In this document: one piece after another, positions 1 through 47,218 of the stretch
How positions within the stretch are numbered: the first letter of the stretch is position 1
Layout: the number at the start of each line of letters is the position of its first letter
NCBI GenBank assembly: GCA_913063505.1
Contig: CAJXYT010000007.1
Span: 1 to 47,218 of the forward strand
Direction of reading: 5' to 3'
DNA: 47,218 bases
DNA from: an uncultured Gammaproteobacteria bacterium
GTDB taxonomy: Bacteria; Pseudomonadota; Gammaproteobacteria; Steroidobacterales; Woeseiaceae
Program-made: the position numbers and the translations under genes
Notes under the pieces: model-generated
Database searches by the model: none
What the model was told of the DNA's origin: nothing
The model's input: the letters and a program-made list of their open reading frames with translations, nothing else

Positions 1-78
1 ATAAGAGACAGGAATTACACGATGGTGCGGCGTGATAAGATCACGCACTTTCACGCTACCCGAATTCTGAAAGCGATA

Positions 79-1174
79 ATGGAAACCAGCCAGATAAAAC
101 AATCGATAGTTGACCTCACTGAGCGCACTGATGCGTTGAGGAGGTATCTTTGACTACGAGGCAAGGGCGGAAAGACTGATCGAAGTTGAGCGCGAGCTCG
201 AACAACCTGACGTGTGGAGCGAACCTGATCGTGCGCAGGCGCTTGGTCAGGAGCGCGCCCGACTGGAGCAGATTGTCGGAGGGCTCGATAAGCTCACGAT
301 CGGACTCGCTGATGCAGATGAATTGCTGGTGATGGCGGTCGAAGATGATGACGAAGCGACGGTCAATGAGGTCGTCGTCGACATCGATAGCTTGCAGAAA
401 ATTATTGGTGGCCTCGAATTCCGCCGTATGTTCTCTGGCGAAATGGACCCAAATAGTGCGTACCTCGATATTCAGTCCGGTGCTGGTGGCACGGAAGCAC
501 AGGACTGGTCCGAAATGGTTCTACGAATGTACTTGCGCTGGGCTGAAGCCCACGGATTCAAGGCTGAAGTGATCGAAGCATCGTCCGGCGAAGTTGCTGG
601 CATCAAGAGCGCTACGGTGCACATCGTTGGGGAGTACGCTTACGGTTGGCTGCGTACAGAGACTGGCGTGCATCGTCTGGTGCGAAAATCACCCTTTGAT
701 TCTAGCGCACGCCGGCACACGTCGTTTTCGTCAGTATTTGTTTCTCCTGAGGTGGACGACGACATTGATATTGAGATCGATCCGTCGGATCTTCGTATTG
801 ATGTTTACCGCGCGAGTGGTGCGGGCGGCCAGCATGTCAACCGAACGGAGTCGGCAGTTCGCATCACGCACGTGCCTACAAACACCGTTGTTCAGTGCCA
901 AAATGACCGATCACAACACAAGAACAAAGCTACGGCGATGAACCAGTTGAAGGCGAAACTATATGAATTGGAGCTGCAGGAACGAAAGGCAGCAGCATCG
1001 ATTATTGAGGACAGCAAAGCGGATGTCGGCTGGGGTAGCCAGATTCGCAACTATGTGCTCGACCAAAGTCGCATTAAGGATTTGCGTACCGGCATTGAAA
1101 CCGGTAACACTCAGGCCGTATTGGATGGTGGATTGGATGCATTTATTGAAGCTAGTTTGAAACAAGGACTGTAA
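79..1174 (+). CDS. prfB: Peptide chain release factor 2 (with programmed +1 frameshift)
   Basis: RF2 recognises UGA and UAA stop codons and triggers hydrolysis of peptidyl-tRNA on the ribosome. The gene is read in two frames. ATG at 79 opens 24 codons that end at an in-frame TGA (151-153); shifting +1 at CTT-TGA-C joins them to the long frame from 152. The result is a 364-residue protein, against 365 in E. coli. The slip site is complete: an internal Shine-Dalgarno AGGAGG, then TAT CTT TGA C, so low RF2 favours the shift (autoregulation, known for this family). The catalytic GGQ is at about residues 249-251 and the stop-codon-reading SPF at about 204-206. An ATG at 22 in the same frame is possible, but METSQ at 79 matches the usual RF2 N-terminus. 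lysS follows after 7 bases, as in many gammaproteobacteria. Confidence 0.96.
141..154 (+). promoter_or_regulatory. prfB programmed +1 ribosomal frameshift site
   Basis: An AGGAGG-type internal Shine-Dalgarno is followed by TAT, the slippery CTT codon (148-150) and TGA (151-153) with C after it. This matches the canonical prfB recoding site. One T is skipped and translation resumes at GAC (152-154). When RF2 is scarce the ribosome pauses at TGA and slips, making more RF2. Confidence 0.95.
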
Positions 1175-1181
1175 AGAAATC

Positions 1182-2678
1182 GTGACTGACCAAAAAGACG
1201 AAAATAAATTAATAGCTGAACGCCGAAGTAAGTTGGATGTGATGCGTGAAGGCGGCAATGCCTATCCAAATGACTTCAGGCGTACTGCGCTTGCAGGGCA
1301 GTTGCACCAGAACTTTGATACGCATGAGGGTGAGGCGCTGCGCGGGGAGCACATCAGAGTCGCAGTCTCGGGCCGTATGATGGTGAAACGAGTGATGGGT
1401 AAAGCGAGTTTCATTAAGTTGCAGGACCAGTCCGGACAGATTCAGGTTCGTGTGGAGCGCGATCGTTTATCGGAAGGTGTCTATCAGAGCTTCAAGAAAT
1501 GGGATGTCGGCGATATCGTCGCGGCTCAGGGCGAGCTATTTCGAACCCAAACTGGCGAATTGACGGTTATGGCGAATGAAATCCGCCTGCTAACTAAATC
1601 GCTGCGCCCATTGCCTGAAAAGTGGCATGGCCTATCCGATCAGGAGGTGCGTTATCGGCAACGCTATGTTGATCTGATCATCAACGAGTCCAGTCGGGAT
1701 GTACTTCAAAAGCGCTCTCAAATCATCACTTACATGCGATCGTTTTTGGAGGAAGCAGATTTTCTCGAAGTCGAAACTCCCATGTTGCAAACAACACCTG
1801 GCGGGGCGAATGCACGGCCGTTCAAGTCGCACCATAATGCTCTCGATATGGAGTTGTACCTGCGGATCGCTCCTGAGCTGAATTTAAAGCGCCTGATTGT
1901 GGGTGGCTTTGATCGCGTCTATGAAATTAATCGAAACTTCCGCAATGAGGGCGTTTCTGCTCAGCACAATCCCGAATTCACGATGATGGAAGCGTACCGA
2001 ACGTATGCCGAGTACACCGACTGGATGGATATGACCGAAGCGATGTTGCACGGCATGGCCGAGGCCTTAAATGGAACTACGCTCGTCAATTACCAGGGCG
2101 AGGAGTTCGACTTCGGCAAGAAGTTCACGCGTATGACGGTAGAGGAAGCTATCGAGGCCTATAATCCAGAATTCGATATGGCCAAAATCCGCGACCGCGA
2201 CTATCTGGCAGATTATTGCGTAAAAATCGGCGTGCCTATCCAAGATAATTACGGCGCCGGAAAATTGCAAATAGAAATATTTGACGCGACCGGTGAAGCA
2301 GAGTTGCGTGAGCCGACTTTCATTACGCAGTACCCAACCGAAGTTTCACCATTATCCCGAAAAAATGACGAAGACCCATTCGTTGTAGATCGTTTCGAAT
2401 TCTTTGTTGCGGGACGTGAGATAGCGAACGGATTTTCTGAGCTTAATGATCCAGAAGATCAGGCGGATCGGTTCCGCACACAGGTTGAGAATGCGGCGGC
2501 CGGTGATGATGAAGCGATGTCATACGATCACGACTACATTCGGGCGCTCGAGTACGGGATGCCGCCGACAGCGGGAATAGGTATGGGCATTGATCGCCTA
2601 GTAATGTTGCTGACTGATTCGGCGTCGATCCGTGATGTCTTGTTGTTTCCCCATATGCGCCCTGAAAGCTTCGATTAG
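1182..2678 (+). CDS. lysS: Lysyl-tRNA synthetase, class II
   Basis: Charges tRNA-Lys with lysine using ATP in the cytoplasm. The 498-residue product has the class II layout. An N-terminal OB-fold anticodon-binding domain lies around residues 55-145. A catalytic core follows, with motif 2 (FRNEG...[12 protein letters not shown], near residue 250) and the C-terminal motif 3 ([13 protein letters not shown]). Length is normal for bacterial LysS (about 500). The start is a GTG 7 bases after prfB, so the two are probably co-transcribed. The gene ends directly against the stop of the opposite-strand ygfZ-like gene, with no bases between. Confidence 0.96.
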
Positions 2679-3350
2679 CTACGCAAGAATCGTTGCCTTA
2701 TCCAGGTAGGGCAGGGAGGCTAGGTTGAGTTTCGAATTGTGCACTGACAATTCCCCGCCAACTTTGTTGATGGGGACGACAGCTAGCAGATCGGTTCCGG
2801 ATGCATTAAGGACATCACCAATATCCTGACCGTCATGCGACACCTTATTGCCTGGCGACACTGGCGTATCGCTTTCAAATTTCAGTGTTCTTCGTTTGGT
2901 TGCGCCTTTGTAGTGTGTTCTGGCGATAATTTCCTGACCGGTGTAACAGCCTTTATCGAAATCGATTGCATCGAGGAGATCGAGGTTAAGCATATGTGGT
3001 GTGTATTGCTCTGACTGCTCCAGGCCGACCGTCGGATGACCTTCGCTGATCAATGCGGCTAGGTCCACTGTTACGCCCTCGTCAATGATCTCGAATTCTA
3101 CTTTGGCTCGAAAACGAAAAACCATCAGACGCCGAACGATATTTTCAGCTAAATCAGAGGGTGCCGAGAGCCTAAAGGCTGACTCAGTCGATAGGACATT
3201 GCCTAGCCAGATCACTCTGCCCTTCGGGCTGCACCAGGCAGCCAAAATTTTGGATTCTGACTCCAGTCGCTTCAAGTCATTGGTCAGCTGACCCTGTAGA
3301 AACTCAAAAGCGTCCACACCGCTAACTAAAATTGTTGAAATTCTATTCAT
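2679..3350 (-). CDS. ygfZ: YgfZ/GcvT-like folate-binding protein (short form)
   Basis: YgfZ proteins are tetrahydrofolate-binding, GcvT-related factors that help make or repair certain Fe-S proteins (IBA57 in mitochondria). The family signature KGCYTGQE is present near residue 138, followed by RTHYKG. I start it at the ATG at 3350 (MNRISTILVSG), which has GAGG just upstream. The ATG at 3416 would overlap the divergent sdhAF4-like gene. From 3350 the protein is 223 residues, much shorter than E. coli YgfZ (326). Its position, divergent from the sdh operon whose SdhB carries three Fe-S clusters, fits a maturation role; that link is inference. Confidence 0.85.
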   Translation of the reverse strand: MNRISTILVSGVDAFEFLQGQLTNDLKRLESESKILAAWCSPKGRVIWLGNVLSTESAFRLSAPSDLAENIVRRLMVFRFRAKVEFEIIDEGVTVDLAALISEGHPTVGLEQSEQYTPHMLNLDLLDAIDFDKGCYTGQEIIARTHYKGATKRRTLKFESDTPVSPGNKVSHDGQDIGDVLNASGTDLLAVVPINKVGGELSVHNSKLNLASLPYLDKATILA

Positions 3351-3414
3351 TTGCCTCACCGTAGTTATTGTTACTGTTACTGCAGGGCTTGGCCGCCTCT
3401 GGCATACTCTTGCC

Positions 3415-3579
3415 ATGCACAGCGATGACCCAAAGATTGGTACTGCATCTGAAGATTCAACGACGGATGATAACCCGCCGGAGAGTCAGAAGCCGCCGAA
3501 AGAGATCGGTGGCCGTGGCGGATTGGATCCAACTCGCTATGGCGATTGGGAAAAGGCAGGACGTTGTGTTGATTTTTAA
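3415..3579 (+). CDS. SDHAF4-like succinate dehydrogenase assembly factor (DUF1674)
   Basis: A 54-residue protein with a disordered, acidic and proline-rich N-terminus. Its C-terminal block reads GGRGGLDPTRYGDWE then KAGRCVDF, the diagnostic DUF1674 / SDHAF4 (Sdh8) signature. In mitochondria SDHAF4 binds flavinylated SdhA, limits stray oxidation and aids assembly with SdhB. Bacterial members are best known from alphaproteobacteria. The gene lies 53 bases ahead of sdhC on the same strand, and so probably starts the sdh operon. There is no clear Shine-Dalgarno. Family assignment is firm; activity here is inferred from homology and position. Confidence 0.9.
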   Translation: MHSDDPKIGTASEDSTTDDNPPESQKPPKEIGGRGGLDPTRYGDWEKAGRCVDF

Positions 3580-3632
3580 GGATAATGCCATGGCTGAGAC
3601 TATGGCACGAATCCTCAACAAGAAGAGACTTC

Positions 3633-4010
3633 ATGAGCAATAACGGCAGGCCTCTGTCGCCGCACCTCTCGATTTATCGCTGGCCCATCACTATGACTAC
3701 GTCGATCCTCCACCGGGTAACGGGCATAGCGTTGAGCATCGGTTCCATTGTTCTGGTTGCCTGGCTTTTTGGTGTGGCGATGGGTGCAGAGTCATATGCG
3801 ATTTTTCTGAGCTACATGGACTCGATTCTCGGCCGAGTGTTACTGATCGGCTGGAGTTTCGCGTTCTTTTTTCATCTCTCAAACGGTGTCAGGCATCTAG
3901 TGTGGGATAGTGGGCGCGGATTTGAAAAGTCGACCGCGAATGCCTCCGCCTGGTTCGTATTGATACTCGCTGTGATTCTAACGGCACTGTTCTGGTGGAT
4001 ACGCTTATGA
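3633..4010 (+). CDS. sdhC: Succinate dehydrogenase cytochrome b556 subunit
   Basis: Membrane anchor subunit of complex II; with SdhD it holds haem b and the ubiquinone site. From ATG 3633 (MSNNGRPLSPHLSIYRW) the protein is 125 residues with three transmembrane segments. Family motifs are SILHRVTG near residues 24-31, whose serine and arginine line the quinone site, and HLSNGVRHLVWD near 82-93, which carries the axial haem histidine. I reject the longer frame from 3585 because its first 16 residues do not match the family. The last bases overlap the sdhD start as ATGA, so translation is probably coupled. Confidence 0.95.
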   Translation: MSNNGRPLSPHLSIYRWPITMTTSILHRVTGIALSIGSIVLVAWLFGVAMGAESYAIFLSYMDSILGRVLLIGWSFAFFFHLSNGVRHLVWDSGRGFEKSTANASAWFVLILAVILTALFWWIRL

Positions 4011-4387
4011 GTCTGCGCGCTCTACTGGGCCAAGTACTGGGTTGCGATAACGCCAAAGGTGCCACAGCCCATTTCTGGGCGCAGCGCCTGTCGGGTATTG
4101 GCACTCTGATCGCCGGCCTGTGGTTTATTTTCTCGATTCTGGGTATACCGGGATTCGGATATGCTGACGCACTGGCATTCATCACTACCCCATTGAATGG
4201 CGTCATGCTTTTGCTTCTGGTCGTCGTAATGGCGTACCACTCGAACCTGGGTGTACAGGTTGTAGTTGAAGACTACGTCCATGGCCATGGGTTGAAATTG
4301 ACCGCACTGATTCTTTCCCGCTTCGCACATATGTTTCTTGCGGTGGCGGCTGTTTACGCAATTATTAAGATTGGACTGGGTGTATGA
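4007..4387 (+). CDS. sdhD: Succinate dehydrogenase membrane anchor subunit D
   Basis: Second anchor of complex II, 126 residues from the ATG that overlaps the sdhC stop (ATGA). Three predicted membrane helices run roughly through residues 25-47, 57-82 and 98-122. [11 protein letters not shown] near the N-terminus and [16 protein letters not shown] in the middle are typical of SdhD; the latter supplies the haem/quinone-site residues. An ATG at 3995 would add four residues, but the coupled start is more usual. The end overlaps sdhA by another ATGA. Confidence 0.93.
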
Positions 4388-6168
4388 GCGACTACGAATT
4401 TATCGACCACACCTATGACGTAGTCGTCATCGGCGCTGGTGGCGCTGGCTTACGCGCCACCTTTGGGTTGGCCGAGGCGGGACTCAAGACAGCGTGCGTA
4501 ACGAAGGTCTTTCCAACTCGAAGTCACACTGTGGCCGCACAAGGCGGCATCAGCGCCGCTCTTGGTAACATGGGTGAGGATGATTGGCGCTGGCATATGT
4601 ACGACACCGTTAAGGGTTCAGACTGGCTCGGTGATCAGGACGCTATTGAGTACATGTGTAAAGAGGCCCCGGATGCGGTCATCGAACTGGAGCACTACGG
4701 TGTTCCATTTTCTCGTACCGAAGATGGCAAGATTTACCAGCGACCGTTTGGCGGCATGACGACACGCTACGGTGAAGGTACGGCGCAAAGAACCTGCGCG
4801 GCAGCCGATCGTACTGGCCACGCGATGCTGCACACCCTGTATCAGCAGTCGCTAAAGCATGATGCTGAGTTCTTTATCGAGTATTTCGCCGTCGATCTGA
4901 TCATGGAGGACGGTGCGTGTCGCGGTGTGGTTGCGATTGACCTCGCCACTGGGCGCTTGCATCGCTTCCGTTCGCATAAGGTTATTCTCGCCACAGGTGG
5001 ATACGGCCGGGCATTTTTCTCCTGTACATCAGCGCACACCTGTACTGGAGATGGCAGCGCGATGGTATTGCGGGCTGGTTTGCCTGTTCAGGATATGGAG
5101 TTTGTACAATTTCATCCAACTGGAATCTACGGCGCTGGTTGCCTGATTACCGAAGGCGTCCGCGGCGAGGGCGGTTACCTCACAAATTCCGATGGCGAAC
5201 GGTTCATGGAGCGCTATGCGCCGAATGCAAAGGATCTTGCATCACGTGATGTTGTCAGTCGGTCGATGACGATCGAGATCAATGAAGGACGTGGCGTTGG
5301 TAGCGGGGCTGATCACATTCATTTGCATCTTGAGCACCTCGGTCCCGAAGTTATCGAAGAGCGCTTGCCTGGGATCGCTGAGTCTGCACGTATTTTTGCC
5401 GATGTGGATGTTACGAAAGAGCCTATACCGGTATTGCCGACAGTTCATTACAACATGGGCGGTATACCGGCGAACCTTACTGGTCAGGTCGTGACCAAAG
5501 TGGGTGACGATCCGGAAGCTGTTGTTCCTGGTTTAATGGCAGTTGGAGAAGCGGCTTGCGTATCGGTTCACGGAGCTAATCGTCTTGGTTCAAATTCACT
5601 ACTTGATCTGGTTGTCTTCGGTCGCGCAGCGGCAAAATTCTGCATCGAAGAAATGACACCAGGTGCGTGTCATAAAGACCTGTCCGCTGATGCGGGTCAG
5701 AATAGTGTAGTCAGAATTGACAAGCTCCGAAATGCCGATGGCAGTCGTCCGACAGCTGCGATTCGCTTGGAAATGCAAAAAGTCATGCAGGGTCATGCAG
5801 CTGTTTTTCGAACCGGTGAGTCACTGGATAAAGGCCTCGAATTGTTGCGCGAGACGTTTGCGAGTTTTGCGGATGTTGGCGTAACGGATCGTTCGATGGT
5901 CTGGAATACAGATCTTGTCGAAACGATGGAGCTCGAAAATTTGTTGCTGAATGCATCAGCGACGATGGAATCTGCTGCGAACCGGCTGGAAAGTCGTGGA
6001 GCGCATGCGCGCGAGGACTTCCCGGATCGCGACGACGTCAACTGGATGAAGCACACGCTTTCCTGGGTCGATTCCAACGGCAATGTTTCGTTTGATTATC
6101 GCCCGGTGCATCAACAAACACTGACTGACGAAGTGGCGTATGTCGAACCAAAAGCTCGCGTTTACTAG
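4384..6168 (+). CDS. sdhA: Succinate dehydrogenase flavoprotein subunit
   Basis: Catalytic subunit that oxidises succinate to fumarate and passes electrons to SdhB; it sits on the cytoplasmic face of the inner membrane. The 594-residue protein opens with a Rossmann GAGGAG at 17-22. [10 protein letters not shown] follows, in which His48 is the expected site of covalent FAD attachment. FHPTG is near residue 244 and RGEGG near 260 in the substrate site; the C-terminal capping region is complete. Length matches E. coli SdhA (588). FAD attachment in this family needs an assembly factor, and two kinds are encoded beside it (3415-3579 and 6959-7201). Confidence 0.97.
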
Positions 6169-6179
6169 GATTATTGACA

Positions 6180-6962
6180 GTGACTGAATTCAGACTTCCA
6201 AAGAACTCGCGAATTTCGAAGGGAAAACATTTTCCGGCGGCTGATGGCGTTAGTAATATCCGAAAGTTTGCGGTGTACCGATACGATCCATCCAGTGACG
6301 ATAACCCGCGCGTCGATACTTACGATGTTGATATGGACAATTGTGGTCCGATGGTTCTCGATGCCCTAATCAAGATCAAGAACGAGATCGATCCGACACT
6401 GACGTTTCGACGGTCTTGTCGCGAAGGCATTTGCGGATCATGCGCGATGAATATTGACGGTGGGAATACTCTGGCATGCACTCGCGCAAATGACGAGCTG
6501 AAGGGTGACATAAAAATTTACCCATTGCCGCATTTGCCGGTCGTTAAAGACCTTGTGGCCGATTTGACTAATTTCTACGCGCAGTACGCGTCGGTCAAAC
6601 CCTGGTTGCAGTCACGAACGCCACCGCCACCGGATCAGGAGCGATTGCAGAGTAAAGAAAACCAGGAGCTCATCAATGAGCCGGCGGCTTGCATTCTGTG
6701 CGCCTGTTGTTCGACGAGTTGCCCGAGCTATTGGTGGAACAGTGATCGCTATCTCGGTCCGGCTGCATTGCTGGCTTCGTATCGCTGGCTGGTCGATAGT
6801 CGAGATGATGCAACCGGCGAACGACTCGACGAGCTTGAAGACCCCTTCAAGCTTTACCGTTGCCATACCATCATGAACTGTACTCAAACCTGCCCCAAAG
6901 GCCTGAATCCGGCGAAAGCGATCGCTGAGACAAAAAAGATGATGGTCGAGCGTAAACATTGA
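6180..6962 (+). CDS. sdhB: Succinate dehydrogenase iron-sulfur subunit
   Basis: Carries electrons from the flavin to ubiquinone through three Fe-S clusters. The [2Fe-2S] ligands are in [10 protein letters not shown] (from about residue 79) plus a later cysteine in TLAC. The [4Fe-4S] and [3Fe-4S] ligands are in [12 protein letters not shown] and CTQTCPKG. I prefer the GTG at 6180, because AGGA at 6167-6170 is 9 bases away; a TTG at 6174 would add two residues. About 260 residues, close to the usual 240 or so. It ends overlapping the start of sdhE. Confidence 0.96.
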
Positions 6963-7201
6963 GTGATCAATCGCGTCTACGCTGGCAGTGTCGGCGAGGC
7001 ATGCGTGAGCTCGATGAGTTATTGCTGCGCTACCTCGAAAACCGTTATCCAATCGCTGCAGACGATGAAAGGGCTGCGTTCCATGCAGTTCTGGAGCTTC
7101 CTGATCCGGAATTGAATGGCTATCTCTTACAACGACAAGCACCCGCTGAAGAGTCCAAAGCTCTTGTTATCAAACATATACTCAGCATACCGAACGTCTG
7201 A
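6959..7201 (+). CDS. sdhE: FAD assembly factor SdhE
   Basis: SdhE (SDHAF2/Sdh5 family, formerly YgfY) promotes covalent attachment of FAD to SdhA. The 80-residue, all-helical protein contains [11 protein letters not shown], with the family's RGxxE motif near residues 13-17. Translation probably starts at a TTG that overlaps the sdhB stop (TTGA), so the two are coupled. Its distance from the DUF1674 protein at the other end of the operon makes it the second SdhA maturation factor in the same transcription unit. Confidence 0.93.
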
Positions 7202-7299
7202 TCCTTGGCTGCGGGTCCTTAATACCCCCTGTGTTCTGTTGACTGGCAATATGTGCTGTAAAGCCTTACCTGGTTGCGACTTAAAACGGCCGCAGGTCA

Positions 7300-7325
7300 C
7301 ACCATGGCGGATCTACTCCATGGTG
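7300..7325. repeat. Perfect 8-bp inverted repeat ahead of rseC
   Basis: CACCATGG at 7300-7307 and CCATGGTG at 7318-7325 are exact reverse complements with a 10-base loop. It lies in the 179-base gap between sdhE and rseC. No T-run follows, so it is not a classical terminator; it could be a leader hairpin or a dyad protein site. Confidence 0.6.
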
Positions 7326-7380
7326 ATGCCCGTCGATGTAATGAATGGCACTGATTGCAGGTCATATGGAGGCACATTGT

Positions 7381-7836
7381 ATGAAAAACCTTGAAGGCCA
7401 GATCATATCGATGAGCGCCGATGGTTCGGAGCGAACCGTTGTTGTTGAGGTGATTTCGGAGGTCGCATGCGAGCGATGCGCATCCGGAAAGGGTTGTGGG
7501 GCGGGCTTACTCGGTGGCAAGATAAGCAATCGACGAGTTGCAGCAACGGTAGTTGCTGATCTTAATGTTAGCAACGGCGATCAAGTCAGCATTTCTCTAG
7601 AGCCCCAAAACCTGTTGCGTGCTGCAATCATCGTCTATGGCTACCCCATGTTTGCTGCGGTATTAGCGGCGATAGTCGCTCATTTCTACGATGCGAATGA
7701 TGCGATTAGCGCTCTTTTGGCTCTCGCTGGCTTGAGCGCGGGTGTGCTGATTGCGAAAGCGATATTAGGTCGAGCGAGATGTCTGCGCGAGTTTACACCC
7801 TTGGTCGTCGATCGGCTGACATCGGCGCGCGACTAG
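7381..7836 (+). CDS. rseC: RseC/MucC family membrane protein
   Basis: RseC is an inner-membrane protein that modulates sigma-E signalling and has been tied to SoxR reduction (RsxC/RseC). The 151-residue product has a cytoplasmic N-terminal domain with the family's cysteines (CERCASGKGCG, near residues 27-37). Two membrane segments follow (roughly 83-103 and 108-127) and then a short tail. ATG 7381 is preceded by GGAGG at a good distance; upstream in-frame codons lack one. Elsewhere this gene follows rpoE-rseA-rseB; here none of those is present, so its partner sigma factor is not local. Confidence 0.88.
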   Translation: MKNLEGQIISMSADGSERTVVVEVISEVACERCASGKGCGAGLLGGKISNRRVAATVVADLNVSNGDQVSISLEPQNLLRAAIIVYGYPMFAAVLAAIVAHFYDANDAISALLALAGLSAGVLIAKAILGRARCLREFTPLVVDRLTSARD

Positions 7837-8088
7837 GTGCAAATCCTTCATTACTACACCCGTACTGGCTGCCACCTTTGTGAGATTATGCTCGAGGAAT
7901 TGCTGCCGTTGATTCGTGGCAAAGCAGAGCTCGAAATTCGCTGCGTCGATTCGCGAGATGATTGGCGCGAAAAATACGATATTCGAGTGCCTGTCGTCGA
8001 AAGTGACGGTCAAATTATCAGCGAGTATCCGCTCAATCTCGACTCCGTCCGCGTATTCCTAGCTAGAACCACCTTAATCGAAAAATAA
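7837..8088 (+). CDS. Glutaredoxin-like protein (DUF836)
   Basis: An 83-residue thioredoxin-fold protein with a CHLC motif at residues 12-15, right after the first beta strand, and a cis-proline-like VPVV near residue 51. DUF836 proteins often sit beside lepA or degP in gammaproteobacteria and are presumed small disulfide reductants. The GTG start directly abuts the rseC stop. The substrate is unknown. Confidence 0.85.
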   Translation: MQILHYYTRTGCHLCEIMLEELLPLIRGKAELEIRCVDSRDDWREKYDIRVPVVESDGQIISEYPLNLDSVRVFLARTTLIEK

Positions 8089-8094
8089 CATGCG

Positions 8095-8121
8095 TTGCTT
8101 GGGGGTTGAAGTCGGTATACT
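8095..8121 (+). promoter_or_regulatory. Possible promoter for lepA-lepB
   Basis: TTGCTT (8095-8100) and TATACT (8116-8121) are separated by 15 bases. The -10 is a 5/6 match, but the spacer is short. The 85-base gap also holds a GC-rich stem (GCCGC ... GCGGC, about 8131-8160) in the presumed leader before the lepA ATG. Confidence 0.35.
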
Positions 8122-8173
8122 TCGCCGCTGAATTAGGCTGGCCTATTGAGCCGGCGGCTGAAAACACTCTGTC

Positions 8174-9964
8174 ATGAAGCATATTCGAAATTTTTCAATC
8201 ATCGCCCATATCGACCATGGCAAGTCGACGATCGCGGACCGTTTTATCCATCATTGTGGTGGACTGTCTGATCGTGAGATGGAAGAACAGGTTCTCGACT
8301 CGATGGATCTTGAGCGTGAGCGCGGCATTACGATCAAGGCGCAAAGCGTCTCGTTGAATTACACCAGTGCGTCCAGCGAAGTTTATCAACTCAACTTCAT
8401 TGATACACCGGGACATGTCGACTTTTCCTATGAGGTATCGCGCTCTCTAGCTGCCTGCGAGGGCGCCTTGCTAGTGGTTGACGCTGCGCAAGGCGTGGAG
8501 GCGCAGAGTGTTGCTAACTGTATGACGGCGATCGATCAGGGCCTTGAAGTAATGCCGGTTCTTAATAAGATTGATCTGCCGGCGGCTGAACCGGAGAAAG
8601 TCGTCGCGGAAATCGAAAACATCATCGGTATCGATGCTCAGGAGGCCATTCATGTCAGCGCGAAGACCGGTCTCGGTATTCCTGAATTACTCGAACAAAT
8701 TGTCGAGCTCATTCCACCACCCGATGGCGATCCTGATGGTGAGCTGCAAGCGCTGATCATCGATTCTTGGTTTGATAACTACGTTGGCGTTGTTTCATTG
8801 GTGCGTGTGATGAACGGCACCCTTAAAAAACGCAGCAAGATCACTGTCATGTCGACCGGTGTTAGTTATGGTGCAGATCGAGTTGGCGTCTTTACCCCCA
8901 AGATGGAAGACCGGGGTCATCTCAGGGCCGGAGAAGTTGGGTTCGTCATCGCCGGCATAAAAGATATTTACGGTGCACCGGTTGGTGACACCTTAACCGC
9001 GACTCACAAGCCATGCGCGACAGCATTGCCCGGTTTCAAGCAGGTCCAACCGCGTGTGTTTGCTGGACTGTTTCCAATTAGCTCAGACGATTATGAAAAC
9101 TTCCGTGAAGCACTACAGAAACTGCGACTTAATGATGCGGCATTACATTTCGAGCCAGAATCCTCAGCGGCACTTGGATTTGGATTTCGCTGTGGATTTC
9201 TCGGTATGCTGCATATGGAGATTGTCCAGGAACGTCTAGAGCGCGAATATGATCTCGAGTTAATCAGTACGGCGCCGACGGTCATATTTGAGGTCGAAAC
9301 CAACACTGGTGAAACGCTGCAAGTCGATAATCCATCGAAGTTGCCGTCAGTAAATGAAATCGCAGAACTGCGTGAACCGATTATTTCTGCAAATATTCTC
9401 GTACCGGAGAAATACGTAGGTGCCGTAATCAAGCTGTGTATTGACAAGCGTGGCGTTCAAAAACAGATGCGATATCTAGGTGGACAAGTATCGATCGAGT
9501 ACGAGATACCGCTGGCAGAAGTAGTATTAGATTTCTTTGATAGATTGAAATCCATTAGTCGTGGCTTCGCGTCGTTCGATTATCATTTCAGTCGTTTCCA
9601 GGTTGCGGATCTGGTTCGGCTTGACGTGTTGATCAACAATGAGCGAGTCGACGCTTTATCTGTCATTATTCATAAAGAAAATGTTCGCGGACGCGGTCGT
9701 GCTCTGGTTGAGAAGATGCGGGAGCTCATCCCACGGCAGATGTTCGACGTGGCTATCCAGGCGGCGATTGGCAGCCAGGTGATTGCTCGCAGCAATGTAA
9801 AGGCGCTGCGGAAAAACGTTACGGCGAAATGTTATGGCGGCGACATTTCGAGGAAGCGAAAATTGCTTGAGAAGCAAAAGGCTGGCAAGAAACGAATGAA
9901 GCAGGTGGGCTCCGTCGAAATTCCACAAGAAGCGTTTTTGGCCGTTCTACGAACTGATAAGTGA
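8174..9964 (+). CDS. lepA: Elongation factor 4 (LepA)
   Basis: A translational GTPase that acts on the ribosome during initiation and elongation and may back-translocate stalled complexes. The 596-residue protein begins with [19 protein letters not shown], the G1 motif. G3 is DTPGHVD and G4 is NKID. The elongation-factor domains and the LepA-specific C-terminal domain are present, including [14 protein letters not shown]. Length is standard (599 in E. coli). It is followed by lepB after 10 bases, the classic pair. Confidence 0.97.
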
Positions 9965-9974
9965 GTTTATATTT

Positions 9975-10733
9975 TTGAGAATTAATCTTGCGCTGATTCT
10001 GACTGTGCTGACTTTGGCCTCAGGCGTCGTCGTGGCTATGGATACTCTGGTGTGGAAAACGGCTGACCAGGACAGCCGTTCAGCACCCGGCGTGATGGCG
10101 TTGGTAGTGGAGTATTCGCGTTCATTTTTCCCAGTTTTGATTTTCGTCTTGGTCATTCGCTCGTTTATTTTTGAGCCATTCCGTATTCCTTCGGGTTCAA
10201 TGAAGCCTACCTTAATTGTCGGTGACTTTATTTTCGTTAAGAAATTCAGTTATGGATTGCGGCTGCCCGTTACCGAAACGAAGATTATTGAAACCGGCCA
10301 ACCTGAGCGCGGAGACGTAATCGTATTTCGATTACCGTCGAATCCGAGTATCAACTACATAAAGCGCGTGATTGGCTTGCCTGGCGATGAAGTTTCGTTC
10401 GAGCGTCAGCGACTGACAATCAATGGTGAATTGATGGATCTTGGCGCGAACGGCGAAATTTTTGAACATGCACCTGTCTATGTTGAAGATCTGGATGGGC
10501 GGGTACATCAAACTCTGATCCACGATCCAGCGCGCTCGAAACAGGACGGCGTCTACATTGTTCCTGAGGGTCAATACTTCGTCATGGGTGATAACAGGGA
10601 TAGAAGCAAGGATAGCCGCTATATCGGTGCTATCCCCGAAACATACTTGGTTGGTGAGGCTGTGCGTGTCTGGATGCACTTTGTGCCCTGGGAAATGCCA
10701 GATTGGAGCCGCATTGGGATGAAAATCGAATAA
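9975..10733 (+). CDS. lepB: Signal peptidase I
   Basis: Inner-membrane protease that removes signal peptides from exported proteins. The 252-residue protein has two N-terminal membrane segments (about residues 3-22 and 49-67). Its Ser/Lys dyad motifs are IPSGSMKPT (Ser near residue 77) and NYIKRVIGLPGD (Lys near 130). The C-terminal box GDNRDRSKDSRYIG is also present. The likely start is a TTG at 9975; no better start exists after the lepA stop. It is shorter than E. coli LepB (324), as in many other bacteria. Confidence 0.94.
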   Translation: MRINLALILTVLTLASGVVVAMDTLVWKTADQDSRSAPGVMALVVEYSRSFFPVLIFVLVIRSFIFEPFRIPSGSMKPTLIVGDFIFVKKFSYGLRLPVTETKIIETGQPERGDVIVFRLPSNPSINYIKRVIGLPGDEVSFERQRLTINGELMDLGANGEIFEHAPVYVEDLDGRVHQTLIHDPARSKQDGVYIVPEGQYFVMGDNRDRSKDSRYIGAIPETYLVGEAVRVWMHFVPWEMPDWSRIGMKIE

Positions 10734-10734
10734 T

Positions 10735-10845
10735 GTGGCGTCAGTCACTGATCTGACAGCTAAAATCGCGCTACGCTGGCGCTTGATATTGTTAATATTT
10801 AACGCACTAATGTGGTTGTGCGCCGCTAAACCGTCAGGCGAGTGA
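10735..10845 (+). CDS. Candidate 36-residue membrane miniprotein
   Basis: A GTG one base after the lepB stop opens 36 codons ending in TGA. The product has a basic turn (ALRWR) followed by one hydrophobic stretch (about residues 15-31) and a short polar tail. I recognise no family. It fills most of the 137-base lepB-rnc gap, where many relatives carry a DUF4845 gene; this ORF does not resemble DUF4845. There is no convincing Shine-Dalgarno, and an ORF this short can occur by chance. Confidence 0.3.
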   Translation: MASVTDLTAKIALRWRLILLIFNALMWLCAAKPSGE

Positions 10846-10870
10846 TTCTGACTGATAAAGAGCTAATCTA

Positions 10871-11551
10871 TTGAATAAAGCCGAGAGCTGGCTCGAAAAA
10901 ACGCTGCAGTATCGGTTTCACGACGCCGATCTATTCAAGCAAGCGTTAACCCACAGAAGTGCCTCCAATCGCAATAACGAACGCTTGGAGTTTCTGGGCG
11001 ATGCTGTATTGGATTTTATTGCGTCAGAAATTGTGTTCGAGGCGAGGCCAGATGCACCGGAAGGTGATCTGAGCAAACTCCGTTCGTCACTTGTCAAAGA
11101 CGAAACATTAGCGGCACTGGCTGTCGAGCTCGGTCTCGGCGAGCACCTTATTCTCGGTAGTGGTGAGCTGAAGACGGGTGGGCATCGACGTGAGTCCATT
11201 CTAGCTGACGCACTTGAGGCGCTCTTCGGCGCCGTATTCCTGGATCGAGGGTTTGACGCCGCTAAAGCCATGATAGATCGCGCATATGCTGATCGCTATC
11301 GCGAGCTGCCGGATGGTGGTGATCTTAGAGATCCGAAAACACGATTACAGGAATGGCTGCAGGGGCGGAAAATGGCGCTGCCGGACTACGAGCTAACGCG
11401 CGTTTCTGGCAAGGACCACGAACAACGCTTTATAGTGACTTGTACGGTAGCTGAGCAGTCTGCCTCAACTCATGGCGAATCAACGACGCGGCGGAAAGCC
11501 GAACAGAAAGCAGCCCAGAAAATGACTGAGTTATTGGCAGAGCAGGAATGA
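10871..11551 (+). CDS. rnc: Ribonuclease III
   Basis: Double-strand-specific endoribonuclease that processes rRNA precursors and structured mRNAs. The 226-residue protein has the nuclease signature NERLEFLGDAVLDF near residues 36-49 (catalytic Glu and Asp). A second acidic site is DALEALFGAVFLD. A C-terminal double-stranded-RNA-binding domain covers about residues 153-222. The start is TTG at 10871. Its end overlaps era as ATGA, a conserved pair. Confidence 0.96.
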   Translation: MNKAESWLEKTLQYRFHDADLFKQALTHRSASNRNNERLEFLGDAVLDFIASEIVFEARPDAPEGDLSKLRSSLVKDETLAALAVELGLGEHLILGSGELKTGGHRRESILADALEALFGAVFLDRGFDAAKAMIDRAYADRYRELPDGGDLRDPKTRLQEWLQGRKMALPDYELTRVSGKDHEQRFIVTCTVAEQSASTHGESTTRRKAEQKAAQKMTELLAEQE

Positions 11552-12453
11552 TGGACACCCCTGACGACTATCGTTGTGGATTATTGGCAGTAATTGGACG
11601 ACCGAACGTTGGTAAATCGACGTTTATTAATGCTGTAATGGGCCACAAGGTCAGTATCGTAACCGCCAAACCGCAAACGACGCGGCATCGCATTCTCGCG
11701 GTACTAACAGAGGCGGAGCAACAAATGATTTTTGTTGATACGCCAGGGCTGCACCGAAAGTCCGGCAAAGCGATGAATCGCATGATGAACCGTACGGCGG
11801 CGAACGCACTCGCTGATGCAGATCTGATTCTGTTTGTCAGTGATGCCTCACAATGGACTGATGAAGACGATGACGTTCTTCTGCGACTGAAGTCCTGCAG
11901 CGCGCCGATCATTTCGTTGATCAACAAAATTGACAAGATACATCCGAAAGAAAAATTGCTCGACGCTCTGGCATTAATGTCGACGCGCCTCGACTTCGCC
12001 GAGATCGTGCCTGTTTCAGCGATGAAAAAGGATAATCTGGATCTTATTCTCCAAATAATTCCAAAATTTCTTCCCGTGTCACCGCCGTTATTTCCTGAGG
12101 ATATGAAAACTGACCGCAGCGATGAGTTTCATATCTCAGAAATCATTCGCGAAAAACTGACATTACTGTTGCACCAGGAAATGCCCTATGGGCTGACGGT
12201 TCAGATCGAACGCCTGGTACGAGAAGACAGCGGACTGGCAATTAACGCGATTATCTGGGTGGAGCGTGATAGCCAGAAAGGAATCGCTGTCGGTAAGAAT
12301 GGTGGCGTTCTAAAAAAAGTAGGTCGGGCGGCGCGACTGGAAATTTCCGAGCGGTTTAGCCAGCCTGTACATCTGGAGCTATGGGTCAAGGTCAAGTCTA
12401 ATTGGGCCGACAATGAACAAGACTTGATGAATCTGGGTTACGAGGCGCCGTAG
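11548..12453 (+). CDS. era: GTPase Era
   Basis: Essential GTPase that binds the 3' end of 16S rRNA and checks 30S subunit maturation. The 301-residue protein has G1 GRPNVGKS (about residues 17-24), G3 DTPG and G4 NKID. A KH RNA-binding domain near the C-terminus includes GIAVGKNGGVLKKVG. The ATG overlaps the rnc stop. Length and order match E. coli (rnc-era-recO). Confidence 0.97.
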   Translation: MMDTPDDYRCGLLAVIGRPNVGKSTFINAVMGHKVSIVTAKPQTTRHRILAVLTEAEQQMIFVDTPGLHRKSGKAMNRMMNRTAANALADADLILFVSDASQWTDEDDDVLLRLKSCSAPIISLINKIDKIHPKEKLLDALALMSTRLDFAEIVPVSAMKKDNLDLILQIIPKFLPVSPPLFPEDMKTDRSDEFHISEIIREKLTLLLHQEMPYGLTVQIERLVREDSGLAINAIIWVERDSQKGIAVGKNGGVLKKVGRAARLEISERFSQPVHLELWVKVKSNWADNEQDLMNLGYEAP

Positions 12454-12466
12454 CTATGCGTCTGTT

Positions 12467-13216
12467 ATGACATCGACGCGCCGGGTGCATCAACAACCTG
12501 GCTACATTCTGCATCATCGACCTTTTCGCGACACTAGTCAGATTCTCGACATTGTAACGCGTGATCACGGCAAAATAGCGGTCGTCGCTCGCGGCAGCCG
12601 AGGCGCCAAGTCGCGCCTCGCCGGCGTTTTGCGACCCTTCCTGCCTCTTCAGGTTTCATGGGTATCGAAGTCGGACCTTGGAACACTGACAGGTGCTGAA
12701 GCTATCGGGCCACCCATTGGAATGCTGGGTGACGCGATTTTTTCAGCGTTTTATGTCAATGAACTGTTGCTGCACTTCCTGCATCGTTATGATCCACAAC
12801 CAGAGATTTTTGCCCTATATGAGGAAGTTATGGGCGCCTTGATTGGGACCGTGGACGTTGCTGCGAGTCTGCGATCATTTGAACTGGAGTTACTGCGTTT
12901 ACTTGGTTACGCCGTCAATCTGGATCATGCGTCTGGCAGTACGGAGCCTCTCGACGGCGAGCGTTATTATCAATATCAAATGGAAAAAGGTCCGGTTACG
13001 GTTGATCGGACTGAAGGTGCTTTGGTATTTAGTGGTTCCATACTGATGGGCATCGCTGAGCAATGCTTTGAAGATACAGAAGTCTTGCGAGCTGCGAACC
13101 GATTACTGCGAGAAATTATCGGCTTTCATCTTGGCGGTAAGGAGTTGAAGAGTCGCAAGGTGCTGATGGAACTACATCGCGGTAGAATCGCGCCATCGAA
13201 GAACGGGAAAGAGTGA
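12467..13216 (+). CDS. recO: DNA repair protein RecO
   Basis: RecO loads RecA onto SSB-coated single-stranded DNA (RecFOR pathway) and anneals complementary strands. The 249-residue product has the N-terminal OB-fold, in which [18 protein letters not shown] and [15 protein letters not shown] are typical. The helical C-terminal domain follows. No zinc-type CxxC is present, as in other gammaproteobacterial RecO proteins. It sits 13 bases after era and is followed at once by pdxJ. Confidence 0.93.
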
Positions 13217-13217
13217 A

Positions 13218-13958
13218 GTGACAGACAACAAACAACTATTGCTGGGCATCAATATCGATCACGTCGCCACTCTACGACAGGTAAGAGGGACGAGCTATCC
13301 GCGGCCTGCTGATGCTGCGGTGATGGCTGAACAAGCCGGTGCGGACAGTATAACGGTCCATCTTCGCGAAGACCGACGTCACATCCAGGACGCGGACCTT
13401 GCGGCGATTAACGAAGTCATGCGCAGCCGTATGAATCTCGAAATGGCCGTGACAGACGAAATGCTGGAGATTGCAGCACAGATCAAGCCATCGGATGTTT
13501 GTCTGGTCCCGGAAAAACGACAGGAACTCACGACCGAAGGCGGCCTTGACGTTGCGGGTCAGTTGGAAAAGGTGACGTCAGCCTGTAATCGTCTGGCCGA
13601 GATGAATGTTCGTGCTTCGCTGTTTATCGATCCTGATCGACTTCAACTTGATGCGGCTGTGGCGGCGGGAGCACCGGTCGTCGAGTTGCACACAGGCACC
13701 TATGCCGATATGGAAGGAGAGGCCCAGTTAGTTGAGCTGCAGCGCGTCGTTGATGCCGCTCGCTATGGATGCGATCTCGGGCTGATAATTAATGCTGGTC
13801 ACGGTCTGCATTATCACAACGTCGCGGCGATAGCTCGGATTCCCGAAATCGTTGAATTGAATATCGGACATTCAATCATCTCGCGGGCGGTTTTTGACGG
13901 ACTGGCGATGGCCGTGAGTGAGATGAAGCGCTTGATGACCGAGGCACGGTTAGGATGA
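13218..13958 (+). CDS. pdxJ: Pyridoxine 5'-phosphate synthase
   Basis: Condenses 1-deoxyxylulose 5-phosphate with 3-amino-2-oxopropyl phosphate to make pyridoxine 5'-phosphate (DXP-dependent vitamin B6 pathway). The 246-residue TIM barrel has [13 protein letters not shown] at residues 9-21, HLREDRRHI and the C-terminal phosphate-binding [10 protein letters not shown]. It starts with GTG one base after the recO stop, so the operon is tightly packed. Confidence 0.96.
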
Positions 13959-13965
13959 CCAGGCA

Positions 13966-14355
13966 GTGATTTTTGGCGTTGGCACTGACATCGTAGAGAT
14001 GTCTCGAATGGAATCGACATGGAAGCGGTTCGGTCAGCATTTTGCCGATCGCATTCTGATGCCGGAGGAGATGGCGCTGTTCGAGCGAACCAAGAATCCC
14101 GCGCGATTCCTGGCCATGCGCTTTGCAGGCAAGGAAGCATCCGTTAAGGCGATGGGAACCGGTTTTGCTCACGGCGTCTGGCTGCGAGATGTCGGTATTA
14201 CCAGTAACGAATGGGGCAGACCATTGATCATTTGGTCAGAGCGCGGACAAAAAGTGTGCGATGAATTGGGTATCGGTAAGGGCCATGTCAGTCTGACCGA
14301 TGATGCAGGACTCGTAATGGCATTCGCGGTTGTTGAAACCGCTGACTCAATATAG
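13966..14355 (+). CDS. acpS: Holo-[acyl-carrier-protein] synthase
   Basis: Transfers 4'-phosphopantetheine from CoA to acyl carrier protein. The 129-residue protein has GVGTDIVEMSR near the N-terminus (the Mg-binding Asp) and RFAGKEASVKAMGTG in the middle (Glu ligand and catalytic Lys). VSLTDDAGLVMAFAVVE closes it. The GTG start lies 7 bases after pdxJ, the usual partner. Confidence 0.95.
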   Translation: MIFGVGTDIVEMSRMESTWKRFGQHFADRILMPEEMALFERTKNPARFLAMRFAGKEASVKAMGTGFAHGVWLRDVGITSNEWGRPLIIWSERGQKVCDELGIGKGHVSLTDDAGLVMAFAVVETADSI

Positions 14356-14375
14356 TGAATAGGGAATAGTTGGCA

Positions 14376-15146
14376 ATGCATTGTTTTTCGTTTGATATCG
14401 AAACTGTACCGGACGTCGAATTCGGTCGTCGATTCTGGGACTTGGAAGGGTTGTCTGATGAGGATGTCGCGACTGTGATGTTGTTCAAGCAGCAGCAAAA
14501 AACCGGGTCGGACTTTCTATCGCTGCACGCGCAACGCATCGTTGCTATCTCAGTTACTTTTCGAACGGCGGATACTTTCAAGGTATGGACCTTGGGCGAT
14601 GAGAATTCTGGTGAGGCGGAAATAGTGCAACGCTTTTTCGATGGTATCGAACGATATACGCCGGATCTGGTGTCCTGGAATGGCAGTGGATTCGATTTGC
14701 CGGTACTGCATTATCGCGCGCTTAAGCACAACATACAGGCGCCGCGATACTGGGAAATGGGTGAGAACGATCGTGACTTTAAATGGAATAACTACATGAG
14801 TCGCTTCCATTGGCGCCACGTCGATTTGATGGATGTATTGGCAGGGTTTCAGCCGCGCGGACGAGCCAGCCTTGATCAAATGGCTGTCTTGCTCGGCTTT
14901 CCCGGCAAGCTCGGTATGAGTGGCGACAAGGTATGGGAGACATTCGAGAGCGGTGGTATTCGTGAGATTCGCGACTATTGTGAGACTGATGTATTGAATA
15001 CTTGGTTGGTCTACCTGCGTTTTGAGTTCATGCGGGGGCATCTTGATAAGACCGAGCTGGATCGAGAGTGCGCTCTCGTACGACAGACGCTGGAGGCAAT
15101 GGATCAGCCGCATCTAAATGCATTCCTCGTAGCGTGGCCTTCCTAA
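14376..15146 (+). CDS. PolB-like 3'-5' exonuclease (DEDDy family)
   Basis: A stand-alone exonuclease domain related to the proofreading domain of family B DNA polymerases. The three Exo motifs are visible: SFDIETVPD (Exo I, Asp and Glu), SWNGSGFDLPVLHYR (Exo II) and YCETDVLNTWL (Exo III, Tyr and Asp). About 256 residues, with no polymerase part. I choose ATG 14376, with AGGGA about 10 bases upstream, over TTG 14370. The stop overlaps the rlmD start as TAATG. The cellular role is not settled; it often neighbours rlmD. Confidence 0.88.
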   Translation: MHCFSFDIETVPDVEFGRRFWDLEGLSDEDVATVMLFKQQQKTGSDFLSLHAQRIVAISVTFRTADTFKVWTLGDENSGEAEIVQRFFDGIERYTPDLVSWNGSGFDLPVLHYRALKHNIQAPRYWEMGENDRDFKWNNYMSRFHWRHVDLMDVLAGFQPRGRASLDQMAVLLGFPGKLGMSGDKVWETFESGGIREIRDYCETDVLNTWLVYLRFEFMRGHLDKTELDRECALVRQTLEAMDQPHLNAFLVAWPS

Positions 15147-16468
15147 TGGGGAGAAAAAAGCGAAGGGAGCCGGAAACCGCGACCATAGACTCCGCGGCCC
15201 ATGACGGTCGTGGTATCGCTGCTGTTGAGGGTAAGAAGGTATTCGTTGCAGGTGCGTTGCCCGGCGAAACAGTTAAGTTCATTCGTCGAAAGTCGAAACG
15301 AAATTTCGATGAGGCGGAGCTGCTTCAGATTATCGAAGCGTCAGACGATCGCATCGACGCAAAGTGCGAGGTTTTCGGCCGCTGCGGGGGCTGTTCTCTG
15401 CAGCATGTGAGCGAAGAGTACCAGCGCTCAATCAAGGAACGGACGTTGCGAGATAATTTGCAGCGTATCGCTAAGGTCGAGCCCGAATCGTGGTTGGCGC
15501 CGATGATTGGACCGATGTGGGGATACCGGCGACGAGCGCGCTTAGCGGTTAAGGATGTTTCGGCAAAGGGCAGGGTGCTAGTCGGCTTTCGTGAAAAACA
15601 TGCGCCTTATATTACGGATATGCATCGCTGCGAGGTATTAGCTAGCCCTGTCGACGGTATGCTCGGTGAGCTCAGTGAACTTGTTGCAAAACTTTCTATA
15701 CGCGCACGGCTGCCGCAGATCGAAATTGCGGTGGCCGAGAACGCCATAGCGATGGTTTTTCGGGTGCTTGATGAACCCAGTGACGCCGACAAGCAACACT
15801 TGATTCAATTCGGTGTGGAGAAAAAATGCCGCATCTACTTGCAGCCCGGCGGTCTCGACTCCCTGCAACTCATTGAGCCAGAGAGTATTAAGGAGCCTTT
15901 GAACTACACGCTGCCTGAATTCGATATTCAAATCGACTTCGAGCCCATCGATTTTGTGCAAGTTAACAGCGACATCAATCGACGCATGGTGCATTTTGCA
16001 ATTGAGCAACTTGCGCCGGGCCCAGATGACCGAGTATTGGATCTTTTCTGCGGTATCGGCAATTTTTCATTGCCGCTCGCGCGTAAGGCAGGCAGCGTTC
16101 TTGGCATAGAAGGCGAGAAAATGCTTGTAACGCGGGCAGCCGAAAACGCCAGAAAGAACGGACTGTATAATGTCGAATTCAAGGTAGCCGATCTCAGCAA
16201 GATTGACGGCAGTGAGCCTTGGCTAAAGGCTGGCTGCAATCGATTGCTGCTGGATCCGGCTCGCAGCGGTGCAGCGGAGGTAGTGGAGGCAATGAAGCTA
16301 TTGAACCCTGAGCGCATCGTCTACATCTCCTGTCACCCCGGTACCTTGGCGCGTGATGCCGCTGTTTTGGTTCATGAGCATGGCTATCGTCTGGAGGCTG
16401 CGGGAATTATCGATATGTTCCCGCACACTGCGCATGTAGAATCTATCGCGGTGTTTACACGAACCTGA
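15146..16468 (+). CDS. rlmD: 23S rRNA (uracil-1939-C5)-methyltransferase
   Basis: Methylates U1939 of 23S rRNA using S-adenosylmethionine. From ATG 15146 (MGRKKRREPE) the protein is 440 residues. It has an N-terminal TRAM RNA-binding domain and Fe-S cysteines in CEVFGRCGGC plus a later cysteine in RCEV. The methyltransferase core follows (DLFCGIGNFSLPLA). The catalytic cysteine is in YISCHPGTLARD. Length equals E. coli RlmD (433). A longer frame opens at 15068 but has a non-homologous N-terminus overlapping the exonuclease gene. Confidence 0.94.
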   Translation: MGRKKRREPETATIDSAAHDGRGIAAVEGKKVFVAGALPGETVKFIRRKSKRNFDEAELLQIIEASDDRIDAKCEVFGRCGGCSLQHVSEEYQRSIKERTLRDNLQRIAKVEPESWLAPMIGPMWGYRRRARLAVKDVSAKGRVLVGFREKHAPYITDMHRCEVLASPVDGMLGELSELVAKLSIRARLPQIEIAVAENAIAMVFRVLDEPSDADKQHLIQFGVEKKCRIYLQPGGLDSLQLIEPESIKEPLNYTLPEFDIQIDFEPIDFVQVNSDINRRMVHFAIEQLAPGPDDRVLDLFCGIGNFSLPLARKAGSVLGIEGEKMLVTRAAENARKNGLYNVEFKVADLSKIDGSEPWLKAGCNRLLLDPARSGAAEVVEAMKLLNPERIVYISCHPGTLARDAAVLVHEHGYRLEAAGIIDMFPHTAHVESIAVFTRT

Positions 16469-16491
16469 CTGCAGCTCGCGAGGTAAAACGA

Positions 16492-17538
16492 ATGTCATTG
16501 GGACCTGTGATGCTCGATATTGAAGGACTTGCACTAAGTCCCGCAGACCGCGATATATTGCGGGAGCCTGCCGTTGGGGGTGTCATTCTATTCGCCCGAA
16601 ATTTCGAGTCCGTAAATCAGGTTACTGAGCTGGTGTCCGAAATTCGGGCGCTGCGAAGCCCGGCGCTACTGATAGCAGTCGATCACGAAGGCGGCCGGGT
16701 GCAGCGGTTTCGAGAAGGTTTTACGGTTATGCCGCCGATGCGTCAGATAGGCAGGGAATACGACCGTGATCGCGATTCTGGGCTGAAAGCCGCCCGGCAG
16801 GCTGGCTGGATAATCGCCTCTGAGTTACGCGCCGCTGGCATCGACCTTTGTTTCGGGCCCTGCGTCGATCTGGATTGGGGTATCAGTGAAATCATTGGTA
16901 ATCGTTCGTTTCATCGCAAACCTGATGCTGTTAGTGAGCTTGCAGAAGCATTCGCACGTGGCTTGCGGAGCGCCGGAATGGCAGCGATTGCGAAGCACTT
17001 CCCTGGGCATGGAGCGGTGATTGCGGACTCGCATATTCGACTGCCTGTCGATCGACGTGGCTACGGCCTACTTCTTGACGACATGCGACCGTATGAGCGA
17101 ATGCTGAATACAGGTGTCGTGGCGGGCATCATGCTCGCACACATCGTCTATCGCGAAATTGATGATATGCCAGCCGGATTTTCAGCGTATTGGATACAAC
17201 GCGAGTTGCGCTCACGACTCGGTTTTGGTGGTGCTGTTTTTTGTGACGACTTGAGCATGAAGGCGACGGGAGAATACGGCTCGATGGGAGACAGGGCCAG
17301 ACTGGCTCTTGATGCGGGTTGCGACATGATATTGGTGTGTAATGATCGAGCTGCTGCTTTGCAGGCAGTGGATGTCCTGAACGATTATTCAAATCCGCTA
17401 TCGCTAGTGCGTTTGGCGAGGCTGCATGGTACCGGGCAGCAATTGCGAGAATCATTGCAGGCGAGCGAGGAGTGGCAGGCTGCGAATACGCTTTTTGCCG
17501 ACTGGGGCACGCCTCCGCAACTGCGATTGGATTCGTAA
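16492..17538 (+). CDS. nagZ: Beta-N-acetylhexosaminidase NagZ
   Basis: Cytoplasmic glycoside hydrolase (family 3) that removes N-acetylglucosamine from GlcNAc-anhydroMurNAc peptides during peptidoglycan recycling. The 348-residue protein has IAVDHEGGRVQRF and the NagZ loop KHFPGHGAVIADSH near residues 169-182, with the catalytic His. The nucleophile Asp is in VFCDDLSMKA. There is no signal peptide, consistent with a cytosolic enzyme. The next gene downstream is a sialic-acid transporter, another amino-sugar function, but 293 bases and a promoter separate them. Confidence 0.95.
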   Translation: MSLGPVMLDIEGLALSPADRDILREPAVGGVILFARNFESVNQVTELVSEIRALRSPALLIAVDHEGGRVQRFREGFTVMPPMRQIGREYDRDRDSGLKAARQAGWIIASELRAAGIDLCFGPCVDLDWGISEIIGNRSFHRKPDAVSELAEAFARGLRSAGMAAIAKHFPGHGAVIADSHIRLPVDRRGYGLLLDDMRPYERMLNTGVVAGIMLAHIVYREIDDMPAGFSAYWIQRELRSRLGFGGAVFCDDLSMKATGEYGSMGDRARLALDAGCDMILVCNDRAAALQAVDVLNDYSNPLSLVRLARLHGTGQQLRESLQASEEWQAANTLFADWGTPPQLRLDS

Positions 17539-17831
17539 GGGCGCCTAGATGAGAGCCATAAACCGAAGTATTTTAGAGCAGGTAATAGAGATGACATTAG
17601 AGCGGTTGATCGTCCTCCGTATCGATTAGAGGGGCTAACCCTTTGTTCTCACAAATAAGGTGCTTGAAACAATAAGTGCGGGCAATTGTCAGTCATTTTA
17701 CTCCCTTCATTGATGCCTTATCTTGACTTTTTCTGTGTGTAGATTTTAATTTGTTCCAGTCTTAGTGCAATTTTTTCTGGCGCAATTTGGTTAGAAAATT
17801 TGGAGCGTTTGAGTACTTATAGGGCGGCAAC
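17539..17831. other. Intergenic region nagZ-siaT (293 bases)
   Basis: No gene recognised. It becomes AT-rich in its second half and holds a good sigma-70-type promoter (listed next). No convincing terminator for nagZ and no clear regulator operator were seen. Confidence 0.6.
17723..17750 (+). promoter_or_regulatory. Predicted promoter for the siaT-nanA module
   Basis: TTGACT (17723-17728, 5/6 match) and TTTAAT (17745-17750, 5/6 match) are spaced 16 bases apart in AT-rich sequence. Transcription would begin near 17757, leaving a leader of about 75 bases before the siaT ATG at 17832. AGGGCGG lies just upstream of that ATG. Confidence 0.6.
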
Positions 17832-19343
17832 ATGAATTCATTTGGCATCATCAACTACAGTGTAGTGGCAATCTATTTTCTGGTGCTGTTGTGGATCGGT
17901 TACTTCTTCTCCAAACGCCAAAAATCGACAGATGACTACTTCAAAGGTCAGGGCCGAGTGCCCTGGTGGGCTGCCGGCATTAGCATATTCGGCACCTTAC
18001 TGAGTGCGATCACCTTCATGGCGATACCGGCGAAGGCCTATGACACTGACTGGGCCTATTTTTTCTACAGCCTAACGGTAATTCTACTGATCCCGCTGAT
18101 CGCTTGTGTGTTTATTCCCTTCTATAGCCGCCTCAACATAACTAGTGTCTATGAGTATCTTGAGAAGCGCTTCAATGTGCTCGCACGCATACTGGGTAGC
18201 GTCTCATTCATTATCTTTCAGATCGGCCGTATCGCTGTTGTGTTGCTGCTCCCGTCGATCGCAATATCAATTGTCACTGGTATCGAAGTGATGATGTGTA
18301 TTCTCGCCATCGGCATGATTAGTGTTGCCTATACCCTGATGGGCGGAATTGAGGCCGTTATTTGGACCGACGTCATGCAGGTCGTGGTATTACTGGGCGG
18401 CGCCATTCTCGCCGTTGTCACGATTTCCCTAAACGTCGATGGCGGCCTACCGGAAATGGTTCGAATCGCATCGGCAGACCAGAAATTCAATGTGCTAAAT
18501 TTCAATTTTGATTTCTCGGAGCCAACCTTTTGGGTCGTCGTTATCGGCGGAATCGGTGCGAATATGATTAGCTATGGCACTGATCAGACTGTTGTGCAGC
18601 GCTACATGACATCCACCAGTCTTGAGGATTCGAAAAAGACGTTCTATCTGAACGCTGCTATCATCCTGCCAACGCAATTAATCTTCTTCGCGCTTGGCAC
18701 ATCCTTGTACGTGTTCTATAAGTTGAATCCTGCGAATTTGAGCAATTCCATGGTGAATAACGATGCAATCCTGCCCTGGTACATTGTTAATGAACTACCC
18801 GTAGGCGTATCGGGTCTGCTGATCGCGGGAATTCTGTCTGCTGCGATGTCGAGTTTGAGTAGCAGCATTAACTCGTCGGCTACAGCCTACGTAACCGACG
18901 TGCACCAAAAACTAAAGCCCGGAATGCAGAATCGCGATTTGTTGACGGTCGCGCGAGTGACCTCATTGCTCGTCGGGATTGCCGGCACCGCGTTTGCGGC
19001 ATGGATGGCCCTGTCCGACATCAAATCATTGTGGGACGAATTCATAAAAGTGCTCGGCCTCTTCGCCGGCGGCCTTGGCGGGTTATTCTTACTGGGGGTG
19101 ACAACAACAAGGCCGTCTGGTGCTGCGGCCATTACTGGGCTAATACTCAGCGGCATCATGCAATGGCTCATCACAACCAATTCGGAGCTCCATCCTTTGA
19201 TGTATGCGGCGACCGGTATCGCGTCCTGCTTCCTGTTTGGCTATCTGGCAAGCTTTATCTTGCCGGCTAACGACAAGGATCTCGCAGGACTGACAGTACT
19301 GACGTCTCACGATCGGAAAGCGAACCTCTCTTTGCCGCAATGA
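17832..19343 (+). CDS. siaT: Sodium:solute symporter, SiaT-type sialic acid transporter
   Basis: A 503-residue member of the SSS (SLC5) family with about 13 membrane segments. From memory, its N-terminal half closely follows Proteus mirabilis SiaT: FSKRQKSTDDYF, then GRVPWWAAGISIF, then IPAKAYDTDW. MGGIEAVIWTDVMQ and the serine-rich AAMSSLSSSINSS segment match its Na+-binding helix. It would bring N-acetylneuraminate into the cytoplasm with Na+. The lyase-type gene 150 bases downstream supports that substrate. Other SSS substrates cannot be excluded from sequence alone. Confidence 0.85.
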   Translation: MNSFGIINYSVVAIYFLVLLWIGYFFSKRQKSTDDYFKGQGRVPWWAAGISIFGTLLSAITFMAIPAKAYDTDWAYFFYSLTVILLIPLIACVFIPFYSRLNITSVYEYLEKRFNVLARILGSVSFIIFQIGRIAVVLLLPSIAISIVTGIEVMMCILAIGMISVAYTLMGGIEAVIWTDVMQVVVLLGGAILAVVTISLNVDGGLPEMVRIASADQKFNVLNFNFDFSEPTFWVVVIGGIGANMISYGTDQTVVQRYMTSTSLEDSKKTFYLNAAIILPTQLIFFALGTSLYVFYKLNPANLSNSMVNNDAILPWYIVNELPVGVSGLLIAGILSAAMSSLSSSINSSATAYVTDVHQKLKPGMQNRDLLTVARVTSLLVGIAGTAFAAWMALSDIKSLWDEFIKVLGLFAGGLGGLFLLGVTTTRPSGAAAITGLILSGIMQWLITTNSELHPLMYAATGIASCFLFGYLASFILPANDKDLAGLTVLTSHDRKANLSLPQ

Positions 19344-19471
19344 GTGATGAATTGCGTCGTGTCACTCGCAAAGACAGAACTTACCCCCTCACACTGCCTC
19401 AGGTAATTCTGGACAGACGCGAATTAGCTAGGAATAATTTTCAGCTGTGCTTTGGTATATTGCACATATAG
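19340..19471 (+). CDS. Possible 43-residue ORF coupled to siaT
   Basis: An ATG overlapping the siaT stop (ATGA) opens 43 codons ending in TAG, 22 bases before the nanA start. The product begins MSDELRRVTRKDRTYP and is basic and polar. I recognise no family. The overlap suggests translational coupling, but the length is within chance expectation and there are no homologues I can point to. Confidence 0.25.
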   Translation: MSDELRRVTRKDRTYPLTLPQVILDRRELARNNFQLCFGILHI

Positions 19472-19493
19472 CCAATTCCATTGGAGCATCAGA

Positions 19494-20384
19494 ATGATTC
19501 AAGCAAAAAAATTAGGCGGAATTATTGTCCCGTTGGTTACGCCCTTCGATGAACATGGTGATCTCGCCGCCGAAAAAGCACACGTGCTAATCGAAAAGTA
19601 CCTGGATATCGGCGTGCATGGGTTTTATGTTGGCGGCACCTCGGGAGAAGGTTTTTTTCAGTCCACTGACGAACGATGCGAGTTTCTGCGGGTCGTCGCG
19701 GAAGTGGTGAACGGCCGAGGCCTGCTAATCGCCCAAGTCGGAGCGCTATCCGAGCGTGACGTGTATGCGCTCACCGGTTTCGCCGCAGAAAACCGCTACG
19801 ATGTCATTTCATCAACTCCACCTTTTTACTTCTCTCATACTGACTCAGAGGTGATGGAATATTATCGAAGATTAGCCAACGTCAGCGACCTCCCGTTGTT
19901 GCTGTACAATATTCCAGGTACTACTGGCCGCAGTATTTCTACTAACATGCAGATCGAAATGCTCAAACTGCCAAACGTCGTTGGTTCGAAACATACCGAC
20001 ATGAATTTTTTCAGTGCCGAGCGTTTGTTACGAGAAGTACCCACCGCTGCCATATTCAATGGCCCGGATGAGATGCTCACTGGCGGATTGGCGATGGGAA
20101 TGGTCGGCGGGATTGGTAGTACCTATAATTTGATGCCACGAATTTACCTGGAGATATATAACTCTGTAAAGTTAGGTGACCTATCCAGCGCCCGGCTACT
20201 GCAAGCGACGGCTAATGATGTTATTGACGAGCTGCTCAGAATTTCTCCCGGTGTTGTGCCGGGCATTAAGTACGGCTTGAAAGTACTGGGGTTCGATATG
20301 GGCGAGGCGAGGAGACCGTTCTTACCACTAGAATCCGACACCACTCGATATGAAGAATTACTGATCGGCGCCAATGGTCTCTAA
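19494..20384 (+). CDS. nanA: N-acetylneuraminate lyase (DHDPS/NAL superfamily)
   Basis: Would split N-acetylneuraminate into N-acetylmannosamine and pyruvate. From ATG 19494, preceded by GGAG, it is 296 residues, the normal size. Key superfamily features are GGTSGEGF near the pyruvate pocket, LLLYNIPGTTG with Tyr138, and GSKHTD with the Schiff-base Lys166. GGIGSTYN matches the NAL signature better than that of dihydrodipicolinate synthase. Tyr138 and Lys166 are each one off the E. coli NanA numbers. The SiaT-like gene upstream favours the lyase reading. nanK, nanE, nagA and nagB are not in the window. Confidence 0.8.
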   Translation: MIQAKKLGGIIVPLVTPFDEHGDLAAEKAHVLIEKYLDIGVHGFYVGGTSGEGFFQSTDERCEFLRVVAEVVNGRGLLIAQVGALSERDVYALTGFAAENRYDVISSTPPFYFSHTDSEVMEYYRRLANVSDLPLLLYNIPGTTGRSISTNMQIEMLKLPNVVGSKHTDMNFFSAERLLREVPTAAIFNGPDEMLTGGLAMGMVGGIGSTYNLMPRIYLEIYNSVKLGDLSSARLLQATANDVIDELLRISPGVVPGIKYGLKVLGFDMGEARRPFLPLESDTTRYEELLIGANGL

Positions 20385-20541
20385 GACCTGTATCCGAATT
20401 TTATGCGGTTAGTAGAAGCGACCGATAAGCATCGGCCTGACTTTTATCTAATACAACTTCACGAGCGAATGGGTGTTGCTTGGGGGCCATCTATTTAGCC
20501 TGCCGCTACATCTGTATATATTGATATTAACAAAACGACAT

Positions 20542-21858
20542 CTAGAACTTTGAATTGAGCAATAATCGAGTCCCATCGATTTCTAGCTGATAGGTCAATA
20601 GCAATAGATTTTTTTCACTCTCACTCAGAAACAACTTTGATGAAGAAAGATTGACGGGTGAAAGTTCCTTTGGTTTAAACGTTTCCCGAGAAAGAACCCA
20701 GTATCGACCCTTGTCTGTTCGTGTTTGTACGGTAACAAACCCAGGAATACTAATAAAAATTTCTACATACTCCGTGGACGAATATTCTTGACCAATCCGC
20801 TGGTCATTGGACATAGGACTTAAGTAGACGGTTACCATGCGATTGAACTGGTGTACCAGTGATAGCGTCTTCTCGGAATAGTTCCTTGCAAGGTTAGTGG
20901 GGTCATCTACTTTTTCCCAGTCATTGGGCGATAACTCAATTGTTTTACCGGGGGCCTGCAACGTAAGCTCTTTGGCAATCTCGTCTTCAGGTGGCTCGAC
21001 TTCTTCGGCGCGGATTATTCTCGCTAGCACACCGAACTTCGGGTGGTCGAAGTAGCGCAATTCTCCAATACGAAATATCCGATCTTCCTCAATTCGATAT
21101 CGGACCGGATACGTTTTCGGTGTGATCTCTTCAAAGTTGTCGTTGCCGTAACTACAGGGCATTTCTTTTATTGGAACATCCAGCTGTAAGTTGACCGCCA
21201 GATGCAGGTAACGGCTCAGGTACAGTGTCAGATTACCTTCTAGGCCGTCCGGCGGTGTCACAAGTGAACTCAATGGCTGCACCTCTTGCTCATCGTCTGG
21301 ATGGGCTGCTTGGGTCCAACCAAAGTGCAGGAGTGGCGTATATTCCTCCAGGTTGTCGAGGCGTTCGAATTCGTCTTTTAGTTGGAAATTTTCTTCAGCC
21401 AACATGACAGGCCCGAATGGCTCATCCTCAAGCTCATGGTCCTCAAGCTCGTGGTCCTCGAGCGCATAGTCCTCAAGCTCATAGTCCTCAAGCTCGTGGT
21501 CCTCGAGCTCGTGGTCCTCGAGCTCGAGGACCTCAAGCTCATAGTCTTCAAGCTCATAGTCCTCAAGCTCATAGTCCTCAAGCTCATAGTCCTCAAGCTC
21601 ATGATCCTCAACAATCTCGGGAATGCATTGTAATGAATCGCCATCAACCAGCATCGGCTCGCCGAGTAAGTCCTCCAGTGGAGGCGCATCAGGAATGAAA
21701 ACCTCGGTGTCTTCTGATACATCTTGTGCGTAGGAAAAAATGATAATTTCCGTGGTGTACCGCCGAACCGGCGCTTTCTCTTCTTGCGACAGCAGATCCT
21801 GTCCGAATACAGCGCTGGCCAACAGTGAAAGCACCAAGAGGGAAGTTCGTTTTTTCAT
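20542..21858 (-). CDS. csiV: CsiV family periplasmic protein with acidic pentapeptide repeat
   Basis: CsiV is a periplasmic, peptidoglycan-binding protein found next to mfd. In Shewanella it activates L,D-transpeptidase and is needed on inhibitory substrates. From ATG 21858 it is 438 residues with a signal peptide (MKKRTSLLVLSLLASAVFG). A YTTEIIIFSY strand follows, then 12 acidic ELED(Y/H) units (about residues 87-145). The conserved core LTLYLSRYLHLAVNLQL ... YFDHPKFGVLARI comes next, and then about 130 extra C-terminal residues I do not recognise. An ATG at 21870 is possible. It lies just after mfd and is probably co-transcribed. Confidence 0.8.
   Translation of the reverse strand: MKKRTSLLVLSLLASAVFGQDLLSQEEKAPVRRYTTEIIIFSYAQDVSEDTEVFIPDAPPLEDLLGEPMLVDGDSLQCIPEIVEDHELEDYELEDYELEDYELEDYELEVLELEDHELEDHELEDYELEDYALEDHELEDHELEDEPFGPVMLAEENFQLKDEFERLDNLEEYTPLLHFGWTQAAHPDDEQEVQPLSSLVTPPDGLEGNLTLYLSRYLHLAVNLQLDVPIKEMPCSYGNDNFEEITPKTYPVRYRIEEDRIFRIGELRYFDHPKFGVLARIIRAEEVEPPEDEIAKELTLQAPGKTIELSPNDWEKVDDPTNLARNYSEKTLSLVHQFNRMVTVYLSPMSNDQRIGQEYSSTEYVEIFISIPGFVTVQTRTDKGRYWVLSRETFKPKELSPVNLSSSKLFLSESEKNLLLLTYQLEIDGTRLLLNSKF
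21424..21600 (-). repeat. 15-bp tandem repeat inside csiV
   Basis: About 12 copies of a 15-base unit (coding strand GAG CTT GAG GAC TAT or CAT), each encoding Glu-Leu-Glu-Asp-Tyr/His. Most copies differ by only one to three bases, and two units are altered (ELEVL and ALEDH). The period keeps the frame, so copy-number changes would alter length without frameshift. Confidence 0.92.
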
Positions 21859-21874
21859 ACAATGAATCATCCTG

Positions 21875-24800
21875 TTAGCTGTTTTTGATCGCGAGACGTT
21901 GCAATAGGCTCTCGATCACTTTGAAGCGTTTTTCAACATCACTCAGATCCGCGCTGACCTGCAGGCGATGTGAGCCTTTCAATCGATAATGACTGCTGTC
22001 AGTTTGCACTAATTGGATGAGGGCGACAGGATCAATATGACTCTCAGCAGCGAAAACCAGATAACCGCCTTTGTCCGCAGCATCAATTTTTTCGACACCT
22101 AGGGCGAGAGCTGACTTCTTGACTGCAGCGATTCGAATCAGGTTTTTAGTCGCTTCCGGTAAGAGTCCGAATCGGTCAATTAGCTCAACTTGCAGTTCGC
22201 GTAAATCCTCGGCGCTTCCAGCAGCCGAAATACGTTTGTACAGCGTCAGTCGTAGGTGGACGTCGGGAACATAGTCGTCCGGGAGCAGTGCTGGGACGTG
22301 TAGGTTGATGTCGACACCCAAATCGAGTGGCATCTCCAAATTAGGTTCCTCGCCGGCCTTCAACGAGTCCACAGCGCGCCCCAGAAGCTCCGTATAGAGC
22401 GAAAAACCGATTTCCTGAATCTGGCCACTCTGTGTCTCACCGAGCAGCTCTCCTGCCCCTCGGATCTCCAGGTCGTGCGTCGCAAGTGTGAATCCGGAGC
22501 CAAGATCCTCAAGCGAATCGATCGCTTCGAGTCGTTTAACGGCATCGGGAGTCATCACAGTTTTCGGCGGGGCAACTAGGTAGGCATAGGCGCGGTGGTG
22601 TGAGCGTCCTACGCGACCGCGCAACTGATGCAATTGGGCGAGACCGAAACGATCAGCTCGATTAATGATGATGGTGTTGGCAGTCGGCACATCGATTCCG
22701 CTTTCAACTATTGTGGTGCATAGCAGCACATTGAAACGCCGATGATAAAAATCAAGCATGACTTGTTCGAGATCGCGCTCTCGCATTTGCCCATGCCCGA
22801 TTCGAATATTAGCTTCAGGTACCAGCTTTTGCAGCTCTATCTCGATTCGCTCGATGTCTGCGACGCGGTTATGAATGAAGTACACCTGTCCACCGCGCTT
22901 AATTTCACGTAGGCAGGCTTCGCGAATGACGACGTCGTTCCACTCTGATACAAACGTTTTAACAGCTAGTCGATCAGCCGGCGGTGTTGTGATCAATGAC
23001 ATTTCGCGAATGCCGCCAAAGGCCATATTCAGGGTTCGCGGAATGGGAGTTGCAGTCAGAGTCAGTATGTCGATTTCACTGCGCAAGGACTTGATTGACT
23101 CTTTGTGGCGGACACCAAAGCGATGCTCCTCGTCAATAATGACAAGCCCTACATCATGAAAGTCCTTTGTATGCCCCAGCAGTCTGTGAGTTCCGATAAC
23201 AATATCGACGTTACCAGACCGCAAGCCTTTAACAATGTCCTTCACCTCCTTTGCAGACTGGAACCGTGACAGCACTTCAATTCGAACAGGCCAGTCGGTA
23301 AACCGGTCCCGAAAACTCTGACCGTGCTGTTGCGCAAGCAATGTTGTCGGTACCAATACCGCGACTTGCTTGCCGCCATGCACTGCCGCAAATGTCGCTC
23401 GCAATGCGACCTCAGTTTTCCCGAATCCAACGTCACCGCAGACAACCCGGTCCATCGGTTTGTCGGATGCGAGGTCCTCAAGAACCTCGCCTATCGTTTG
23501 TGCTTGGTCTTCCGTTAATTCGAAGGGAAACGCGGATGCGAACGAGCGATAGTCACTCTCGGACCAACGGAATCGGTGCCCCACGCGGGCTGCCCGGCGC
23601 GCATAGATATCCAGCAGTTCTGCTGCAGCGTCACGAATTTTCTTAATGGCACGTTTGCGTGCCTTCTCCCATTGATCGCTGCCAAGACGATGCAACGGCG
23701 CATTGTCGGGTGACGCTCCGGTATAGCGGGATATAAATTCTAACGCGTGAACCGGTACATACAACTTGTCTCCGTCTGCGTATTGCAGGTGCAGGAATTC
23801 GGCTTTGATGCCGCCTGTCTCCAGCGTAGTCAGCCCGAGGTATCGACCGACACCGTATTCGGCATGCACCACGGGCGATCCTTCTTCCAGATCATTGAGC
23901 TGGCGAATGATGGTTTCAGGATCACGATCATTTCGGCGTTTTCGACGTCGTGCATTTGTTCGTTCGCCAAACAATTGCTGTTCGCTGACAATTGCGATCT
24001 TTGCAGACGGCAAGATAACGCCATTGTCGACTGGGGCTATCGTGACTCCGACTCGATGACTACCCTCGCGAAACTCATGCCAACCCTCGACACGAGCAAG
24101 ATCCAGCCCGCGCCCGGATAAGAGATCATGCAATTGCTCGCGGCGACCGGGAGAATCAGTACTGAAAAGCACGCGCCCATCGAATGATTGTAGAAACTGC
24201 ATAAGCGCCGCCGCCGCGTCTTCATAACGTGCTTCGATTTTCATGGCCGGTGGCAGACGTGTGTCGAAATTTCTTGCGCCGCCGCCGAGCGACTGTGCTG
24301 AATAACGAATGAGAGAAAAAGCCTTGATTCGTGACGCGATCTTTTCAGGGTTTATGAATGTTTCTTCAGCGCTTAGGACGGGTCGCTCTTGATCAAGGCT
24401 TGCCATCGCATAACGCTCTCTCGCTTCGGACCAGAATTGTTGAAGAATTGAGTCGATCGAGTCAGGTGATAGTACGACTGAATTCGCCGGAAGGTAGTCA
24501 GCAAACGACGCGGTAGTATCAAAAAACAATGGAAGGTAATACTCAATGCCGCCGTGTGCGATACCGTCGGATACATCTCGATAAACCCTGGACTTTCTAG
24601 GCTGACCCTCGAAGCGCTCACGATAGTTATCACGGAATGTGGCAATTGCGTCTTTGTCCAGTGGCACTTCTCTGGCTGGCAATATTTGTATGACGTCAAC
24701 TTTTTCACCAGATAACTGAGTGTCCGCTGAGAAATATCGTAGTGACTCAATGTCATCGTCGAAGAAATCGATTCGAACTGGCGCATCGGTTCCCATGGGG

Positions 24801-25342
24801 AAAATATCGATCAAAGAGCCCCTTACCGCGAATTCACCGTGCTCGGATACCTGCGGTACACGTAGGTATCCGGCATCAATTAATGAGCTCGTAAAGTCTT
24901 TGCGCGGCAATTGTTGGCCACGCGTGAGAGCCAATGAGCGTGCGGCGACGTAGTCCAGTGGAGGCAGGCGTTGATGCAGAATGCCGACTGTCGCAATGAT
25001 GACGCCGGTTTTCATCGTCGGCAGCACAGATAGCATGCTTAGTCGTTGTGAGATGATGTCCTGGTGTGGGGAGAAGCTGTCCCACGGTAGAGTTTCCCAT
25101 TCGACAAAGTGCTTAACAAGAACAGCGCCGTCCGAAAAAAAGCGTATTCCTGCTTCCAGTTGATCTGCGTGCCTGGGGTTTTCAGCGAGAAGTACCAATG
25201 GTCGACAGTCAGCTGCCGCTAAGACCTCTGACAACTCAGCAGCAGCTAGCGAGCCACTTGCACCGATGAGGCGACCCCACGCATGGTCCTCTCCGGCCTG
25301 GGGAAGCCTCAGGTCAGAAGGTAGTAGTACGGATTCGTTCAA
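21875..25342 (-). CDS. mfd: Transcription-repair coupling factor Mfd
   Basis: ATP-driven DNA translocase that dislodges RNA polymerase stalled at lesions and recruits UvrA. The 1155-residue protein (1148 in E. coli) has the UvrB-like N-terminal region and the RNA-polymerase interaction domain (VVHAEYGVGRYLGL). The RecG-like helicase follows: Walker A GDVGFGKTEVA, Walker B DEEHRFG, then ATPIPRTLNMA. The TRG motif and C-terminal UvrA-binding domain complete it. The apparent start is a TTG at 25342; the only earlier in-frame candidate is a CTG. csiV follows 16 bases downstream. Confidence 0.97.
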   Translation of the reverse strand: MNESVLLPSDLRLPQAGEDHAWGRLIGASGSLAAAELSEVLAAADCRPLVLLAENPRHADQLEAGIRFFSDGAVLVKHFVEWETLPWDSFSPHQDIISQRLSMLSVLPTMKTGVIIATVGILHQRLPPLDYVAARSLALTRGQQLPRKDFTSSLIDAGYLRVPQVSEHGEFAVRGSLIDIFPMGTDAPVRIDFFDDDIESLRYFSADTQLSGEKVDVIQILPAREVPLDKDAIATFRDNYRERFEGQPRKSRVYRDVSDGIAHGGIEYYLPLFFDTTASFADYLPANSVVLSPDSIDSILQQFWSEARERYAMASLDQERPVLSAEETFINPEKIASRIKAFSLIRYSAQSLGGGARNFDTRLPPAMKIEARYEDAAAALMQFLQSFDGRVLFSTDSPGRREQLHDLLSGRGLDLARVEGWHEFREGSHRVGVTIAPVDNGVILPSAKIAIVSEQQLFGERTNARRRKRRNDRDPETIIRQLNDLEEGSPVVHAEYGVGRYLGLTTLETGGIKAEFLHLQYADGDKLYVPVHALEFISRYTGASPDNAPLHRLGSDQWEKARKRAIKKIRDAAAELLDIYARRAARVGHRFRWSESDYRSFASAFPFELTEDQAQTIGEVLEDLASDKPMDRVVCGDVGFGKTEVALRATFAAVHGGKQVAVLVPTTLLAQQHGQSFRDRFTDWPVRIEVLSRFQSAKEVKDIVKGLRSGNVDIVIGTHRLLGHTKDFHDVGLVIIDEEHRFGVRHKESIKSLRSEIDILTLTATPIPRTLNMAFGGIREMSLITTPPADRLAVKTFVSEWNDVVIREACLREIKRGGQVYFIHNRVADIERIEIELQKLVPEANIRIGHGQMRERDLEQVMLDFYHRRFNVLLCTTIVESGIDVPTANTIIINRADRFGLAQLHQLRGRVGRSHHRAYAYLVAPPKTVMTPDAVKRLEAIDSLEDLGSGFTLATHDLEIRGAGELLGETQSGQIQEIGFSLYTELLGRAVDSLKAGEEPNLEMPLDLGVDINLHVPALLPDDYVPDVHLRLTLYKRISAAGSAEDLRELQVELIDRFGLLPEATKNLIRIAAVKKSALALGVEKIDAADKGGYLVFAAESHIDPVALIQLVQTDSSHYRLKGSHRLQVSADLSDVEKRFKVIESLLQRLAIKNS

Positions 25343-25397
25343 GGCTGTGTTCAGTCATTTAGGGTTTCGTGGATGCGATTATTACACAGACACAAAA

Positions 25398-25432
25398 AGG
25401 CCTGGGACGTTTCCGATCCAAGCCTCGTTTTT
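25398..25432. terminator. Terminator-like hairpin in the mfd/lolC divergent gap
   Basis: A-rich sequence, then AGGC-C-TGGG pairing with TCCA-A-GCCT around a 10-base loop (one mismatch, one wobble), then CG and TTTTT. Flanking A and T runs make it bidirectional. It lies in the 176-base gap between two divergent genes, where no gene end needs it. Confidence 0.45.
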
Positions 25433-25518
25433 ATCGGCTAGCGCTGCACGACAGCATGGATGACCTTTCCCGATGCGAACTGCATCACAGGTCGTTGAAT
25501 GTGGTTTAATGATCGCGA

Positions 25519-26763
25519 ATGCTAAATCCCGTCGAACTCTTCGTCGGGCTGCGCTATCTCCGGGCCAAGCGGCGCACCCGATTCGTGTCTTTTATCACGC
25601 TGATTTCCCTTATCGGGATTTCTCTGGGCGTGGCTGCGTTGATTGTAATTCTCTCGATTATGAACGGCTTCGAAGGCGAGTTACGTGAACGCCTGTTGAG
25701 TATGTCGGCACATGGCTCAGTTGCTGCAGCAGACGGAACTACGGAGGATTGGGAGTCACTTGTTGCGGCGGTTGCGGCAGAGCCGGGCGTGAAGGCTGCA
25801 GCTCCTTTCGTGCAAATGGACGGCATGATTCAGTCTGGCAGAGACCTTGTCGCTGTGATGGTGCATGGAGTCGAGCCCACCTACGAACGCGGGCTGTCCG
25901 GTGATCTGATCAATATGATTGAAGGCGACCTTGACGTTTTACAGCGCGGAGAACGCAGTATCATATTGGGCCGCCTTCTTGCCTACGATTTAAGTGCACG
26001 CGTCGGTGACAGTGTCATCTTGCTGGTACCCAAACCGGTAGGCGATGGAACCCTGGAGCCGGTACTGGAGCGCTTCGTCATGCGCGGCGTTTTTGAGGCC
26101 GGCCTGCAGCATCACGATGCTGTGCTTGCGCTTGTGCATGCGGGCGACGTAGCGGAGATTATGGGACTCGGTTCGGCCGTTAGTTCGGTACGGTTTAGGG
26201 CTGATGATGTGCTGACTGCTCCGGCCATTTCGAGGTCCTTGCAAACACAACTTGGAAGCGACTTTTCAAGCAGTGATTGGACCATAGAGAACGGTAGCTA
26301 CTTTCGAGCAATTCAATTGGAGAAGATGATGATGTCGCTAATTCTGTCTCTGATTATTGGTGTTGCAGCATTCAACATCGTGGCAAGCCTGGTCATGGTC
26401 GTAACCGATAAGGTAACCGATATTGCGGTGTTGCGGACATTAGGTATGGCGCCACAGGGTGTTGTGAAAATATTCTTTGTCCAGGGTGCGGTCATCGGTT
26501 GGGCCGGTGTGGCATTGGGTGTCTGTCTGGGCGTGCTTCTGGCGATTAACATTCCAACAGTGGTCCCGTTTCTTGAGCAGTTGCTCGGTTTTCAAATTAT
26601 GCCCGGAGACGTTTATTACGTAACCGATATCCCGTCCGAGCTTGAAATGCAGGATGTCGCGGTCATCTCGATTTCCGCATTTGTATTGACCTCACTTGCC
26701 ACGCTTTATCCTGCAAGGCGTGCCGCGCTGGTTCATCCTGCTGCTGCGCTTCGTTGTGAGTAG
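25519..26763 (+). CDS. lolC: Lipoprotein-releasing ABC transporter permease LolC/E (first copy)
   Basis: Inner-membrane permease of the LolCDE machine that hands outer-membrane lipoproteins to LolA. The 414-residue protein has one N-terminal membrane helix (about 22-45) after the conserved FVGLRYLRAKRRTRFVSFIT. A large periplasmic domain (about 46-265) follows, then three C-terminal helices typical of the FtsX/MacB fold. The motif MNGFEGELRERLLSM is characteristic of LolC/LolE. The next gene is its paralogue, followed by lolD. I assign LolC by position only. Confidence 0.88.
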   Translation: MLNPVELFVGLRYLRAKRRTRFVSFITLISLIGISLGVAALIVILSIMNGFEGELRERLLSMSAHGSVAAADGTTEDWESLVAAVAAEPGVKAAAPFVQMDGMIQSGRDLVAVMVHGVEPTYERGLSGDLINMIEGDLDVLQRGERSIILGRLLAYDLSARVGDSVILLVPKPVGDGTLEPVLERFVMRGVFEAGLQHHDAVLALVHAGDVAEIMGLGSAVSSVRFRADDVLTAPAISRSLQTQLGSDFSSSDWTIENGSYFRAIQLEKMMMSLILSLIIGVAAFNIVASLVMVVTDKVTDIAVLRTLGMAPQGVVKIFFVQGAVIGWAGVALGVCLGVLLAINIPTVVPFLEQLLGFQIMPGDVYYVTDIPSELEMQDVAVISISAFVLTSLATLYPARRAALVHPAAALRCE

Positions 26764-26769
26764 CTGCTG

Positions 26770-28017
26770 ATGAGCGGGCACTTCGAATACTGGATCGGCA
26801 ATCGCTATGTCCGCTCGCGAAGCAACAATAGCTTTGTGTCGTTGATATCAGCGATTTCGATGTTGGGCATTGCAATTGCGGTTGCCGTGTTAATAGTCGT
26901 CATGTCGGTTGTGAATGGGTTCGAGCGTGAGCTCCAGGACCGCTTGTTGACAATGACGGCACACGCAAGCATTGAAGCTACGGACGGGCGCTTGGAAGAT
27001 GCTGAAGCCCTTACTTTGATCGCAACCAATAACGCTCGGGTCAGCGCCGTAGCTCCTTATGTCGATGGTCAGGCTTTATTAGTGTTTGAGATGAACGTCA
27101 GTGGCGCTGAATTACGTGGCATCGATCCCGTACTCGAGAACGAAGTATCGGGTATTAGTGGCGTCATGCAAATCGGGTCACTGGAGGTGCTGGAGCCCGG
27201 CGCGTTTAAAATTGTTTTGGGCGTTGAGCTGGCGGACGTAATGAAGGTCGAAGTGGGAGATAAGGTGACAGTGACCTTAGCTGAGGGCCGGGTTACGCCG
27301 GCGGGAATTATGCCCAGGACCAAGCGATTCACCGTTGGCGGGATATACCGAGTGGGTATGTATGAGTTTGACCACCGCCTTGCATTCATCAATATTGCCG
27401 ACGCGCAGAAATTGTACTGGATGGGTAACTCCATTAGTGGTGTCCGCTTGGCTGTAAACGATATTTATGAGGCTCCTGAAATCGTTCGCGAGGTGGCTTT
27501 GGAAAACGGTAAGCGCGTTCTGGTTAGCGATTGGACTCGACGCCACGTCAATTTTTTTCGCTCAATACAAATCACAAAATCAATCCTTTTCGTCATTCTG
27601 CTAATGGTCATCGGCGTTGCGGCATTCAATATCGTTTCAACGCTCGTCATGGTCGTGAAAGACAAGCAAGCTGACATTGCCATATTGAGAACAATTGGTA
27701 CTCGTCCGCTCAGTATTCTCAAGATCTTCGTAACACAAGGCAGTATTATCGGAATAACCGGGACGCTCGCTGGTGTATTTTTTGGGGTGCTGCTGGCCCT
27801 GAATCTTGAATCGATCATCGGTTTTTTCGAATCAACGTTTGGCATTAAATTTCTCGCCGCTGACGTTTATTTCATCAGCGACCTGCCATCAGAAGTGCGC
27901 TATGGCGATGTTGTCGTAGTCGCAGTGATCGCTCTGGTATTGGCATTAATTTCAACCATTTACCCCGCCTGGGTTGCTGCAAGAACAGTACCGGCTGAGG
28001 CTCTAAGATATGACTGA
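26770..28017 (+). CDS. lolE: Lipoprotein-releasing ABC transporter permease LolC/E (second copy)
   Basis: 415-residue paralogue of the preceding gene with the same topology and motifs: NRYVRSRSNNSFVSLIS at the start, VNGFERELQDRLLTM, and GVAAFNIVSTLVMVVKDK in the C-terminal helices. Two different permeases beside one LolD suggest a LolCDE heterocomplex, as in E. coli, rather than the LolF homodimer seen in other bacteria. It starts 6 bases after lolC and overlaps lolD by 8 bases. LolE versus LolC is assigned by order alone. Confidence 0.86.
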   Translation: MSGHFEYWIGNRYVRSRSNNSFVSLISAISMLGIAIAVAVLIVVMSVVNGFERELQDRLLTMTAHASIEATDGRLEDAEALTLIATNNARVSAVAPYVDGQALLVFEMNVSGAELRGIDPVLENEVSGISGVMQIGSLEVLEPGAFKIVLGVELADVMKVEVGDKVTVTLAEGRVTPAGIMPRTKRFTVGGIYRVGMYEFDHRLAFINIADAQKLYWMGNSISGVRLAVNDIYEAPEIVREVALENGKRVLVSDWTRRHVNFFRSIQITKSILFVILLMVIGVAAFNIVSTLVMVVKDKQADIAILRTIGTRPLSILKIFVTQGSIIGITGTLAGVFFGVLLALNLESIIGFFESTFGIKFLAADVYFISDLPSEVRYGDVVVVAVIALVLALISTIYPAWVAARTVPAEALRYD

Positions 28018-28693
28018 ACCTATACTCGATTGCCGTGGTGTCGTACGACGATTTAATGAAGGAGCATTGACGCTGGCCGTTCTTCACGGCGTGAATCTTC
28101 AGGTGCAGCCTGGCGAGCGTCTAGCAATCATCGGTGCGTCCGGCTCGGGGAAGACGACCTTGCTGCAGATCATGGGTGGTCTCGACGAACCGAATGAGGG
28201 AGAGGTTTTCATAAATGGTGAGGCGATGCACGGTACCAATGAGACTGTGAAAGGCGATTTGCGTAATCGAAATGTCGGTTTCGTGTATCAGTTTCATCAT
28301 CTTCTGCCGGAATTTACCGCGGAAGAAAATGTCGCGATGCCGCTAATGATCCGCCGCGAGCCACGAGTTTCGGCGATCGCAACGGCCCGGACTTTATTGG
28401 CCCGTGTCGGACTCGGCGAGCGACTGCACCACAAACCCGGTGAATTGTCCGGTGGCGAACGCCAGCGAGCAGCGGTCGCGCGAGCGCTCATCACTAGGCC
28501 ACCACTTGTTCTGGCCGATGAGCCAACAGGGAATCTGGATTCTGGCAATGGTGGTCATGTACTGGAGCTACTGTTGGAGCTGAATCAGGAATTAAAGACC
28601 AGCCTGGTCGTTGTAACACATGATCATTCGATTGCAGCGAGGATGGATCGTATTCTCATGCTCGAAGATGGAGTGCTGAAACCAGCAGACTAA
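28010..28693 (+). CDS. lolD: Lipoprotein-releasing ABC transporter ATPase
   Basis: Cytoplasmic ATPase that powers LolCE. The 227-residue protein has Walker A GASGSGKTTLLQ (about residues 43-54). The Lol-type segment FVYQFHHLLPEFTAEENV contains the Q-loop. The signature is LSGGERQRAAVARAL, Walker B LVLADEPTGNLD and the H-loop TH. The order here is C-E-D, whereas E. coli has C-D-E. It ends 2 bases from the opposite-strand DUF2062 gene. Confidence 0.95.
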   Translation: MTEPILDCRGVVRRFNEGALTLAVLHGVNLQVQPGERLAIIGASGSGKTTLLQIMGGLDEPNEGEVFINGEAMHGTNETVKGDLRNRNVGFVYQFHHLLPEFTAEENVAMPLMIRREPRVSAIATARTLLARVGLGERLHHKPGELSGGERQRAAVARALITRPPLVLADEPTGNLDSGNGGHVLELLLELNQELKTSLVVVTHDHSIAARMDRILMLEDGVLKPAD

Positions 28694-28695
28694 AG

Positions 28696-29217
28696 CTATC
28701 GGTTGGGCCGGTTTTTTCGTTTACGGGTTTTGTAGTCGGAGACTGATGATCGCCACAGCAAATCTAGCGTGACGTATCCTGCGATCGCGGCAGTAACGCC
28801 AAGAATGACGCATCCCAGCAGCATTGGTTGCCAAATTGTCACGAAAGTGTGCGTTACCCAGTCCCACGACATCTCAAATTGAAACTTTCGCAAGGGTGTA
28901 TCCAGTAGGGTCCGACCGAGGCGGTAGGCAAAGTAATACATCGGCCCCATCGTCAGCGGATTGCTGATCCAGGTCGCGAGGGCTGCCACAGGAATATTCA
29001 CCCGCATCGTGAGCGCCAGTAGTGCACTTGTGAGCGTATGCCCGGGAATTGGCATAAAAGCAATGAACAAGCCGACTGCGAATGCTGGAACCACAGTCCG
29101 GCGGCGGATACCCCAGAGGCGGTGGTCATGCAATAAATTCTGAAACGGCGACATGTACCACTGATCACTTAGCTGGTGGCGCTTGAATGCAAATCTCCTG
29201 AAAAAGCGCCTTGGCAT
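28696..29217 (-). CDS. DUF2062 membrane protein
   Basis: 173-residue protein with an arginine-rich N-terminus and about three membrane segments. The family motif region is present: AFAVGLFIAFMPIPGH, then WISNPLTMGPMYYFAYRLG. The C-terminus is strongly basic (KTRKRKNRPNR). DUF2062 proteins commonly sit near exbBD, msbA or rluD in gammaproteobacteria; their function is unknown. It lies between lolD (convergent) and exbB (divergent). Confidence 0.85.
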   Translation of the reverse strand: MPRRFFRRFAFKRHQLSDQWYMSPFQNLLHDHRLWGIRRRTVVPAFAVGLFIAFMPIPGHTLTSALLALTMRVNIPVAALATWISNPLTMGPMYYFAYRLGRTLLDTPLRKFQFEMSWDWVTHTFVTIWQPMLLGCVILGVTAAIAGYVTLDLLWRSSVSDYKTRKRKNRPNR

Positions 29218-29566
29218 TGAACGGTGGTCCGGTTTTGATGGAATACGCTGATTTCCACGATATCCATAGTAAAGAGCCTACCTACTTCTCCTGGCAGGAG
29301 GTTTCGCGGCGCAGCATAACAGGGTTCCACTTCGCTCGGAGTTTTGCATGATATTACTTGCGACCATCGTGTCAGATACCTCTAATCTCATGTGCGTGCA
29401 TACTGGCCTTCGCCACAATTTTCGAGGGTGTAAGGGAGGCGGGGTTAGTCACCTGCGTTACGAACGCATGCGGCAACGTCACTTCTGGCAAGACTCTGTG
29501 CAGCATTAACGAGAATTTTTGTCTCCGCCACTGTATATTTCCATTTTCGCGATTAATTAGGTTCTT
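29218..29566. other. Divergent intergenic region DUF2062/exbB (349 bases)
   Basis: No supported gene. A TTG-initiated cysteine-rich frame (29358-29579) runs into exbB and looks spurious. A TATATT at 29534-29539 could be a -10 for exbB, but I find no matching -35. TTAGG before the exbB ATG is its likely ribosome-binding site. Confidence 0.5.
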
Positions 29567-30187
29567 ATGGTTGAGATAGTGAAATCCGGTGGTTGGCTGA
29601 TGCTACCCATTATTCTATGCGCGATTATCGCCATGGGCATCATTCTCGAGAGATTTTGGACGCTACAGCAGAAACGGGTTATTCCAGAGGATCTCACGAG
29701 CAAAGTCTGGGGCTGGGTCAAGAAAAACCAACTTGAGCAGAAGCAAATTCAGACGCTACATCAAAGCTCGGCGCTGGGGCAGATACTCGCGGCTGGGCTC
29801 ATTAATCGTGATCGTGATCGGGCTGTGTTGAAAGATTCCATCGAAGATACGGGCCGTCACGTTGTACATGAGTTGGAACGTTATCTTGAGACGCTTGGAA
29901 CGGTTGCTGCAATCACGCCGTTACTCGGCTTGCTCGGTACCGTTATCGGCATGGTCAAGGTATTCACGGCAATAACGGCCCATGGCGTCGGAAACCCAAC
30001 GATCCTTGCTGGCGGCATCGCCGAGGCTTTGATCACGACGGCTGCGGGACTTACAGTCGCGATTCCGGCGTTGATCGGTTATCGATATTATCGAACGCGC
30101 ATCGATACGCTCGTGGTCGATATGGAAAAAGAAGCGATGAAGCTCGTTGAGGCACTGCATCGACGCAGTGAAAAAATAGACAAATGA
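29567..30187 (+). CDS. exbB: ExbB/TolQ-type proton channel subunit
   Basis: 206-residue MotA/TolQ/ExbB family protein with three membrane helices (about residues 10-30, 108-133 and 150-172). The conserved ITPLLGLLGTVIGMVKVF and ITTAAGLTVAIPALIGYRYY are present. With ExbD it uses the proton motive force to energise outer-membrane processes. A copy next to msbA-lpxK is common in gammaproteobacteria (the TolQ2-like pair of Pseudomonas). No tonB or tolA is nearby, so its energised partner is unknown. Confidence 0.92.
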   Translation: MVEIVKSGGWLMLPIILCAIIAMGIILERFWTLQQKRVIPEDLTSKVWGWVKKNQLEQKQIQTLHQSSALGQILAAGLINRDRDRAVLKDSIEDTGRHVVHELERYLETLGTVAAITPLLGLLGTVIGMVKVFTAITAHGVGNPTILAGGIAEALITTAAGLTVAIPALIGYRYYRTRIDTLVVDMEKEAMKLVEALHRRSEKIDK

Positions 30188-30606
30188 AACTCAGTCTTCG
30201 TGTCCGCGCGCAGCCAGAGGTGAATCTCACCTCGCTGATCGACGTCGTCTTTTTATTGCTGATCTTTTTCATGGTCTCAACAAGCTTTGTCAAGCAGTCG
30301 CAAATCAATATTAGTCTACCGCAAGCCGATAGTTCGACTGTTGTCGAGGAGCCGCCTGAGCAAATCGATATCATGATTACCGTGACTGGAACCTATCTCG
30401 TCAATGGACGCGAGTTGATCAACAATCGGCCTGAAACGATTCGCAATGCCCTGCAGAAAGTCTCGACGGGACGAAACAACATATCGATGATCATTAGTGC
30501 CGACGCAAATGCCAAGCATCAACACGTCGTCACGGCAATGGATGTTGCCGGTCGACTGGGCTTTACCCATATCAGCATCGCTACTGTCAACGATCCGGTC
30601 GAGTAG
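30184..30606 (+). CDS. exbD: ExbD/TolR-type subunit
   Basis: 140-residue partner of ExbB with a short cytoplasmic start and one membrane helix (about residues 17-37). The essential Asp lies at the start of that helix (LTSLIDVVFLLLIFFM). A periplasmic domain makes up the remainder. ATGA overlap with exbB indicates coupled translation. It is followed by msbA after 18 bases. Confidence 0.93.
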   Translation: MKLSLRVRAQPEVNLTSLIDVVFLLLIFFMVSTSFVKQSQINISLPQADSSTVVEEPPEQIDIMITVTGTYLVNGRELINNRPETIRNALQKVSTGRNNISMIISADANAKHQHVVTAMDVAGRLGFTHISIATVNDPVE

Positions 30607-30624
30607 CAAGGGAATCACGACGAA

Positions 30625-32376
30625 GTGAGTAAGCGTATCGATCCTAAAGTTCGAGTAGTCTATGGGCGCCTCTGGCACTACGTTACTCCGCATAAGCTGA
30701 TCGGTTTCATAGCGGTTGTCGGCATGATGGCCACTGCAATGGTTGAGGCGGGCCTCGTCTACCTGCTGCAACCGTTGATGGACGATACCTTAGTTGCAAA
30801 GGAGGTTGAGTCTGGTAAGTGGATACCGATCGCATTTATGGGGATCTTCATCGTGCGTGGCCTGTCCGGCTTTGCGACCGAGGCGTCACTGGGGTGGATT
30901 GGCCGCAGCGTAATTAGTGACCTGAGACGAGAGGTCTTTGGTAAGTTCCTGAAATTACCGATCAAATTCTTCGATTCTCAGGCCGCAGGGCCGTTGCTGT
31001 CGCGACTGACGTACAACGTTGAAATGGTCGCCGAGTCGGTTACCAGCGTGGTTACGATCGCGGTGCGGGATGTGCTGACGGTCTTTGCCGCTTTCGGCGT
31101 CATGCTGTATCACAGCCCGACTCTAACGATATTCGTGGCGATCCTGTTTCCGATAGTTGCGGTATTGGTTCGACTACTGGGTGTCGCATTCCGCCGCTAT
31201 AGCGGACGAATCCAGGATTCCGTAGGTGAAGTAACCCAGGTTACTGACGAAATTATTCGGGGTAACTTAGTTGTCAAAGCGTTTGGTGGATATGAGTATG
31301 AGCGTGCCCGACTGGCCAAAGTTGACGATGACAATCGCAAGCAAAACCTGAAACTTATTCGCGTGCGCTCGTTGGGTGTTGCGATCACGCAGGTCGTGTT
31401 TGGATTTGGGATTGCGCTTGTCATTTATATGGCTGGCCTCCAATCGATCAAGGGTATCTTATCGCCGGGCCAGTTTATTTCCTTTTTCTCAGCGATGATG
31501 TTGATGTTGCAACCCGTGCGACGAATTACGAACGTAAATGCTACGCTACAACGAGGCGTTGCTGGTGCCGACAGTCTGTTCATGGTTCTTGATGAGAAAG
31601 ATGAGAACGATGTGGGTACATACGAAATTGATCGTGTTCGCGGCAGAGTGCAGTTCGATAACGTCAGGTTTTCGTACGGCGATGACGATGGCCTGGTCAT
31701 TGATGGCGTCAGTGCTTCTATCGGCGCTGGAGAAACATTAGCGATCGTTGGCCATTCGGGAAGTGGCAAGTCAACGCTTGCGAGCTTGCTGCCGCGATTC
31801 TATGAAATGAATTCCGGCGATATTTTGATTGACGACGTATCTATCCGTGATTTCACACTGGATAGCCTACGCAGCAATATTGCTGTGGTCAGTCAGGATG
31901 TAGTTCTGTTCAACGACACGATCCGAAACAACCTCGTGTATGGACAACTTAAGTCTCATTCCGAAGAGGATTTGATGCAGGCTGCTGAAGCAGCGTATGT
32001 GTTGGACTTCGTCAATGACTTATCGGATGGAATGGAAACAATCGTTGGTGACCGCGGTGTGTTGCTATCCGGAGGTCAGCGTCAGCGCATAGCGATCGGC
32101 CGGGCTTTACTCAAAAATGCGCCAGTGCTAATTCTTGATGAAGCAACGTCCGCGCTGGATGCACAATCGGAGCGACGAATTCAGGACGCTTTGAATGTGC
32201 TGATGAAAAATCGTACGACGCTAGTTATCGCCCATCGTTTATCCACCGTTGAGAGGGCGGACAAGATCATCGTTCTCGATGCAGGGAAGATCGTTGAGTC
32301 TGGAACACATTCAGCGCTTCTGGCCAAAGACGGTGGCTACGCTGCCTTGTATCGCATGCAATTTAGCGACAAATAA
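30625..32376 (+). CDS. msbA: Lipid A export ABC transporter MsbA
   Basis: Flips lipid A-core across the inner membrane. The 583-residue half-transporter (582 in E. coli) has a six-helix membrane domain, then the ATPase. Walker A is GHSGSGKSTL, the Q-loop is VSQDVVLFNDTIRNNL, the signature LLSGGQRQRIAIGRALL, and Walker B LILDEATSALD. The start is GTG at 30625. Location directly before lpxK, the lipid A 4'-kinase, is the classical arrangement. Confidence 0.95.
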   Translation: MSKRIDPKVRVVYGRLWHYVTPHKLIGFIAVVGMMATAMVEAGLVYLLQPLMDDTLVAKEVESGKWIPIAFMGIFIVRGLSGFATEASLGWIGRSVISDLRREVFGKFLKLPIKFFDSQAAGPLLSRLTYNVEMVAESVTSVVTIAVRDVLTVFAAFGVMLYHSPTLTIFVAILFPIVAVLVRLLGVAFRRYSGRIQDSVGEVTQVTDEIIRGNLVVKAFGGYEYERARLAKVDDDNRKQNLKLIRVRSLGVAITQVVFGFGIALVIYMAGLQSIKGILSPGQFISFFSAMMLMLQPVRRITNVNATLQRGVAGADSLFMVLDEKDENDVGTYEIDRVRGRVQFDNVRFSYGDDDGLVIDGVSASIGAGETLAIVGHSGSGKSTLASLLPRFYEMNSGDILIDDVSIRDFTLDSLRSNIAVVSQDVVLFNDTIRNNLVYGQLKSHSEEDLMQAAEAAYVLDFVNDLSDGMETIVGDRGVLLSGGQRQRIAIGRALLKNAPVLILDEATSALDAQSERRIQDALNVLMKNRTTLVIAHRLSTVERADKIIVLDAGKIVESGTHSALLAKDGGYAALYRMQFSDK

Positions 32377-32378
32377 CA

Positions 32379-33392
32379 ATGGCCGTGAGCGTTACATACA
32401 GATGGATTCATCGGGTCTGGTATGAAGGCGCAGCATCAGGGTTACTGTTGCTGCCACTAAGTGGCCTCTATTGGCTGATACTGAGACTCAGAAAATTACT
32501 CTATCGTTATGGAATTCTGTCGGCCAGCAAAGCTGAGGTTCCCGTTATAGTTGTTGGTAATATTACGGCGGGTGGAACGGGGAAGACGCCTACGGTGATA
32601 TGGCTTGTGAGCGAATTGCGAAGCAAGGGATATACCCCAGGTATCGTCAGTCGTGGCTACGGTGGCAGAAAATCCGGCAGCTCCATGAGGGTTGATATTT
32701 ACAGCGATGCAGCAGTGGTTGGTGATGAACCGGTATTGCTCGCCAGAAGAGGGTGCTGCCCTGTTGTAGTAGACGCGAACCGTGTACGGGCGGCATCAAT
32801 GTTGGTCGATGATGGCGTCGATGTCATTGTTGCCGATGATGGCTTACAGCATTTGCAGCTGGAGCGCGATTTCGAAATTTGCGTTATTGATGGGTCTCGT
32901 GGATTGGGCAATCTTCGCCTCCTTCCTTCAGGACCGTTACGAGAGATGCCTCAGCGGCTAAAAAGTGTTGACCAGATTCTGATTAACGGAGAGGGCGATT
33001 TCCCGGATTCGATCTCGTTCGAGCTCTTGGCATCGGACGCGAATCGTTTGAACGGCTCCCTGGCTCGACCGCTGCAGGAATTCAGTGGAACGACGGTGCA
33101 CGCTGTCGCCGGTATCGGGAATCCGTCACGTTTCTTTGATCTCCTACGCTCGCACAATATTCAAATCATTGAGCACAGCTTTCCTGACCATACCGTGCTT
33201 ACTGAGGCGGATCTAAATTTCAGTGATCCGTTTGAGGTCTTCATGACGGAGAAAGATGCAGTTAAACTCAATAGAAACCTTCCTGACAAATTTTGGTTTG
33301 TCCCTGTCGAGTTAAGTATGGATCCTGCAATGTCGTCGGCGTTAATTGAGAAAATAGAACTGTGTTTGCAAGGCTGTGGAGAAATGCGATGA
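32379..33392 (+). CDS. lpxK: Tetraacyldisaccharide 4'-kinase
   Basis: Phosphorylates the lipid A disaccharide precursor at the 4' position. The 337-residue protein has an N-terminal membrane helix (about residues 18-36) and the P-loop VVGNITAGGTGKTPT. VSRGYGG, the catalytic-region DDGLQH, and FMTEKDAVK near the C-terminus are also present. It overlaps kdsB as ATGA. The small Trm112-like gene often found between lpxK and kdsB is absent. Confidence 0.95.
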   Translation: MAVSVTYRWIHRVWYEGAASGLLLLPLSGLYWLILRLRKLLYRYGILSASKAEVPVIVVGNITAGGTGKTPTVIWLVSELRSKGYTPGIVSRGYGGRKSGSSMRVDIYSDAAVVGDEPVLLARRGCCPVVVDANRVRAASMLVDDGVDVIVADDGLQHLQLERDFEICVIDGSRGLGNLRLLPSGPLREMPQRLKSVDQILINGEGDFPDSISFELLASDANRLNGSLARPLQEFSGTTVHAVAGIGNPSRFFDLLRSHNIQIIEHSFPDHTVLTEADLNFSDPFEVFMTEKDAVKLNRNLPDKFWFVPVELSMDPAMSSALIEKIELCLQGCGEMR

Positions 33393-34132
33393 CAGAGTTC
33401 GTTGTCGTTATTCCGGCGCGTTACGCTTCCACGAGATTACCGGGAAAACCTCTACTGGATCTAAATGGCAAGTCAATGATTCAGCATGCCTATGAGCGTG
33501 GCGTGGAAAGCGGGGCGGCGGAAGTTGTCGTTGCCACTGATGATAAGCGAATTGCCGATGCCGCAGAATCTTTTGGGGCGACAGTCTGTATGACGGCAGA
33601 AGGTCATCAATCTGGCACGGAGCGGATCGCAGAGGTTGCTGACCTGCGGGATTGGGACGATGCTCAAGTCGTCGTTAATCTGCAGGGTGATGAGCCATCA
33701 ATGCCTGGAATATTGATCAAACAATGTGCCAAGTTACTCACTGATGCCGCAGCAGATATCTCGACGCTGGCGTCGCCGTTCTTGACTCGTAATGATCTTG
33801 AGAGTCCAAATTGCGTGAAAGTGATTCGCAATTTGAATAACCACGCGATTTACTTTTCGCGATCTGTCATTCCGCACGCACGCGAGTCAGGTCAGGACGA
33901 ACTGGCGATGCGAGCAGCCCTGCATCATCATGGGATATACGCATATCGATGTGGCGTCCTACGGCAATTGGTTGCCGCGGAGCCTTCATCACTCGAAGTT
34001 AGCGAACAGTTGGAACAACTGCGCGCGCTTTCTCTCGGCATGACCATCGTTGTCGGTATTCCATTGGAACGACCCGGGATCGGTGTCGATACGGCCGAAG
34101 ACTTACTTAGGGCTGCTGCTGAGTTGAGTTAG
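33389..34132 (+). CDS. kdsB: 3-deoxy-manno-octulosonate cytidylyltransferase
   Basis: Activates KDO as CMP-KDO for the LPS inner core. The 247-residue protein starts MTEFVVVIPARYASTRLPGKPL, the nucleotide-binding signature. NLQGDEP, the HHGIYAYR block and LEQLRAL follow. The ATG overlaps the lpxK stop; a frame starting at 33362 would add nine unrelated residues. Normal length (248 in E. coli). Confidence 0.96.
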   Translation: MTEFVVVIPARYASTRLPGKPLLDLNGKSMIQHAYERGVESGAAEVVVATDDKRIADAAESFGATVCMTAEGHQSGTERIAEVADLRDWDDAQVVVNLQGDEPSMPGILIKQCAKLLTDAAADISTLASPFLTRNDLESPNCVKVIRNLNNHAIYFSRSVIPHARESGQDELAMRAALHHHGIYAYRCGVLRQLVAAEPSSLEVSEQLEQLRALSLGMTIVVGIPLERPGIGVDTAEDLLRAAAELS

Positions 34133-34388
34133 GCGGGAGTCTAGACGGTCGACCAGAATGTTGGCGTGGTGCTTTTCAAAAATCAATGGCGGTCTAAGCA
34201 TTCAGAATGCGGCATCGCGACCTTCCTTCCCGACGAGCATTTACTTCTCGCGCATTAACTCAAGTAGTGCCGAGATCTCTTGCGTTACTGAAGTGTCTTC
34301 TGCTGCCGATTCTTTACTCACAGTACGTATTCTAAATAAGCGATTTGATCACTTGGTGATATTGTGGCATCTCAGTCGAGAAATAAGA
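34133..34388. other. Gap between kdsB and the phosphatase gene (256 bases)
   Basis: No supported gene. The downstream phosphatase frame stays open to 34158, but that stretch does not resemble the family. On the minus strand, a GTG frame (34321 to 34241) encodes 26 residues with an acidic, helical look (SAAEDTSVTQEISALLE). It is too short to call and may be a remnant or chance. Confidence 0.4.
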
Positions 34389-34877
34389 ATGGATCAATCA
34401 ATGCTGGGTAACAATGGAAATGTCTCGGTCTTGTTCGTCTGCATGGGCAATATTTGCCGGTCGCCGACCGCGGAGGGGGTATTCAGGTACTTCGTTAATG
34501 AGGCTGGACTTGGCGAAAAAATTACTGTGGATTCGGCAGGAACACATGCTTACCACGTCGGTGAGCCGCCAGACCGCAGGGCCATGGCCGCCGCAGAGCG
34601 CAGGGGGATGCCGTTAGCAGGGCTAAAGGCGCGACGGGTGGTGGACGATGATTTTGAGAGGTTTGATTATATTATTGCGATGGACGAAGACAATCTAATG
34701 CGGTTAAAGGAGCAATCTACAGACGAATATCGCGATAAAATATCGCTGTTCCTGAGCTTTTCAGTAGATGCTGAAACTGAAGTTCCGGATCCTTACTACG
34801 GTGGTTCCGCCGGATTTGAGCGCGTCCTGGATCTGGTTGAAAAAGCGTCCCGAGGTTTGCTCGAGACGCTATCCTAA
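34389..34877 (+). CDS. Low-molecular-weight protein tyrosine phosphatase
   Basis: 162-residue LMW-PTP. The catalytic P-loop is VCMGNICRSPTAEG with Cys18 and Arg24, and the general-acid Asp lies in VPDPYYGG. Bacterial members dephosphorylate tyrosine kinases that control polysaccharide export, but many are orphans, as this one appears to be. I take ATG 34389 (MDQSMLGNNGN); ATG 34401 is equally possible. It stands where Pseudomonas has ptpA, followed there by murB, which is missing here. It converges on rne. Confidence 0.9.
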   Translation: MDQSMLGNNGNVSVLFVCMGNICRSPTAEGVFRYFVNEAGLGEKITVDSAGTHAYHVGEPPDRRAMAAAERRGMPLAGLKARRVVDDDFERFDYIIAMDEDNLMRLKEQSTDEYRDKISLFLSFSVDAETEVPDPYYGGSAGFERVLDLVEKASRGLLETLS

Positions 34878-34895
34878 TGTATTTCCCGCCTGAGC

Positions 34896-37544
34896 TTATT
34901 CAGCGTCCCACGGCAGCAGCCGCGCAGCTGGCTTAGCTTCGGAAGCGGGCTTTGGCTCCGCCTTCGGAGTAGGTTTCGGTTCGCTCTTAGCCTCGGAAGC
35001 AGGCTTTGGCTCCGCCTTCGGAGTAGGTTTCGGTTCGCCCTTAGTTTTGGCGGCGGTCCTTGGCTTCGGTTTCTTTTCTATAACCGGTTTCGATTCAGCC
35101 TTAGGCTCGGACTTTGGTTCAGCTTTCGCTGGTTCAGCCTTCTTTTGTTCCACGGGAATCTTGTGCGATGCCATGTCGTCCGTCTTAGGCGAGTCTGTAG
35201 CGCGCCCAGCATCGGTGTGAGCTTTCGGCGGACCGTCCGCTTTGGGCTTGCGACGACGAGGCTTCCGCTTGCCTTCAGTCACATCTTGACTCTGACTGGG
35301 GGCGGGCTTTTCCTCTGACTGGGGCTTTTTATCTGCTACTGGTGTACTTTCCTGAGGCTGCTGATCCTGAGGCTTGCTGTCCTGAGGCTGCTGATCCTGA
35401 GGCTTGCTGTCCTGTTTCGGCTGTTGCTGGCGAGGCTTATCAGGTGCCTGCGAATTATCAGTCGATTGTTGATCCGACGTTTCGCTGCTGGCGTTTCGCT
35501 GCTGATTTTCTTGCGTCTGTTCAGTCTTATCGCCTGAGTTACGACGACGGCGGCGATCACCACGACTGCGACGACTGCGGGTCCGCTTTTGCTCGCTGTT
35601 GTCATCATCAGCTTGTCCATCCTGCCCTTGCTTCGACTGCTGCTGATTTTGGTTCTGGCTCTGGTTCTGATTCGACTTCTGATCGGCATCTTTTGGCTGC
35701 TGCTTCTTATTATTAGCTTGCTTGCCACCGGCCTTCATGCCAGTTTTTTTGCGTTGGTTGCCGCGATTGTCATTTCGGCCACGCGATTGTTGTTGCGATC
35801 GCCGTCCGCGGTTGCCTTGAGAATTCTTGCCGCGATGCTGTTGTGATTTCTTCTTTTGGTCGTCGTCACTACCACTAAACCAGCCGATTATGGTTGCCCA
35901 GAGCCCTTTTCCACTCGGTTTCTTGCGATGCGGTGCGGGTGTCGATGGCTTCAATGTGCCAACTGCCGCTGGTTCGGCGCCCTTGCGCGCCAATATCGCT
36001 TGCGGAGACTCGGGCTCGATGATGTCGTGTGTCAGTGCGAAACTGGCACCCGAGTTTTCAGGTAAATCCATTTGATCGTCGCGTACACGGCGAACGTCAT
36101 AGTGTGGTGTTTCCAGACGTGAATTCGCAACCAGGATGACCTGAGTTTCATTTCTATCCTCAAGGTTTTGTACCCAGTCACGTTTTTCATTCAAGAGATA
36201 TGTTGCGACTTCTACTGGCAGCTGTGCGATGACCTTCGATGTACGTTCTTTGCGTGCCTCCTCGCCAATGATGCGCAGTATCGCTAGCGCCAATGATTCA
36301 GTACCGCGAATAGTGCCAAAACCGGTACAACGAGGACAGGTCTTGTAGGCGGACTCACCAATGGATGGCCGGAGTCGTTGTCGTGACATTTCAAGCAGCC
36401 CAAATCGGCTGATCTTGCCGATCTGTACACGAGCGCGATCCTCATGAACGGCATTGCGTAAGCGATTCTCGACTTCACGTTGATTCTTTTGAGGGCCCAT
36501 ATCGATGAAATCAATAACAATTAGGCCGCCAAGATCGCGAATTCGCAATTGGCGCGCAACCTCATCAGCGGCCTCAAGATTGGTATTGAAAGCGGTTGCT
36601 TCGATATCGCTACCCTTAGTCGCCCGCGCGGAGTTGACATCAATAGATACCAAGGCCTCAGTGTGGTCAATCACGATACTGCCACCGGACGGCAGCGTTA
36701 CATTGTGAGCGAAAGCAGATTCGATCTGAGATTCGATCTGGAATCGCGTAAACAAAGGAACCGGGTCAACGTAGTGCTTTAGCTTCTTGAGATTGTGCGG
36801 CATCGTTTGCTCGACGTGCTCGTAAGCGTCTTTATAAGTTGCTTCGTCGTCGATCAGAATCTCGCCGATCTCGTTGGTCAGGTAGTCACGTAACGCGCGC
36901 ACAACGGAGTCGCTTTCGCGGTAGATTAGGAATGGTGATGTACGCTCCAGCACTACGTTAAGTATTGCGGTCCAGACGGTAAGCAGATTTTGCAGATCCC
37001 AGGCGAGTTCCTCTACATTACGGTCAATGCCCGCTGTGCGGAGGATGACACTCATGTTCTCTGGGATTTCGATCTCGTTCAGCGCTTGTCGCGCGAGATC
37101 CCGATCGTCGCCTGTGATGCGCCGAGAGACGCCACCGGAGTGGTCCTTGTTCGGCTTCAATACAATGAATCGACCAGCAAGGCTGACGAAGGTCGTTAGT
37201 GCGGCGCCTTTATTACCGCGCTCCTCCTTGTCGACCTGGACAACAATGTCCTGTCCTTCTTTACGGACATCTCGAATATTGGGTTTGCCGCCGGACTTGT
37301 TTTCCTTGACGTAATATTCGCTGGAAATTTCCTTCATCGGCAGGAAGCCGTGGCGATCGGCGCCGTAGTCTACAAACGCAGCTTCGAGACTGGGCTCGAC
37401 GCGCGTAATTTTTCCTTTGTATATATTGGCTTTTTTGCGTTCGCTAGCCGGTGCTTCGATATTGAGGTCGTAGAGCAGTTGGCCGTCGACCATCGCCATG
37501 CGCAACTCTTCTTCTTGAGTTGCATTGATTAGCATTCTTTTCAT
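34896..37544 (-). CDS. rne: Ribonuclease E
   Basis: Essential endoribonuclease and degradosome scaffold. The 882-residue protein starts MKRMLINATQEEEL. It has the S1 domain (about 36-125), a DNase I-like catalytic region with IVIDFIDMG (catalytic Asp) and the zinc link CPRCTG with Cys403 and Cys406. Beyond about residue 520 it becomes a long low-complexity tail. That tail has Arg/Gln-rich RNA-binding segments (NRGRRSQQQSRGRN) and Pro/Glu/Lys-rich ends, where partner proteins usually bind. Two short tandem repeats lie in it. AGGA precedes the ATG. Confidence 0.96.
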   Translation of the reverse strand: MKRMLINATQEEELRMAMVDGQLLYDLNIEAPASERKKANIYKGKITRVEPSLEAAFVDYGADRHGFLPMKEISSEYYVKENKSGGKPNIRDVRKEGQDIVVQVDKEERGNKGAALTTFVSLAGRFIVLKPNKDHSGGVSRRITGDDRDLARQALNEIEIPENMSVILRTAGIDRNVEELAWDLQNLLTVWTAILNVVLERTSPFLIYRESDSVVRALRDYLTNEIGEILIDDEATYKDAYEHVEQTMPHNLKKLKHYVDPVPLFTRFQIESQIESAFAHNVTLPSGGSIVIDHTEALVSIDVNSARATKGSDIEATAFNTNLEAADEVARQLRIRDLGGLIVIDFIDMGPQKNQREVENRLRNAVHEDRARVQIGKISRFGLLEMSRQRLRPSIGESAYKTCPRCTGFGTIRGTESLALAILRIIGEEARKERTSKVIAQLPVEVATYLLNEKRDWVQNLEDRNETQVILVANSRLETPHYDVRRVRDDQMDLPENSGASFALTHDIIEPESPQAILARKGAEPAAVGTLKPSTPAPHRKKPSGKGLWATIIGWFSGSDDDQKKKSQQHRGKNSQGNRGRRSQQQSRGRNDNRGNQRKKTGMKAGGKQANNKKQQPKDADQKSNQNQSQNQNQQQSKQGQDGQADDDNSEQKRTRSRRSRGDRRRRRNSGDKTEQTQENQQRNASSETSDQQSTDNSQAPDKPRQQQPKQDSKPQDQQPQDSKPQDQQPQESTPVADKKPQSEEKPAPSQSQDVTEGKRKPRRRKPKADGPPKAHTDAGRATDSPKTDDMASHKIPVEQKKAEPAKAEPKSEPKAESKPVIEKKPKPRTAAKTKGEPKPTPKAEPKPASEAKSEPKPTPKAEPKPASEAKPAARLLPWDAE
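34932..35039 (-). repeat. 54-bp direct repeat in the rne tail (two copies)
   Basis: Two near-identical 54-base units (34932-34985 and 34986-35039). Each encodes an 18-residue block starting with Gly or Ser and continuing EPKPTPKAEPKPASEAK. They lie 11 codons before the stop. Confidence 0.88.
35351..35410 (-). repeat. 30-bp direct repeat in the rne tail (two exact copies)
   Basis: Two exact 30-base copies (35351-35380 and 35381-35410) encode a Gln/Pro/Asp-rich decapeptide (PQDSKPQDQQ in register). They lie in the disordered scaffold region of RNase E. Confidence 0.88.
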
Positions 37545-37888
37545 ATTGTCCTACTCGAGTAAGTGAGGACAGCAATATGGGGGGTAGCGCAATGCGGGCA
37601 GAGGGGGAGTCACACAAACGAACGAGGCGCCGGATTGCGCCATCAATTAGGTCTAATATTTCGTTTTGGGTCTGACGCAATATCGTCAGCACCCATAGTA
37701 AAATCAGCATGATTTCCCTGCGGCTCTGCCGCTTCGGCGCAATCCGGATTCCGGTTTTGCTGCCTTCTGAAATCAGGTCTCGCAGATCGCGAGACCAAAA
37801 AAAGTTGATTGAAATGCGAACTTCGGTATGCCGGAGGCTCACAGGGAGCTAATATAGCACACCACTACCCCACTTCAAGCTATTGATC
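37545..37888. other. Divergent region rne/rluC with a long rne leader (344 bases)
   Basis: The predicted rne promoter lies at its rluC end, so most of this region would be an untranslated rne leader of about 300 bases. It contains a small GC stem (GGCGC ... GCGCC, near 37629-37644). E. coli rne also has a long leader through which RNase E controls its own mRNA. I see no gene here. Confidence 0.55.
37851..37878 (-). promoter_or_regulatory. Predicted rne promoter
   Basis: On the minus strand, TTGAAG (37878-37873) and TATATT (37856-37851) are 16 bases apart. TGC sits just before the -10, as in an extended -10 element. Transcription would start near 37845, about 300 bases ahead of the rne ATG. 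Confidence 0.6.
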
Positions 37889-38890
37889 ATGCAAGAAAAG
37901 CCGCCGCCTGGCGCGAAAGACCAAGAAACCGCTGGCACGACTATGACCCAGGTTCGCAAAATCGCCATTGACGCTGAGCGGGCAGGGCAGAGAATCGACA
38001 ATTTCCTGCGTGGAGAGTTGCCAGGCGTACCGAAGGGTCGAGTGTATCGACTACTGCGTAAGGGCGAGGTGCGCGTCAATGGTGGCCGAATTCGAGCCGA
38101 ATACAAACTGGAAGAGGGCGATGAAGTCCGGATTCCGCCGGCGCGCATTCGTGCCGAGGGCGCGCCGCCGTCGGAAAAGATGGCTACTGACATGTTGGGT
38201 CGGGTGGTATATGAGGATAAGCGACTGCTCGTACTCAACAAGCCGACCGGAATCGCAGTTCACGGTGGAAGCGGTGTTAGTCACGGTGTTATCGAATTAC
38301 TGCGCTATGCGCGCCCGGACCTGAAAGACCTAGCGTTGGTGCACCGTATTGATCGAGAAACATCAGGTTGTCTGGTCATGGCTAAACGGCGCAGTGCACT
38401 TCGGGACCTTCATGAGCGGTTTCGGCAGGGTAAAGTTGAGAAGAACTATCTGGCATTGGTCGTTGGTAACTGGCAATTGGGCGATCAGCTCATTGATGCA
38501 CCGCTACACGTGCACAACCGACAGAACGGTGAACGGCACGTGGTTGTTAATAGTCAATTGGGTAAGTCAGCGAAAACCAAAGTGAGTCTGTCTAGAAAGT
38601 ACGGCAAATACAGCTTGTTGCAGTGTGCACCAATTACGGGCCGCACTCACCAGATCCGAGTACATCTTGATCATATTGAATTTCCAATTCTGGGTGATCA
38701 GCGTTACGGTGACGATGTTGCAAACGCCACAGCCAAGAAACTGGGACTCAAGAGGTTCTTTTTGCACGCGCAATCGATATCGTTTGCCGATGATAGCGGC
38801 AATGACCTTCATTTTACCGCACCGCTGGCAGAGGATCTCGAGAGATTTCTGTCGTCCGTGATGCCTAGGCCAAAGAAAAGACGAAAATAG
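37889..38890 (+). CDS. rluC: 23S rRNA pseudouridine synthase RluC-type
   Basis: RluC makes pseudouridines at 955, 2504 and 2580 of 23S rRNA. The protein has an S4 RNA-binding domain (about residues 30-90, with GRVYRLLRKGEVRVNGGR). The RluA-type catalytic domain holds HRIDRETSG, with the nucleophile at Asp155. TGRTHQIRVH and a basic end (RPKKRRK) follow. From ATG 37889 it is 333 residues; the ATG at 37943 (MTQVRK) is also plausible and closer to E. coli length. The divergent position relative to rne is the conserved gammaproteobacterial arrangement. Confidence 0.93.
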   Translation: MQEKPPPGAKDQETAGTTMTQVRKIAIDAERAGQRIDNFLRGELPGVPKGRVYRLLRKGEVRVNGGRIRAEYKLEEGDEVRIPPARIRAEGAPPSEKMATDMLGRVVYEDKRLLVLNKPTGIAVHGGSGVSHGVIELLRYARPDLKDLALVHRIDRETSGCLVMAKRRSALRDLHERFRQGKVEKNYLALVVGNWQLGDQLIDAPLHVHNRQNGERHVVVNSQLGKSAKTKVSLSRKYGKYSLLQCAPITGRTHQIRVHLDHIEFPILGDQRYGDDVANATAKKLGLKRFFLHAQSISFADDSGNDLHFTAPLAEDLERFLSSVMPRPKKRRK

Positions 38891-38900
38891 TGGTGGGCCT

Positions 38901-39494
38901 CTATGGGGTTAGGTAGCCTAATTGCAGTAATCGGTCAGCAACCCAGATCATAGGCAGGCCTATTAAGGCGGTTGGGTCGTCTGTTTTGACTGAATCGAAT
39001 AATATGAACCCGGCCCCTTCCAGCTTAAAGCTACCCGCACAATCGTAGGGCTCATCGAGTCGGAGATAGGCTTCCGCCAGGCGCCGGTCAAATTGTCGAA
39101 ATCGCACCGTCGTGATATCAGTGTACTCAAAGCGAGTGCGACCGATAGGGTCAAGAATGCATACGGAGGTCAGAAATATGACGGCTTTGCCGGAGGCGGC
39201 AAGTAGCTGCTCTACAGCTCTCTGATGATTGCCTGGTTTACCCAGAATCCGATCATCGAGAACGGCGAGCTGGTCAGCGCCAATAATTAACGCCTTTCGG
39301 GCATTGATCGCAATAGCCTCAGCCTTTTTACGCGCAAGGTAGGTCGTGAGATCGGAAGGCGACAATCCTTGGTCGTTCGATTCATCGATACCCGGGGTTA
39401 CGGCCTCGTAACTGTTAAGAAATCGGTCGAGCAGTCCGCGCCGATATGGCGAGGATGAGGCCAGGAATATAGTTGGGGCGGACGGATTTTGCAT
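38901..39494 (-). CDS. maf: Maf-like nucleotide pyrophosphatase (YceF type)
   Basis: Maf proteins hydrolyse non-canonical nucleoside triphosphates; the YceF branch prefers 7-methyl-GTP. From the ATG at 39494 (MQNPSAPTIFLASSSPYRRGLLDR) it has 197 residues. The phosphate-binding SSSPYRR is followed by the catalytic-region IIGADQLA and then CAGSFKLEGAG. An ATG two codons upstream (39500) is possible. YceF is suggested by its neighbours yceD, rpmF and plsX, as in E. coli. Confidence 0.9.
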   Translation of the reverse strand: MQNPSAPTIFLASSSPYRRGLLDRFLNSYEAVTPGIDESNDQGLSPSDLTTYLARKKAEAIAINARKALIIGADQLAVLDDRILGKPGNHQRAVEQLLAASGKAVIFLTSVCILDPIGRTRFEYTDITTVRFRQFDRRLAEAYLRLDEPYDCAGSFKLEGAGFILFDSVKTDDPTALIGLPMIWVADRLLQLGYLTP

Positions 39495-39587
39495 AAACAA
39501 ATCAGGCTGTTAAGGTATTGATAGATCAGTTTAGCGGGTTTTACCTCGGCCGCGATTGATTTTGTAGCGACTAGCCAAAACAAGGCT

Positions 39588-39616
39588 TTGACACTGGCGG
39601 CTGGGGTCCTTATCAT
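39588..39616 (+). promoter_or_regulatory. Strong predicted promoter for yceD-rpmF-plsX
   Basis: TTGACA (39588-39593, perfect) and TATCAT (39611-39616, 5/6) with an ideal 17-base spacer. The start point would be near 39623, only about three bases before the yceD ATG at 39626. The mRNA may be almost leaderless; no Shine-Dalgarno fits. Confidence 0.7.
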
Positions 39617-39625
39617 GCGCGCGCC

Positions 39626-40198
39626 ATGGGTAATCCGCTGCAAGATCAATGTACGGCGATAGAATTAGCATCTTCTGGTCAAGTCATTGAAATTTCAAAT
39701 AAAATTAGTTATTTCGACGGCCTGTCTAGCATTATTGAAGCTGATCTTACTGCGCTCAGTCCGGACAAAATGCCAGCTGGATGGCGAGATCGTGATGTCC
39801 ATGGTGAGTTACAATTCGGTTTTGCTGGAATAGAAGCGCGCGTTCCGATGGTGACTGGAAGCGCTACAGTCATTGTTGATGCCGTTTGTCAGCGGTGTTT
39901 GGAGCTGATGCAGCTTGAGATTCAGATCGAACCGAAGTTATTATTGCTGAGCTCGGAGCAATCGGTAGATGGTTACGATGAGTTTGAAGTGTGGGAGCTC
40001 GCCGAAACTGAATTGCGGCCGCAGGACATTGTTGAAGAATTGCTAATCATGGCGCTGCCGTTGTCAGCAATGCACAATAAGACAGCTGACTGTAAAGCGT
40101 TATCATCATCTGTGGATGACGAAGGTAGAGAAGAATTAGTGAGACCGTTTGCGACGCTACGATCGCAAATGATACAGAACGAAAAGGACCCGATCTAA
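39626..40198 (+). CDS. yceD: YceD (DUF177), 23S rRNA accumulation protein
   Basis: YceD-family proteins are linked to 23S rRNA accumulation and almost always precede rpmF. The 190-residue acidic protein contains the conserved [12 protein letters not shown] (CxxC near residues 89-92) and an acidic end of the domain ([15 protein letters not shown]). It begins an operon with rpmF and plsX. Its ATG is 10 bases from the -10 element. Confidence 0.9.
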
Positions 40199-40223
40199 TA
40201 GTCGGGTTGAATTGGAGAAAGAT

Positions 40224-40418
40224 ATGGCAGTTCAAAAGAGCCGCAGAACACCAGCCACGCGTGGCGCACGACGTTCGCATGACAAATTAAAGAGTGCAAC
40301 ATTGTCAATCGACCCGACGTCAGGTGAAACTCACCTGCGCCACCATATAACGCCCGATGGCTTCTACCGTGGCATTCAGGTTGTTAAGCAACCTGAGATT
40401 GAAGTAGACGACGAGTAG
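40224..40418 (+). CDS. rpmF: Ribosomal protein bL32
   Basis: Large-subunit ribosomal protein. ATG 40224 ([20 protein letters not shown]) follows GGAG at a good distance, giving 64 residues. The conserved [18 protein letters not shown] matches the cysteine-free (non-zinc) gammaproteobacterial form. The acidic C-terminal extension (PEIEVDDE) is longer than in E. coli (57 residues). Confidence 0.96.
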
Positions 40419-40461
40419 CTATTCCCTGGCCTGGCCCGGCCTAATGCCGGCCTGACTATTT

Positions 40462-41472
40462 GTGGGAACAAACTCAACCCTCTCCCTAGATGCAATGAGC
40501 GGCGACCTCGGCACCGAGGTAGTCGTGCGGGCGGCCTCTGCGACGCTCGACAAATATGCAAACATCGAACTCAAGATCGTTGGTGATCAGGTCGAACTAC
40601 AAGACCTAGTTACGCGAATTATCGGTGAAAATTCCCGAATTCAAATCGTGCACGCCTCGGAAGTGGTTCAGATGTCGGAGCCACCTATTGATGCGCTACG
40701 GAAGAAGAAAGACTCCTCCATGCGAGTCGCGATCAACCTCGTCAAAGACGGTAGTGCTGATGCCTGTGTGAGCTCTGGCAATACCGGCGCCTTGATGGCG
40801 ACGGCGAAATTTGTATTGAAAACATTGCCAGGCATCGACCGGCCAGCCTTTATCACGGAGCTTCCCGCCAAAGGCGGGTCCCTGCATATGCTGGATCTAG
40901 GGGCTAATACTCAAGCGAGCGCCAGCCAACTCTTTCAGTACGCAATGATGGGGTCCATCGTGAGCTCGGATATTGCTGGTATCGACAGACCACGAATTGC
41001 GCTACTCAATATTGGTGAAGAAGATATCAAAGGTAATGACACAATACGGGAAGCTGCAGCCCTCCTAAAAGAGAGTGCGCTTAACTACGTTGGTTTTATC
41101 GAAGGCAATGATCTGTTCTCTGGTATGGCTGATGTCGTCGTTACAGATGGCTTTACCGGCAATGTTGCGCTCAAAACTATTGAGGGCGCAGTTGGTCTCG
41201 TGCATCACTTCTTAAGGCGCGCGTTTACTCGTAACTGGTTTTCCAAACTGCAGGCGATTCTTGCAAGTGCGGTACTTAAAAGCCTAGCTGAGGAAATGGA
41301 TTCCCGCAATTACAATGGTGCGACACTTGTTGGGCTCAATGGTATTGTTATCAAGAGCCATGGCGGTGCTGATGCGGTCGCATTTCAGCATGCGATCGAT
41401 ACTGCTATTGTCGAAGTAAGAAAACAGTTGCCGCAACAGATAGGCAGTTTGCTGCAAGAGGTAGGTCAGTGA
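40462..41472 (+). CDS. plsX: Phosphate acyltransferase PlsX
   Basis: Makes acyl-phosphate from acyl-ACP, an early step in phospholipid synthesis. The 336-residue protein starts at GTG 40462, with LSLDAMSGDLGTE (usually DAMGGD). SSGNTGALMATAKFVL, then LLNIGEEDIKGN, and VVTDGFTGNVALKT are family hallmarks. E. coli has fabH, fabD and fabG next; here a periplasmic L,D-transpeptidase gene overlaps the plsX stop instead. A small stem (CCGGC-CTAAT-GCCGG) lies in the 43-base gap after rpmF. Confidence 0.95.
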   Translation: MGTNSTLSLDAMSGDLGTEVVVRAASATLDKYANIELKIVGDQVELQDLVTRIIGENSRIQIVHASEVVQMSEPPIDALRKKKDSSMRVAINLVKDGSADACVSSGNTGALMATAKFVLKTLPGIDRPAFITELPAKGGSLHMLDLGANTQASASQLFQYAMMGSIVSSDIAGIDRPRIALLNIGEEDIKGNDTIREAAALLKESALNYVGFIEGNDLFSGMADVVVTDGFTGNVALKTIEGAVGLVHHFLRRAFTRNWFSKLQAILASAVLKSLAEEMDSRNYNGATLVGLNGIVIKSHGGADAVAFQHAIDTAIVEVRKQLPQQIGSLLQEVGQ

Positions 41473-42521
41473 TAAGACGTATATCCATCGTTATGGCCGC
41501 ATTCGCAGTGGTTACAAACCTCAGTCATGCAGCAATTTTCGAATTGCCACCAGAAGGTCAGGGCGTTATTGGTGCCGTCTCAATGGTTATTGCAACGTAC
41601 GACGACACTTTGGTGGACATTGCTCGGCGTCATGGATTGGGTTATCACGACATCGTTCGAGCGAACCCTGATGTCAATGTATGGGTACCAGGCGAGGGCA
41701 CAGAAATTGTTCTGCCGAATCGATTCGTGTTGCCACCTGGACCGCGAACTGGCCTGGTTTTAAACCTTGCCGAATACCGTATGTACTACTACCCGGAACC
41801 CGCGGCCGGCGAGCCTGCAAAAGTTCATACTTATCCTATGAGTATTGGCCGGATGGATTGGGAAACGCCGCTCGGCCGCACGCAAATAGTTGCGATGGCC
41901 AAAAACCCCACCTGGTATCCACCTCAGTCAATCCGCGACGAACATGCTGCTGATGGCGATCCTCTGCCGAGAATTGTCCCGCCAGGACCGAAAAATCCCT
42001 TGGGTACAAGGGCTTTACGTCTTGGTATACCGGGCTACTTGATACACGGAACCAATCGTCCGGCCGGTGTTGGTATGCGTGTGTCACATGGGTGCGTAAG
42101 AATGTTTCCTGAAGACGTCGAGTCTCTGTTTGATCGAATTCGTGTGAAGACGGGCGTTCGAATTATTGATGCGCCGGTCAAGATCGGTTGGGATGGTGAA
42201 TATATTGTTGCTGAAGCGCATCAGCTGCTTGAGGTGCCGCAGCGGTTACCAGGGGAAACTGAGAAACACATCGAAATTCTGGGCGCCGATGTCGGGCTAC
42301 CGGATATTGAATCACTCAGCAAAGACCCATTAACTCACATCACCGAACAATTCATAGCGGCAACGACAGAGCGCGCCGGTCAGCTCGATTGGGATGTTAT
42401 CGAAGCGATGGCCGAACGCCTAGATGGAATTCCAATTGTCGTGGGTCAAAGCACAGTCGTTAGTGAGAACGTAAAAGAGATAGGCATAAAAAACGCCACG
42501 ACAAGCGTGGCGTTCGAATAG
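41469..42521 (+). CDS. L,D-transpeptidase (LysM and YkuD domains)
   Basis: 350-residue exported enzyme of the ErfK/YbiS/YcfS class. It has a signal peptide (MIRRISIVMAAFAVVTNLSHA), a LysM-like motif (about residues 38-83, YDDTLVDIARRHGLGYHDI) and a YkuD domain. The active site is HGTNRPAG followed by MRVSHGCVRM, with Cys209. A C-terminal region follows. Such enzymes attach Lpp lysines to peptidoglycan or form 3-3 crosslinks. The GTG start overlaps the plsX stop (GTGA). The convergent next gene encodes an Lpp-type lipoprotein, which supports an Lpp-anchoring role (inference). Confidence 0.92.
   Translation: MIRRISIVMAAFAVVTNLSHAAIFELPPEGQGVIGAVSMVIATYDDTLVDIARRHGLGYHDIVRANPDVNVWVPGEGTEIVLPNRFVLPPGPRTGLVLNLAEYRMYYYPEPAAGEPAKVHTYPMSIGRMDWETPLGRTQIVAMAKNPTWYPPQSIRDEHAADGDPLPRIVPPGPKNPLGTRALRLGIPGYLIHGTNRPAGVGMRVSHGCVRMFPEDVESLFDRIRVKTGVRIIDAPVKIGWDGEYIVAEAHQLLEVPQRLPGETEKHIEILGADVGLPDIESLSKDPLTHITEQFIAATTERAGQLDWDVIEAMAERLDGIPIVVGQSTVVSENVKEIGIKNATTSVAFE
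42488..42514 (-). terminator. Rho-independent terminator of the lpp-like gene, inside the end of the ldt gene
   Basis: Nine perfect base pairs (AACGCCACG at 42492-42500 with CGTGGCGTT at 42506-42514) around a 5-base loop. On the minus strand the stem is followed by six T residues (42493-42488). It is about 28 bases past the lipoprotein stop and lies wholly within the last codons of the convergent L,D-transpeptidase gene. Confidence 0.85.
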
Positions 42522-42541
42522 ATGTTGTAAGTAGTCTTAAA

Positions 42542-42841
42542 TTACTTGGACATCGATTTCTGGAACATACGCTCCATGCTTTCGCGGTTCGCTTCGCAGC
42601 AAGCCTGAGCATCTGTAGCAGCAGACAGTGCTTGATCAGCAGTGCTTTGTGCAGCAGCAGCAGCTTGACTAGCGCGGCCAGCAGAAGCACGTGCAGCTTC
42701 AGCAGCAGATGCTGCAGCAGAAGCGTCAGCAGCGGCACGATCTGCCGTAGCTTTAACTTCGTCCAAGCTTGTTGTTGCACAGCCTGCAGCCATAGCGAGA
42801 ACAAGTACGAGTCCGCTAGCTCTGAGTGCGGTCTTTTTCAT
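42542..42841 (-). CDS. lpp: Lpp/OprI-type alanine-zipper outer-membrane lipoprotein
   Basis: 99-residue lipoprotein with signal peptide MKKTALRASGLVLVLAMA and lipobox AAGC (acylated Cys21). Residue +2 is Ala, so it should go to the outer membrane. The mature part is an alanine-rich coiled coil with heptad spacing (about residues 25-80). The end, ACCEANRESMERMFQ then KSMSK, is typical of marine gammaproteobacterial Lpp/OprI. The terminal lysine is the expected point of covalent attachment to peptidoglycan. AAGGGA lies 9 bases before the ATG. It is convergent with an L,D-transpeptidase. Confidence 0.88.
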   Translation of the reverse strand: MKKTALRASGLVLVLAMAAGCATTSLDEVKATADRAAADASAAASAAEAARASAGRASQAAAAAQSTADQALSAATDAQACCEANRESMERMFQKSMSK

Positions 42842-43164
42842 TTGGAAGGTCCCTTGTTAGTTGGATAAATCAGCAGGCGTATTATTTCTTAAACTGCATG
42901 CTGCTGCAATGAAAATGGTTGTTTTTATTATCATTTGTCGGGTATGAGTGGCATTAATGGCAATGATTATCAATAAATATACGAGTGAGGTTGATTCCGC
43001 ACCATCATTGCCGAATCTAGGCTGTTCGGGCCCCAGGTCGTGGCGGCTTGATTGGTTGGCCTACACAGCACTGCGTAATATTGCCGTAAATCGTGCTTCG
43101 AATCAGCATGACCGATAATTCCTTATGTAATCATGGAATTGCTACTTTGCGAGTGCTGGCGCAC

Positions 43165-43278
43165 CTATATAACCAGATAGACCAGGATAAGTAGAATGGC
43201 GCCGATTCCAATTAATTCTGGAACTGCACCTACGACATCCCAGTTCGGTATCTCAATCTTCCACGCTCTAGTTTCCGG
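43165..43278 (-). pseudogene. Start-less remnant of a small membrane protein
   Basis: An open frame of 37 codons between two stops on the minus strand encodes PNWDVVGAVPELIG followed by a strongly hydrophobic run ending LVYLVI and a stop. It resembles the N-terminal W-x-x-x-G-A-x-x-E-L-I-G membrane segment of small uncharacterised marine gammaproteobacterial proteins. No ATG, GTG or TTG is in frame. A GGAAG lies about six bases before an ATA codon, as if an ATG had been lost. Homology is from pattern memory only. Confidence 0.3.
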
Positions 43279-43412
43279 CTAATCGGGTATTGCGTTATTG
43301 AGAGAGTTCCTGCTTCTAGCCAAAAGCAGATGGTCAAATTTTCCAGAATCTCGCATTTTCGTGGCCAGTTTTGGGGAAAGTAGTGGCTCGGTGATAGCTT
43401 TTCGCAAGGAGC

Positions 43413-43440
43413 TTGCACTGTTTTTGATACTGTATATAAT
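43413..43440 (+). promoter_or_regulatory. lexA: lexA promoter
   Basis: TTGCAC (43413-43418) and a perfect TATAAT (43435-43440) with a 16-base spacer. The -10 is embedded in the first SOS box, so LexA binding would block RNA polymerase. Confidence 0.85.
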
Positions 43441-43465
43441 AACAGCATACTGTGAATACATACAG
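43430..43465 (+). promoter_or_regulatory. Two tandem LexA-binding SOS boxes
   Basis: Box 1 at 43430-43445 (CTGTATATAATAACAG) and box 2 at 43450-43465 (CTGTGAATACATACAG) both fit CTG-N10-CAG with CTGT/ACAG arms. They are 20 bases apart centre to centre, putting both on one DNA face. The arrangement mirrors the E. coli lexA operator and indicates autorepression. Confidence 0.95.
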
Positions 43466-43476
43466 GGACTGCTGAG

Positions 43477-44094
43477 ATGCGCGAACTAACTGCACGACAA
43501 AAACAAATTCTTGAATTAATTCAAGACTGTATCTACGAAACCGGCATGCCTCCGACGCGTGCTGAAATCGCCAGTGAGCTCGGCTTTAAGTCTGCTAACG
43601 CAGCTGAGGAGCATCTCCGTGCATTGCAACGCAAAGGTGTGTTGGATCTGATACCCGGCACATCGCGTGGCATTCAACTGAAAGACTCTCTGCGTGATCA
43701 GATGGGTTTGCCATTGATTGGTCGGGTTGCTGCCGGTAGCCCCATCCTCGCAGAGGAGCATATCGAGACACACTACAGAATTGATCCGCAACTGTTCAAT
43801 CCCAAACCGCATTATCTGTTGCGTGTAGCGGGCATGAGTATGCGTGATGCCGGCATACTCGATGGCGACCTGGTCGCGGTGCACCGCACGCCTGAAGTGC
43901 GTAGTCGACAGATCATCGTTGCACGCATCGATGATGAAGTGACAGTAAAGCGTTATCGACAGACTGGTTCGATCGTGTCGCTGTTACCCGAGAACGATGA
44001 CTTTGAACCCATTGTAGTTGATCTGAGAGAGCAGTCACTCGTCATCGAAGGTGTAGTTGTCGGTGTTATTCGTGATGGTCTTCCGCTGCACTAA
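43477..44094 (+). CDS. lexA: SOS repressor LexA
   Basis: Represses DNA-damage genes and cleaves itself when RecA filaments form. The 205-residue protein has an N-terminal winged-helix domain ([15 protein letters not shown] near residues 25-39). The Ala86-Gly87 cleavage site is in RVAAGSP. The catalytic Ser121 (GMSM) and Lys158 (TVKRY) complete the dyad. AGGGA is 8 bases before the ATG. Length and numbering are within three residues of E. coli LexA. No sulA-like gene follows; it converges on gspF. Confidence 0.97.
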
Positions 44095-44155
44095 TATCTC
44101 CTGACGATGAGTTTAGGAGAGCTACTGAAAACCCGGGAGCCTGACGAGGCAAGTG

Positions 44156-45370
44156 CTAACGAATTAGATTATTGATCTCAAAAATGGGCAGCAAGATAGC
44201 CAAGACAATGGTCAGTACGACGCCACCCATTATTACGATCACCAACGGCTGCAATATGCCAAGTAATGTGGCAATAAGGCCATTGACTTCGCGCTCCTGC
44301 CCGGCGGCCGCACGGCCCAACATCTCTTCGAGCCTACCACCTGCTTCGCCACTGGAGATCAGGTGAATCATCATCGGCGGAAACAACTTGCTGACGGTCA
44401 GCGACTTGCTGATCGATGCTCCTTCGCGAACGCGAACGGCCGCCTCAATGACGGCATCACGCATGGGTAAATTCTCAATCACTTCCGCCGAAATATTAAG
44501 TGCCTCGAGGATCGGGACACCGCTGCCTGCAAGAATACTTAGGGTGCGCGTAAAGCGCGCAGTATTGATGCCACGGGCCAACTTACCTGTAATCGGCATT
44601 CGCAACAGGAATCGATGGTAGACACGGCGCGGCCTATCCAGCTGTAGCAACCGCCACAATCCATATGCGGCGAGCGAAAGAGCGATGATCAACGCGAACC
44701 AATAGTTGACAAGAAAGTCACTGGTCGCAATCAGGCCGCGCGTCAGGCCAGGTAATTCAGCTTGAGTGCTCTGAAAGACGCCAACAATTTTTGGCACGAC
44801 AGTCGCTAGCATGAAAGAAATGATGAGAATAGCCATGACGATCAATGCAGCAGGATAGACCATAGCATTAGTGATGTTTTGCCTAAGCTCCTGACGAGAC
44901 TCGGTGTAGTCCGCCAAGCGCTCCAGCACAACATCAAGATGTCCGGACTGCTCACCGGCAGCGACAGTCGCTCGATACAACTCGGGAAATGCTTGTGGAA
45001 AATTACCAAGTCCGTCCGCGAGCGTGTAGCCCTCCATAATTTTGGCACGAACACCAAGCAAAATGCTTTTCGTACGTGGGTTGTCATTTTGCTGTGATAC
45101 CGCGAGCAACGACTCCTCAAGCGGCATTCCAGATTGGGATAATGATGCGAGTTGCCTGGTTACGAGCGCGAGTTCTGCAGATGAGATGCCCTTACGGAAC
45201 GAAAAGCTGCGCTGCCTGCGTGATTCCTTTTGTGCAACCTCGGTGACACTGACGGGCAAAAGCTTGCGGGCACGAAGTAACTGCCGGATGTGTTTTGGTG
45301 TGTCACCTTCGAGGAGGCCCTTGGCCTGCTTGCCGGCCTGATCCATCGCAATATATTCGAACGCACCCAT
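44156..45370 (-). CDS. gspF: Type II secretion inner-membrane protein GspF
   Basis: 404-residue platform protein of the type II secretion system. It has two T2SSF domains (about 73-193 and 274-396) and three membrane helices (about 170-193, 222-242 and 376-396). SGMPLEESLLAVSQ and GSGVPILEALNIS are the paired family motifs. It starts MGAFEYIAMDQAGKQ, typical of GspF rather than PilC. It is 9 bases after gspE. The operon appears to stop here: no gspG follows before lexA. Confidence 0.93.
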   Translation of the reverse strand: MGAFEYIAMDQAGKQAKGLLEGDTPKHIRQLLRARKLLPVSVTEVAQKESRRQRSFSFRKGISSAELALVTRQLASLSQSGMPLEESLLAVSQQNDNPRTKSILLGVRAKIMEGYTLADGLGNFPQAFPELYRATVAAGEQSGHLDVVLERLADYTESRQELRQNITNAMVYPAALIVMAILIISFMLATVVPKIVGVFQSTQAELPGLTRGLIATSDFLVNYWFALIIALSLAAYGLWRLLQLDRPRRVYHRFLLRMPITGKLARGINTARFTRTLSILAGSGVPILEALNISAEVIENLPMRDAVIEAAVRVREGASISKSLTVSKLFPPMMIHLISSGEAGGRLEEMLGRAAAGQEREVNGLIATLLGILQPLVIVIMGGVVLTIVLAILLPIFEINNLIR

Positions 45371-45379
45371 AAACTATAA

Positions 45380-46891
45380 CTAGTCTTCGCGTGTAACGGA
45401 AAGAACTTCATCGAGCGTCGTTTGACCTCGCATGACCAGGCGCCGACCATCCGCGCGAATGCTCGCGCTGCTTTCGCGAGCATGCCGCTCGAGGTCCTGC
45501 TCGCTTACGCCATCATGAATTATCTCACGCATGCGATCATCGAGCGAGATCAGCTCGTAAATACCTGTGCGTCCGATAAATCCGCGATTGCCTCCAGTTC
45601 CCGCCTTGTACAGGGTAGGAGCGTTTGCCGGATCGACACCAAGGACTTCGCATTCGTAGTCCGTGGCCGTGTAAGGTATTTTCGTTTCCTCATCCAACAC
45701 GCGAACCAGTCGCTGAGCGAGAACGCCGATTAAACTAGATGCGAGGAGATAGGGTGCAACGCCCATGTCACGAAGCCGCGTGACGGCGCCGCTCGCGGTA
45801 TTGGTATGTAAGGTTGAAAGCACAAGGTGACCGGTCAAACTCGCCTGCACTGCGATTTCGGCAGTCTCAAGATCCCGAATTTCGCCGACCATTACCACGT
45901 CCGGATCTTGACGTAAGATCGCTCGAAGACCGCGTGCAAATGTCATTTCTACTTTCGTATTGACCTGAGTTTGTCCGATGCCATCGATTAAATACTCGAT
46001 CGGGTCTTCGACGGTCATGATGTTGCGGCTGTTGTCGTTGATGCGTTCTAGCGCGGCGTACAATGTCGTTGTCTTTCCTGAGCCCGTCGGGCCAGTGACG
46101 AGAATGATGCCGTGCGGTTTGCGTATGAGTTTATCAATCGCCTGCGTGGATCCGTCGTCCATACCAAGCGCCGCTAGATTGAGCCGTCCGGCTTGCTTGT
46201 CGAGCAGTCGTAGAACAACTCTCTCGCCATGCCCAGAAGGCATTGTTGATACTCGGACATCGACCGCTCGACCAGCAATCTTTAACGAAATTCTTCCGTC
46301 TTGCGGGAGTCGCTTTTCGGCAATATCAAGTTTGGACATAACCTTGATTCTGGATACGACCAGCGGTGCGAGCGCGCGACGCGTTTGCAGCACCTCACGC
46401 AATACACCATCAATACGAAATCTAACGTTCAGGCGATTCTCGTAGGTCTCTACGTGTACGTCAGACGCATGTTCCTTGATAGCTTCAGTGAGTACAGCAT
46501 TGATGAACCGAATGATCGGAGCATCGTCATTACTTTCCAGAAGGTCCGATGGTTCCAGTTCCCGTGCGACTTGAGTCAGGTCAAAATCTTCGTCAAGCCC
46601 GTCGACCATTTGTGCCGCATTTTTTGAATCCTGCTCGTAGGTCTCTTGCAGCATGGCATCGAATGCTTCTGCTGATACGCGCGATAACTTTAATGGAACG
46701 CCGGCGAAACGCCGTGCTTCGGAAAGGCTTAATGGCGTAGCGTCGCTACGGTATACAGCTTCACCTGATTCTTCACTGATCAACTTGAGAAGCACACCAT
46801 GTCGCTTTGCAAACGAAAACGGCAGAGATTTACGGACCGACTTGCCCGCGTCGTCTTCTGCCGCCATTACGATTTCGTTATTCGCTTCCAT
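45380..46891 (-). CDS. gspE: Type II secretion ATPase GspE (lacking the zinc cysteines)
   Basis: 503-residue motor ATPase of type II secretion. The N-terminal domain binds GspL in relatives. The ATPase core has Walker A GPTGSGKTTTLY, the Asp box EDPIEY, Walker B VGEIRDLETA and the His box GHLVLSTLHTN. The two CxxC pairs usually found between the ATPase core and GRTGIYEL are missing; only one unrelated Cys (YECEV) lies in that span. The start at 46891 overlaps the gspD stop by 14 bases and has GGAAGG upstream; ATG 46867 is an alternative. Confidence 0.93.
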   Translation of the reverse strand: MEANNEIVMAAEDDAGKSVRKSLPFSFAKRHGVLLKLISEESGEAVYRSDATPLSLSEARRFAGVPLKLSRVSAEAFDAMLQETYEQDSKNAAQMVDGLDEDFDLTQVARELEPSDLLESNDDAPIIRFINAVLTEAIKEHASDVHVETYENRLNVRFRIDGVLREVLQTRRALAPLVVSRIKVMSKLDIAEKRLPQDGRISLKIAGRAVDVRVSTMPSGHGERVVLRLLDKQAGRLNLAALGMDDGSTQAIDKLIRKPHGIILVTGPTGSGKTTTLYAALERINDNSRNIMTVEDPIEYLIDGIGQTQVNTKVEMTFARGLRAILRQDPDVVMVGEIRDLETAEIAVQASLTGHLVLSTLHTNTASGAVTRLRDMGVAPYLLASSLIGVLAQRLVRVLDEETKIPYTATDYECEVLGVDPANAPTLYKAGTGGNRGFIGRTGIYELISLDDRMREIIHDGVSEQDLERHARESSASIRADGRRLVMRGQTTLDEVLSVTRED

Positions 46892-47218
46892 CGCCCACGC
46901 TGCCTTCCTGCTTCTGGACTTGCTCGCTACTCAATGGCGGCAGCATAGGACGGTTTTGGCCGGGCATCAGCGCGACGTCGTTACCCTGATTTCCCCTTTG
47001 TACTTCGCGTATAAAATTGTATTTGGCGTTGGTTTCCATTGCTGTTTGCGAGGCATCCCGTAAAATCTCAGCGCGAATGAAAATCATCAAATTGGTCTTG
47101 ACCTTTTCGGTCTTTCTCGATCGAAAGAGATTTCCTAACAACGGGATTGATCCGAGAATTGGCACTCGTTGGTCACTCTCCCTTAGAACATCTTCGAGTA
47201 GACCGCCTAGTACTAGGA
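46878..47218 (-). CDS. gspD: Type II secretion secretin GspD (3' end only)
   Basis: The last 113 codons or so of an outer-membrane secretin; the rest lies beyond the window. LGGLLEDVLRESDQRVPILG and IPLLGNLFRS form the conserved end of the secretin domain, where GGLI...QRVPLLGDIP is usual. NLMIFIRAEIL closes the barrel. The remaining 50 residues or so form a polar C-terminal tail, possibly for a pilotin (inference). It overlaps gspE by 14 bases. Confidence 0.92.
   Translation of the reverse strand, partial: LVLGGLLEDVLRESDQRVPILGSIPLLGNLFRSRKTEKVKTNLMIFIRAEILRDASQTAMETNAKYNFIREVQRGNQGNDVALMPGQNRPMLPPLSSEQVQKQEGSVGDGSE

Follow-up and report, generated by a model that had tools for sequence, protein, structure and literature searches.

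A probable six-gene cassette for mitochondrial-type complex II and its SdhA maturation in a Woeseiaceae genome

The window, a stretch of 47,218 nucleotides from an uncultured gammaproteobacterium of the Woeseiaceae, carries the gene series AF4-sdhC-sdhD-sdhA-sdhB-sdhE, in which AF4 denotes a 54-residue DUF1674/SDHAF4 homolog. We consider it probable (roughly 0.8) that these six genes form a cassette that encodes a mitochondrial-type complex II together with its own two-step SdhA maturation. This reading is based on gene identity, order and co-occurrence, on the confinement of AF4 to one SdhA type in the sampled genomes and on conserved AF4 residues; each biochemical step would follow by analogy with the human proteins.

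Locus architecture and gene identities

The locus is made up of the following genes:

2679..3350, minus strand: ygfZ (CAF17/IBA57-like), divergent neighbour; TIGR03317, 84.8 bits, cut-off 49
3415..3579, plus strand: AF4, DUF1674/SDHAF4 homolog, 54 residues, C-terminus GRCVDF; PF07896, 55.7 bits
3633..4010, plus strand: sdhC, cytochrome b556 subunit; TIGR02970, 131.8 bits, cut-off 52.3
4007..4387, plus strand: sdhD, membrane anchor; TIGR02968, 73.1 bits, cut-off 41.8
4384..6168, plus strand: sdhA, flavoprotein, mitochondrial type; TIGR01816, 987 bits, cut-off 727
6180..6962, plus strand: sdhB, iron-sulfur subunit, likely GTG start, ORF from 6174; PRK05950, 367.8 bits, cut-off 228
6959..7201, plus strand: sdhE, SDHAF2/Sdh5 family FAD-attachment factor, 80 residues; PF03937, 65.9 bits

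The first-pass annotation had placed a DUF1674/SDHAF4 protein ahead of sdhC and SdhE behind sdhB, tightly spaced on one strand, with ygfZ diverging from the same point, and all of this holds. Overlaps of 4 bases, read from the sequence, join sdhC to sdhD, sdhD to sdhA, and sdhB to sdhE, which has a TTG start overlapping the sdhB stop. The starts of sdhC (ATG 3633) and sdhD (ATG 4007) were picked by reading, as was the likely ygfZ start (ATG 3350) within an ORF open over 2679-3416 on the minus strand. On these starts, 53 bp lie between the end of AF4 and sdhC, and 64 bp between the start of ygfZ and that of AF4. Since the gene order recurs in other genomes, chance is excluded as its origin.

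AF4 matches Pfam PF07896 (DUF1674) with E=6.5e-15 against a cut-off of 23.5 bits, the alignment reaching the last profile position, and the match is the sole one in the whole genome assembly. Furthermore, AF4 matches the bacterial structure 2k5k (E=3.6e-8) and human SDHAF4 (8dyd_C, E=1.6e-7), the latter over the ordered C-terminal part. Counted from the C-terminus in the 8dyd_C alignment, human E84, E92, D107 and F108 correspond to AF4 E30, D38, D53 and F54, with Asp at the E92 position; mutations of these human residues block or weaken binding or release, according to excerpts of PMC10784507. All 113 AF4 proteins compared, the window's own and those of 112 fetched loci, end in D-F. The E92 position holds E in 72, D in 40 and N in 1; at the E84 position 107 have E, 4 more have E but with an insertion of one residue, and 2 (L124, L125) have another residue. 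The family match and the recurrence rule out a chance ORF.

The window SdhE scores 65.9 bits against PF03937 (Sdh5; cut-off 27) and carries RGMRE, consistent with the RGxxE motif that appears in the title of a reference cited in PMC10238741 (in excerpt). It matches the SdhE/YgfY chains of 1x6i, 6c12 and 6b58 (E 2e-13 to 3e-12) and gave no match to human SDHAF2 at E 0.01. At 50.7 bits it falls below the cut-off of 120 for NF008130, the NCBIfam equivalog for FAD assembly factor SdhE, and is a family member outside that narrow equivalog. SdhA scores 915 bits to mitochondrial SDHA chains versus 692 to E. coli SdhA (1nek). We take its His48, by motif, to be the FAD-linking residue, and the numbers R120, H355 and R400 are presumed placements by motif and human sequence.

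The YgfZ ORF contains KGCYTGQE, its two Pfam matches (GCV_T, 20.4 bits against 25.6, and CAF17_C) both lying below cut-off; we assume its kinship with IBA57. The operon had been said to mirror the mitochondrial set. For the SDHAF2 and SDHAF4 families, which flank sdhCDAB, this stands, but the IBA57-like gene is no specific companion of the AF4-SdhE pair: among AF4-negative loci, ygfZ lies divergently beside sdhC/D in 25/60, and in another 11/60 it directly adjoins sdhE while the fetched stretch contains no sdh gene. These 60 SdhE loci were chosen by hand, about one per family code and most of them on long contigs, out of the 150 listed among 243 SdhE-matching genomes.

Distribution of AF4 across genomes and SdhA types

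Co-occurrence of DUF1674 and SdhE at sdh loci, a check proposed in the first-pass annotation, was mapped in a class and a phylum sample, with genome sets compiled by eye and then counted by script. AF4 is present in 65 of the 274 class genomes, and all AF4-positive genomes have SdhE (65/65 and, in the phylum sample, 40/40; SdhE read by eye in both), which is itself common (243/274 class and 132/150 phylum-sample genomes). The two samples overlap; 38/43 mitochondrial-type and 36/40 AF4-positive genomes of the phylum sample are new. The E. coli control genome matches SdhE only, as had been stated.

The arrangement is not special to this operon, as first suggested, but the rule among sampled AF4-bearing gammaproteobacteria. 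Genes at the fetched loci were called with profiles seeded by the genes of the window; those for SdhC and SdhD cross-match, and that for SdhA additionally picks up a divergent neighbour. On these calls, sdhC/D adjoins AF4 at 62/64 fetched class loci and 47/48 relatives, the two class exceptions being L097, where AF4 stands alone, and L118, at a contig end. Where at least 5.2 kb lay downstream, sdhB is followed by sdhE at 50/55 class loci and 41/41 relatives. In all 65 loci not titled alphaproteobacteria AF4 is followed by sdh genes, usually with ygfZ beside it, whereas none of the 15 alpha-titled loci has sdh genes next to AF4. Likewise, in the phylum sample AF4 lies within 2 kb of sdhA in 5/5 gammaproteobacterial genomes versus 0/35 of other classes, all 35 of which have mitochondrial-type SdhA. 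The AF4 gene sits beside the sdh operon in gammaproteobacteria and elsewhere in alphaproteobacteria.

Across the sampled genomes, scores against the window SdhA fall into two separate modes, and SdhA types, assigned in the other genomes solely by this likeness, were split at the bit-score gap (841 to 730 in the class sample, 871 to 747 in the phylum sample); a contig-cut SdhA at 764 bits (G068) was assigned to the mitochondrial type. AF4 occurs in 64/86 class genomes with mitochondrial-type SdhA versus 1/188 others, and in 40/43 versus 0/107 in the phylum sample (Fisher p = 4e-42 and 3e-33, both ignoring kinship). The weakest genomes were typed by best E-value alone, and contig-cut mitochondrial-type copies may sit among the others, like the lone exception G060, whose cut SdhA has 87% identity to AF4-positive and 65% to AF4-negative rows and is, by this sequence measure, of the mitochondrial type too.

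On an SdhA tree holding the window, 60/64 AF4-positive class loci and 32/60 AF4-negative loci, and neither mitochondrial nor E. coli rows, mitochondrial-type SdhA forms one clade (SH-aLRT 100) and AF4 presence changes 2 times, versus 25-27 in shuffles. Rows without both sdhA and sdhB (including the positives L062, L097, L100 and L118) and the 48 relatives were left off, and the distant rows L219 and L231 were dropped in a repeat tree. AF4 changes 2 times on the SdhB tree, 3 on the SdhC tree, 5 on the SdhE tree (68 columns) and 8 on the YgfZ tree, the last two being poorly resolved. With two deep SdhA lineages and only 2 changes, piecemeal loss of AF4 from one common gammaproteobacterial operon was rejected. 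The earlier view that model gammaproteobacteria such as E. coli lack AF4 is right for E. coli, but the absence is mostly tied to another SdhA lineage, likely that of E. coli SdhA too, and is not simple loss from the same enzyme.

Within the mitochondrial type, 22/86 class and 3/43 phylum genomes (one common to both) have no AF4 match, and a search of the 22 with a profile of gammaproteobacterial AF4 proteins gave a best E of 0.1; a single one of these 22, G180 (L221), is on the SdhA tree. In family f132, AF4-positive G244 and AF4-negative G131 both have mitochondrial-type SdhA. AF4 loss within this type does occur, f132 being an example, and together these cases indicate that the mitochondrial-type SdhA lineage does not strictly need AF4. 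In our samples, AF4 goes with one SdhA lineage and not with SdhE alone.

Among SdhA residue contrasts between the types none singles out an AF4 contact: the diagnostic columns nearest the R171 contact differ between types, yet are presumably not common to human SDHA. No SdhE column was diagnostic at 70% in both groups, and SdhE tail length as a mark of AF4 dependence was dropped, the median past the profile end being 9-10 residues in all three groups.

Proposed maturation pathway and alternative explanations

By analogy with the human proteins, newly made SdhA would first be bound by SdhE together with FAD and a dicarboxylate, and SdhE would promote the covalent link of FAD to His48. AF4, predicted to be disordered until bound, would then dock through E30 and D38 near SdhA R120, while its C-terminal D53-F54 would enter the active site (H355, R400). 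In doing so AF4 would displace SdhE, and the FAD would be shielded until SdhB replaces AF4. Our literature search found no experiment on a gammaproteobacterial AF4.

A different division of labour, which we regard as possible though rather unlikely, is that AF4 mainly guards the exposed FAD on SdhA, limiting radicals or off-pathway catalysis as a stress accessory, and that SdhE leaves unaided. The 22/86 mitochondrial-type genomes without an AF4 match fit such a role, as does the invariant D-F end, the blocker of the human active site. In excerpts of PMC10238741, complexes of bacterial SdhE are said to come apart readily, and the window SdhE is E. coli-like, so a tight SdhA-SdhE complex that AF4 must break is here a prediction. 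However, release of human SDHAF2 needs the same C-terminal residues (PMC10784507, in excerpt), and AF4 never occurs without SdhE in either sample, a pairing for which a mere guard would have no need, although SdhE is common in general. Displacement of SdhE by AF4 stays our preferred reading.

It is improbable that AF4 and mitochondrial-type SdhA are associated through shared ancestry only, both being old and vertically inherited in some clades, with no functional coupling. Related genomes do have both traits in common, and the Fisher tests ignore kinship, but the association holds in other classes although AF4 lies away from sdhA there. Furthermore, in each of the family codes f99, f107 and f155 both SdhA types occur, by eye, and AF4 tracks the type (the f99 AF4 match is weak, 27.1 bits, and G154 of f155 was judged by best E-value only). 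In the single-contig genome G106, SdhA, SdhB, SdhC and SdhE are nearest to AF4-positive loci and YgfZ to AF4-negative ones, as if the sdh block had moved as one unit. More remote still, at the edge of what we would entertain, is that the 54-residue ORF is unexpressed or a leader peptide of the sdh operon: a sigma-70-like promoter scan of 3250-7450 gave 0 matches versus 3.5 expected in shuffles, and no obvious ribosome site was read ahead of ATG 3415, but the curated family match, the residues conserved with human SDHAF4 and the recurrence in the same slot argue for a genuine AF4 protein.

Implications and comparison with known systems

AF4 homologs in gammaproteobacteria have already been mentioned in print (PMC10784507, PMC10238741, both in excerpt). 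What the surveys add is a simple rule, that AF4 accompanies mitochondrial-type SdhA only, which bears on why mitochondria need SDHAF4. Tentatively, and at somewhat less than even odds, SDHAF4 may be a lineage-specific partner travelling with mitochondrial-type SdhA: the SdhA lineage would set the need for it, AF4-sdhCDAB-sdhE would be transferable, and the mitochondrial SDHAF2/SDHAF4 pair would descend from a bacterial arrangement still intact in gammaproteobacteria. As a minimal bacterial operon, the locus would allow SdhE and AF4 to be removed singly, and among genomes with mitochondrial-type SdhA the 22 that lack AF4 form a natural set of exceptions, which may reveal a replacement, if any.

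The window pair belongs to the same two Pfam families as human and yeast SDHAF4 (Sdh8) and SDHAF2 (Sdh5), and its AF4 keeps the C-terminus and the four functional positions of human SDHAF4, E92 as Asp. Its SdhA, too, is closer to mitochondrial SDHA than to that of E. coli. In contrast to the human and yeast pair, the genes are bacterial and form part of the sdh operon, SdhE resembles that of E. coli in sequence and AF4 activity is predicted. With E. coli and Serratia SdhE (with SdhA or FrdA) the window has the SdhE family and RGxxE in common, whereas DUF1674 finds no match in the E. coli control genome, and against the window SdhA the E. coli protein scores far below mitochondrial SDHA. Alphaproteobacterial DUF1674 genes, as in the Caulobacter vibrioides control, which matches both DUF1674 and SdhE, and the bacterial NMR entry 2k5k are of the same family as AF4, but the alphaproteobacterial genes lie away from sdhA. 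Gene order is alike in AF4-bearing Woeseiaceae, Xanthomonas, Stenotrophomonas, Lysobacter, Luteimonas, Wenzhouxiangella, Marinicella and Cycloclasticus, where AF4 is followed by the sdh genes as in the window; some AF4-bearing named gammaproteobacteria differ in that sdhE comes after a gap or that ygfZ lies downstream of sdhE.

Gene order in the window

The window carries a gene for a DUF1674/SDHAF4 homolog (PF07896, hereafter AF4) upstream of sdhC and one for the FAD-attachment factor SdhE (SDHAF2/Sdh5 family) after sdhB. The first-pass annotation, which had placed both factors around one sdhCDAB operon, was correct: the products exceed their profile cut-offs (AF4 against DUF1674, 55.7 bits, cut-off 23.5; SdhE against Sdh5/SdhE, 65.9 bits, cut-off 27), and the order was confirmed.

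2679-3416, minus strand: ygfZ, CAF17/IBA57-like
3415-3579, plus strand: AF4, 54 residues
6959-7201, plus strand: sdhE

A lysS-like gene on the plus strand is followed by the minus-strand ygfZ, then on the plus strand by AF4, sdhC, sdhD, sdhA, sdhB, sdhE and rseC-like and glutaredoxin-like genes, and lastly by a lepA-like gene, with lysS and lepA identified by reading translations. At sdhC/sdhD, sdhD/sdhA and sdhB/sdhE, the stop codon of one gene overlaps the start codon of the next. The source assembly comprises 1.45 Mb in 75 contigs at 90% completeness. Sampled genomes sharing its genus code mostly span 2.2-5.1 Mb, and one sibling (G283) is as small, at 1.5 Mb; a streamlined lineage is possible.

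Distribution of AF4 and its neighbours

Within an even draw of 274 Gammaproteobacteria genomes (own genome included), AF4 was found in 65 and SdhE in 243, including all 65 AF4-positive genomes. Among near relatives, AF4 occurs in 50 of 60 genomes, again counting the own genome. We fetched and annotated 112 AF4 neighbourhoods. The next gene is sdhC/D in 62 of 64 class loci; the exceptions are a contig end (L118) and a lone AF4 gene ending in YDF (L097, 8971-9147) in a 1.1 Mb genome (G039) with its best sdhA match on another contig. For the 55 class loci with at least 5.2 kb downstream, sdhA and sdhB are present in 54 and sdhE directly follows sdhB in 50; sdhE was not found beside sdhB at the annotated class loci L071, L094, L099 and L108. 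In all 41 relatives' loci of this length, the gene order is complete and ygfZ divergent. The pairing is real at the window operon and ordinary for its clade. Among the best 80 of 575 confirmed matches in a named collection, where Woeseiaceae MAGs rank at the top, sdh genes adjoin AF4 in 65; the 15 others, and none of the 65, are titled alphaproteobacteria or groups therein. Given this ranking, the window genome probably belongs to the Woeseiaceae. A public MAG titled Klebsiella pneumoniae (L307) carries AF4-sdhCDAB-sdhE-ygfZ, unexpected for an enterobacterium and perhaps a mislabelled bin.

YgfZ does diverge from the operon as described earlier, yet it tells little about AF4. Of the 55 long class loci, 31 have ygfZ divergently beside AF4 and 16 have it immediately downstream of sdhE. 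Among 60 hand-picked AF4-negative loci with sdhE, sdhB-sdhE occurs in 34 and divergent ygfZ adjoins sdhC or sdhD in 25; in 11 (L175, L176, L185, L186, L189, L193, L202, L207, L209, L223, L233), the fetched stretch contains no sdh gene and ygfZ directly adjoins sdhE. It is thus a common neighbour of sdhE and of sdh genes generally. The window YgfZ passes TIGR03317, falls below the GCV_T and CAF17_C cut-offs of Pfam, and is short relative to the 327-position E. coli-type model.

AF4 and the SdhA lineage

With mitochondrial SDHA chains the window SdhA aligns at 915 bits, compared with 692 bits for E. coli SdhA. Searching the 274 class genomes with it yielded two groups separated by a gap: 86 genomes with at least 63% identity, and the remaining listed rows with no more than 59%. 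AF4 is present in 64 of these 86 mitochondrial-type genomes, compared with 1 of the 188 others. In that one genome (G060), sdhA is cut by a contig end, and its 357-residue fragment shares 87% identity with the closest AF4-positive row and 65% with the closest AF4-negative one, so it too is mitochondrial-type. A phylum sample of 150 genomes gave 40 of 43 mitochondrial-type genomes with AF4 (SdhE in all 40) against 0 of 107 others. In these samples, AF4 is confined to genomes with mitochondrial-type SdhA, yet is not always there: 22 of 86 class and 3 of 43 phylum genomes of this type lack a match (one genome is common to both sets). A gamma AF4 profile searched against the 22 returned nothing convincing (best E 0.1), and one family (f132) holds one genome with and one without AF4. 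Separately, one genome (G202) carries a second mitochondrial-type SdhA copy (C16, 41842-43617; 72% identity to the window protein).

An SdhA tree with 93 rows, of which 61 are AF4-positive and 32 AF4-negative, requires 2 changes in AF4, compared with 26.7 in shuffles. A mixture-model repeat omitting two distant rows gave 2 against 25.2, and separated the mitochondrial type (the 61 AF4-positive rows and L221) from the remaining rows by a branch whose SH-aLRT support is 100. AF4 changes number 2 for SdhB and 3 for SdhC, and 5 and 8 for the weak SdhE and YgfZ trees. Three families (f99, f107, f155) each hold both SdhA types, and AF4 tracks type in all three. In the f107 genome G106, which is a single contig, SdhA, SdhB, SdhC and SdhE are nearest AF4-positive loci and YgfZ nearest AF4-negative loci, as expected if AF4-sdhCDAB-sdhE arrived as a block; this pattern comes from that one case.

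Our search of the bacterial SDHAF4/DUF1674 literature, with most subscription papers outside it, found no title on AF4-sdh linkage or an SdhA-lineage tie. In passages from an SDH genome-neighbourhood study (PMC12727194), SdhE appears twice; 'assembly factor' and YgfZ do not occur.

Comparison with human SDHAF4

Alignment to the solved human SDHAF4 (8dyd_C) equates E84, E92, D107 and F108 with window E30, D38, D53 and F54. According to PMC10784507, D107 and F108 sit in the dicarboxylate site of SDHA and their mutants are unable to release SDHAF2, while E84N shows no detectable binding and E92N only partial release. All 113 AF4 proteins, from the window and the 112 fetched loci, end in D-F. At the E92 position, 72 of them have E, 40 have D and 1 has N. 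At the E84 position, 107 have E, a further 4 have E plus a one-residue insertion, and 2 (L124, L125) lack E. The L125 protein (9001-9162, genome G218) is atypical: the loop preceding its conserved core is shortened (REINDPTRFGDWVSSKGRCSDF), and its position before sdhC is kept. The window AF4 also matches PDB entry 2k5k (E=3.6e-8), titled 'uncharacterized protein RhR2', so a DUF1674/SDHAF4 homolog already has a solved structure, but is unnamed as such.

What the survey contributes is a clear rule, that AF4 is found only in genomes with mitochondrial-type SdhA, through which the SdhE/SDHAF4 division of labour becomes testable in bacteria. In humans, a stable SDHA-SDHAF2 complex is what makes SDHAF4 necessary. 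The window SdhE is E. coli-like in sequence and its search did not match human SDHAF2, suggesting that a counterpart of this stable human complex may be absent from the window system.
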